A stretch of DNA of 34,226 bases from a virus. The stretch covers positions 1 through 34,226 of the IMG/VR virus record IMGVR_UViG_3300045955_000038; one strand, 5' to 3'. How positions within the stretch are numbered: position 1 is the stretch's first letter; each line of letters begins with the position of its first letter. Shown piece after piece: positions 1 to 34,226 of the stretch. Under the pieces are notes generated by a model, which made no database searches, was not told where the DNA came from, and saw only the letters and a list, made by a program, of their open reading frames with translations. Made by a program: the position numbers and the translations under genes.

Positions 1-1
1 G

Positions 2-28
2 TCGCGCTCGCACGAGGCCAAAAAATGA
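2..28 (+). CDS. 3' end of an upstream gene (partial)
   Basis: Reading from base 2, eight codons run into a TGA at 26-28 that overlaps the ATG of the next gene (ATGA at 25-28). The same overlap style joins nearly every gene downstream, so this is probably the tail of a gene that starts outside the window. Too little is present to say what it encodes. Confidence 0.4.
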   Translation, partial: SRSHEAKK

Positions 29-612
29 AAACTGAGCCCGGCGAAAAGTGGCCGCTCGATCAGCTCCGACCCTGGGATCTCAACCCGCGCCGCCACGACG
101 AGCGCAGCGTGGTCGCCATCGCGGAATCCTTGCGCGCGTTCGGGCAACAGCGCCCCGTGGTGATCCGCCAGGACGGAACGATCATCGCGGGCAACGGGAC
201 GTACGAAGGCGCCAAGCGCCTCGGATGGGCCGAGCTCGAGGTGGTCGTCTTCGATGGGACGGAGTCGCAAGCGAAGGGCTACGCGATCGCCGACAACCGA
301 ACGGCCGAGCTGTCGAAGTGGATTTACCAGGCGGTCGCCGAGGAGATCAAGGCGATTGATCCGTCCCACCTGGCCGCGCTGGGGTGGACGATCGACGAGC
401 GCGAGATCTTGCTGGCCGCGGCGTGGCCGGGATCGGCGCCGATCGAGACGGGCCACGGCAAGCACGCGCGCGTGACGCACGTCGAGGTGACGGACGAGCA
501 GCGCGGCGTGATCGACAAGGCGGTGGCGACGTTGGCGCAATCGCTCGGGCGCCGCTCGCGCGTCAAACCCGGGACGGCGCTGGTGATGATTGCCAAGGGC
601 GTCCAGCGGTGA
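25..612 (+). CDS. ParB-like N-terminal (ParB/Srx) domain protein, copy 1
   Basis: A 195-residue protein with a ParB/Srx-type domain in its first ~110 residues. The visible family signature is an IAESLRAFGQQRPVV helix-strand unit, then IIAGNGTYEGAKRLGW and ADNRTAEL, which resemble the nucleotide-binding core of ParB-like proteins. In phages such proteins are linked to CTP binding, DNA binding or nicking, but the exact role is unknown. The C-terminal part ends in a basic stretch rich in Arg and Lys. The ATG at 25 has a GAGG motif about 8 bases upstream, and the TGA overlaps the GTG start of the next gene, a paralog. It lacks the C-terminal DNA-binding and dimerisation regions of plasmid ParB, so partitioning is unlikely. 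Confidence 0.8.
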   Translation: MKTEPGEKWPLDQLRPWDLNPRRHDERSVVAIAESLRAFGQQRPVVIRQDGTIIAGNGTYEGAKRLGWAELEVVVFDGTESQAKGYAIADNRTAELSKWIYQAVAEEIKAIDPSHLAALGWTIDEREILLAAAWPGSAPIETGHGKHARVTHVEVTDEQRGVIDKAVATLAQSLGRRSRVKPGTALVMIAKGVQR

Positions 613-1220
613 ACGTGAACCCGGGGCTCGTCGATCTGCTGCGGCCGGTGAACGAGCTGACGCCCGATCCCCACCCGATCCGCGATCACCCGGACTCGCA
701 GATCAAGGCGATTGCCGAGAGCTTGTCCACATTCGGCCAACAGAAGCCCATTGTGGTGGATAACGAGGGCCACGTCCTGGCGGGCAACGGGACCTTGCTG
801 GCCGCCAAGCGCCTGGGGTGGGCCGAGATCGCGTGCCGGACGTTCGTCGGCACGCCGGACCAGGCGCGCGCGTTCCGCCTGGCGGACAATCGCACCGGGG
901 AGTTCTCGGAATGGGATCCCGCCCACCTCGACACCCTGGTGGCGGATCTGGACGGCGAAGACCGGGCCGCGATCGGGTTTACCGATCAGCAGCTCGTCGG
1001 GCTGCTCCAGCAGGGCGGGACGTGGCAACCCGAGGCCGTCCGGGACGGGGGGCTGGACAAGAAGGCGGGCCAGCTCGCGCTGACCGCGGGGGAATGGCGC
1101 AACCTGGAGCCCGTCCTGATCGCGGTGAAAGCGGCGCGCGGCGCCCCGGACGCGACCTGGGGCCAAGCGTTGACCTGGCTATGTGAAACCTGGCTGTCTG
1201 ACGACAAGGAGCCCCGATGA
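609..1220 (+). CDS. ParB-like N-terminal (ParB/Srx) domain protein, copy 2
   Basis: A 203-residue paralog of the preceding protein. It starts at GTG 609 within a GTGA overlap. The shared core is IAESLSTFGQQKPIVV, then VLAGNGTLLAAKRLGWAEI and LADNRTGEFSEW, matching copy 1 block by block. The C-terminal third is unrelated to copy 1 and ends in an acidic tail. An ATG-type start further upstream would overlap copy 1 extensively, so the GTG is preferred. The function is inferred only from the fold: a nucleotide-dependent DNA-binding or nuclease-like protein of the phage. Its place directly before the DNA-modification genes hints at a role in DNA metabolism, but this is not shown by the sequence. 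Confidence 0.8.
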   Translation: MNVNPGLVDLLRPVNELTPDPHPIRDHPDSQIKAIAESLSTFGQQKPIVVDNEGHVLAGNGTLLAAKRLGWAEIACRTFVGTPDQARAFRLADNRTGEFSEWDPAHLDTLVADLDGEDRAAIGFTDQQLVGLLQQGGTWQPEAVRDGGLDKKAGQLALTAGEWRNLEPVLIAVKAARGAPDATWGQALTWLCETWLSDDKEPR

Positions 1221-1426
1221 ATCAAGGCGAGCTGATCCCGCTATCTCCCGAAGAACGCGCGATGCGCGGGCCGATGCTCGCGCGGCTGACGCTCGAGCTG
1301 CTGGATATGCAGGCCGAGCACGCGGAAGAGAAAAAGGTCATGGCCGCGCGCGAGCTGGAGGCGCGGCAACGGATTCACAAGATCGCGCGCTCGATCCGCG
1401 ACGGCCGGAAGGCTGACGAACCGTGA
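1217..1426 (+). CDS. small charged helical protein, function unknown
   Basis: Starts at ATG 1217 overlapping the previous TGA and encodes 69 residues. The middle (about residues 20-60) is one long run rich in Glu, Lys, Arg and Ala with few helix breakers, probably a single amphipathic or coiled-coil helix. No catalytic motif or signal peptide is visible. It sits inside the overlapping operon between the ParB-like genes and the DNA-modification cassette. I do not recognise a family. Confidence 0.65.
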   Translation: MNQGELIPLSPEERAMRGPMLARLTLELLDMQAEHAEEKKVMAARELEARQRIHKIARSIRDGRKADEP

Positions 1427-1605
1427 CGTATCGGTGTCCGGCGTGCGCGGGCGCCTGGTCGCTCCATGCGCCGCCGACCCCAGAACAGTTGCAGATCATC
1501 GGCGCGCACATGGTCAAGCAGCATGGAGCGTGGAGCGCCATCGCCGACGCCGAGCTGGTCGACGAGTCGACGCACGCGCTTGAGCGGATCAAGCCCCGTG
1601 GATGA
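1423..1605 (+). CDS. small putative zinc-finger protein
   Basis: A 60-residue protein from GTG 1423 (GTGA overlap with the preceding gene). Near the N-terminus CPAC is followed by a helix containing two His residues (IIGAHMVKQH), giving a Cys2-His2-like arrangement suited to one zinc ion. Its TGA lies inside the start of the dpdA-like gene, so the two are probably translationally coupled. It could be a DNA-binding accessory to the modification cassette; that is inference from position alone. Confidence 0.55.
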   Translation: MTYRCPACAGAWSLHAPPTPEQLQIIGAHMVKQHGAWSAIADAELVDESTHALERIKPRG

Positions 1606-2473
1606 CGCGCCGACCGTCCGCCTGGCGGTGGTCGGCGGGGGCGGTGGATTGAACGAGGTGACGAAGCGCGCGCTGGAAGATCCGACGTTGCGCCTGGCGT
1701 GGTTCCACGACATTCCGGCGATCGACACGGCGCTGGAGCACCGAGCCGACAACGTCCCCGCGCTGCTCGTCTCGTTCTACTACCTGGCCGACTTCCTGAC
1801 GCAACGCAAAGACTACGTCTATCGCGATTGGGTGATGGACTCGGGCGCCTTCACCGCCAAGCAAATGCGCGTCGAGATCGACCGGGCGCGCTACATCGAA
1901 ACCTGTCAACGCTTGCTCGCGACGGATCCCAAGCTGGTCGAGGTGTACAGCCTCGACGTGATCGGGGACTGGCGCGCCTCCGTCCGCAACGTCGAGGCGA
2001 TGTGGGCCGCGGGCGTCCCCGCGATCCCCTGCTACCACGTCGGCGATCCGGAACCGCTGCTCAAGGATCTCGTCCGCGACTACGGCAAGGTGGCGCTCGG
2101 CGGCGCGGTGGGCTACAAGAATAAGCGGGCCTGGGCGCAGCAGTGCTTCGCGCGGGTCTGGCCCGCGAAGCTGCACGGGTTCGGGTTCGGCGAAGACCGG
2201 GACATCCTGGCGCTGCCGTGGCACTCGGTCGACGCGACGAACTGGGAGCTGGGGCCGTGTCAGTTCGGGCGGTGGCGCTCGTTCGGCGCGGCGCTGTCGG
2301 TTCGGGGATCGAACCAGAACCTTCGCCCGGAGATCGAGCGGTATCTGCGGGTGGAACAGCAGGCGCGGCGCCGCTGGGCCAAGGAGATGGCGCAGCTCGC
2401 GACGTTGGACGCGCCGACCGTGCGCCTGGTCATCGGATCGTCGCCGCGTCCGCTGCCGCCCCCGCGGGCGTGA
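1598..2473 (+). CDS. dpdA: DpdA-like DNA 7-deazaguanine transglycosylase (TGT-related)
   Basis: A 291-residue protein resembling phage DpdA, the DNA-acting relative of tRNA-guanine transglycosylase, which exchanges guanine in DNA for a 7-deazaguanine base. Visible landmarks follow the TGT barrel: WVMDSGAF with Asp ~81, YSLDVIGD with Asp ~120 (the two candidate catalytic/binding acids), a glycine-rich VALGGAVG segment, then KLHGFGFG and a SVDATNW strand near the C-terminus. The tRNA-type CxCxxC zinc site of bacterial TGT was not seen, which fits a phage DNA enzyme. It starts at GTG 1598 inside the previous gene's end and is followed with overlap by queD, queE and folE, which make its substrate. 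That context strongly supports the call; which base it inserts is not determined. Confidence 0.82.
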   Translation: MDDAPTVRLAVVGGGGGLNEVTKRALEDPTLRLAWFHDIPAIDTALEHRADNVPALLVSFYYLADFLTQRKDYVYRDWVMDSGAFTAKQMRVEIDRARYIETCQRLLATDPKLVEVYSLDVIGDWRASVRNVEAMWAAGVPAIPCYHVGDPEPLLKDLVRDYGKVALGGAVGYKNKRAWAQQCFARVWPAKLHGFGFGEDRDILALPWHSVDATNWELGPCQFGRWRSFGAALSVRGSNQNLRPEIERYLRVEQQARRRWAKEMAQLATLDAPTVRLVIGSSPRPLPPPRA

Positions 2474-2598
2474 CGGAGCCCGAGGCCGACGTCCAGCGGC
2501 GACGGGACCACATCGCGGGCGTGCGGTTCTACCTGGACGTCTCACGCATGATTGCGCGGATGCACGCTCGGACGCTGGCGGACGCGCGGGAGGCCTCG
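2470..2598 (+). other. 43-codon open stretch before queD: extension or separate small peptide
   Basis: A GTG at 2470 forms a GTGA overlap with the dpdA stop and opens a stop-free stretch in the same frame as queD. It encodes about 43 charged, helix-prone residues not found in ordinary QueD enzymes. Either QueD has an N-terminal extension here (172 residues in total), or this segment is mainly a spacer and QueD starts at the ATG at 2599, which has a good GGGAGG ribosome site. The overlap style of the operon favours translation from 2470. Confidence 0.45.
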
Positions 2599-2988
2599 AT
2601 GATCAGGACGGCCAAGCAGTTCCACCTGGAGAAGCGCATTCGCTTCGAGGCGTCCCATCAGCTCGAGGGGCACGACGGCAAGTGTGCGCGCCTGCACGGC
2701 CACTCGTGGCAGGCGGTCATCATCTGCGAAGGGGACGCCGTCTTCGCGTCCGGCCCGAAGATGGGGATGCTCGTCGACTACTCCGACCTGTCGCGCGCCG
2801 CGAAGCCCCTGCTGGAAAACTTCCTGGACCATCACCACCTCAACGACACCTTGCAGCTCAAGCAACCGACGAGCGAGCTGGTGGCGATGTGGATCTACGC
2901 GGAACTGATGAAGCTCGTCCCCGGGCTCACGGCGATCCGCGTCGAGGAAACCTGCACGTCCTCGTGCGAATACCGCCCCGCCCTGTGA
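2599..2988 (+). CDS. queD: 6-carboxy-5,6,7,8-tetrahydropterin synthase (QueD)
   Basis: QueD converts dihydroneopterin triphosphate to 6-carboxytetrahydropterin, the second step of 7-deazaguanine synthesis. From ATG 2599 the protein has 129 residues, the usual family size. Zinc ligands are visible as His20 (FEASH) and His33/His35 in the CARLHGH motif, whose Cys29 is the catalytic nucleophile. LDHHHLND supplies the conserved His region and VEETCTSSCEY the C-terminal substrate-binding Glu. The CxxxHGH spacing is that of QueD. GGGAGG at 2588-2593 precedes this ATG by five bases; an in-frame GTG at 2470 would add 43 residues. It overlaps queE (GTGA) and lies between dpdA and queE. Confidence 0.9.
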   Translation: MIRTAKQFHLEKRIRFEASHQLEGHDGKCARLHGHSWQAVIICEGDAVFASGPKMGMLVDYSDLSRAAKPLLENFLDHHHLNDTLQLKQPTSELVAMWIYAELMKLVPGLTAIRVEETCTSSCEYRPAL

Positions 2989-3689
2989 AGGCGCCCAGCG
3001 CCAGTCTCGTCCGGACCCCGCAGGGCTACGGCGCCGTCGTCCCGCCCTTCACCGCCTGGCCGCTGAACGCGGACAATCGCGTGCGCTACGACCTGGCGGC
3101 GCTCTATCCCACGATCCAAGGCGAAGGGCTCAACGCGGGGCGCGCGATGACGATCGTCCGGCTCCAGGGCTGTCCGGTCGGCTGCATCTGGTGTGACACG
3201 CCAGAGAGCTGGGACCCGTCCCGTCCCCAGCTCGCGCAGCAGCGCGGGGACGCGATCGCGCAGACCGTCGACAATCATGGCCTCGGCTGGGCACTCATCA
3301 CTGGAGGAGAACCGACGTGGCACGACCTGACTTGCCTGACCGTGATGTGTCGCCGACTCGGCATCAAAACGGCGCTGGAGACGTCGGGGACGATGCCGAT
3401 CTCCGGGGAATGGGACTGGGTGACGCTGAGCCCGAAACCGCGGGGCGCGCTCCCGCTGCTGCCGGTCTGGATCTCGATCGCGAGCGAGCTGAAGTGGGTC
3501 GTCGGCAGCGTCCGGGATCTCGAGCGATTGCGTGCGTTCCTGACGGAGTACGACCGGCCGGATCTGCCGGTCCTGATTCAACCGATCTCGGCCAAACCCC
3601 ACACCACCCGACTCTGCGTCGAAGCGGTGATGGACGAGCCCCGATATCGCCTGTCCCTGCAAACGCACAAGATTCTGGACATCGCGTGA
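2985..3689 (+). CDS. queE: 7-carboxy-7-deazaguanine synthase (QueE), radical SAM enzyme
   Basis: QueE rearranges 6-carboxytetrahydropterin to 7-carboxy-7-deazaguanine (CDG) with S-adenosylmethionine and a [4Fe-4S] cluster. The 234-residue protein has the cluster motif CPVGCIWC (Cys63, 67, 70), preceded by YPTIQGEG, a typical QueE entry, and followed by the SAM-binding ITGGEP segment near residue 106. LETSGT and WVTLSPKP are further QueE-like blocks. The GTG at 2985 overlaps the queD stop; the first ~35 residues form an extension before the barrel. Its TGA overlaps the GTG of folE. All residues expected for activity appear present. Confidence 0.9.
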   Translation: MKAPSASLVRTPQGYGAVVPPFTAWPLNADNRVRYDLAALYPTIQGEGLNAGRAMTIVRLQGCPVGCIWCDTPESWDPSRPQLAQQRGDAIAQTVDNHGLGWALITGGEPTWHDLTCLTVMCRRLGIKTALETSGTMPISGEWDWVTLSPKPRGALPLLPVWISIASELKWVVGSVRDLERLRAFLTEYDRPDLPVLIQPISAKPHTTRLCVEAVMDEPRYRLSLQTHKILDIA

Positions 3690-4243
3690 TCGACACGACG
3701 GCGGAGACGATGATTCGCCGCTTCCTGCTCGCGATCGGCGAAGACCCGCGGCGCCCGGGGCTGGTGGAGACACCCGGCCGCGTCGTCCGCGCCTGGCGCG
3801 AGCTGCTGGCGGGCTACGGTCCCCTGCCGCGGATGACGTCGTTTGAGACGAACGTCGACGAAATGGTGATCGTCCGCGGGATCGAGGCGACGTCGATCTG
3901 CGAACATCACCTCCTGCCGTTCACCTGTCGGGTGACGGTCGGCTACTTGCCGGCCGGTCGCGTCCTGGGGCTCTCCAAGATCCCGCGCCTGGTCGAGCAC
4001 TACGCGCGCCGCCTCCAGCTCCAGGAACGCCTGACGCACGAGATCGCGAACGCGATGATCGAGGCCGTCCAGCCCGCGGGCGTCGGCGTGGTGATCACCG
4101 GGAACCATCTGTGCGCGCGCGCCCGCGGGATCAAGGCCACGCAGACCAGCGCCGTCACCTCCGCGATGCTGGGGACGTTTCGCTCCAACGCCTCCGCGCG
4201 CGCCGAGTTCCTGGCGCTGGTCCGGCGTGATCACGAGGAGTAA
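3686..4243 (+). CDS. folE: GTP cyclohydrolase I (FolE)
   Basis: GTP cyclohydrolase I opens GTP to dihydroneopterin triphosphate and formate, the entry step for both folate and 7-deazaguanine synthesis. The 185-residue protein holds the zinc ligands in SICEHHLLPF (Cys and second His) and in HLCARARG (Cys), and the family blocks GLSKIPRLVEHYARRLQLQERLT-type helix and GVGVVITGNH. It starts at GTG 3686 in a GTGA overlap with queE. A phage copy next to queD, queE and dpdA most likely raises the precursor pool for DNA base replacement rather than serving folate synthesis. Confidence 0.92.
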   Translation: MIDTTAETMIRRFLLAIGEDPRRPGLVETPGRVVRAWRELLAGYGPLPRMTSFETNVDEMVIVRGIEATSICEHHLLPFTCRVTVGYLPAGRVLGLSKIPRLVEHYARRLQLQERLTHEIANAMIEAVQPAGVGVVITGNHLCARARGIKATQTSAVTSAMLGTFRSNASARAEFLALVRRDHEE

Positions 4244-4761
4244 TGCCTGGCACGTTCCGCAGTGGACGTCACCGCATCCCGACGCCGCTCAAGCTCATCA
4301 AGGGTTCGCGCGTCCGGGGCCGTCAGCATGAACCGCAGTACGACCCCGGCGAGCCCGCGTGTCCCCCGGAAGTGTCGGCGGATCCCGTCGCCGCGGAACA
4401 CTGGAAGCGGCTGACGCCGCGCCTGATGGCCGCGGGCGTCCTGAACGTCGGCCATAGCGAAGCCCTCGCGGGGCTCTGCATCACCCTGGCGGATCTGACG
4501 CGCGTGCGCGATCAGCTCCGGGCGATGAACTACCAGCAGCTCATCGTCGACGAGCAGCGGGACAGTAAGACCGGGACGGTCGTCCGGCGCCGCATTCGCG
4601 AGAATCCCCTGATCCGCCGCAGCGAGCGGTTGAACCAGCTTGCGACCAAGCAGCTCGGCGAGTTCGGGTTGACGCCGGTCACCCAAAGCAAAGTCAACGC
4701 GGCGCCCACGGGCGAACCCGATGCGTTCGAATCGTTCTTGGGGCAAGGCCGACCCCGATGA
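4243..4761 (+). CDS. terminase small subunit (P27-like)
   Basis: A 172-residue protein at the start of the packaging genes. Features of P27-type small terminases are the basic N-terminus with RIPTPLKLIKGS, then a PPEVSADPVAAEHWKRL helix, the NVGHSEALAGLCITLADL segment and ENPLIRRSERLNQLATKQLGEFGLTP at the C-terminus. The small subunit recognises the packaging site on phage DNA and recruits the large subunit. Its ATG at 4243 overlaps the folE stop and its own stop overlaps the start of the large subunit. Confidence 0.87.
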   Translation: MPGTFRSGRHRIPTPLKLIKGSRVRGRQHEPQYDPGEPACPPEVSADPVAAEHWKRLTPRLMAAGVLNVGHSEALAGLCITLADLTRVRDQLRAMNYQQLIVDEQRDSKTGTVVRRRIRENPLIRRSERLNQLATKQLGEFGLTPVTQSKVNAAPTGEPDAFESFLGQGRPR

Positions 4762-6437
4762 GGAAGGCGTCCGACCCCATCACGACCTGGGCGCGCCGCG
4801 TCCAGGCGGGCAAGGTCGTCGCCGGACCCCACGTCCGCGCCGCGTGCGCGCGCCATCTGGCCGACCTCGAGCGCCAGGTCCAGCTCGGGATCGTCTGGAA
4901 GCCCCAGACCGCGCGCTGGGCCGTCGCGTTCTTCGCTCACCTGATGCACACCCGGGGCGAGTGGGCGGGCAAGCCCTTCGTCCTGGAACCGTGGCAGGCG
5001 TTCATCATCGGATCGCTCTGGGGCTGGCGGGACGCGACCACGGGCTACCGACGATTCCGAGAAGCCTACGTCGAAGTCCCGCGCAAGAACGGCAAGAGCT
5101 CCATCGCGGCCGGGGTGGCGCTGCTGCTGGCGTTCTTCGACGAGGAGCCCGGGGCGCGCGTCTACTGCGCCGCGACGAAGCGCGACCAGGCCAAGCTCGT
5201 GTGGGATCACGCCAAGGAGATCGCGGGACGCACGCCCGCGTTAGCCAAGCGGATCCACCTGGGCGCGCACACCCTGTCGATCGCCGCCGCGTCCCAAAAG
5301 TTGGAACCGCTCGGCGCCGATACGGACGTCCTCGACGGCCTGGACGTCCACGGCGCGATCGTCGACGAGCTGCACGCGCACCGGACCAGCGCGATGGTCG
5401 ACATCCTGAAGACCGCGACCGTCGCGCGCCGTCAGCCGCTGGTGTTCTACATCACGACCGCGGGCAAGGAACGGAAGACCATCTGCGGCGCGTTCCACGA
5501 CTACGCGCTGCAAGTCCTGACGAGCGCGGACGGGCTCGTCGGCGTCGAGTGGTTTTCGTTCATCGCCTGCGGGGACGACAAAGACGACTGGCGCAAGGAG
5601 TCGACCTGGCGCAAGGCCAATCCCAATTACGGTGTGAGCGTGAGCGCCGCGGCGCTGAAAAAAGACGCCGCGAAGGCCGAGCAGATCCCAGTGAATCAAT
5701 CCGCGTTCCGGCGCTTGCATCTCAACGAGTGGTTGCAGCCCGATAACCGCGCGATCGGGCTCCAGCAGTGGGCCGCGGCCGGACGGGCGGACGTCACGCT
5801 CGACGCCCTGGCCGGACGGCGGTGTTTCGCGGGGCTCGACCTGTCCGCGCGCCTCGACGTGACGGCGCTGGTCCTGGTGTTCGACGACCCGGACGGCGGG
5901 ATCGCGCTGCTGCCCTACTTCTTCATCCCCGAAGACAACATTGCCGCGCGCGTCCAGCGCGACCGCGGGGCGCCGTTCGACGCGTGGGTGGCGGACGGGC
6001 TCGTCGAGGCGACACCCGGCAACCTGATCGACTACCAGGCGATCCGGCGCAAGCTCGTCGAGCTGGGCGCGCTCGTCCAGGTCGACACGGTCGCCACCGA
6101 CCCGTGGAACGCCGCCGCGCTGGGCACCGACATTCGCGCGGACGGGTTCGATCTCGTCGAGGTCCCCCAGCGGATGACGACGTTGTCCGAGCCGACCAAG
6201 CATCTGCTGGCGCTGCTGGAGAGCGGCAAGCTGCGACACCCGAACCACCCGTGCCTGGACTGGATGGCCTCCAACCTGGCGCTATTGATCGACGCCCGGG
6301 GGAACCAGATGCCGGACAAGGGACGATCGACCGGGAGGATCGACGGCCTGGTGGCCGCGATCACCGCGCTGTCCCGCCTGATGCTCGCGCCGACCGGCGA
6401 GTCCGCGTATGCGGATCACGGCCTGGTGACGGTGTGA
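4758..6437 (+). CDS. terminase large subunit (HK97-like TerL)
   Basis: A 559-residue packaging motor with an N-terminal ATPase and a C-terminal nuclease. The Walker A region is VPRKNGKSS (about residue 105-113), the Walker B is AIVDELHA (about residue 200), and FYITTAGKE is the likely coupling motif. The RNase H-like nuclease half contains GLDLSARLDVTAL (about residue 360) and ATDPWNA (about residue 447), with acidic metal-binding positions, and ends in GNQMPDKGRSTGRIDGLVA, a common end of this family. The length is typical for HK97/lambdoid-type TerL. It overlaps the small subunit by four bases. Confidence 0.93.
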   Translation: MRKASDPITTWARRVQAGKVVAGPHVRAACARHLADLERQVQLGIVWKPQTARWAVAFFAHLMHTRGEWAGKPFVLEPWQAFIIGSLWGWRDATTGYRRFREAYVEVPRKNGKSSIAAGVALLLAFFDEEPGARVYCAATKRDQAKLVWDHAKEIAGRTPALAKRIHLGAHTLSIAAASQKLEPLGADTDVLDGLDVHGAIVDELHAHRTSAMVDILKTATVARRQPLVFYITTAGKERKTICGAFHDYALQVLTSADGLVGVEWFSFIACGDDKDDWRKESTWRKANPNYGVSVSAAALKKDAAKAEQIPVNQSAFRRLHLNEWLQPDNRAIGLQQWAAAGRADVTLDALAGRRCFAGLDLSARLDVTALVLVFDDPDGGIALLPYFFIPEDNIAARVQRDRGAPFDAWVADGLVEATPGNLIDYQAIRRKLVELGALVQVDTVATDPWNAAALGTDIRADGFDLVEVPQRMTTLSEPTKHLLALLESGKLRHPNHPCLDWMASNLALLIDARGNQMPDKGRSTGRIDGLVAAITALSRLMLAPTGESAYADHGLVTV

Positions 6438-6444
6438 GGAGCCC

Positions 6445-6618
6445 ATGAGCGACCTGTGGACGGTCCAGGAGCTGGCCGATCGCCTGAAGGTCCACCCCGA
6501 AACGATCCGGAAATGGATCCGCGAAGGCGCGATCACCGCCACCCGGGTGGGGCGCCCGGGGACGGACAAGCCCCGCCTGCGCGTCACCGACAAGGAGGCC
6601 CGGAAGCTCGAGGACTGA
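6445..6618 (+). CDS. small excisionase/MerR-like helix-turn-helix protein
   Basis: A 57-residue protein from ATG 6445, with GAGG just upstream at the terL stop. The sequence reads DLWTVQELADRLKVHPETIRKWIREG, a textbook helix-turn-helix of the HTH_17/excisionase type, followed by a short wing with GRPGTDKPRLRV and an acidic end. It would bind DNA as a small regulator or as a recombination directionality factor. Its position between terL and portal is unusual. It is followed by a 91-base gap holding repeats, which could be its target. Confidence 0.8.
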   Translation: MSDLWTVQELADRLKVHPETIRKWIREGAITATRVGRPGTDKPRLRVTDKEARKLED

Positions 6619-6709
6619 CACCACGGAATACAACGCAATACAACGGAACACCATTCTCTGGAAGAACCCCGTTGTTCTGAGCCCGTCGTCCCGGTAAGCA
6701 CAATGCTCG
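6619..6709 (+). promoter_or_regulatory. A/T-rich gap with direct and inverted repeats before the portal gene
   Basis: This is one of the few gaps in the structural operon. AATACAACG occurs twice (6627-6635 and 6637-6645). AGAAC and GTTCT-type arms around CCCCGTT form a small inverted repeat near 6663-6678. No good -35/-10 pair was seen. It may carry a binding site for the HTH protein encoded just upstream, or a promoter or processing site for the head genes. Confidence 0.35.
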
Positions 6710-7933
6710 ATGTGGGACTGGTGGTCGCGCTGGTGGGCCGCGTTCGTCAGCGCCGTGCGCGGCCAGCTCGATGATCCCGACCCCTCGACCGTCTGGGCGT
6801 GGTCTTCCCAACCCTCCATCGGCGGCTACGACCGGATCTACCGCTGTCAGCCCCACGTCTGGACGGTCGTCAACTTCATCGCCATCAATCTCGGCCAGAT
6901 CGGGATCAAGGTGTACCGGCGCCGCTCGAATGACGATCGCGTCGAGGTCCACGATCATCCCCTGGCCGTCCTGCTCCGTCAGCCCAACCCGGCGACGACG
7001 CGCTACCGCTTCATCACCGAGCTGGTCACGGATTTCTGCGTCGACGGGGTCGCCTACGCGCTGAAACTCCATCCCCCGGACGGGGGCCTGGAGCTCTACC
7101 GGATCGACCCGGCGACGATCACCCCATCGGGCGACGTCATCCCGCGCGAGTTCGTGTGGCGCCCCGTGTCGGGCGAGCACACCATCACCCTCCCGCCGAG
7201 CGAAGTCCTGTATCTGCGCCAGCCGCGGATGATCTCGCCGCTGGAACCGCTCCGGACGCTGCTGATGGAAGACCAGGCGGGGACGGAATACCGCTCGCGC
7301 TTCTGGCGCAACTTCGCGCGCCTGGGCGGCGTGATCCATCGTCCGGCCGGGGCGTCACGCTGGACGCCCGACCAGCGAAAGATGTTCCGCAAGCAGTGGC
7401 GCCAGTACCAAGGCCCCGAGGGATCGGGCAAGACCGTCGTCCTGGAAGACGGGATGACCTACAGCCCGATCTCCGCGACGGCCGAGCAATCGCAGTACGT
7501 CCAGAGCCGCAAGCTGACGCGCGAAGAAGTCTCGGCGGCGTTTCACGTCCCGCCCGCGCTCGTCGGCATCGTCGAGTCGCAGGGCTACGGCTCGATCCGC
7601 GAACAGCACAAGGCGCTCTACCAGGACACCCTGGGTCCCTACGTCGCGATGCTGGAGGGCGAATTCCAGCTCCAGCTCCTGCCCGAGTTCTCGGACAGCG
7701 AAGAGGTCTACGTGGAATTCAACATCGATGAAAAGCTGCAAGGCTCGTTCGAGGATTCCGTCCTGGCGCTCGCGTCGTCGACCGGAACGCCCTACGTCAG
7801 CGTCAACGAAGCGCGCGCGCGCTTGAACCTGCCCAAGATCGCGGACCCCGCCTATGACAAGCCCGTCCTGCGCCTGGACACGGCGCCCGGGCAGATGCAG
7901 CGGACCGCCCAACGGAACGGAGTACCGGCGTGA
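6710..7933 (+). CDS. portal protein (HK97 family)
   Basis: A 407-residue portal, the dodecameric ring at the capsid vertex through which DNA enters and leaves. Recognisable blocks are QPHVWTVVNFIAINLGQI near the N-terminus, DHPLAVLLRQPNP, the tunnel-region LKLHPPDGGLELYRIDP, and SRKLTREEVSAAFHVPPALVG followed by GYGSIREQHKALYQDTLGP, highly typical of HK97-type portals. It starts at ATG 6710 after the repeat-bearing gap. Its stop overlaps the GTG start of the first capsid gene. The length is normal for the family. Confidence 0.93.
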   Translation: MWDWWSRWWAAFVSAVRGQLDDPDPSTVWAWSSQPSIGGYDRIYRCQPHVWTVVNFIAINLGQIGIKVYRRRSNDDRVEVHDHPLAVLLRQPNPATTRYRFITELVTDFCVDGVAYALKLHPPDGGLELYRIDPATITPSGDVIPREFVWRPVSGEHTITLPPSEVLYLRQPRMISPLEPLRTLLMEDQAGTEYRSRFWRNFARLGGVIHRPAGASRWTPDQRKMFRKQWRQYQGPEGSGKTVVLEDGMTYSPISATAEQSQYVQSRKLTREEVSAAFHVPPALVGIVESQGYGSIREQHKALYQDTLGPYVAMLEGEFQLQLLPEFSDSEEVYVEFNIDEKLQGSFEDSVLALASSTGTPYVSVNEARARLNLPKIADPAYDKPVLRLDTAPGQMQRTAQRNGVPA

Positions 7934-8919
7934 AGACTGACGAGCTGCTGGACCAGATCCTCGATCCCACCGCCCGGCTCGATCCGCGACGGGGCGGGAT
8001 CCTGCCGCTATTCGGTCCCCAGGCGCTCCAGCTCGGGCAGGGGTTCGTCGACGCCGACGCCGTGCGCGCGGCGATCGCCACCCGGAGCGGGCGCTGGCAC
8101 TCCCCCGCCGTCGAGCTCGAGGCGCTGGTCGGCGTCACGTCCCCGCCGATCCCGCCCGGGGTGGCCGTCCCGCCCCCGATCGTCAGCCCCTTCGCCTACG
8201 CCGCAGGGCGCTTCGCGCAAGGCACGACGAGCGCGGGCGCGATCCCGTACCTGCGCGAGTCCGCGCGCGTCAACGCCGCGACCTACGTCGCCGCGGGCGC
8301 CGCGAAGCCAGAGAGCGATAACGATTTCACGCTGGCGACTCAGCCCGTCGTCAAACTGGCGCACTGGCTGGCGGTCCCCGACGAGTTTCTGGACGACGCG
8401 CCCGGGCTGGCGACGTATCTGGACACGAACCTGACGGTCGGGCTCCTCAGCGTCCTCGATCACGAGGCGTTACAGGGCGACGGCGCGGCCGGACATCTCC
8501 AGGGGCTCATCGGCCTGGCGGGCAAGACCCCACCCGTCAACGCCACGGGCGGCGCGACCGGCAACGTGTCCGCGATCATGACCGCGATTGCGAACGTCTG
8601 GACAGGCTCCCGCCGTCGTCCGGACACCGTCGTGATCAATCCCGCGACCTACGCGCTGGTCGCCCCCGGCGTCCCGGTCGCGCCGCTGACGGCGCCGATC
8701 GAGTTCGTCTTCACGCCGGAGATGCCGACCGGACAGGCGCTCGTCGGCGCGTTCGGGACGGGCGGGATGCTGTTCCGTCGCGGGGGCGTCGTCGTCCAGG
8801 CGACCAACAGCCACGCCGACTATTTCCGCAAGAACCTCACCGCGATCCGCGCCGAGCTGCGCGTGGCCCTGGTCTACTTCGTCCCCGCGGCGTTCTGCCT
8901 GGTCACGGGGATCGCGTGA
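7930..8919 (+). CDS. HK97-fold major capsid protein paralog, lacking a delta domain
   Basis: A 329-residue HK97-fold capsid protein starting at GTG 7930. From about residue 23 it aligns with the second capsid protein at 9719-10981: GGILPLFGPQALQLG against GGVLPLINGDRLSLG, then PPGVAVPPPIV, RFAQGTTSAGAIPYL, AAKPES, VPDEFLDD and a C-terminal LFRRGGVVVQATN plus IRAELRVALVYFVPAAFCLVTG. It lacks the long charged coiled-coil scaffold (delta) domain of its paralog, so it begins almost where a processed capsid protein would. It may form a minor or vertex subunit, or be a diverged second shell protein. It is encoded between portal and protease. Confidence 0.88.
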   Translation: MKTDELLDQILDPTARLDPRRGGILPLFGPQALQLGQGFVDADAVRAAIATRSGRWHSPAVELEALVGVTSPPIPPGVAVPPPIVSPFAYAAGRFAQGTTSAGAIPYLRESARVNAATYVAAGAAKPESDNDFTLATQPVVKLAHWLAVPDEFLDDAPGLATYLDTNLTVGLLSVLDHEALQGDGAAGHLQGLIGLAGKTPPVNATGGATGNVSAIMTAIANVWTGSRRRPDTVVINPATYALVAPGVPVAPLTAPIEFVFTPEMPTGQALVGAFGTGGMLFRRGGVVVQATNSHADYFRKNLTAIRAELRVALVYFVPAAFCLVTGIA

Positions 8920-9704
8920 TGAAGGCGCGCGCCTCCGAGCTGGAGCTGCTGATTAGCGCGGGGCTCGCGCTGCCGCGCCAGGTCGTCCTGCCGTCCGGCC
9001 CGACCGGGTACGTGGACCCGGCGCCCCGCCTCGAGCTGGTCGCGTCCGCAGCGGACGACGTCGCGCACCTGTACCTCTACGGGTCGATCGGGGGGTGGTT
9101 CGGCAAGAGTAGCGAAGACGTCATCGCCGAGCTGCGCGCGATCAAGAGCCCCAAGCTCCGCGTGCACATCAATTCCAAGGGCGGCGACGTCTTCGAAGGG
9201 CTCGCGATCTACAACACCCTGCGCGAGTTCCCCGGTCAGGTGGAGACGCGCGTCGAGAGCCTGGCGGCGTCGATCGCCTCGATCATCGCGCTGGCCGGGG
9301 AGCCCGTCACGATGCACGCGGCCTCGATGATGATGATTCACGATCCGCTGGCCGTCGCCTACGGGCACGCCGACGATATGCGGAAGATGGCCCGCCTGCT
9401 CGACAAGGCGGCGGGCGTCCTCACCGACGTCTACGTCAAGAAAAGCGGCCTGCCGCGGACGATGATCCGCGACTGGATGCTGGAAGAACGCTGGTTCACG
9501 CCGGTCGAAGCGCGGGACGCCAAGCTGGTCACCAACGTCCTGGACGAGCCCGAGCGCGAACCCGTCCCCGATCCCGGTCCGGCGCCCAACCCGGAGCCCA
9601 CACCCGAACCCGACCCAGAGCCTCAGCCCGCGCCCGCTCAATCCACGACGCGGCGGCGACTCGCTGCCCGCATGGTCACGGCCTATAGCCACCTCGTGAG
9701 CTGA
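8916..9704 (+). CDS. prohead maturation protease (ClpP/S14-like)
   Basis: A 262-residue ClpP-like serine protease that would cut the scaffold domain from capsid subunits during head maturation. The catalytic Ser is in SLAASIAS (Ser ~119), the His in MMMIHDPL (His ~142), with a typical phage-type WFTPVEARDAKLV segment downstream. HINSKGGDVFEGLAIYNTL is the conserved ClpP strand-helix. The C-terminus, after residue ~205, is a Pro-, Glu- and Asp-rich repeat tail, likely a flexible scaffold or targeting region. It starts at GTG 8916, overlapping the first capsid gene, and precedes the delta-domain capsid protein, its likely substrate. Confidence 0.9.
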   Translation: MMKARASELELLISAGLALPRQVVLPSGPTGYVDPAPRLELVASAADDVAHLYLYGSIGGWFGKSSEDVIAELRAIKSPKLRVHINSKGGDVFEGLAIYNTLREFPGQVETRVESLAASIASIIALAGEPVTMHAASMMMIHDPLAVAYGHADDMRKMARLLDKAAGVLTDVYVKKSGLPRTMIRDWMLEERWFTPVEARDAKLVTNVLDEPEREPVPDPGPAPNPEPTPEPDPEPQPAPAQSTTRRRLAARMVTAYSHLVS

Positions 9705-9718
9705 GAGAGGAGACGACG

Positions 9719-10981
9719 ATGGTCAAAACGATCCTGGACGAGATGCGAGAGGCCCACGAGCGGATGCGCGCGCTGGTCGCGACCGCGGAGGGGGACGATC
9801 GGGATCTGACGCCCGACGAAGACAAGGAGTTCAAGGCGCTCGACGAGCGGCTCAAGACGTTGGACGCCAAGCGCAAGCGCGCGGACGGCTTCGCCAGCGC
9901 GCTGAAGACCGTCGAGGGCTACTTCGCCCCCGGCAACGGTAACGGCGCCGCGAAACCGTCCCCCGTCGCGACCCGAGACACCGCCGTGCGCTCGATGATG
10001 GGCGGCGTCCTGCCGCTGATCAATGGCGACCGGCTCTCGCTCGGGTCGAAGTTCGTCGAGAACGAACAGATCCGGACGCTGCTGGGCCAGCCGCGGCAAG
10101 GCCAGTGGACGTCCCCGCCCATCGAGATCGATGCCGCGGTCACGATCACGCCGACGACGGCGATTCCGCCCGGCGTCATCGTGGTCCCACCGCCGCCCGT
10201 CTACCCGTGGGACCTGGTGTCGACGCGGTTCGGGCAAGGGACGACCGAAGCGGGCTCGATCCCGTATCTGCAAGAGACGAGCTTCACCAACGCGGCCGAC
10301 TATGTCGCGGTCGGCGCGGCCAAGCCCGAAAGCGCCAAGGTGTTCACGCTGGCGTCGGCCACGCTGCTGAAGATCGCGCACATCATCAAGGTGCCGGACG
10401 AGTTCCTGGACGATATCCCGGCGCTGCGCGCGTACATCGACGCCAACATGGTCGGCGGTCTGATCGAGAAGCTGGAAACCGAGGTCGTCGGTGGTGTGGG
10501 CGGCGCGGGCAAGATCCAAGGCCTGCTCACGCTCCCCGGCAAGCACGCCGACGTCGACTACACCGCGGGACCGTACATCCAGACGATCGCCGCCGCCTGG
10601 GCCGCGATCTGGACGGCGTCGAAGTATCGGCCCGAGACGATCGTCCTGTCCCCGACGACCTACCAGACGGTGACGATGCAGAGCAATTCGCAGGGCGCGC
10701 CCTACTTCCCGAATCCCTGGTCCCCGGGGACGCAACCGCTCTACGGGATGACGCCCGTGATCTCGCCGCAAGTCCCGGATGGGACCGCGATCATCGGCAA
10801 TTTCCCGGTCGGCGGCATGTTGTTCCGCAAGGGTGGGATCTCGCTCCAGGCGACGAACACCGACGTGGACGACTTCCAGAAGAACATCACCACCATCCGC
10901 GCCGAGATGCGGGTGGCCCTGGTGTACTGGGTTCCCGGCGCGTTCGGCCTGGTGACGGGACTGGAGCCCGCGGGTCCGTAG
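9719..10981 (+). CDS. major capsid protein (HK97 family) with N-terminal delta domain
   Basis: A 420-residue HK97-type capsid precursor. Residues 1-75 are a charged coiled coil (RMRALVATAEGDDRDLTPDE and following), the delta scaffold domain normally removed by the prohead protease. A Gly/Asn/Ala-rich linker follows at residues ~76-85, a plausible cleavage region. The HK97 core then runs from about residue 95, with QGTTEAGSIPYLQET (E-loop region), VPDEFLDDIPAL and IRAEMRVALVYWVPGAFGLVTG at the end. AGAGGAG at 9706-9712 is the strongest ribosome site in this region, suiting a highly made protein. It is a clear paralog of the protein at 7930-8919. Confidence 0.93.
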   Translation: MVKTILDEMREAHERMRALVATAEGDDRDLTPDEDKEFKALDERLKTLDAKRKRADGFASALKTVEGYFAPGNGNGAAKPSPVATRDTAVRSMMGGVLPLINGDRLSLGSKFVENEQIRTLLGQPRQGQWTSPPIEIDAAVTITPTTAIPPGVIVVPPPPVYPWDLVSTRFGQGTTEAGSIPYLQETSFTNAADYVAVGAAKPESAKVFTLASATLLKIAHIIKVPDEFLDDIPALRAYIDANMVGGLIEKLETEVVGGVGGAGKIQGLLTLPGKHADVDYTAGPYIQTIAAAWAAIWTASKYRPETIVLSPTTYQTVTMQSNSQGAPYFPNPWSPGTQPLYGMTPVISPQVPDGTAIIGNFPVGGMLFRKGGISLQATNTDVDDFQKNITTIRAEMRVALVYWVPGAFGLVTGLEPAGP

Positions 10982-11631
10982 TGACGCCGCGGAATTGGTT
11001 CGCGTATTGCGGATGCGGCTGCGGGGACCCGTGGTCGCACTGGGAGAACGCTGAGGACGGCACGGCCGGGTCTGCGGGCTCGGTCGTGCCCGATCCCTCG
11101 GTGTCGATCACTGAGCCGATCGGGCTCGACGAAGCGAAGCTCCACTGCAAAGTGGACGTGACCGACGATGACGCGCTGCTGACAAACGCGTGGATTCCCG
11201 CGGCGCGCCTCAAGGTCGAGACGGACTGCGAACGCGCGTTCGCGGTCCAGGGCTACATCGGGACCTGGGGGATGGTGGCCACCACCCTGCCGCTCGAGCT
11301 GCGCCCGCCCCCGATCAATACCGTCACCAAGGTCGAGAAACTGCCCGGGGATGGGTCGGCGAATGTCGAGCTGACGGGTTGGCGGCTGGACGCACCGACC
11401 GCACTGCTCTATCCGCCGCCCGAAGGCTGGCCGACCCTCCCCGATCAGATCCGCGTGACGTACACGTCCGGCGCCGACGACGTTGACGGGCGCGCGCGCG
11501 CGGCCATGCTGCTGGTGATCGGCGAGCTCTACGACCATCGCGCCGCGATCGTGACCATCCCGACGATGCCGCTCCCGCTGGGCTACGAGTTCCTGATCAG
11601 CGGGCTCCGCAACTCCACCGGGGTCGTCTGA
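10981..11631 (+). CDS. head-tail connector protein (gp6/phiE125 gp8-like)
   Basis: A 216-residue protein starting at GTG 10981, one base into the capsid stop. After a Cys-rich, Gly-rich N-terminus (YCGCGCGDP), it follows the head-tail connector pattern: EPIGLDEAKLHCKVD, then LLTNAWIPAARLKVETDCERAF, LPLELRPPPINTV and a C-terminal ARAAMLLVIGELYDHR helix. Such proteins form the adaptor ring below the portal. The extra Cys-rich N-terminal ~35 residues are not usual for the family and might bind metal. Confidence 0.85.
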   Translation: MTPRNWFAYCGCGCGDPWSHWENAEDGTAGSAGSVVPDPSVSITEPIGLDEAKLHCKVDVTDDDALLTNAWIPAARLKVETDCERAFAVQGYIGTWGMVATTLPLELRPPPINTVTKVEKLPGDGSANVELTGWRLDAPTALLYPPPEGWPTLPDQIRVTYTSGADDVDGRARAAMLLVIGELYDHRAAIVTIPTMPLPLGYEFLISGLRNSTGVV

Positions 11632-11972
11632 TGCTGGACAATCCCGCGATCCGCGATCCCGGCTTCCTGGACCGACGCGTCACGATCCAGCACTTCACGT
11701 CGTCGCAAAACGAGTTCGGCGAGGTGATCGAAACCTGGGAAGACCTGGCGACGGTCTGGGCCAACGTCCGCGAGCTGCGCGGCCTGGAGCGCGTTGAAGC
11801 GGCGCGGTTGACCGCGGTCGTCGACGTCTACTTCACGATCCGCTGGCGGACGGATATCGAACCCAAGCAACGCGTGAGCTACGAGGGCGAGCTGTTCGAT
11901 ATCCAGGCGGTCATGGAGCTGCCGCGACGGGAAGGGCTCCAGATCGAAGCGAAGTGGCGGGAGCCGCAATGA
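11631..11972 (+). CDS. head closure / head-tail adaptor protein
   Basis: A 113-residue protein with the pattern of head-tail adaptors (SPP1 gp16/HK97 gp7-like): DRRVTIQHFTSSQNEFGEV, ETWEDLATVWANVREL, a TIRWRTDIEPKQRVSYEGELF strand pair and a C-terminal LQIEAKW. It would sit between connector and tail to seal the filled head. ATG 11631 overlaps the previous TGA; its stop overlaps the gp10-like gene. Confidence 0.87.
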   Translation: MLDNPAIRDPGFLDRRVTIQHFTSSQNEFGEVIETWEDLATVWANVRELRGLERVEAARLTAVVDVYFTIRWRTDIEPKQRVSYEGELFDIQAVMELPRREGLQIEAKWREPQ

Positions 11973-12370
11973 TCCGCGTGAAGGTCTTCGGCGTCGAGGA
12001 GCTGCGCGCGAATCTGCGGGCGCTGCCGCCCGACGTCGCGAAGTTCGCGCTCACGGTCGCCTGCCGGAACGCGGCCGACGTCCTGCGCGGGCGGATGCTG
12101 GAAACGGTCCCGCGCGATGAAGGCACGCTCGCCGGATCGCTCCAGGTCCAATACCGCAAGCCCACGCGCAAGCTCAGTCAGCGGTACGTCATCGGCCCGA
12201 CCAGCGCGGGCTTTTACGGGCGCTTCCTGGAGTGGGGTACGCGCAACCTCTCGGCGCGCCCCTGGATGCGTCCGGCCTTCGCGTCCGGAGCACAGTCGGC
12301 GCTCAACGCGGCCAATAAGGCCGTCCAGCAATTCTTCGACCGCTGGCATCCGCCGCATCCGATTCGATGA
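11969..12370 (+). CDS. HK97 gp10-like tail completion protein
   Basis: A 133-residue protein from ATG 11969. It shows the HK97-gp10 signature: KVFGVEELRANLRALP, an Arg-rich helix with ADVLRGRMLETVPRDEGTLAGSL, and YGRFLEWGTRNLSARPWMRPAF near the end. Proteins of this family join the tail to the head or terminate the tail tube. Overlaps on both sides place it in the standard head-tail joining order. Confidence 0.88.
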   Translation: MIRVKVFGVEELRANLRALPPDVAKFALTVACRNAADVLRGRMLETVPRDEGTLAGSLQVQYRKPTRKLSQRYVIGPTSAGFYGRFLEWGTRNLSARPWMRPAFASGAQSALNAANKAVQQFFDRWHPPHPIR

Positions 12371-12762
12371 TCACCTGCGAGGCGTTGCTGTACGCGTACC
12401 TGCAGACGATCCCGGAGATCACCGCGATCATCGGGACGCGGATGTATCCGCTCATCCGTCCGCAGGCCTCGCAACTCCCGGCGCTGTCCTATCAGCGCGT
12501 CGCCGAGACGCGTGTCGATTCGCTGAAGACCGGCACGCCGGGGCCGTCGACGACCGACGTCCGCATGCAGATCGACGCCTGGGCCGCGGAGTACGAGGAC
12601 GTGAAAGACCTGGCGGTGAAGGTGCGGCGCGCGATGAACGGCCACAACCAGGCGGCGGGGCTCCGCGCGATGGCGTACCTCACGGCGCGTGACGAATTCG
12701 ACGTGGACAGCCACACCTATCGCTTCTCCGCCGATTACTCGATCTGGGTAGAGGAGGACTAG
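12367..12762 (+). CDS. tail completion protein (DUF3168/gp17-like)
   Basis: A 131-residue protein matching the DUF3168/SPP1 gp17-like tail terminator pattern: CEALLYAYLQTIPEITAIIGTRMYP at the start, LPALSYQRV, and a strand-helix DVRMQIDAWAAEYEDVKDLA. It would cap the tail end that meets the head. It starts at ATG 12367 overlapping the previous stop and precedes the tube protein by only four bases. Confidence 0.85.
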   Translation: MITCEALLYAYLQTIPEITAIIGTRMYPLIRPQASQLPALSYQRVAETRVDSLKTGTPGPSTTDVRMQIDAWAAEYEDVKDLAVKVRRAMNGHNQAAGLRAMAYLTARDEFDVDSHTYRFSADYSIWVEED

Positions 12763-12766
12763 CCCG

Positions 12767-13180
12767 ATGGCGACGAACCAGGCGATCCCAACACAAGGCA
12801 CGACGTTCAGCATCGGCACGGCGCCGGGCACGCTCATCGGCGACGTCGTCTCCTGGACGGGTCCACGTTTCGACCGCAGTGACATCGACGTGACCCATCT
12901 GGGGTCCGACGCGAAGGAATACCTGCCGGGGCTCAAGGATGCGGGCGAGTTCTCGATGGACGTGAATTTCAACCTGCACGACGCGGGCCAGAAGTTGGTG
13001 TGGGACGCGCTCGACTCCACGACGCCGCTCGCGGTGACCGTCACGCTCGCGAATGACGACACGCTGGCCTTCGATGCCCAAGTCAAGGGGTTCGAGACGG
13101 CGGGCAACGCCGATGACAAGGTGACGGGCTCGATCACGCTCCGGATCACCGGGGACGTGACGGAGACGGTCGCCCCATGA
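12767..13180 (+). CDS. major tail tube protein
   Basis: A 137-residue beta-rich protein in the position of the tail tube subunit. TQGTTFSIGTA, WTGPRFDRSDIDVTHLGS and LPGLKDAGEFSMDVNFNLHD are typical of small phage tube proteins, where loops after TxL.S and the DxGEF strand build the ring. There is no Ig-like decoration domain. It follows the tail completion gene and precedes the chaperone genes, the canonical order. Confidence 0.87.
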   Translation: MATNQAIPTQGTTFSIGTAPGTLIGDVVSWTGPRFDRSDIDVTHLGSDAKEYLPGLKDAGEFSMDVNFNLHDAGQKLVWDALDSTTPLAVTVTLANDDTLAFDAQVKGFETAGNADDKVTGSITLRITGDVTETVAP

Positions 13181-13590
13181 GCGAGCGCCGATTCCCCGAC
13201 CGCGCGGCGATCCTGGCCGCGCGGGATCGGGTCGTCGAGGAGATCGAGCTGCCCGAATGGGGCGGGTGGTTCCGGGTCCAGGGATGGGACGGTCACACGC
13301 GCTGGCGGATTCTCCAGCAGTGGCCGTCGCCAGGCCAGCGCAGCAGCGTCAATCTTTGGGCGCTCGTCGCCTGCCTCTCGCTGGTCGACGCGCAGGACAA
13401 GCGGCTGTTCTCGGATGAGGACGTCGGCGAGCTGGCGAAGAAGAACGCGCGGGCGCTCGACAAGATCTTCCAGGTGGCGCTCCGCTTGAACGGGCTGGAC
13501 GCGCGCGCAGGCGACACACTGGGAAAAGACTCCGCGCCGACGCCGAACGGCGCTTCTACTTCGACCTCGCCAGCCACCTCGGCGGAATGA
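13177..13590 (+). CDS. tail assembly chaperone (lambda gpG analogue)
   Basis: A 137-residue protein preceding the tape-measure gene, as with lambda gpG. The body is helical, with ELPEWGGWFRVQGWDGHTRW at the start and a ..LWALVACLSLVDAQDKRLFSDEDV block common in such chaperones. Near its end a GGGAAAA heptamer in the correct phase lets ribosomes slip to the frame of the next protein, giving a G-T fusion. The zero-frame tail after the slip site is low-complexity Thr/Ser/Ala/Pro, as expected for an extension under weak constraint. Confidence 0.85.
   Translation: MSERRFPDRAAILAARDRVVEEIELPEWGGWFRVQGWDGHTRWRILQQWPSPGQRSSVNLWALVACLSLVDAQDKRLFSDEDVGELAKKNARALDKIFQVALRLNGLDARAGDTLGKDSAPTPNGASTSTSPATSAE
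13521..13527 (+). promoter_or_regulatory. -1 ribosomal frameshift heptamer GGGAAAA
   Basis: In the frame of the upstream chaperone the codons are CTG-GGA-AAA-GAC, so the heptamer is phased as G GGA AAA, the ideal X XXY YYZ pattern. A one-base backward slip reads on from 13527 as AGA-CTC-CGC with no stop for the 20 codons up to ATG 13587, then through the downstream gene. The bridging residues read RRFYFDLASHLGG, a usual lead-in of this chaperone domain, which supports that the frameshift is used. Confidence 0.88.
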
Positions 13591-13880
13591 CCGTGGACGA
13601 GATGCTGACCCGCATCTCGTCCGTGGAGCTTTCCGAGTGGCGCGTCTATGCCGGCCTGTACGGTCTGCGCCGCGAGCGCGCCGACCTGCGCGCGGGGATC
13701 GTCGCCGCGACGTTGGCGAACATCCACCGCAAGAAGGGCGGCAAGCGGTTCGCGCCCTCGGACTTCATGCCGAAGACACCGACGACTGAGCCCGCGCCGC
13801 GCGCGACCGCCGACGTGACGCCGGGCTCGCAGAGCTTCGCCACCTACCTGCGGATGTTTAAGAAGCGCGATGGCCACTAG
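13527..13880 (+). CDS. tail assembly chaperone extension (lambda gpT analogue), made by -1 frameshift
   Basis: The second part of the tail chaperone, read in the -1 frame after GGGAAAA at 13521-13527. Joined to codons 13177-13527 it gives a fusion of about 234 residues. The T-like part has FYFDLASHLGGMTVDEMLTR and SSVELSEWRVYAGLYG, the family signature, followed by a basic segment. An ATG at 13587 could start a free 97-residue form, but the conserved residues before it indicate the fusion is the real product. In lambda the GT fusion loads onto the tape measure and recruits tube subunits. Its stop overlaps the tape-measure start. Confidence 0.83.
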   Translation, partial: RLRADAERRFYFDLASHLGGMTVDEMLTRISSVELSEWRVYAGLYGLRRERADLRAGIVAATLANIHRKKGGKRFAPSDFMPKTPTTEPAPRATADVTPGSQSFATYLRMFKKRDGH

Positions 13881-15981
13881 CGAACCGGTCGGCGCACTCC
13901 GGGTCCTGGTCGAAGGCGACACCGCGCAGCTCGCCGCCGACCTGGACCGCGCTTACCAGATCGGCGAGAAATTCGGGATCGGGATTCGCCGGGTCTTCGA
14001 CGGCGCGCGCGGCGCGCTGAACGAATTCGCCTCGGCGCTCGGTCCCCTCCCCGGCCTGCTCAGCGGCGCGGGCTTCGCGGCCTGGCTCGTCCAGGGCGCG
14101 CGGGTCGCGGATCAGCTCGAGGAGCAGGCCGAACGGCTCGGCCTCACCGTCACCCGGCTCCAGGCGTACCAAGCCGCCGCGCTGGAAGCGGGCTTGTCGA
14201 CGCAGAAGTTCGAGGCCGGGATGAACAAGCTCAACGAGCGCCTGGGCGCGGCGGCGGCGGGCGAGGACGCGGCGCTCAAGACGTTCTTCCAGCTCGGCGT
14301 CGCGATCTACGACGTCAACGGCAAGCTCCGATCCGGCGATGCCGTCATGCGCGACACGGTCAATTCGCTGGCCGCGATGGAGGAGCAGGGCAAAAAGACC
14401 GATCTCTCGATGCAGGCGTTCGGACGCGGCGGGACCGCGTTCGTCGCGGGGCTCAAGGACGCGACCGCCGACATTGACGCCTTCACCGAGAAGGCGCGCG
14501 CGATGGGTCTGGTCCTGGACGAAGGGATCGTCCGGAGCGCGGCCAAGATTCAGGACCAGTTCGATATCGCGCGGCGCTCCATCGAGCTGACCGGCACGGC
14601 GCTCCTGGTGAAGCTCGCGCCCGCCGTCCAGACGATCATCAATCTCGTCAACGAGGCCATCGAAGGGTGGCGACAGATCCTCATGCTGTTCGGGACGGTC
14701 GGCCCCGACGCCGAGGAGCTGGCGCGGCGGATCGCGCAGGCCGAGACGGAGATCGCGAACAAGTTTGCCGCGATGGGGCAAATGGCGGCCGACGATCCGT
14801 ATGTCCGCCAGATGATCAAGCTCCGCGACGAATCCCGCGAAGCCCTCCGCGCGGTCAACGCCCTGGACGCGGCCATGCGCGCGACCCAACGCCAGCCGAC
14901 CGGACCGGCCGAAGCGCCCGCGGGCGCGCCGACACCGCCCGGAGCCGCGAAGGCTCAGAAGGCGCTCGAAGCGGCGCAAAAGAAGGCGGCGGCGGACGCG
15001 TTCAAGCTCGGGATGGACGACCTGAAGCAACAGGAAGAACTGAGCAAGCTCGTCGCCGACTACTGGAAAAAAACCTACGAGAGCGAAACCAAGGATCTCG
15101 ACGCGAAGACCAAGCGCGAGTACGACGCCGCGCGCGAGACGCTGAGCCTGCAGGAAGAAACCAATCGGCTGAGCGCGGACTACCACCGCAAAAACTACGA
15201 GAGTCAGATCAAGGACATCGAGGCCAAGCTGAAGCGCGAATACGACGCCGCGGCGCAGGAACTCCAGCTCCAACAAGAAGTCAACGAGGCGGTCAACAAG
15301 TATCGCCTCGCCCAGAGCGAAAACCTCGACAAGGAACTGGCGAAGCGCGTCGCCCCGGTCCGCGACCTGTTCGATTCGCTGGACCGCGCGCTCACCGGGA
15401 GCGTCATGGGCGTGCTCCAAGGGACGCAGACCATCGGGCAGGCGTTCGAGCGGATGGGCGTCTCGATTGCCACGTCGATCGGGGAGAAGGCGATCAAGCA
15501 GGGGCTCGACGCGCTGGAGAAGGCCATCACCGACTTCCTCAAAAGCGACGCCTTCACCACCTTCGTGGAGTGGCTGGCGAAGCTCGGCGTGACCATCGGC
15601 GGCGCGTTCACGGGCGGCGGCGGCGCGGGCGCGATCGCCGGGGCCGCGCCCGCCGCGACCCAGACCATCAATATCGACTTCGACCAGGGGATGGCGACGG
15701 GCGGTATCGTGCAGTCGCCCTCGATCCGTCTCCTCGGCGAGGCCGGTCCCGAGGCGGTCATTCCCCTGGATCGACTCGATGAGTTCGGCTCCAGCGGCGT
15801 CCAGGTCAACGTGATCAATCAAGCGCCCGCCGTCGAGGTGACGCACCAGCGGCGCACGACGCCGACCGGGACCGAGGTCCACGACCTGGTCATCCGCGAG
15901 CTGCGGCGGATGGTCGGGACGGGCGAAATGGAAGGCGTGATGGCGCCGTACGCCCTGCGACGGGTGCCGACGAACCGCTGA
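13870..15981 (+). CDS. tail tape measure protein
   Basis: A 703-residue protein that sets tail length and is ejected with the DNA. The N-terminal region LRVLVEGDTAQLAADLDRAY begins like many tape measures. A hydrophobic Gly/Ala segment lies near residues 55-75, and the middle is mostly helical. Between about residues 389 and 470 two similar ~41-residue units occur back to back (ADYWKKTYESETKDLDAKTK, then ADYHRKNYESQIKDIEAKLK). Near the end, residues 575-600 are Gly/Ala-rich, followed by GGIVQSPSIRLLGEAGPEAVIPL, a motif at the C-terminus of many tape measures. By the usual ~0.15 nm per residue the tail would be near 105 nm. It starts at ATG 13870. Confidence 0.92.
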   Translation: MATSEPVGALRVLVEGDTAQLAADLDRAYQIGEKFGIGIRRVFDGARGALNEFASALGPLPGLLSGAGFAAWLVQGARVADQLEEQAERLGLTVTRLQAYQAAALEAGLSTQKFEAGMNKLNERLGAAAAGEDAALKTFFQLGVAIYDVNGKLRSGDAVMRDTVNSLAAMEEQGKKTDLSMQAFGRGGTAFVAGLKDATADIDAFTEKARAMGLVLDEGIVRSAAKIQDQFDIARRSIELTGTALLVKLAPAVQTIINLVNEAIEGWRQILMLFGTVGPDAEELARRIAQAETEIANKFAAMGQMAADDPYVRQMIKLRDESREALRAVNALDAAMRATQRQPTGPAEAPAGAPTPPGAAKAQKALEAAQKKAAADAFKLGMDDLKQQEELSKLVADYWKKTYESETKDLDAKTKREYDAARETLSLQEETNRLSADYHRKNYESQIKDIEAKLKREYDAAAQELQLQQEVNEAVNKYRLAQSENLDKELAKRVAPVRDLFDSLDRALTGSVMGVLQGTQTIGQAFERMGVSIATSIGEKAIKQGLDALEKAITDFLKSDAFTTFVEWLAKLGVTIGGAFTGGGGAGAIAGAAPAATQTINIDFDQGMATGGIVQSPSIRLLGEAGPEAVIPLDRLDEFGSSGVQVNVINQAPAVEVTHQRRTTPTGTEVHDLVIRELRRMVGTGEMEGVMAPYALRRVPTNR

Positions 15982-16355
15982 TGGCCGCCGTCTGGCCCGC
16001 GAGTCTGCCGACGCGGATGCAGGCCGATTCCGGCGTGACGGAACAGCCGCCCGATATCGTCATCGAGTCGACGATGGACGCCGGTCCGCCGAAAGCGCGG
16101 CGCCGATTCACGGCCGGGTATCGGATCGTCGGGGGCTCGCTGGCGCTCACGCACGACCAGCGCGCGACCCTCGACGCGTTCTTCCTGGACACGCTGGAGG
16201 GCGGCGCGCTGCCGTTCGATTGGATTCATCCCATCACGTCGGCGCCCGCGACGTTTCGCTTCATGCCCCAACCGGACGGGTTGCGCTACCGGCAGAATCA
16301 CCCCGACGTCGTTAACCTGATCACCGCGGACCTCCAGCTCCGGATCATGCCGTGA
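15981..16355 (+). CDS. minor tail protein (gpM-like position)
   Basis: A 124-residue protein directly after the tape measure, where lambda has gpM. It contains PASLPTRMQADSGVTEQPPD at the N-terminus, then RRRFTAGYRIVGGSLALT and a C-terminal ALPFDWIHPITSAPATFRFM, a pattern common in small distal-tail proteins. It likely forms part of the tail tip. Overlapping start and stop join it to its neighbours. The family name is not certain. Confidence 0.7.
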   Translation: MAAVWPASLPTRMQADSGVTEQPPDIVIESTMDAGPPKARRRFTAGYRIVGGSLALTHDQRATLDAFFLDTLEGGALPFDWIHPITSAPATFRFMPQPDGLRYRQNHPDVVNLITADLQLRIMP

Positions 16356-16828
16356 GTCCCCGGGTCCTGTCGTCGGCCGGAGTCCGCGCGCTCACCGCCC
16401 AGGAGACGGGCGAAGCGTTCCTGCGGCTCGTGACGATCACGCATCCCGACTTCGACCCGCTCTACGTCGTCAACAACACCGTGAACATCTGGAGCCGGGG
16501 CCATGAGTTCCTGGCCGCGGGATTTGACATTGCGCTGCCCGATGAGCGCGAGGACGCGATCCCGACGGTCGAGCTGCGGATCGAAAACATCGACCGCCGC
16601 ATCATGGAACACGTCCGCGGCCTGACGACGACGCCGAGCGTGATCCTGGAAGTCGTGCTGGCGAGTTCGCCGGATACGCTGGAAGCGGGGCCGTTCACGT
16701 TCGCGCTGCGCGGGGTCGACTACGACGCGCTGCTGATCGTCGGAACGCTCGCGCCGGAAGACGTCCTCAACGAGCCCGCGCAGCAATATAGTTTCACGCC
16801 GGATCGCTTCCCGGGGTTGTTTCCGTGA
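16352..16828 (+). CDS. DUF1833-like minor tail protein
   Basis: A 158-residue protein from GTG 16352. The start, AQETGEAFLRLVTITHPDFDPLY, and the segment VVNNTVNIWSRGHEFLAAGFDIALP match DUF1833-type phage tail proteins, as does VELRIENIDRRIMEHVRGL. It lies where lambda has gpL and probably builds the tail-tip hub below the tape measure. No cysteine cluster like that of gpL is present. Confidence 0.72.
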   Translation: MSPRVLSSAGVRALTAQETGEAFLRLVTITHPDFDPLYVVNNTVNIWSRGHEFLAAGFDIALPDEREDAIPTVELRIENIDRRIMEHVRGLTTTPSVILEVVLASSPDTLEAGPFTFALRGVDYDALLIVGTLAPEDVLNEPAQQYSFTPDRFPGLFP

Positions 16829-17241
16829 TTGCCTCGTGGTCGCGGCGCTACGTCGGAATCCCGTTCAAGGATGGCGGGCGCACGCTTGACGGACTCGACT
16901 GCTACGGGCTGCTGGTCGCCGTCTATCGCGACGAGTTTCATATCGAGGTGCCGTCCTACGCAGGCGCGTATGTCTCGGCGCACGAGCGCGAAGAAGTCGC
17001 GGCGCTCCTCGCCCACCGCATCCCGGCCGACGCCTGGCTGCCCGTCGCCGGGACGCCGCGGGTCGGCGATGCCGTCGTCTTCCGCGTGCTCAACGCGCCG
17101 TGGCACATCGGCGTGATGGTGAGCCCGACCGACTTCCTGCACATCGAAGCGGCGCAAGACTGCGCGACGATCGAGCGCCTTGATCAATGGCGCTGGGCGC
17201 GTCGCCGCCATGCGATCTATCGCCACCCGAGGCTCGCGTGA
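16825..17241 (+). CDS. NlpC/P60 family tail-tip peptidase (gpK-like)
   Basis: A 138-residue protein with an NlpC/P60 fold, which cuts peptide bonds in peptidoglycan stem peptides. The catalytic Cys is in GLDCYGL (Cys26) and the His in PWHIGVM (His94). GIPFKDGGRTLDGLDCYGL closely resembles phage gpK-type domains. It has no signal peptide and sits between tip genes, so it most likely acts from the tail tip during DNA entry rather than in lysis. It starts at GTG 16825. Confidence 0.87.
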   Translation: MIASWSRRYVGIPFKDGGRTLDGLDCYGLLVAVYRDEFHIEVPSYAGAYVSAHEREEVAALLAHRIPADAWLPVAGTPRVGDAVVFRVLNAPWHIGVMVSPTDFLHIEAAQDCATIERLDQWRWARRRHAIYRHPRLA

Positions 17242-20200
17242 TCGAGCTGATGGACGCGCCCATCCAGATTCTCGACCGCCCCTTCGGGACGGAGCGGCGC
17301 GAGCTCGCGGTCCAGACCGGCCGAACGATCGCGCAGCTCATCGAGGACGCGGGGATCCCGCCCGGGACGCCGACCCGGGTCTACGTCAACGGCGATCTGA
17401 TCTATCCCGAGTGGTATCACGTCGTCCGGCCCAAGCGCGGCGTCCACGTCCTAATCCGGGTCGTCCCGCGCGGGGGCGCGAGCCGGACCCAGAAGAACAT
17501 CGGGACGCTCCTGACGGGCTTGCTCCTGGTGACCATCGGCGCGGTCCTGGCGCCCTACGGAGGCGCGACTCTCATCCTCGGCGGCACGTCCCTGATGCTC
17601 ACCGCGATGCTCAACTGGATGGCCGGGAACAAGAAGACCCCGGGCGGGATGAAATCGCTGGCGGGCGTGCTGTCGAATCAGGAGCCCGAAAGCCCGACGC
17701 TCTCGATCAGCGGGCAGACGAACGCGGCGCGGCCGTATGCCGTCGTCCCGCGCGTCTATGGGTGCCACAAAATCTACCCGCCCTACGCGGCGATGCCCTT
17801 CACCGAAACCGTCGGCGCGGATCAATACCTGCGGTTGTTGTTCTGCGTCGGCATGGGGCCAACCGAAGTCTCCCAGCTCAAGATCGGCGACACGGCGCTG
17901 GAGAACTTCCAAGCGGTCGAGACGGAGATCCGAACCGGCGCGGCGGGTGAGCCGCCGTTGACGCTCTACACGACCGACGTGAACGAGGAACCGCTGGCGA
18001 TCCTGCTCCTGGCGGGCGTCGGGCAGATCCGAACGAGCGCGGCGGCGGCGGTCGAGCTGTCGGTGGACGTCGCGTTCCCCGAGGGGTTGGTGCAATTCGG
18101 GGGCGAGAGCGGCGCGCAAAAGCTCGCGACGACCGTGAGTATCGACGTCGAGTATCGCCTGGTCGGCGCAACGCTCTGGACGACGGCGCCCGGGTCGCCG
18201 ATTGTCACGACCGACGCGCGCCAATCGTTCACGCGCAACGGGCTCCGCTGGGTCGTCGCGAGTGGTCAATACGACGTCCGCCTGACACGCACGACGGCGG
18301 ATTCCGGCGACCCCGTCCTGAAAAACACCTCGGTCTGGTCGGCGCTCCGGAGCTACGGCGCGATCCCGCCCGTCAATCTCGACGGCCTGGCGCTCGTCGC
18401 GATGAGGATCCGCGCGACCGACCAGTTGAATGGCGTCGTCGATTCGTTCAACTGTCTGGCCTGTAGCCTCCATCTCGACTTCACGTCCTATCCCGCCGTC
18501 GTCGAGGAAGACGGTCCGCTCGGCTACTGGCGGCTCGGCGAAGTCGCGGGTGCGACGACGGCCTTCGATTCGTCTGGCCACGATCACGCCGGGGTCTACC
18601 GCGGCGATCCCTTGCTCGGCGCGCCGGGGCTCCTCGCGGGTGACCGCGACACCGCGATGGTCGCGGACGGCATTGACGATGGCGTCGACACCTTCGACGG
18701 CATGGCGACGTATGACATGGGCGGCGGGAGCTTTACCGTCGAATGCTTGATCAAGCCCGCGACGCTCAGCGGCACGCGCGGCATTGTCCGCAAGAGCAAC
18801 GGCAGCGAGTTCGCGGGGGGCGCCGCGGGCTGGGCGCTGGAGCAGAACGGCAGTCTCCTGATGTTCTCGCGCGGCGCGGCGACGGTCAGCGCGTCGATCC
18901 TGGCGGGCCAGAGGTATCACGTCATCGCAACCTATTCGATCGTGACGGGGCTCCTCCAGCTCTGGCTCAACGGCAACCCGGTCGCCTCCAATGCGGCGGC
19001 GGGCACCGCGGCCTACGCGGACACCTTCAACCTGGAGTTCGCGGCGGATCGCGCGGCCGTCCGACGCCGCCTGCCTCCGCGCGCCGAACCGCGGGATGTG
19101 TCGACGTCGGTCGACTACTTCACCCCGCACTATTTCATCGCGGCGGGCTACTTCACCCCGCACTACTTCACCTTCGAGATCACGATTCCAACCGTCGGCG
19201 TCGGGACCTCCGTCGCGCCGTTCTTCTTTGCGGTTCCGCCCGTGGTCGATCCTGGCGGTGGCGCGGGCGGCGGCATCCCCCCGTTCCTGTTCGCGGTCGC
19301 CAGTGATGGCAGCGTCGGCGGGCGCTTCGCGGGCACGCTCGATGACGTCGCGCTCTATCCCGTCGCGTTGAGTGACGAGCGGATCGGCGTCCACTACAGC
19401 GCCGTCCAGGCCGCGGGCGGCTGGGTGATGCGGAAGACGTCCAACCCGGCGAGTCACTATCGCGAAGTCCTGCAAGGACCGAGCAACGCGCGCCCGATCC
19501 CGGATGAGCGCCTGGACCTGGCCGAGTTCGAGGCGTGGCATCGAGAGTGTAGCGCCGGACAGCGGTCCCACAATCGCGTGATCGATTTCCCGATCACGGT
19601 CTATCAGCTCCTGCGGGAGATCGCCGCGTGCGGGCGCGGGACGCCGACGATGAACGATCTGAAGTTCGCCGTCGTGCGCGACCTCACCCAGACGACGCCG
19701 CGCCAGATCTTCACGCCGCGCAACGCGCGGAACTTTCACGGGCGTCGCGTGATCCCCGACGCGCTGCACGCGCTCAAGGTCACGTTCATCGATCCCGATT
19801 CCAACTGGCAGCAAGTCGAGCGGATCGCCTACCGCGACGGCTACGGTCCCGTGGCCGAACCGGGCCTCCTCGCGGCGACCCGCTTTGAGACGGTGGACCT
19901 GCCCGGGTGCACCGATCCGGACATGGCCTGGCGCTATGGGCGCTACCAGCTCGCGTCCGCGCAGTTGCGGCCCGAAGCCTATGAGTTTGAAACGGACGTG
20001 GAAAATCTCGCGTGCCGCCGCGGGGATCTCATTCAGATCGCGTACGACGTGACCGAATGGGGCCTCGCCTGGGGCCGGGTCAAGAGCGTCGAGACGAACG
20101 CGAGCGGGCTCGCCGTCAGCGTGACGCTCGATGAAGCGGTGCCCCTGAGCACCGGGCAGGTCTACGCAATGCGGTTTCGCTTCGCCGACCTGGGCTCGGT

Positions 20201-21785
20201 CGTCGTCCCGGTCACGACGCCCCCGGGGCCGGGGCTCACGAACACCGTGACCTTCCCCACGCCGATGGTGCCGCCGCTCCCGGAGCCCGGCGACCTGGCG
20301 CTCCTGGGCATCGTGGGCCGCGAATCGGTCCCGGGCATCGTCGTGATGATCCGCCCCGGACCGGACCTGTCGGCGGTGCTCACCGTGGTCGATGACGCGC
20401 CCGCCGTCCGGGTCGCCGATCAGTTACCGATTCCGGCGTGGGATCCCCAGATCACGCTGCCGATTGCGACGGAGCAAAACCCGCCGACGCCCATCATCGA
20501 GACGGTCACGTCGGACGAGTCGGTGTTGGTCCGCGCGCTCGACGGCTCGCTGCAAAGCGCCATCGTCGTGACGCTCCGCTACCAGGCCACGAGCAACGTG
20601 CGCGCCGACTACCTGGAGGCGCGGATCAAGCGGTCCGATTCCACGGCGCCCTACGACATCCTGCCGCACCTGGTCGCGGGGGCGACGCGCGTGCAGTTCG
20701 CGGGCATGGTCGAGGATGGCGTCGCCTACGACTTTCGGCTCCGGACCGTCAACCGCAACGGTCCCGCCTCGCCCTGGGCGGAAGTCCTCAACTACGTCGT
20801 CATCGGCAAGACCTCGGCCCCGCCCACGCCGAGCAATCTGCGGATCAATGGCCCGGTCAACAATCGCCTGGAGTGGGACTACCCCGCGCCGCCGCCCGAC
20901 CTGGACGGGTTCCTGGTGCGCGGCCTCCCTGGCAGCACGGCAAACTGGCCGAGCGCGATCACGCTCCACGTCGGCGTCGTCTCCGCGAGCCCGTTCGTGC
21001 TGCCGGCGATGTTCGGGCAGTGGACCTTGCTCGTCGCGGCCGTCGATACCAGCGGCAACGAGAGCACAGCGGCGAGCCTGACGTACACGTTCGAGGACGC
21101 CCGCATCCACAACCAAGTGGCGAGCTTCGACTACAAGGCCGCGAGCTGGCCCGGGACGATCACGAACGGCACGATCCTCGGCGGCAACCTCGCCGCGGCG
21201 GGCGTGCCGACCGTGTTCTGGGGCGCGGACACCGCGAGCTTCTGGACGACGCCGGACACGGCGCTGTTCTGGGACGGTACCTACGAGCAGATGACCTACG
21301 AGTTCTCGTACACCGTCGCCGGGACGAGCGTCGGCGCGCGCCTGCTCTTCCAGACGACGATGACCGCCGAGTCCTGGACGATGGAGTACGAAGTCACCCC
21401 GGGCAACTGGATCCCCTGGCCCGGGACGCTCGAAAATCTCGCGGCGGGCACCTACCAGTTCCGGATCATCACCTACGCGTCCGCCCAGCAAGCGATCCTG
21501 TCGCGCCTCACGGCGGTCGTCGACGCCGATGACCTGATCACGCTCTACGGCAACGTCGCGATCGCGGCGACGACCGGCACGCGCCTGACGCTCTCGGCGA
21601 CCTATCGCGCGATCACCCAGGTGACCGCGACGGTCCTGGCCTCGGGCGGTGAAACGGCCACGAGCTGCGTCGTCGCGGATCAGCAAAACACGGCGGGCGC
21701 GAACAACGGACCCCTCATCCGCTGCTACGACCAGGCGGGCGCGGTCGTGGCGGGCCACGTCAACGCCACGGTGCGAGGCTACTGA
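17238..21785 (+). CDS. tail tip / host specificity protein J with lectin-like and Fn3 domains
   Basis: The largest protein, 1515 residues from GTG 17238, is a J-type tip protein that recognises the host. Residues 1-75 look like the small gpI-type domain with VYVNGDLIYPEWYHVV, followed by a hydrophobic segment (88-127) common in these fusions. Residues 155-260 hold the J core start (PRVYGCHKIYPPYAAMPF). A LamG/concanavalin-like domain lies at about 418-724 (YWRLGE...AFDSSG...LDDVALYP), interrupted at about 604-693 by an Arg-rich, then aromatic and Gly-rich stretch. The J core resumes at about 740-1050, then two Fn3-like domains (about 1085-1290) and a beta-rich end. Its stop overlaps the next fibre gene. 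Confidence 0.88.
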   Translation: MIELMDAPIQILDRPFGTERRELAVQTGRTIAQLIEDAGIPPGTPTRVYVNGDLIYPEWYHVVRPKRGVHVLIRVVPRGGASRTQKNIGTLLTGLLLVTIGAVLAPYGGATLILGGTSLMLTAMLNWMAGNKKTPGGMKSLAGVLSNQEPESPTLSISGQTNAARPYAVVPRVYGCHKIYPPYAAMPFTETVGADQYLRLLFCVGMGPTEVSQLKIGDTALENFQAVETEIRTGAAGEPPLTLYTTDVNEEPLAILLLAGVGQIRTSAAAAVELSVDVAFPEGLVQFGGESGAQKLATTVSIDVEYRLVGATLWTTAPGSPIVTTDARQSFTRNGLRWVVASGQYDVRLTRTTADSGDPVLKNTSVWSALRSYGAIPPVNLDGLALVAMRIRATDQLNGVVDSFNCLACSLHLDFTSYPAVVEEDGPLGYWRLGEVAGATTAFDSSGHDHAGVYRGDPLLGAPGLLAGDRDTAMVADGIDDGVDTFDGMATYDMGGGSFTVECLIKPATLSGTRGIVRKSNGSEFAGGAAGWALEQNGSLLMFSRGAATVSASILAGQRYHVIATYSIVTGLLQLWLNGNPVASNAAAGTAAYADTFNLEFAADRAAVRRRLPPRAEPRDVSTSVDYFTPHYFIAAGYFTPHYFTFEITIPTVGVGTSVAPFFFAVPPVVDPGGGAGGGIPPFLFAVASDGSVGGRFAGTLDDVALYPVALSDERIGVHYSAVQAAGGWVMRKTSNPASHYREVLQGPSNARPIPDERLDLAEFEAWHRECSAGQRSHNRVIDFPITVYQLLREIAACGRGTPTMNDLKFAVVRDLTQTTPRQIFTPRNARNFHGRRVIPDALHALKVTFIDPDSNWQQVERIAYRDGYGPVAEPGLLAATRFETVDLPGCTDPDMAWRYGRYQLASAQLRPEAYEFETDVENLACRRGDLIQIAYDVTEWGLAWGRVKSVETNASGLAVSVTLDEAVPLSTGQVYAMRFRFADLGSVVVPVTTPPGPGLTNTVTFPTPMVPPLPEPGDLALLGIVGRESVPGIVVMIRPGPDLSAVLTVVDDAPAVRVADQLPIPAWDPQITLPIATEQNPPTPIIETVTSDESVLVRALDGSLQSAIVVTLRYQATSNVRADYLEARIKRSDSTAPYDILPHLVAGATRVQFAGMVEDGVAYDFRLRTVNRNGPASPWAEVLNYVVIGKTSAPPTPSNLRINGPVNNRLEWDYPAPPPDLDGFLVRGLPGSTANWPSAITLHVGVVSASPFVLPAMFGQWTLLVAAVDTSGNESTAASLTYTFEDARIHNQVASFDYKAASWPGTITNGTILGGNLAAAGVPTVFWGADTASFWTTPDTALFWDGTYEQMTYEFSYTVAGTSVGARLLFQTTMTAESWTMEYEVTPGNWIPWPGTLENLAAGTYQFRIITYASAQQAILSRLTAVVDADDLITLYGNVAIAATTGTRLTLSATYRAITQVTATVLASGGETATSCVVADQQNTAGANNGPLIRCYDQAGAVVAGHVNATVRGY

Positions 21786-23191
21786 TGACCGACTTCACGG
21801 CGGCGAACTATCTCCAGGATGCGGCGCGGACCGTGGCCCAGCAAAAAACGGCCTTCGAGCAAAACCTGGCCGCGACCAAGGAGCTGCTGGGCGGGCTGCC
21901 GATCCAATCGCTCACCATCAGCAGCTCGAGCGTGACCCCGGCCGCGGGCTCCGCGGCGTTCCTCAGTCTCGCGACCCCAGGCGGCGCGTCGACGGCCAAC
22001 CTCAACACGGTCGTGCCGACGAACATCAAGAACGGGGCGTGGATCGCGCTGCGCGCGGCGAACGCCGGACAGACGGTCGTCGTGAAACACGGGGCGGGCG
22101 GCGCGGGCCAGTTCTCGCTGGTCGGCAATGCGGATCTGTCGCTCATCGATCCCAGCATGGTGCTCCTGCTTGCGCTGTCCGGGACGACCTGGGTCGAGGT
22201 CGGGCGCTTCTACGGTAATCAGATCACCGCCGCGCAGACGTTCTATCAGACGGGCGGCTTAGGCCAGAACCGCTTCACCGGACGGCAGGAGTGGAACAAG
22301 GGCGCAACGCTCACCGCCGCCGCGACGTTGCCCATCGGCACGGACGGCAATTACTTCAACGTCATCGGGACGACGACAATCGCGGGCTTCTCGGCCGCGC
22401 CGGTCGGGACGCGCATCACGCTGTACTTCCCGAGTGGCGGGGGGCTCATCGTCCACGGCGCCGGACTCAACCTGGCCTTCGGCAACTACCGGCCGCGCGC
22501 CGGGGATCTCCTGGAGTTCATCTCGGAGGGCTCCGGGACCTGGCGGGAGATCGCGCCGGTCGGGGCGCCGCGCGTGCTGGACATCAATGCGGGCGACGTC
22601 ACGGTCGCCAACTCGCGGGACATCCCGACGCAGATCTGGGCCAAGACCATCGAGGGCAATGTCCTCGGCACGTCGCGGCGACTGCGGCTGACGCTCAACG
22701 GGGTCTGGTCGTTCGGCGCCGTGCAGCAGTTCGGCGCGACCACGCTCTACGGCACGACGTTCCGGATCACCTACGGCGCGACGATCATGGCAACGGCCTA
22801 CATCCCGGGCGGTGTCTGGGACAACAGCGCGCTTTTCCCCTACACCTACACGCCCTGGCTCACGACGCAGTATGTCCCGTTGCGGCTGGTCGTCGAGCTT
22901 CACTCGAATGGGGCCACGAACGCGCAGGCCTGCCATGTCTCGGGCGGCGCGCCAGGCTCGACCATGAACCCGGCGGCAGGGACTGGGAGCGCCACGGGCG
23001 TCCTCGTCACCTTCGGCGTCCAACTCGGCTCGATCTACGGCGATATCAATGGCGCGTTCGCGCCGGGGTTTGGGGGCGCGGCGGAGGACTCGACGATCGC
23101 GAAGACCCTGTCCGTCACCGCCGAGCACAACTATGGGCATCCCTCGAACGCTTACATCATGGAACACGCGTTGCTCGAAGTTCTGCCGTAA
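21785..23191 (+). CDS. putative tail fibre protein
   Basis: A 468-residue protein directly after the J gene, starting at ATG 21785 in a TGATG overlap. A short helical N-terminus (to residue ~35) precedes beta-rich, Gly/Ala/Thr-rich sequence. Residues ~150-260 contain GRQEWNKGATLTAAATLPIG and GDLLEFISEGSGTWREI, patterns often seen in fibre and tail-spike proteins. The C-terminal half is aromatic and beta-rich with an ending, AYIMEHALLEVLP, that may be a receptor-binding tip. No enzymatic motif was recognised. Role inferred from composition and position. Confidence 0.7.
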   Translation: MTDFTAANYLQDAARTVAQQKTAFEQNLAATKELLGGLPIQSLTISSSSVTPAAGSAAFLSLATPGGASTANLNTVVPTNIKNGAWIALRAANAGQTVVVKHGAGGAGQFSLVGNADLSLIDPSMVLLLALSGTTWVEVGRFYGNQITAAQTFYQTGGLGQNRFTGRQEWNKGATLTAAATLPIGTDGNYFNVIGTTTIAGFSAAPVGTRITLYFPSGGGLIVHGAGLNLAFGNYRPRAGDLLEFISEGSGTWREIAPVGAPRVLDINAGDVTVANSRDIPTQIWAKTIEGNVLGTSRRLRLTLNGVWSFGAVQQFGATTLYGTTFRITYGATIMATAYIPGGVWDNSALFPYTYTPWLTTQYVPLRLVVELHSNGATNAQACHVSGGAPGSTMNPAAGTGSATGVLVTFGVQLGSIYGDINGAFAPGFGGAAEDSTIAKTLSVTAEHNYGHPSNAYIMEHALLEVLP

Positions 23192-23203
23192 GGGGAGGAC
23201 AGC

Positions 23204-23791
23204 ATGGCGGACCGAAACTACGGCGATATCGTGGCCGATGCGACGGGCGTAAGCGAGGTCATCCTGCTCCGCAGTAGCGTCGACAATTCGCGGATGACCG
23301 GCGTCGCGCACACCGCCGTGACCGCCAAGTATTTCCGGCAGGGCGCGGGCGCGGCGGTCCCGATCACCCTCGCGGCGCTCGGCTCCTCGAGCGCGGCCTG
23401 GGCCTCCGGAGGCTGGCGCGAAATTTCCTCCGTCGACATGCCGGGCTGGTACCGGATCGACATTCCGGACGGCGCGTGGGTGGCGGGCGCGGATTGGGTG
23501 GCGCTCCAGCTCTCGCTCGCCGGGAGCTTCGGCTTCGATATCCCCTACCGCATCCAGTCGGCGGCGCTCATCCCCGATCAGATCTTCAAGCGGGACATGA
23601 GCCTGGTCGAAGCCGTCAGCTCGGCGGCGGGGCGCTCGTTGCTCAACGCGATCCGGCTGCTCCGCAATCGATGGAGCACGACGCCGACCGCGATCACGGT
23701 CTACAAGGAAGACGACTCGACGCCCGCCTGGACCGGCGCGCTGTCCACCGCCGTGGGCGCGGCCCAGATCACGTCCGTTGACCCGGCTTAG
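23204..23791 (+). CDS. putative fibre-associated / baseplate protein
   Basis: A 195-residue protein with a strong GGGGAGG site before ATG 23204. The first ~110 residues are beta-rich and contain GVAHTAVTAKYFRQGAG, WREISSVDMPGWYRIDIPDGAW and GADWVALQLS, a repeat-type domain found in phage distal-tail proteins that also resembles the start of the fibre at 27901. The C-terminal ~70 residues are helical then short beta (RSLLNAIRLLRNRW, TAITVYKEDDSTPAW), a common end of these proteins. It probably attaches or decorates a fibre. The stop overlaps the lipoprotein gene. Confidence 0.65.
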   Translation: MADRNYGDIVADATGVSEVILLRSSVDNSRMTGVAHTAVTAKYFRQGAGAAVPITLAALGSSSAAWASGGWREISSVDMPGWYRIDIPDGAWVAGADWVALQLSLAGSFGFDIPYRIQSAALIPDQIFKRDMSLVEAVSSAAGRSLLNAIRLLRNRWSTTPTAITVYKEDDSTPAWTGALSTAVGAAQITSVDPA

Positions 23792-24755
23792 CCCGCTCGT
23801 CCTCGTCGCGCTGCTCGCGCTGCTCGCGGGCTGCGCGACGGTCACGCTGGAGGAGGGACGTCCGCCGCGGGTCGTCACCCAATGGTGGCCGCCCTACTAT
23901 CCGCCCGTCCCGAACTATCCGCTGACCGTCACGAAGACGGGCACCGGGACCGGCACCGTCACGGCCCCGCCCGCGATCAACTGCGGCTCGACCTGTACGA
24001 GCGGCTACGCCTCGGGCAACGTCGTGACGCTGACGGCGACGGAGAGCGGCGGGTCGAGCTTCAGCGGATGGTCCGGCGCCTGCTCCGGGACCGCCCACAA
24101 CTGCAACGTCACGATGAGCGGCGCGCAGGCCGTCACGGCGAGCTTCGCCCTCGGCGGTGACACGCTCCCGCCCCCCGCGCCCACCGGGCTCAGTCTCGGC
24201 GCGCCGACCGCCAATCCGTCGAACGCGACGTTCGCGACGTCCTGGTCCATCTCGCTGGACCCGCCCTCGAACACCGCCGTCCCGACCTACACCTGGACGG
24301 CATCGTTCAACGACACAACCGGGAGCTCGAGCGGCAGCGTCGGCACGAATGCCCTGACGCTCACGATGCCCTATCACGCGACCGGCGCGGCAACGGCGGG
24401 ATCGTTCTGCGTGCGCGCGGTGGACGCCGCCACGAACGTTAGCGTCGGCCAGACCTGTAGCGGCTTCACGGTCCCGGCGTCCCCGGCTGGCATCACGGCC
24501 AACTGGACGCCGCCGACCCAGAACACCGACAACTCGACGTTGGTCGATCTGACGAGCTACCGCGTCTATTGGGGCGCGAGCGGGAGTACGCCCTGCCCCG
24601 GCAGTCAATTCTCGAGCGTCGCGGCCCCGGCCTCGTCGTATCGCATCCCGCAGCTTCTCAACGGCCAGAACTACGCCGTGATGGTCACGGCACTCAACGC
24701 GACCGGCACCGAAAGCGCGTGCTCGTCGTCGGCCACGGGAGCGGCGCACCCATGA
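23778..24755 (+). CDS. predicted lipoprotein with InlB-type repeat and Fn3-like domains
   Basis: A 325-residue protein starting at TTG 23778. The N-terminus LSPLVLVALLALLAGCATV is a classic lipoprotein signal with the lipobox LLAGC, so it would be exported and lipid-anchored. Residues ~50-125 form a divergent InlB/'Bacterial repeat' domain (LTVTKTGTGTGTVTAPPAIN, with a disulfide-like CGSTC and CSGTAHNC). Two Fn3-like domains follow (PPAPTGLSLGAP... and ITANWTPPTQNTDNS...SYRVYWG). Overlaps on both sides join it to the tail-fibre operon. A signal-bearing protein here is odd: it could be a late-expressed surface protein of the infected cell, or a virion protein. Confidence 0.75.
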   Translation: MTRLSPLVLVALLALLAGCATVTLEEGRPPRVVTQWWPPYYPPVPNYPLTVTKTGTGTGTVTAPPAINCGSTCTSGYASGNVVTLTATESGGSSFSGWSGACSGTAHNCNVTMSGAQAVTASFALGGDTLPPPAPTGLSLGAPTANPSNATFATSWSISLDPPSNTAVPTYTWTASFNDTTGSSSGSVGTNALTLTMPYHATGAATAGSFCVRAVDAATNVSVGQTCSGFTVPASPAGITANWTPPTQNTDNSTLVDLTSYRVYWGASGSTPCPGSQFSSVAAPASSYRIPQLLNGQNYAVMVTALNATGTESACSSSATGAAHP

Positions 24756-26833
24756 AAAACCGGATCATTCTAATCCTGCTCGTGCTGACGGTCGCGGCCT
24801 GCATCCGGATCGAGGTCCGCGCGCCGGAGCCGCGCGCTGGCAACACCTACTACGTCAGTCCCGCGCCGACCGGGAACGATTCGCGGGCCTGCAATACCGT
24901 CACGTCATCGAATCGCCGCGCGACCATCGCGGGCGGCATTACGTGTCTGACCGGCGGCGACACGCTCGTCATCGGGGCCGGGATCTACAACGAGGCGATC
25001 GAACCTGACACGATCCCGAGCGGGAGTGGGCCGGGCGGGGAAGCACGTGAAGCGGCATGGCCTGGTGCGACTGTCATCCGGGCCGAGACGCCATGCACCA
25101 ACGTCGGCGCGTCAGCAGGCTCCTATACCATCCCGACGTGCTCGACCGTCCTCCGTCCGGCTCCCGGGAAGTGCAGTCTGAATGGTAGTCATGCCGTCGT
25201 CGAGTACATGCGGTTTGCCACACGCAACTACATCATCTTTCAGGGCTTTGAAGCTGATGCTGGCTCGTATTGTCAAATGGGCTTCGCGATGGGGACCGGC
25301 CAGAGCGGCGTTACCTCGGCCCATCATATCCGCCTTCAACATGTCTACGTTCACGACGGGTTTGCTGCTGATGGTGGCACAGGTCTTATCGGTCCCGTCC
25401 AGTCAGGTCCCTCCGGGGCCCCTGGTGGGCCGGCAACCTATATCGAAGTGCTCGATAGCACTATTCGGAATTTCGATATGGCCGGGAACTTTCCGATCCA
25501 TGGCGGCAACCACTGTCTCTACTTCAACGGGAGCGGCACCATCCGCCGCAACATCATCGCGAATTGTTCTCCCGTTGCACACAACGGTCAGGGGATCGGT
25601 ACTCATAGCACGAACGGGTTTCCCACCACGGTAGATGTCAGCGGGAACGATGTCTGGGGAACTGGGTTCTCAGCCATCGAGGCGGCTGAAGCGACGGGGA
25701 TGCTCATCTATAACAACGTCGTCCATGATCTGGGTAGTACCAATGGGAACGATTGCTGGGGAGTCTGCGACGCGATCCATGTGTATACGGGAGTGAACAC
25801 CTTTATTGCAAACAACACGATCTACAACATTACAAATTCGGGAAGACCAGGAATAGATACAGTCCTTCCGGCGATCGCAATGATCGGCGGTTCGAGCGGC
25901 ACCACCGTCCAGAACAACATCATTTATGGCGGCACCAACAACACCATCAGCGCGAGCGATGGCGGGACGATCAGCAACAACCGCTGCGACAGCGGCTGTA
26001 CGACCGCCGCGAACCCGCAGTTCACCAACGCGGCGGGCGGCAATTTCCACCTGACCGCCTCGTCGCCGACCACGATTACGCAGGGGGGCGTCCCGCTCGC
26101 GTCGAGCTTCACGACCGATAAGGATGGCGTCGCGTGGGGCTCGACGTGGGGGATGGGGGCCTACAAGTACGTCGTGTCGGGGCTGTCTTTCCCGACCGTC
26201 AGCGACTTCCCGTCTGTCGCGTGCTGCCTCGATAACTTCAATCGCGCCAACGGGGCCCTCGGCGCGAATTGGGCAAATGCCCTGAGTCCGCCGTTCACCA
26301 TCGTAAGCTCGCGCGCCGTCGCGCCATCGGGCTACAGCCGGATGCTATGGAGCGCCGCGACGTTCGGCGGCTATCACGAAGCCTACGCGGAATTTCCGAC
26401 CCCGCCGAATACGGCGGACGTGCTGCTGATTTTCGCGGGCAAGGAGTCCGGCAACAACAATCAATGGCGGCTCTACGCCTATAACTACTACGGCCCGACC
26501 TGGCAGATCGATGTGCAGAGCGCCGATGCGGTCGGCGCGTTAACCCAACGAGTCGCGCTCGTCGATCTCGGCGTCGCGACCCTGCCGAACAATACGAGTT
26601 GGGGCGTCCGCGTGAGCGCCGGGCCGACGCTCACGGTCTACTGGAAATACACGGATGGGCTGTGGTACCGCATCTCGCAAACCACGCAGGCGACGCTTCC
26701 GACTGGTCCGGTATGGATCGGAATCAGCGGCATCGCTCCGACGACCGTGGAAAACTTCGGCGGCGGCACCTGTTGCTCGGCGACGCCGAAGTCGCCGACC
26801 GGGCTCAATCTGACCTGGCTCTGGCGGCGCTGA
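24752..26833 (+). CDS. predicted lipoprotein with right-handed beta-helix and C-terminal beta domain
   Basis: A 693-residue protein from ATG 24752 with KNRIILILLVLTVAAC, a signal peptide with lipobox TVAAC. Residues ~30-430 are parallel beta-helix sequence of the pectate-lyase type: TYYVSPAPTGNDS at the start, IAGGITCLTGGDTLVIGAG, then repeated strands with IFQGFEA, IRNFDMAGNF, IIANCSPVAHNGQGI, YNNVVHDLG and IANNTIYNIT. A second beta-sandwich-like domain (DNFNRANGALGANW onward, about 490-680) resembles concanavalin-like folds. This architecture is typical of polysaccharide-binding or -cleaving spikes, but catalytic residues cannot be assigned. The middle (about 25100-25950) is visibly richer in A/T than its neighbours, suggesting separate ancestry. 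Confidence 0.75.
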   Translation: MKNRIILILLVLTVAACIRIEVRAPEPRAGNTYYVSPAPTGNDSRACNTVTSSNRRATIAGGITCLTGGDTLVIGAGIYNEAIEPDTIPSGSGPGGEAREAAWPGATVIRAETPCTNVGASAGSYTIPTCSTVLRPAPGKCSLNGSHAVVEYMRFATRNYIIFQGFEADAGSYCQMGFAMGTGQSGVTSAHHIRLQHVYVHDGFAADGGTGLIGPVQSGPSGAPGGPATYIEVLDSTIRNFDMAGNFPIHGGNHCLYFNGSGTIRRNIIANCSPVAHNGQGIGTHSTNGFPTTVDVSGNDVWGTGFSAIEAAEATGMLIYNNVVHDLGSTNGNDCWGVCDAIHVYTGVNTFIANNTIYNITNSGRPGIDTVLPAIAMIGGSSGTTVQNNIIYGGTNNTISASDGGTISNNRCDSGCTTAANPQFTNAAGGNFHLTASSPTTITQGGVPLASSFTTDKDGVAWGSTWGMGAYKYVVSGLSFPTVSDFPSVACCLDNFNRANGALGANWANALSPPFTIVSSRAVAPSGYSRMLWSAATFGGYHEAYAEFPTPPNTADVLLIFAGKESGNNNQWRLYAYNYYGPTWQIDVQSADAVGALTQRVALVDLGVATLPNNTSWGVRVSAGPTLTVYWKYTDGLWYRISQTTQATLPTGPVWIGISGIAPTTVENFGGGTCCSATPKSPTGLNLTWLWRR

Positions 26834-27195
26834 TGGCGAAGGGCTCCGCGACGATCCCCGAAGCGAGCTACGGTCCCGGGACGACGATCCTCGGCCCCGC
26901 CAACGTCGCCGGGAATCTCTCGGAGGCGAGCGTTGCCTTCGATGTCCGGCAGCACACCGATCCCGAGGTGCTGTTCGACTTCACGGTCGAAATCTCAATC
27001 AGCAACGGCCCCTGGCAGGGCATGGGCGGCTTCACGCGGCCGGGCGGACCGATCACCAGCGGCCCCGATGGCATCCCCGACGAGACGATGGGCTGCGTCG
27101 TCCGGCATCCGCCCGGGGGCGGTCGTCGCATTCGCGGGGTGATGACCGTCACCGGGGGCGCCGTCGTGACATCCGGGACGATTGAATGGCAATAG
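26833..27195 (+). CDS. small beta-rich protein of the fibre cassette, unknown
   Basis: A 120-residue protein starting at ATG 26833 in a TGATG overlap. It reads as a single beta-sandwich-like domain with little helix (IPEASYGPGTTILGPANVAG, VLFDFTVEISISNGPW, RRIRGVMTVTGGAVVTSG). No signal peptide, membrane segment or motif. Position suggests a small tail or fibre component. Family not recognised. Confidence 0.6.
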   Translation: MAKGSATIPEASYGPGTTILGPANVAGNLSEASVAFDVRQHTDPEVLFDFTVEISISNGPWQGMGGFTRPGGPITSGPDGIPDETMGCVVRHPPGGGRRIRGVMTVTGGAVVTSGTIEWQ

Positions 27196-27896
27196 CCGAA
27201 CGCGCGAGCCAACGCGCGACGAACTCGACGCCGAGCGGGGCGGCGACGTGCGACATCACCCTGCCGCTGAGCGTCACGGCGGGCGACCTGATTACCGTCA
27301 AGGGTGGCGTCTGGCAGACCTCCCTCCCGACGATCAGCGTCGCGCGGCAGTCCGGCGCGACGATTGGAGCGGTCACGGTCAAGCAAGGCTCGTCCGGTGC
27401 GTTCTACGCGAGCGGCTATGGCGTCCCGTTCCTGGCGTACGCCGTCGCGTCGGGCTCCGGCACGCTGACCCTGCGCGTTTCGACGAACGTCGGGTCCGGC
27501 AACTATTACAACATCTGTTGCGATGCGTTTTCCGGGAACGCCATCACGCTGGACGTCGATGGTGGAGAATCCACCGGCGCGGCCGGAACCGATCCGCTCG
27601 ACAGCATTACGACGCTGACGAGCGGGGCCTTGCTAATAAGCGCCGTCATCGCGGGCGGCTATGCGGACGGATGGGGCGTGGGATCGGGCTACACGAAGAT
27701 CGCGGATGATATCGCCTCGACCGTCCAGGCATACGCGGCGGCGTTTAAAATCGCCGGAGCGCCCGGGGCCTACACCGTCGATTGGGACCTGGTCGACAAT
27801 ACGCGCGCCTGGTCGATGGTGTCGGTGGCGCTCAAGGAAACGACCGCCGCGACCATCGTCCGCCAGGCGATGCACGCGCGCCGAATGAGGAGCTAA
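27186..27896 (+). CDS. beta-rich tail-associated protein
   Basis: A 236-residue protein from ATG 27186, overlapping the previous stop. The composition is Gly, Ser, Thr and Ala with alternating hydrophobic residues, as in fibre or adhesin domains: DITLPLSVTAGDLITVKGG, GALLISAVIAGGY and WSMVSVALKETTAA. Similar sequences occur as single-domain surface-exposed phage proteins. The basic last residues (RQAMHARRMRS) are notable. No enzymatic motif visible; the role is inferred. Confidence 0.6.
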   Translation: MAIAERASQRATNSTPSGAATCDITLPLSVTAGDLITVKGGVWQTSLPTISVARQSGATIGAVTVKQGSSGAFYASGYGVPFLAYAVASGSGTLTLRVSTNVGSGNYYNICCDAFSGNAITLDVDGGESTGAAGTDPLDSITTLTSGALLISAVIAGGYADGWGVGSGYTKIADDIASTVQAYAAAFKIAGAPGAYTVDWDLVDNTRAWSMVSVALKETTAATIVRQAMHARRMRS

Positions 27897-27900
27897 CCGC

Positions 27901-29076
27901 ATGCTCTGGCTCAAACAGTCGACCGCCGTGACGCTCTCGATTGGCCCGTTCGTCTCCTCATCGGACGGCTTCACCGCGCAGACCGGGCTCGCGCTGGTCC
28001 AATCCTCGATCCGACTCAGCAAGAACGGCGCGGCCTACGCGCAGAAGGGCGACTCGACCGCGCCCGCGCACCAGGAGAACGGCTACTACTCGTGCGTGCT
28101 CAACACGACAGACACCGGCACGCTCGGCGTCCTGCGCCTGGCGGTCAACTTCACGGGCGCGCTGCCGGTCTGGCTCGATTGCATGGTCGTCACGGCGAAT
28201 ATCTGGGACTCGCACTTTGGCGCGGGCGCGCTCAGCGTCACGGCGAGCGCCATCGCCGCCAACGCGATCACCGCGAGCGCGATCCAAGCCGACGCCATCA
28301 CGGCGGCGAAGATTGCGGACGGCGCGATTGACGCGGCAACCTTCGCGGCGGGCGCGATCAATGCCGCCGCCATCGCGACCGACGCCATCACCGCGGCCAA
28401 GGTCGCGGACGGGACCATCGACGCCAACACCTTCGCGGCCAGCGCGATCACGGCGACGGCCATCGCCGCGAACGCCATCACCGCCGCGAAGATCGCCACC
28501 GATGCCATCGGCGCGGCGCAGCTCGCCGCCGACGCGGGCGCGGAGATTGCCGACGCGGTGTGGGATGAGGCGACCAGCGGCCATGCGATCGCCGGGAGTA
28601 CTGGCAAGCTGGTGAGCGATATCAAGACCGAGACCGCGAGCCTCCAAGCCGATACGGACAATCTCCAGACGCGACTCCCGACCGCGCTCGTCTCGGGCCG
28701 GATCGACGCGAGCGTCGGCGCGATGGGGGCCGATGTCGTGACGGCGGCCGCCATCGCCAACGGAGCCATCGATGCGGCGACCTTCGCGGCGGGCGCGATT
28801 GACAGCACAGCCATCGCGACCGACGCGATCAGCTCGGCGCAACTGTCGGCCAGCTCCGTCACCGAAATCGCGGCGGCGATCAAGGCCCTGGTCGTCGAGA
28901 CGGCGGGGAACTATACGCTCGGGCAGGTGCTGAGCCTCGCGCTGGCGGTCCTGGCGGGACGCTCGTCGGCGAGCGCCGGGACCTATTCGACGCCGGACGG
29001 CTCGGCCACGCGCGTGGCGGCGACCGTCGACGCCAGCGGCAACCGGACGTCGATGACCCTGACGCCGAGCGCATGA
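27901..29076 (+). CDS. tail fibre protein with five-residue (pentad) repeats
   Basis: A 391-residue fibre protein from ATG 27901. Residues 1-110 are a beta-rich head (LSIGPFVSSSDGFTAQTGLA, GYYSCVLNTTDTGTLGVLRL). From about residue 113 to 215 the sequence is a regular five-residue repeat, for example NAITA-SAIQA-DAITA-AKIAD-GAIDA, with Ile, Phe, Val or Leu at position 3; a shorter block recurs at about 280-320. Such repeats occur in phage fibre shafts. DAVWDEATSGHAIAGSTG links the blocks, and ATVDASGNRTSMTLTP closes the chain, as in related fibres. The stop overlaps the next gene (ATGA). Confidence 0.78.
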   Translation: MLWLKQSTAVTLSIGPFVSSSDGFTAQTGLALVQSSIRLSKNGAAYAQKGDSTAPAHQENGYYSCVLNTTDTGTLGVLRLAVNFTGALPVWLDCMVVTANIWDSHFGAGALSVTASAIAANAITASAIQADAITAAKIADGAIDAATFAAGAINAAAIATDAITAAKVADGTIDANTFAASAITATAIAANAITAAKIATDAIGAAQLAADAGAEIADAVWDEATSGHAIAGSTGKLVSDIKTETASLQADTDNLQTRLPTALVSGRIDASVGAMGADVVTAAAIANGAIDAATFAAGAIDSTAIATDAISSAQLSASSVTEIAAAIKALVVETAGNYTLGQVLSLALAVLAGRSSASAGTYSTPDGSATRVAATVDASGNRTSMTLTPSA

Positions 29077-29297
29077 TCCCGCTGGTGTTCTGCGCCGCCG
29101 CGCCAGGGACGACGCTGCCGAGCGTGTTCGCGTATTGGCTCGGCGGCGCAGGCAACGCGGTCGCCTCAGTCCTGCTCCTGACGGGCTGCCATCTTCAGGT
29201 CCACCGCGAAACCACCATCAACGCACCGATCATGTATTGCGGCAACCCGGACGACGAGACGACCTGTCGGCAGGAGATCCCCCCGCAAGCGCCGTAG
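29073..29297 (+). CDS. small predicted lipoprotein
   Basis: A 74-residue protein from ATG 29073, coupled to the fibre gene by an ATGA overlap. A hydrophobic stretch (AVASVLLLTGC) ends in an LLTGC lipobox, about 39 residues from the start. The mature ~36-residue part is short, with two Cys residues and a Pro-rich end (IPPQAP). It could be an outer-membrane spanin-like lipoprotein, but no inner partner is seen nearby, so this remains a guess. It is the last gene of the long rightward operon. Confidence 0.55.
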   Translation: MIPLVFCAAAPGTTLPSVFAYWLGGAGNAVASVLLLTGCHLQVHRETTINAPIMYCGNPDDETTCRQEIPPQAP

Positions 29298-29307
29298 AAA
29301 TAAAAAA

Positions 29308-29334
29308 GGGCGGGGGCCGACCACGCCCCCGCCC
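29308..29334 (-). terminator. strong intrinsic terminator for the leftward unit
   Basis: A perfect 10-bp stem (GGGCGGGGGC at 29308-29317 with GCCCCCGCCC at 29325-29334) with a 7-base loop. On the - strand it is followed by TTTTTTATTT, giving a textbook intrinsic terminator for the genes at 29353-30291. The rightward operon stops just before it; on the + strand there is no T run, but the hairpin may also slow polymerase. Confidence 0.9.
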
Positions 29335-29352
29335 GGGTGATGCCGGGGGTGG

Positions 29353-29472
29353 CTACTTCATCGACCGCGCCTCACGATCCCGTCGTATCCTCCGGAGTCC
29401 CCACGGAATCGCCCACGCGGCATACCCGATCAGCGCCACACCCAAGGTCAGCAGTCCGATGTTTTCCCACAT
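29353..29472 (-). CDS. 39-residue single-pass membrane protein
   Basis: A short gene on the - strand. ATG at 29472-29470 is preceded by GGGAGGA about 10 bases upstream, directly after the stop of the Tat-signal gene, and TAG lies at 29355-29353. The product has one hydrophobic segment (IGLLTLGVALIGYAAWAIPW) followed by a strongly basic tail (RRIRRDREARS), as in small inner-membrane proteins with cytoplasmic C-termini. It ends just before the terminator. Function unknown; it may partner the upstream protein, and a holin-like role cannot be excluded. Confidence 0.65.
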   Translation of the reverse strand: MWENIGLLTLGVALIGYAAWAIPWGLRRIRRDREARSMK

Positions 29473-29487
29473 GGTGGTGAGTCCTCC

Positions 29488-30291
29488 CTATGGGGCGTCG
29501 ATGATGATATCGGCCGACCCGTCTGGTACCGCCACCGGCCGCAGCCCGACGTAGTTCGTCCCGACCTCGGCCGTGTTCATGCGCTGGACGACGATGTAGA
29601 TCAGCCCGAGTCCGACCGCGAGCGCCGCGACACCTGACAACACGACGTAGAACCCGACGCTCAACCCGGCGATCGTGGCAATCAGCCCGCCCCCGCGCAT
29701 ACCCTCCCCGATGAAGCTCCACGTCCCCTTGTTGGTCATCAGATACGCGCCCGCCTCGATCGCGCCAGCCGCGGCTTCCAGGACGCCGATCGTCGCGATC
29801 ACCTGCGTCGAATTGAGCCCGCGCCACTCCAGCTCCGTCGCGAGCCGCGAGGCATCCGGCCCGAACTGGAGGAGCCACGCGTCGTAGAGCGCGGTCCAGC
29901 GCGCGGCGATCTCGTCGCGCTGGCGCTGCTGCTCGGCCTGGAGCGCCGCGAGCGCGCGCTGCCGCAGGACCGCCTGGTAGATCCGACCGCCGTACCCGTT
30001 CGTGTACGAGTTGTAGTTGAGGTTAAAGCCCGTGCCGATGTCACCACCTTCGAGCACGCCGCCCGACCCGGCGTAGACCGTGATCGGCGGCAGGATGTAG
30101 CTCGGGACACCGTCCACGTCCTGGGCGCCCGCGACCGACAGCCCCAGGCGCGGGAGCCACAACCCGGACGACGTCCGCGTGACCTTCGCCTCGAGCGGCA
30201 GGCCCACGACACCGAGCCCGGCCGCGCCTGCGACGGCGCCCTTCACAACGTTGGTCAACATGCTGCGGCGACTTATGCTGAGATCAGCCAT
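29488..30291 (-). CDS. Tat-signal exported protein with C-terminal membrane segments
   Basis: A 267-residue protein on the - strand; AGGAGG sits five to six bases before its ATG. The N-terminus ISRRSMLTNVVKGAVAGAAG has the twin-arginine SRRSM motif followed by a hydrophobic core, a Tat signal. The middle (about 105-165) is helical with a QRALAALQAEQQRQRDEIAA coiled-coil-like stretch, and residues ~185-235 are hydrophobic (IATIAGLSVGFYVVLSGVAA and LAVGLGLIYIVV), forming one or two membrane helices. No family recognised. It forms a two-gene unit with its own candidate promoter and terminator, opposite to the structural operon, as expected for a cargo (moron) gene expressed in lysogens. Confidence 0.75.
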   Translation of the reverse strand: MADLSISRRSMLTNVVKGAVAGAAGLGVVGLPLEAKVTRTSSGLWLPRLGLSVAGAQDVDGVPSYILPPITVYAGSGGVLEGGDIGTGFNLNYNSYTNGYGGRIYQAVLRQRALAALQAEQQRQRDEIAARWTALYDAWLLQFGPDASRLATELEWRGLNSTQVIATIGVLEAAAGAIEAGAYLMTNKGTWSFIGEGMRGGGLIATIAGLSVGFYVVLSGVAALAVGLGLIYIVVQRMNTAEVGTNYVGLRPVAVPDGSADIIIDAP

Positions 30292-30390
30292 CGAAACCCT
30301 CCTGTACAGGGTGGTAGGTGGTTAGGGCTGGGCGTCGGGGTGACCGCCCCGGCGTCCAGTCCGCCTCGTCCGTTCGCGACCTGGGGGGTA

Positions 30391-30419
30391 CCTTAAGATT
30401 TTCTGCGGGGTGATGTCAA
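30391..30419 (-). promoter_or_regulatory. candidate promoter for the Tat-protein unit
   Basis: On the - strand a perfect TTGACA (30419-30414) lies 17 bases before TTAAGG (30396-30391), a weak -10. The -35 runs into TCACCCC, so it overlaps a GGGTGAT-type half-site like those in the control region at 31817-31857. The start codon of the downstream gene is about 100 bases further on. The rest of 30292-30390 shows only the CCTGTACAGG palindrome (30301-30310) beside the ribosome site. Confidence 0.4.
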
Positions 30420-30425
30420 AAGACC

Positions 30426-30515
30426 CTACGGACAGCTCTGGTAGTGCCAGCACACCCACGCGATCGCCAGCGTCCAGATCAGGAGCGCCAGGATCGCGCG
30501 GGTGGGCCAGCTCAC
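30426..30515 (-). CDS. 29-residue membrane peptide
   Basis: A possible tiny gene on the - strand from GTG 30515 to TAG 30426. The product is one hydrophobic helix (RAILALLIWTLAIAWVCW) with a short polar end. It follows the Zn-ribbon gene by eight bases. No ribosome site is visible, so translation is uncertain; the hydrophobic pattern and the absence of alternatives in this gap are the only support. Confidence 0.35.
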   Translation of the reverse strand: MSWPTRAILALLIWTLAIAWVCWHYQSCP

Positions 30516-30523
30516 CCGGGAGG

Positions 30524-30778
30524 TTACCCGGTCGCCTGACGCGTTCTGGGCTTGGGCGCGAGCTGCTTGCGGAGCTTGTTCGCCTCGCGCACCGTGAGCA
30601 TCCGCGACTCCGCCGCGATGAAGCTGCGACGCGTCAAGGTCGCGGGCTGACAGTAGTGGCAGATGTGGATTTCGCGCTTCACCCACCCTTCGCGATGGCC
30701 CGGGGCCTGCGTCGGCCAGCCGCGATAGGTATTGCAGCGATAGTAGGTCCCGCCGCAGTTATCACACTGCCGCGCCAT
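30524..30778 (-). CDS. small zinc-ribbon protein (CxxC...CxxC), 84 residues
   Basis: Starts at ATG 30778-30776 on the - strand, overlapping the stop of the preceding gene. CDNC near residue 5 and CHYC near residue 36 make a four-cysteine zinc ribbon around a Trp/Tyr/Arg-rich loop (YRGWPTQAPGHREGW). The C-terminal half is basic and helical (MLTVREANKLRKQLAPKPR). It probably binds DNA or RNA, or a host protein. Part of the leftward early-type gene run. Confidence 0.65.
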   Translation of the reverse strand: MARQCDNCGGTYYRCNTYRGWPTQAPGHREGWVKREIHICHYCQPATLTRRSFIAAESRMLTVREANKLRKQLAPKPRTRQATG

Positions 30779-31004
30779 GTTTCGCCTTCCCATCCACGCG
30801 ACGCTTGACGTTGACGTGGCCGTTGAGGCCTTGCGCGCTGGAGAACTCCTCCCCGCACTTGCAGTGCCAGACCCGTCCGTTGCGCTCCACCGAGACGACC
30901 AAGCTGTTGCCATCGGGTAACTGGACGGAGAGGCCCGCGCCTTTGCCGAGCTTCTTCAGATCCGAATCGGAGAGCGTCACATGCACCGCGAGAGACTGTC
31001 GCAC
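30762..31004 (-). CDS. small C2H2-finger-like protein, 80 residues
   Basis: GTG start at 31004-31002 with AGGAGGGG seven bases upstream on the - strand. The N-terminal half looks like a small fold (LAVHVTLSDSDLKKLGKGAG). The C-terminal half has WHCKCGEEFSSAQGLNGHVN, resembling a C2H2 finger helix (F..S..GL..H), followed by a basic segment with a further His. The Cys-Cys spacing is shorter than in classical fingers. Function unknown; a DNA-binding role is plausible. Confidence 0.65.
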   Translation of the reverse strand: MRQSLAVHVTLSDSDLKKLGKGAGLSVQLPDGNSLVVSVERNGRVWHCKCGEEFSSAQGLNGHVNVKRRVDGKAKHGAAV

Positions 31005-31036
31005 TTTGTCCCCTCCTGTTGGGGCACCTGAAAGGG

Positions 31037-31092
31037 AATCCCGGCCAGGCCGTCAGGATCAGCTTTTCGCGCGGCCGCGCTAGACCGGGATT
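31037..31092 (-). repeat. nested inverted repeat in the gap between small genes
   Basis: The 106-base gap 31005-31110 has AATCCCGG (31037-31044) and CCGGGATT (31085-31092) as 8-bp arms around GCGCGGCCGCGC (31069-31080), a 12-bp perfect palindrome. On the - strand transcript this would fold ahead of the finger-protein gene. It has no T run, so it is more likely a structured leader, processing site or protein site than a terminator. Confidence 0.4.
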
Positions 31093-31110
31093 GTGGGGAC
31101 GCCATCGCGC

Positions 31111-31326
31111 TCACTCCCAGTGCCAGAACTCGCGATCCCAGTTCATCTCGCACGGGGGACAGACATAGAGCGGCAGGCTGTTGTTGGCGTACATCCGATT
31201 CATGGCGACCTGGACTGCCATCATCCGACGACGGGCGCGCGGATCGAACCGGGTCCGCTCCGCCATCGGGGCGCCGCAGTCGGGACAGCGCCGCGCGCGG
31301 ATGTAGGCGTGCGGGGACGTTTTCAA
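31111..31326 (-). CDS. small zinc-ribbon protein (CPDC...CPPC), 71 residues
   Basis: Starts at TTG 31326-31324 on the - strand, overlapping the preceding stop (TTGA). CPDC (residue ~16) and CPPC (residue ~61) are separated by an Arg-rich helix (RARRRMMAVQVAMNRMYANN), giving a four-Cys zinc ribbon. A Trp/Glu-rich end follows (NWDREFWHWE). No family recognised. The TTG start is inferred from the overlap and lack of an ATG upstream. Confidence 0.6.
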   Translation of the reverse strand: MKTSPHAYIRARRCPDCGAPMAERTRFDPRARRRMMAVQVAMNRMYANNSLPLYVCPPCEMNWDREFWHWE

Positions 31327-31559
31327 TTCCGGCGCTCGTGCAGGCCGCGCAACGCGACCGCGTGCTTGGTGATCCGCTCCGGGTGACATCCGACCGCGAT
31401 CAGATTCGCGATCAGCTTGTCCAGCGAGGGGGACCGACGCGGATCGAAGCACGGCGCCACGCGCTTGTCGAAACAGGTCGGACACACGCCGGGCATCAGG
31501 TCGGTGTCATCATCCTCGGCGCCCGGGGGCGCCGTCGCCCCGCAGTCCCGGCACGTCAT
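31323..31559 (-). CDS. small zinc-ribbon protein (CRDC...CPTC), 78 residues
   Basis: ATG at 31559-31557 on the - strand with GGAG about eight bases before it. CRDC at residue ~3 and CPTC at residue ~26, joined by an acidic loop (EDDDTD), form a compact zinc ribbon. The rest is helical with SPSLDKLIANLIAVGCHPERI, suggestive of a protein- or DNA-contacting helix. It overlaps a 20-codon frame before it and the next zinc-ribbon gene after it. Confidence 0.65.
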   Translation of the reverse strand: MTCRDCGATAPPGAEDDDTDLMPGVCPTCFDKRVAPCFDPRRSPSLDKLIANLIAVGCHPERITKHAVALRGLHERRN

Positions 31560-31618
31560 TGCTTGCGCTCCACCTGTCCGAATAACGCGCGCAGCACGTC
31601 GGCTCCCATTCGATCCAT
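31556..31618 (-). CDS. 20-residue leading peptide of the leftward operon
   Basis: ATG at 31618-31616 follows GGGGGGATC on the - strand; 20 codons end in a TGA that overlaps the next gene's ATG. The peptide is amphipathic (MGADVLRALFGQVERKQ). Such a short first frame may serve translational coupling rather than a protein function. Confidence 0.4.
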   Translation of the reverse strand: MDRMGADVLRALFGQVERKQ

Positions 31619-31664
31619 CGAGAGATCCCCCCGATGTCCGACCCGCGTCCCGAGCGGAATCCCC

Positions 31665-31670
31665 TATATA
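31665..31670 (-). promoter_or_regulatory. candidate -10 element of the leftward operon
   Basis: TATATA (within CTATATAGG on the - strand) is the only A/T-rich -10-like site in a G/C-rich leader, about 47 bases before the first start codon at 31618. No convincing -35 lies 16-18 bases upstream, so an activator may be needed. Confidence 0.35.
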
Positions 31671-31747
31671 GACCGGGCCCGATCCCGTCCGGGGCCCAAT
31701 ATCTTCCTTAAGTTTTCCTGAAGGATGGTGTATGGTCCACCGACACA

Positions 31748-31765
31748 CCCATGTCGCGACATGGG
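31748..31765. promoter_or_regulatory. 18-bp perfect palindrome, likely operator
   Basis: CCCATGTCGCGACATGGG is a perfect palindrome in the gap between the leftward and rightward transcription units. Such symmetry, outside any gene, is typical of a dimeric repressor site. It lies about 80 bases upstream of the leftward -10 and about 210 bases before the rightward start. Confidence 0.6.
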
Positions 31766-31816
31766 CGCGATTGTAGGCCCGGTCCCACCCAGCCGACCAC
31801 CTCCTCTGCGTTAGCA

Positions 31817-31857
31817 CCATCGGGTGATGAAGGCCATCGGGTGATGCGGATCACCCG
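31817..31857. promoter_or_regulatory. operator cluster: CCATCGGGTGATG repeat and inverted half-site
   Basis: CCATCGGGTGATG occurs twice in direct orientation (31817-31829 and 31834-31846), 17 bases apart. The second copy pairs with an inverted half-site to form CGGGTGAT-GCGG-ATCACCCG (31838-31857). Similar GGGTGAT sequence overlaps the -35 of the promoter at 30414. The remainder of the gap 31619-31974 contains no gene I can support. Confidence 0.55.
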
Positions 31858-31974
31858 TAGTTCTCCATCCCCCGATGCTGATGTCCCTAAGAATTTCGTC
31901 ACCTTGACGGATCGGGAGGGGCGGGGGTTATCTGACACCCGCGTCCCGGTGATCCCGGGTCGAGGTCAATCGCA

Positions 31975-32385
31975 GTGGCAGTCAAAAGCACGGTCAAGCG
32001 GAGGGCGGGAGGGCGTCGGCTGATGCCCGCCAAGAAAACCACGCCCGAGGCGCGGATGGCCTACGACGGCCTGCGGGTCCTCTGCGTCGACACGATCGCG
32101 GACTATCCCCGGATGACGCGGACGACGATCGCCGCGCGCATCCACCGCTCCCAGCCCAACGTGGGCGAGGCGTTGGGGACGCATCACGCCAAGTGGTCGC
32201 GCCCGGTCCTGGCGCTCATTGCCGACACCCTGACGCGCGAGCCCGATATCGCGCTCTCGGTGCGCGCGAAGATCCGCGGCGAGCTGGGGCGGTGTCTGCC
32301 GATCTTCATCCAGGACGCGCCCAGTGAGACGCGTCAAGTCCTCACGCGGATCCAGCAGAGCCTGGACGGCCACGGGTCGCGCTGA
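31975..32385 (+). CDS. putative HTH DNA-binding regulator
   Basis: A 136-residue protein reading away from the control region. GTG 31975 has GAGG nine bases upstream; an ATG at 32023 (MPAKKTTPEARMAYDGLR) is an alternative start. The basic N-terminus is followed by a helix-turn-helix-like segment, YPRMTRTTIAARIHRSQPNV, then ALGTHHAKW and helical sequence. It may be the immunity or early regulator, as no CI-type repressor is present elsewhere in the window. The function is inferred from position and basic, helical character. Confidence 0.5.
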   Translation: MAVKSTVKRRAGGRRLMPAKKTTPEARMAYDGLRVLCVDTIADYPRMTRTTIAARIHRSQPNVGEALGTHHAKWSRPVLALIADTLTREPDIALSVRAKIRGELGRCLPIFIQDAPSETRQVLTRIQQSLDGHGSR

Positions 32386-32612
32386 TGGCGGGGTTTATGT
32401 CGGTCCCCGCGATGACGTCGCGGACGCTGGCCCATCGGCTCCTGGAGCTCCAGCGCGAGCTGGATGCCCATCCCACGCCGCAGCTCTGGGACGAATACTA
32501 CCGGGCGGGCGATCTGTGGGAACGGATGCAGGGACACATCAAGCGGCCGAAACCGGAGGAGCCCCGGATCCCGGGGACCGCGATGGGTCCCCGGGTGGGC
32601 GCGAAGCGTTAG
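32385..32612 (+). CDS. small charged protein next to integrase
   Basis: A 75-residue protein from ATG 32385, which overlaps the regulator's TGA. It has a helix RTLAHRLLELQRELDAHPTP, a Trp/Tyr-rich middle (LWDEYYRAGDLWERMQGHI) and a Pro/Lys/Arg-rich tail. Size and place next to the integrase would suit an excisionase or accessory factor, but no HTH is evident. Its stop overlaps the integrase stop (convergent genes). Confidence 0.55.
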   Translation: MAGFMSVPAMTSRTLAHRLLELQRELDAHPTPQLWDEYYRAGDLWERMQGHIKRPKPEEPRIPGTAMGPRVGAKR

Positions 32613-33814
32613 GCGGTGCGGGCGGACTTGCCGCCGCGCAGCGCGCGCAGCGGGGACGCGGCCGGGGCCGCGGGCTTGGCCGCATCGAGGTACTTCATGA
32701 CGGTCGACGGCTGGACCTGGGCGTACCGCTTCACCATCGCGGGGGACCGCCAGTCCCCCATCGCCATCAAGGTGGCCTCGTTGGCGCCGTTGTTAATCGC
32801 GGTCGTCGGGGCGTGGTGGCGCAGATCGTGAAAGTGGAAGTCCTGCAGGCCGCACATCCGCGCGACCCCGCGCCAGCAGCGCGAGATGTGCACGCGGCTG
32901 TAGGGACGCCCGTTGCGCGGATTGGCGAACAGGTACTCGTGCTGGGGCTCGCGCGCCAGCGCGCGCTCGACGATCGCCCAGGCATCCGCGGAGAAGTTGA
33001 CCAGGCGCGTCCGGGGACCGCGGCGGACGGCCTTGGTCTTGGGCAGCTTGGCCGTCCGCGTCGTCCGGTCGATGTACTCGCGCTTGATCGTCGCGCCCTC
33101 GGTCAACCGCATCACGCCCAGGCACACCAGCTCGGACAGGTCGCGCAGGATCGGCCCCCACTCCCGCTCGAGCGCCGGGAAGACCTGGTGGTACTCCGCG
33201 GGGGCGAGCTGCCGGACGCGGAGATTGTCTTCCTCGGGGAACAGCGCCGCGTCCATCCGGAAGTCCGGGCGGACGCGCTTCATCATCGCGCGCCACTCGC
33301 GCAGCTCGCGCCCGACCGTCCCGGGCTTGCACGCGTCCACATGGATGGGCTGGCCCGCTTCGTTGACGGCGTCGTGGGCCTCCTCGCGCGACTCGCGGTA
33401 GGCGCGGATCGTCTCATCGTCGACGTCCGCCAGCGCGCCCCGGCCGATCTCGGGGGCGCAGCGCGCCAGGAACTTCACGATCCGATCGGGGACGCCCGCC
33501 TCTTTCTTGTGGGCCTCCAGATCGAGGATCCGCTGCCGGAACCCGTCCAGGACCGTCGCCTCGGGGCGCGCGTCCAGGCGTCCCGTCCCCTCCGTCTCGA
33601 TCACCTGACCGGCAAGCTGGCGCTCGAACAGATCGCGGACGCGCACCGCTTCGACGAGGTCGTTGTCGACCAGCTTCGTCAACCGCTTGTCGCGTCCGCC
33701 CACGCGCACGCGCAGCTTGAACTCGCCGCTGACCGGCAGGTGGATCCGGGTGATCCCGCGGTCCACGTAGCCGAGCTTGTTGTCCGTCTTCGTCTTGATC
33801 GTCCTGGTGGCCAT
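32609..33814 (-). CDS. int: tyrosine-family site-specific integrase
   Basis: A 401-residue tyrosine recombinase on the - strand; ATG 33814-33812 has GGGGGA upstream. The N-terminal ~65 residues (TKTDNKLGYVDRGITRIHLP, then VRVGGRDKRL) are a probable arm-binding domain, and residues ~70-200 a core-binding domain. The catalytic domain has Arg236 (MRLTEG), His329/Arg332 (HDLRHH), Trp355 in the usual His/Trp position (GDWRS) and the nucleophile Tyr364 (VKRYAQ). It would insert the phage into the host tRNA-Glu gene by attP-attB recombination. An upstream in-frame extension through the att site exists but is not used: it lacks family sequence. The length is typical. Confidence 0.93.
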   Translation of the reverse strand: MATRTIKTKTDNKLGYVDRGITRIHLPVSGEFKLRVRVGGRDKRLTKLVDNDLVEAVRVRDLFERQLAGQVIETEGTGRLDARPEATVLDGFRQRILDLEAHKKEAGVPDRIVKFLARCAPEIGRGALADVDDETIRAYRESREEAHDAVNEAGQPIHVDACKPGTVGRELREWRAMMKRVRPDFRMDAALFPEEDNLRVRQLAPAEYHQVFPALEREWGPILRDLSELVCLGVMRLTEGATIKREYIDRTTRTAKLPKTKAVRRGPRTRLVNFSADAWAIVERALAREPQHEYLFANPRNGRPYSRVHISRCWRGVARMCGLQDFHFHDLRHHAPTTAINNGANEATLMAMGDWRSPAMVKRYAQVQPSTVMKYLDAAKPAAPAASPLRALRGGKSARTA

Positions 33815-33840
33815 CAGCGTCCCCCTTGTCCTGGATCCCC

Positions 33841-33890
33841 GTTGTCCACGGGTGTCCCTATTGTCCACGGAACGGGCGCCGTTGTCCACG
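33841..33890 (+). repeat. integrase arm-type sites, left arm (three copies)
   Basis: GTTGTCCACG at 33841-33850, TTGTCCACG at 33861-33869 and GTTGTCCACG at 33881-33890, spaced about 20 bases (two helical turns). GGGTGTCCC at 33850-33858 follows the first. The repeats are probably binding sites for the integrase N-terminal domain. Confidence 0.7.
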
Positions 33891-33928
33891 GGGTGGGGCG
33901 GGTGGTGGTGGTAACTACCTGGTTTTGT

Positions 33929-33972
33929 TGGTGGCCCCAACGGGATTCGAACCCGTGTTTCAGCCTTGAGAG
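33929..33972 (-). other. attP: attP core: 3' part of a tRNA-Glu (CTC) gene
   Basis: Read on the - strand this is the 3' part of tRNA-Glu: anticodon loop CTCTCAA (anticodon CTC), stem 3' strand GGCTG, variable loop AAAC, T-stem and loop ACGGG-TTCGAAT-CCCGT, acceptor strand TGGGGCC, discriminator A and CCA. The 5' half is missing: the bases that should pair with GGCTG do not. The match beginning at the anticodon loop, about 100 bases from the integrase start, marks the attachment core. Phage sequence lies on both sides, so this is attP rather than an integrated junction. Confidence 0.85.
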
Positions 33973-34022
33973 GTATGGTACCCGCGCAAAAACCCGCGTA
34001 ATCAGCGGGGCTCCGAGGCGCC

Positions 34023-34053
34023 GTTGTCCACGCGGCGCCGTCCGTTGTCCACG
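34023..34053 (+). repeat. integrase arm-type sites, right arm (two copies)
   Basis: GTTGTCCACG at 34023-34032 and 34044-34053, 21 bases apart and in the same orientation as the left-arm copies. GGGTGTCCC follows at 34059-34067, mirroring 33850-33858. Copies on both sides of the tRNA fragment are the expected layout of attP. Confidence 0.7.
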
Positions 34054-34067
34054 GCGTAGGGTGTCCC

Positions 34068-34226
34068 GGGGACGTGACGGGGCCAAAACTAGTTTTGCCC
34101 ACCCCTGCGACGACCCGCCCACCCGCCCGATCGCCCCCAGATTCGTCACCACGGCGCGCAGGATCGGGATCCTGGGGTGAGTCCCCCGGTGTCGACGAAC
34201 CCCTGGAGTCCCGAGGTCGTCAACCT
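34068..34226. other. non-coding flank of attP with a 14-bp palindrome
   Basis: No gene can be supported here. CAAAACTAGTTTTG (34084-34097) is a perfect palindrome, extended by imperfect GG/CC flanks. It is the only A/T-rich patch in this stretch and could be a recombination-accessory or regulatory site; it has no T run that would make it a terminator. Confidence 0.4.

What the first reader, a model, noticed from the sequence alone, without database searches (positions are those of the whole stretch)
1598..4243. Phage 7-deazaguanine DNA-modification cassette without QueC
Seen: a DpdA/TGT-like gene, queD, queE and folE, joined by start-stop overlaps and with catalytic motifs present (DSGAF; CxxxHGH; CxxxCxxC; SICEHH/HLC). 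Known: phages with DpdA plus this pathway replace guanine in their DNA by 7-deazaguanines and resist restriction. No QueC, QueF or glutamine-amidotransferase gene was found in the window. Inference: either CDG itself is inserted, or a host QueC (or a phage gene outside the window) supplies preQ0. The small zinc-finger gene at 1423 and the ParB-like pair in the same operon may be accessory parts of the system.
Basis: partly seen in the sequence, partly recalled or inferred. Interest (0 to 1): 0.85.

Follow-up and report, generated by a model that had tools for sequence, protein, structure and literature searches.

The report
Phage guanine-swapping operon without QueC
A soil-type phage carries the genes to make a modified guanine and swap it into its DNA, but lacks the usual last enzyme (QueC), so it probably inserts the acidic intermediate CDG; related phages have lost or replaced QueC many times, which points to DNA bases that can be looked for.

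Summary
Confirmed: window 1598-4243 holds dpdA, queD, queE and folE, chained by start-stop overlaps between a ParB-like pair and the terminase genes. The DpdA model is a TGT fold (PDB matches all TGTs, Z 16.6) with every residue invariant in 59 relatives. QueC is absent from the 34-kb record. Relatives carry queC inside this operon; in L001 it stands exactly where the window has none. Of 91 untruncated relatives 72 are complete, and of 13 lacking one gene 11 lack queC; on the DpdA tree the loss recurs (10 changes; single clade rejected, p 9e-5). Selective loss of QueC argues that CDG is the product, rather than that the host supplies preQ0. Best reading: DpdA inserts CDG (dCDG). Base chemistry is untested; the record is incomplete and the host unknown. 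QueC-less cassettes are known (Mycobacterium phage Bipper, Hutinet 2019) and, as I recall, dCDG was reported in 2023, so this is a variant of a known kind. Newer is the wider pattern: three other families (nitrilase-type hydrolase, SAM methyltransferase, QueD-like T-fold protein) occur in QueC-less cassettes, never together and in only 3 of 132 cassettes with QueC; the window has none.

The parts
25..612 (+). ParB-N-domain protein 1
   Evidence: phrog_620 3.6e-35; a ParB-like gene stands upstream of dpdA in 42 of 42 testable relatives
609..1220 (+). ParB-N-domain protein 2
   Evidence: phrog_620 1.7e-34
1217..1426 (+). small orphan gene in the operon
   Evidence: 4-base overlaps on both sides; no relative in any fetched locus
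1423..1605 (+). small orphan gene, CxxC...H...H zinc-finger-like
   Evidence: no convincing family or relative
1598..2473 (+). DpdA, DNA guanine transglycosylase
   Evidence: phrog_887; AF2 model pLDDT 85.8, TGT fold Z 16.6; D81-S82-G83, D120, H147, H193, D212 invariant in 59 relatives
2470..2601 (+). the place where queC stands in the syntenic relative L001; here only an N-terminal extension of QueD
2470..2988 (+). QueD, 6-carboxytetrahydropterin synthase
   Evidence: Pfam PTPS 5.6e-31; NCBIfam QueD 1.2e-24
2985..3689 (+). QueE, radical-SAM CDG synthase
   Evidence: phrog_2076, NCBIfam TIGR04322 1.4e-41
3686..4243 (+). FolE, GTP cyclohydrolase I
   Evidence: Pfam 2e-63, above NCBIfam cut-offs
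4243..4761 (+). terminase small subunit, next gene of the run
   Evidence: Pfam Terminase_4 4.4e-12
4758..6437 (+). terminase large subunit
   Evidence: phrog_9 2.2e-150
32609..34102 (-). tyrosine integrase
   Evidence: Pfam PF00589 1.5e-18
33931..33972 (-). probable attP core: 3' half of a tRNA-Glu-like gene
   Evidence: sequence read directly, flanked by five TTGTCCACG copies

Best explanation
The operon makes 7-carboxy-7-deazaguanine (CDG) from GTP (FolE, then QueD, then QueE) and stops there; DpdA exchanges guanines in the phage DNA for CDG, giving dCDG, an acidic base expected to block restriction enzymes. The ParB-like proteins probably help DpdA on DNA. Shown here: the genes, the TGT fold and conserved active-site residues, the absence of queC from the record, and recurrent selective absence of queC in relatives. 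Inferred: that DpdA acts on DNA, that CDG is the base inserted, and that it protects.
For: Gene identities. TGT fold with all invariant residues kept. In L001 the order is ParB-DpdA-QueC-QueD-QueE-FolE-terminase, and the window has the same order minus QueC. In 73 queC-bearing complete cassettes queC lies inside the DpdA-FolE span in 68 and within 1.2 kb of it in the other 5, so it would be expected in the window if present. Long QueC-less relatives (42-93 kb) and the 77.8-kb Bipper genome have no QueC elsewhere in the record. In 91 distinct untruncated DpdA-seeded cassettes 11 lack only QueC, 2 only QueD, none only QueE or FolE (binomial p 1e-5, or 1e-4 with near relatives merged): host rescue would not single out QueC. 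Absence is recurrent on the DpdA tree (10 changes; one clade rejected, p-AU 8.9e-5). Bipper has the same gene order without QueC and its host M. smegmatis is reported to lack the preQ0 pathway (PMC6884629).
Against: The record is linear and probably lacks several kb left of the cassette (relative L101 has about 10 kb there), so a displaced queC or a tailoring gene cannot be excluded. The host is unknown and could have QueC. No residue in DpdA marks a CDG-specific pocket (best p 7.8e-4 in 4512 tests). Phage 9g DpdA expressed alone in E. coli put preQ0, not CDG, into DNA (PMC6884629), so some DpdAs discriminate. Many QueC-less relatives carry another enzyme in or near the slot, so bare CDG need not be the end product in general.
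Confidence: 0.55

Rival explanations
1. The host supplies QueC: the phage boosts CDG, the host converts it to preQ0, and DpdA inserts preQ0 (dPreQ0).
For: Most of the DpdA relatives encode QueC and so probably use preQ0; 9g DpdA inserts preQ0 made by E. coli (PMC6884629).
Against: A host with QueC would normally also have QueD, QueE and FolE, yet these are kept while QueC alone is missing (11 of 13 single absences). Bipper lives in a host reported to lack the pathway. The window's host is unknown.
Confidence: 0.2
2. The phage does encode QueC, or a CDG-tailoring enzyme, in the part of the genome missing from this record.
For: Linear record; relative L101 has about 10 kb upstream of its cassette; five relatives have queC just outside the core span.
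Against: All queC genes detected in complete cassettes lie within 1.2 kb of the span (flanks searched were at most 8-10 kb), and no long QueC-less record has one elsewhere. None of the three alternative families is in the window or in the other empty-slot records.
Confidence: 0.15
3. The genes feed host tRNA queuosine or folate rather than DNA modification.
For: FolE, QueD and QueE are shared with those pathways (general knowledge).
Against: The transglycosylase groups with phage DpdAs (phrog_887, BFVD hits), has no QueF partner, and is conserved next to a ParB-like protein and often the terminase genes.
Confidence: 0.05

Closest known systems
Mycobacterium phage Bipper (KU728633), the QueC-less phage of Hutinet et al. 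2019 (PMC6884629)
   Same: ParB-like protein, small gene, DpdA, QueD, QueE, FolE, then terminase, without QueC in the whole 77.8-kb genome; the 2019 paper already noted it could carry CDG
   Different: Bipper has a predicted T-fold protein (gp4) between DpdA and QueD; the window has nothing there. The DpdAs are about 31% identical.
[quoted passage not shown]
   Same: DpdA, FolE, QueD, QueE
   Different: They encode QueC and carry dPreQ0 (PMC6884629)
Uncultured phage relatives such as L001, L012, L101
   Same: DpdA 51-60% identical, same genes beside ParB and terminase (order partly rearranged in L101); L101 is the nearest kin by terminase and portal (43%, 46%)
   Different: They have queC
dCDG as a phage base (Cui et al. 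2023, doi 10.1093/nar/gkad657)
   Same: Would be the same base
   Different: Known to me from memory only; the paper was not held, so which phages and enzymes it concerned was not checked

Membership tests
Phage DpdA-type 7-deazaguanine DNA modification | TGT-fold transglycosylase of the phage DpdA family with its conserved residues | tested here: met
Phage DpdA-type 7-deazaguanine DNA modification | 7-deazaguanine in virion DNA | not testable with these tools
   no sample; needs nucleoside mass spectrometry
dPreQ0 cassette (Rosebush/CAjan type) | FolE, QueD and QueE encoded | tested here: met
dPreQ0 cassette (Rosebush/CAjan type) | QueC encoded | tested here: not met
   the record is incomplete
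dG+ or dPreQ1 cassette (9g, Dp-1 type) | QueF/QueF-L or Gat-QueC encoded | tested here: not met
dG+ or dPreQ1 cassette (9g, Dp-1 type) | ArcS encoded | not tested
   no search with an ArcS model was made
Bipper-type QueC-less cassette | ParB-DpdA-QueD-QueE-FolE-terminase order without QueC | tested here: met
Bipper-type QueC-less cassette | T-fold protein (gp4 family) in the queC slot | tested here: not met

The most novel reading that the evidence does not exclude
The queC position of phage 7-deazaguanine cassettes is an exchange point acting on CDG: QueC (to preQ0), a nitrilase-superfamily hydrolase, a SAM methyltransferase or a QueD-like T-fold enzyme can occupy it, each giving a different DNA base, some not yet described; the window is the empty form that uses CDG itself.
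Probability: 0.4. Interest if true: 0.75.

Novelty: new variant of a known kind. Interest (0 to 1): 0.5.

Why it matters
If DpdA takes CDG directly, a three-gene pathway plus one transglycosylase is enough to put a negatively charged base into DNA, the smallest self-contained version of this anti-restriction strategy. The recurrent absence and replacement of QueC names specific enzymes and phages, including the isolated phage Bipper, in which new DNA bases can be looked for.

Tried and rejected
Looked for a CDG-specific residue pattern in DpdA: none survives multiple testing. Looked for the host: the DpdA scan of 84,980 species genomes gave one 3.9-kb contig binned as Chloroflexi, itself queC-positive, and one distant hit, so no host could be named. 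A profile search of solved-structure sequences with the DpdA alignment found nothing; only the fold comparison did. Profile comparison of the Bipper gp4 family with QueD was not significant, although its predicted fold is a T-fold with QueD/PTPS at the top (Z 10-12). A first de-duplication of cassettes (counts) merged unrelated rows and was replaced. The QueF-like hits in the window are the FolE gene. Megablast against phages: no match. The key 2023 paper on dCDG and a 2024 review were not held.

Full report
What is there. The window is one linear virus record of 34,226 bases. Its first 6.4 kb is a single run of overlapping genes: two ParB-like proteins, two small orphans, DpdA, QueD, QueE, FolE, terminase small and large subunits. 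PHROGs and Pfam identify the four genes named in the finding well beyond chance; NCBIfam agrees for FolE above its cut-off and names QueD and QueE below theirs. DpdA is not seen by Pfam or NCBIfam, but it matches the phage family phrog_887, and its model (pLDDT 85.8) matches TGTs: all 50 rows of the refined PDB comparison are TGTs, Z about 16.5 over 230 residues. Foldseek's own top rows are the TGT-like CBASS protein Cap10 and TGTs, with other TIM barrels behind. All residues invariant in 59 relatives are kept, among them D81-S82-G83, D120, H147 and D212; by motif position, and from general knowledge of TGTs, these fit the base-binding Asp, the second pocket Asp, the His typical of DpdA and the nucleophile.

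QueC. No QueC is found in the record, nor by a broader profile built from the relatives. The significance comes from relatives. Scans of viral contigs gave 117 loci with related DpdA. The usual order in the near relatives is ParB-DpdA-QueC-QueD-QueE-FolE-terminase; L001 shows it with QueC exactly between DpdA and QueD, where the window has only a 132-base extension of the QueD frame. In 73 cassettes with all five genes, QueC is inside the span in 68 and at most 1.2 kb outside in 5.

Recurrent, selective absence. On a tree of 61 DpdAs, QueC-less members are scattered among QueC-bearing ones: window next to L007 (moderate support, 82/74), L090/L091 with L089, L088 with L092, L095/L096/L111 with L037/L093. 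Ten changes of state are needed and a single QueC-less clade is rejected (p-AU 8.9e-5). Of 91 distinct untruncated DpdA-seeded cassettes 72 are complete, 11 lack only QueC, 2 only QueD, none only QueE or FolE (p 1e-5, or 1e-4 after merging near relatives). A host able to replace QueC would be able to replace the others too, so this favours a use for CDG itself. Whole-record searches of the longer QueC-less relatives found no QueC elsewhere. The tree cannot tell loss from gain by itself; loss is inferred from the majority state and shared position.

What sits in the slot instead. Gene families shared by QueC-less cassettes were followed by new scans: a nitrilase-superfamily protein (Pfam CN_hydrolase in two of three members tested; the Glu, Lys and Cys that fit the triad are invariant), a SAM methyltransferase and the Bipper gp4 family. 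In 132 distinct cassettes these occur without QueC 9 of 9, 20 of 23 and 12 of 12 times, never together (p 8e-5, 9e-8, 3e-6; part of the set was found by searching for these families, so the counts are not frequencies in nature, and relatedness is not corrected for). Some lie beside the slot rather than in it. The gp4 family has a predicted T-fold (pLDDT 88.5) whose best matches are QueD/PTPS, dihydroneopterin aldolase, QueF-like and FolE structures (Z 9-12). The window, L090/L091, L027, L028, L095, L111 and L112 have none of the three (for most of these the whole record was also searched, which had no positive control of their own). One of the three could be the CDG decarboxylase DpdL that I recall from Cui et al. 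2023; the paper was not held, so none is claimed as new.

Accessory parts. The orphans at 1217 and 1423 have no relatives in any locus.

Lifestyle and completeness. A tyrosine integrase stands beside the 3' half of a tRNA-Glu-like gene flanked by five TTGTCCACG copies, so the phage is probably temperate; only 4 of 27 records of this DpdA group (window and Bipper among them) carry an integrase. Comparison with L101 suggests that several kb of early region left of the ParB-like genes are missing.

Comparison with the known. Hutinet et al. 2019 (PMC6884629) placed Bipper, lacking only QueC, among the predicted dPreQ0/dADG phages and noted it might carry CDG; they also report that M. smegmatis lacks the preQ0 pathway and that DpdA is essential for insertion in phage CAjan. 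The window thus belongs to a known kind; what differs is the empty slot, the DpdA subgroup (at best 34% identical over 59% to deposited phages) and the demonstration that QueC absence is recurrent and selective. Verdict: real, a variant of a known kind, with CDG insertion the best but untested mechanism.

Noticed in passing
L057 6240-7274, L097 8756-9790, L063 6964-7956, L130-L142: Nitrilase-superfamily hydrolase with an apparently intact Glu-Lys-Cys triad, found only in QueC-less 7-deazaguanine cassettes (17 loci, no QueC near any).
   Followed up: partly
L003 2047-2472 (Bipper gp4), L096 6742-7137, L195-L206: Unknown family of about 130 residues, predicted T-fold close to QueD, in or beside the queC slot of 12 QueC-less cassettes; candidate CDG-processing enzyme.
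   Followed up: partly
L026 8747-9571, L088 1192-2004, L060 4212-5120, L143-L194: SAM methyltransferase family tied to 7-deazaguanine cassettes, mostly without QueC; possible methylation of CDG.
   Followed up: partly
window 1613-1627, 1685-1699, 2417-2431 and relatives: The peptide TVRLA recurs up to four times in the N- and C-terminal tails of this DpdA group (65 copies against 7 expected by shuffling); meaning unknown.
   Followed up: partly
window 32609-34102 and 33842-34053: Integrase beside a tRNA-Glu-like 3' half with five TTGTCCACG copies: probable attP with arm sites.
   Followed up: partly
window 7930-8919 and 9719-10981: Two major-capsid-like genes, 45% identical, on either side of the head protease gene.
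   Followed up: partly
window 2985-3689: QueE is of the E. coli type and its best deposited matches are Salmonella records (37%); possible separate origin from the other cassette genes.
   Followed up: no
window 10042-10134 and 20886-20976 (-): ARAGORN tRNA-Gly calls lie inside capsid and tail genes on the other strand and look spurious.
   Followed up: no
L026, L032, L105, L138, L139, L198, L199: Two DpdA paralogues side by side in several cassettes (three in L190).
   Followed up: no

Follow-up and report, generated by a model that had tools for sequence, protein, structure and literature searches.

The head operon of the virus analysed here raises the question of why a phage would encode two HK97-type capsid proteins, only one of which carries a coiled-coil scaffold. 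The stretch of DNA that was studied, referred to as the window, is a complete virus record of 34,226 bases. It contains terminase, portal, protease, full capsid protein (MCP), connector, and tail genes, and its head operon has the order small terminase, large terminase, portal, short capsid, protease, full capsid, and connector. The genes from the portal to the connector are as follows.

6710–7933, + strand: portal protein (PF04860, E 7e-73), ending in a stop codon that overlaps the short capsid start
7930–8919, + strand: short capsid paralogue of 329 residues, proposed penton (vertex) protein (PF05065, E 1e-27)
8916–9704, + strand: ClpP-related head maturation protease of 262 residues (PF00574, E 7e-27)
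9719–10981, + strand: MCP with fused delta scaffold, 420 residues, proposed hexon protein (PF05065, E 7e-25)
10981–11631, + strand: head–tail connector, the next gene of the head operon (PF05135, phrog_442/phrog_40)

The reading frames from the portal through the protease overlap tightly. The short capsid gene has a GTG start, which lies across the portal stop, and the protease, which also matches NCBIfam NF045542 above its cut-off, has an alternative ATG start at 8919. The MCP gene is preceded by a strong ribosome-binding site of its own. The C-terminus of the protease (9549–9650) forms a Pro/Glu/Asp-rich, repeat-like tail, and proline-rich tails occur at the same place in the related loci L005 and L008. 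Outside the head operon, the window contains a ParB-like domain at 25–609 and, just 5' of the small terminase gene (2143–4240), genes for QueD-like (PTPS), QueE-like radical SAM, and GTP cyclohydrolase I (FolE) proteins, a combination that suggests a 7-deazaguanine (preQ0-type) DNA modification pathway.

The two capsid proteins that flank the protease are paralogues, as had been predicted. Both belong to the Phage_capsid family PF05065 (97.6 bits for the short protein and 88.4 for the MCP, with a cut-off of 24.2), and they are 45% identical across 328 residues. The E value of 5e-78, together with the conservation of the pair in relatives, excludes chance or an artefact as its source. Their models share the HK97 fold, with VIA Z scores against HK97 prohead I chain 8fqk_D of 23.2 (rmsd 2.4) for the short protein and 24.9 (rmsd 2.1) for the MCP. 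Other identities for the short protein were rejected. It is not an encapsulin, since it scores 67.7 bits against NF041188, for which the cut-off is 180, and its gene sits between the portal and the protease. It does not belong to the T4 gp23/gp24 sequence family, since PF05065 was the only family reported for it and a PDB profile search returned HK97-type chains. A satellite capsid-redirecting protein was also excluded, because the window has its own terminase, portal, protease, MCP, and connector genes. The short protein has two marks of a vertex paralogue: descent from the MCP, by a duplication inside the lineage (support 100/100), and a shorter N-terminal pro-region, with 95 residues before the common core as opposed to 171 in the MCP.

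The difference between the N-termini was resolved with AlphaFold models built on alignments of the loci found in this analysis (pLDDT 85.1 for the short protein and 83.4 for the MCP). The parts of the two proteins that correspond to the HK97 scaffold are the following.

9731–9922, + strand: coiled-coil scaffold tower of the MCP (residues 5–68), equivalent to HK97 residues 2–66 in the AlphaFold model and absent from the short capsid protein
10037–10129, + strand: helix-turn-strand scaffold segment of the MCP (residues 107–137), from the alignment of model residues 107–416 with residues 76–383 of 8fqk_D
8029–8118, + strand: kept scaffold segment of the short capsid protein (residues 34–63), equivalent to HK97 residues 76–103 in the model alignment

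The MCP model begins with long helices at residues 5–25 and 32–68, in a block with pLDDT 87–97 up to residue 60. After the hairpin come a linker that is disordered, a region of two short helices and one strand (108–137), and the HK97 core. The original prediction had placed a coiled-coil scaffold in the 420-residue protein only, and the models agree, since the 329-residue model has no such hairpin. The short protein begins near the end of the linker, with helices at 35–41 and 43–50 and a strand at 61–63, and continues into the same core as the MCP. In VIA comparisons, residues 34–329 of the short protein aligned with residues 76–383 of 8fqk_D, the same HK97 range that was covered by MCP residues 107–416. 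The short copy as modelled is therefore a protein without tower and linker that has kept the segment equivalent to HK97 residues 76–103. In the published HK97 structure, residues 2–66 form coiled-coil trimers, or towers, with two towers to a hexon and ten around the portal; residues 76–103, the C-terminal part of the delta domain, form a helix-turn-strand that lines the inner face of each subunit (PMC10275583).

The short protein had also been suggested to resemble a pre-processed capsid protein, and this did not hold. It retains the scaffold segment and about 62–66 residues upstream of the mapped HK97 103/104 cleavage site, and the presence of this segment and of the cleavage-site region rules out a simple pre-processed form. 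The first residue behind the HK97 cut, 104, aligns with residue 66 of the short protein, or with about 62 if the structural offset is used, where confidence in the model is low (66–74). On this alignment, the short protein may well be cleaved near residues 62–66.

The core of the short protein differs from that of the MCP in one segment and retains the HK97 cross-linking residues, at the positions listed here.

8650–8748, + strand: shortened A-domain segment of the short capsid protein (residues 241–273), 33 residues as opposed to 46 in the MCP, from the length survey
8305–8307, + strand: K126 of the short capsid protein, equivalent to the cross-linking K169 of HK97 in the alignment with HK97 gp5
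8833–8856, + strand: N302 and E309 of the short capsid protein, equivalent to HK97 N356 and E363 in the same alignment
10322–10324, + strand: K202 of the MCP, equivalent to HK97 K169 in the alignment with HK97 gp5
10883–10906, + strand: N389 and E396 of the MCP, equivalent to HK97 N356 and E363 in the same alignment

The length survey covered 47 capsid proteins, 41 MCPs and six short copies. The segment matching HK97 residues 282–327, which lies in the A domain that packs round the capsomer axis, has 32–38 residues in all six short copies, whereas it has at least 46 in 40 of the 41 MCPs, the exception being the L008 MCP with 40. The five complete short copies have 73–95 residues before the core, and their partner MCPs 158–176. 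In the HK97 cross-link, K169 is bonded to N356 of a different subunit (PMC5701804), and the equivalents of both residues are present in six of six short copies. Lysine and asparagine are both present in 33 of the 41 MCPs and both absent from the other eight (Fisher p 1e-8, a value inflated by sequence relatedness). This joint retention or loss means that the pair of residues reports on function and that its presence is informative; the short protein thus seems capable of covalent incorporation into an HK97-style shell. The equivalent of E363 is kept in the short copies of group I and replaced by alanine in those of group II (L017, L015, and L054). The eight capsid proteins that have jointly lost the lysine and asparagine (L034, L031, L026, L039, L040, L042, L043, and L044) all have glycine in place of the asparagine, and some of them are closely related to cross-link-competent ones.

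Relatives of the window were sought in 2.9 million viral contigs. Group I consists of three lineages, the window, L005, in which the short gene is cut by the contig end, and L008. L001 and L004, which share 10,156 bases with the window at 100% identity, were not counted as independent evidence, and L006, which begins inside the MCP, was left out of the short-gene counts. Wherever this region can be seen in group I, in three lineages, the short capsid gene lies directly before the protease. Group I orthologues are 52–59% identical in amino acid sequence for the short protein, 50–55% for the protease, and 64–65% for the MCP, and most changes are at third codon positions. Judged by this pattern, the short copy is under purifying selection, with a constraint close to that on the protease and MCP. 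The possibility that one copy is decaying or absent in close relatives, which would have spoken against the original prediction, was examined and failed, as L005 and L008 both keep the short gene; the open frames and the third-position-biased divergence in three lineages rule out decay.

Group II comprises short copies in L017, L015, L054 (identical to L055 in this region), and, in part, L073. The three complete ones are 46–73% identical to each other. Their genes are located directly 3' of the portal (L017 and L073), as in the window and L008, or directly 3' of the MCP (L015 and L054). Outside the two groups, related loci that include the capsid region carry a single capsid gene. The ribosome-binding site of the short gene is weaker than that of the MCP in group I and L017 and stronger in L015 and L054; this inconsistency between the groups makes the strength of ribosome binding an unreliable guide to copy number. 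Two oddities were seen among the related loci. The connector reading frame of L015 (6937–7728) contains SHRDYFARNLTTVRA, which resembles the P-domain motif of capsid proteins and looks like an inserted fragment of a capsid gene. In L051, a Rathayibacter contig, the capsid homology at 5442–6761 is split over two overlapping frames, as by a capsid frameshift in a prophage.

In a tree of the 47 capsid proteins, the short proteins and MCPs of group I cluster together with a support of 100/100, and the duplication therefore occurred within that lineage. The group II MCPs are placed elsewhere, among single-capsid phages. A single origin of all short copies was rejected (AU p=0.0004 for the one-clade tree) after the columns of the trait itself, the N-terminus and the shortened A-domain segment, had been removed from the alignment. 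The case that the tower-less short copy arose at least twice independently is strong but not absolute, as long branches are present. Holding the group I short copies together, apart from the MCPs, gave an AU p of 0.28, and in this group the branches of the short copy are somewhat longer than those of the MCP. Both groups changed the same two features: the N-terminus is too short for the coiled coil and the A-domain segment is reduced.

The gene order portal, short capsid, protease, full capsid had been called unusual, and comparison bears this out, since HK97 and Microbacterium phage Gack have portal, protease, and a single MCP. The short protein matches 788 GenBank phage records and the MCP 711, each record at one place, and the same holds for the 264 and 207 GenBank phage records matched by two group II short proteins. 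One PLSDB plasmid record, a 4.1-Mb Proteus record, has two match places, which are match places only. No complete pair was found in 296 genomes of one bacterial phylum; the two match pieces in G051 fall in one frame of 348 residues. A description of duplicated HK97 capsid genes in one HK97-type operon was not found in the searched literature, whose scope left out most subscription journals. In this survey, no phages other than those of groups I and II emerged as candidates for having a separate penton protein within an HK97-type head operon.

Known systems offer partial parallels. The closest solved folds are the capsid proteins of HK97 (gp5), D3, and phiXacJX1, which have the same fused delta design as the window MCP. 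HK97 shares its cross-link residues with the window proteins and, unlike the window, uses one capsid protein for hexons and pentons. The Ccm protein of SaPIbov5 is a homologue of the capsid protein CP with a delta domain of 87 residues as opposed to 128, and cryo-EM of procapsids showed that pentamers consist of Ccm and hexamers of CP (PMC8569155). Ccm and the CP of phage phi12 thus resemble the window pair in that a second HK97-type capsid protein has a shorter delta domain than the main one. In contrast to the window, Ccm is encoded by a satellite that parasitises a helper phage, retains a cleaved 87-residue delta domain, and is 24% identical to CP, whereas the window pair belongs to the phage's own head operon, is 45% identical, and includes a short copy without any coiled coil. 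T4 gp24, a paralogue of gp23, occupies the vertices (PMC5694885). As in the window, the MCP paralogue of T4 is encoded by the same phage. The cleaved propeptide of gp24 is much shorter than that of gp23. T4 differs in its separate scaffold protein and T4-type protease, whereas the window has a scaffold fused to an HK97/PF05065-type MCP and a ClpP-type protease.

With modest confidence, we favour the reading that the 329-residue protein descends from the MCP and serves solely as the penton (vertex) subunit, and that the 420-residue protein forms the hexons and provides the scaffold. The analogy to T4 gp24 and gp23 drawn in the original prediction stands as the best explanation of the pair, with Ccm as a precedent in pentamers; the vertex reading is plausible, though unproven, and better grounded than when first proposed. 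The coiled coils of the MCP would form trimeric towers, two per hexon, and grip the portal at the portal vertex, as in HK97. The five subunits of a penton do not divide into trimers, and a subunit specialised for this position can therefore do without the tower; because it has no tower, the short subunit should be excluded from the hexons that contact the portal. The MCP would thus build the hexons and bear the scaffold, and the short protein would fill the pentons. Once the shell is assembled, the protease would remove the delta domain of the MCP, and perhaps also a short pro-segment from the penton protein; HK97-style cross-linking of the whole shell, with its pentons, would follow. The wider proposal, that phages with a scaffold fused to the capsid protein have at least twice evolved a tower-less paralogue specialised as a penton, could equally well prove right or wrong.

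Several points count against a dedicated penton. HK97 shows that a penton need not be tower-less, since it makes both types of capsomer from a single protein with a tower, and ribosome-binding strengths, as read from the genes, do not consistently predict a lower expression of the short copy. By analogy, the two-component family 2B encapsulin of Streptomyces lydicus is a further argument, since its two HK97-fold paralogues mix irregularly (PMC12407261). It resembles the window pair in the co-assembly of paralogous shell proteins and differs in being a cellular compartment without portal, protease, or scaffold. Irregular co-assembly is the main rival to the penton reading, possible and on balance unlikely: both proteins would enter the same capsomers without fixed positions, and the tower-less copy would thin out the scaffold and in this way create space or adjust curvature. 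The HK97 core and the cross-link residues kept in both copies would suit such a shell. The solved phage and satellite precedents that we found, T4 gp24 and Ccm, are all vertex-specific, however, and the A-domain segment is consistently shortened in two independent groups, which suggests a different capsomer geometry.

The short copy might instead regulate head size or shape, acting on size or on initiation beside the portal, possibly in sub-stoichiometric amounts, as a self-encoded counterpart of Ccm. Ccm redirects assembly from prolate to isometric heads by taking over the pentamers (PMC8569155), and in the window, L008, L017, and L073 the short gene directly follows the portal. We consider this improbable, as the gene follows the MCP in L015 and L054, so that adjacency to the portal is not essential, and the short copy lacks the tower, the part that contacts the portal in HK97. 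Some bacterial defence systems recognise capsid proteins, and a role outside the virion, for example as a decoy for such defences, can be imagined. Nothing more direct speaks for it, and a place in the head operon, the kept scaffold segment, and the cross-link residues fit a shell component, which makes a decoy very improbable. The somewhat longer branches of the group I short copies are what a redundant or decaying duplicate might show; such an origin is scarcely credible in view of the open frame, the protease-like constraint in three lineages that are 52–59% identical, and a second origin with the same changes.

If the dedicated-penton reading is true, the HK97 scaffold would consist of two separable parts, one lining the capsomer and needed by all subunits, the other a trimeric tower needed by hexons only. 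The textbook example of a capsid that assembles with a fused scaffold is HK97, and it is still an open question how a single scaffold can work at six-fold, five-fold, and portal positions. The phages of groups I and II seem to have separated the parts of this scaffold onto two proteins, twice, and would thus constitute a natural experiment on what each capsomer needs.
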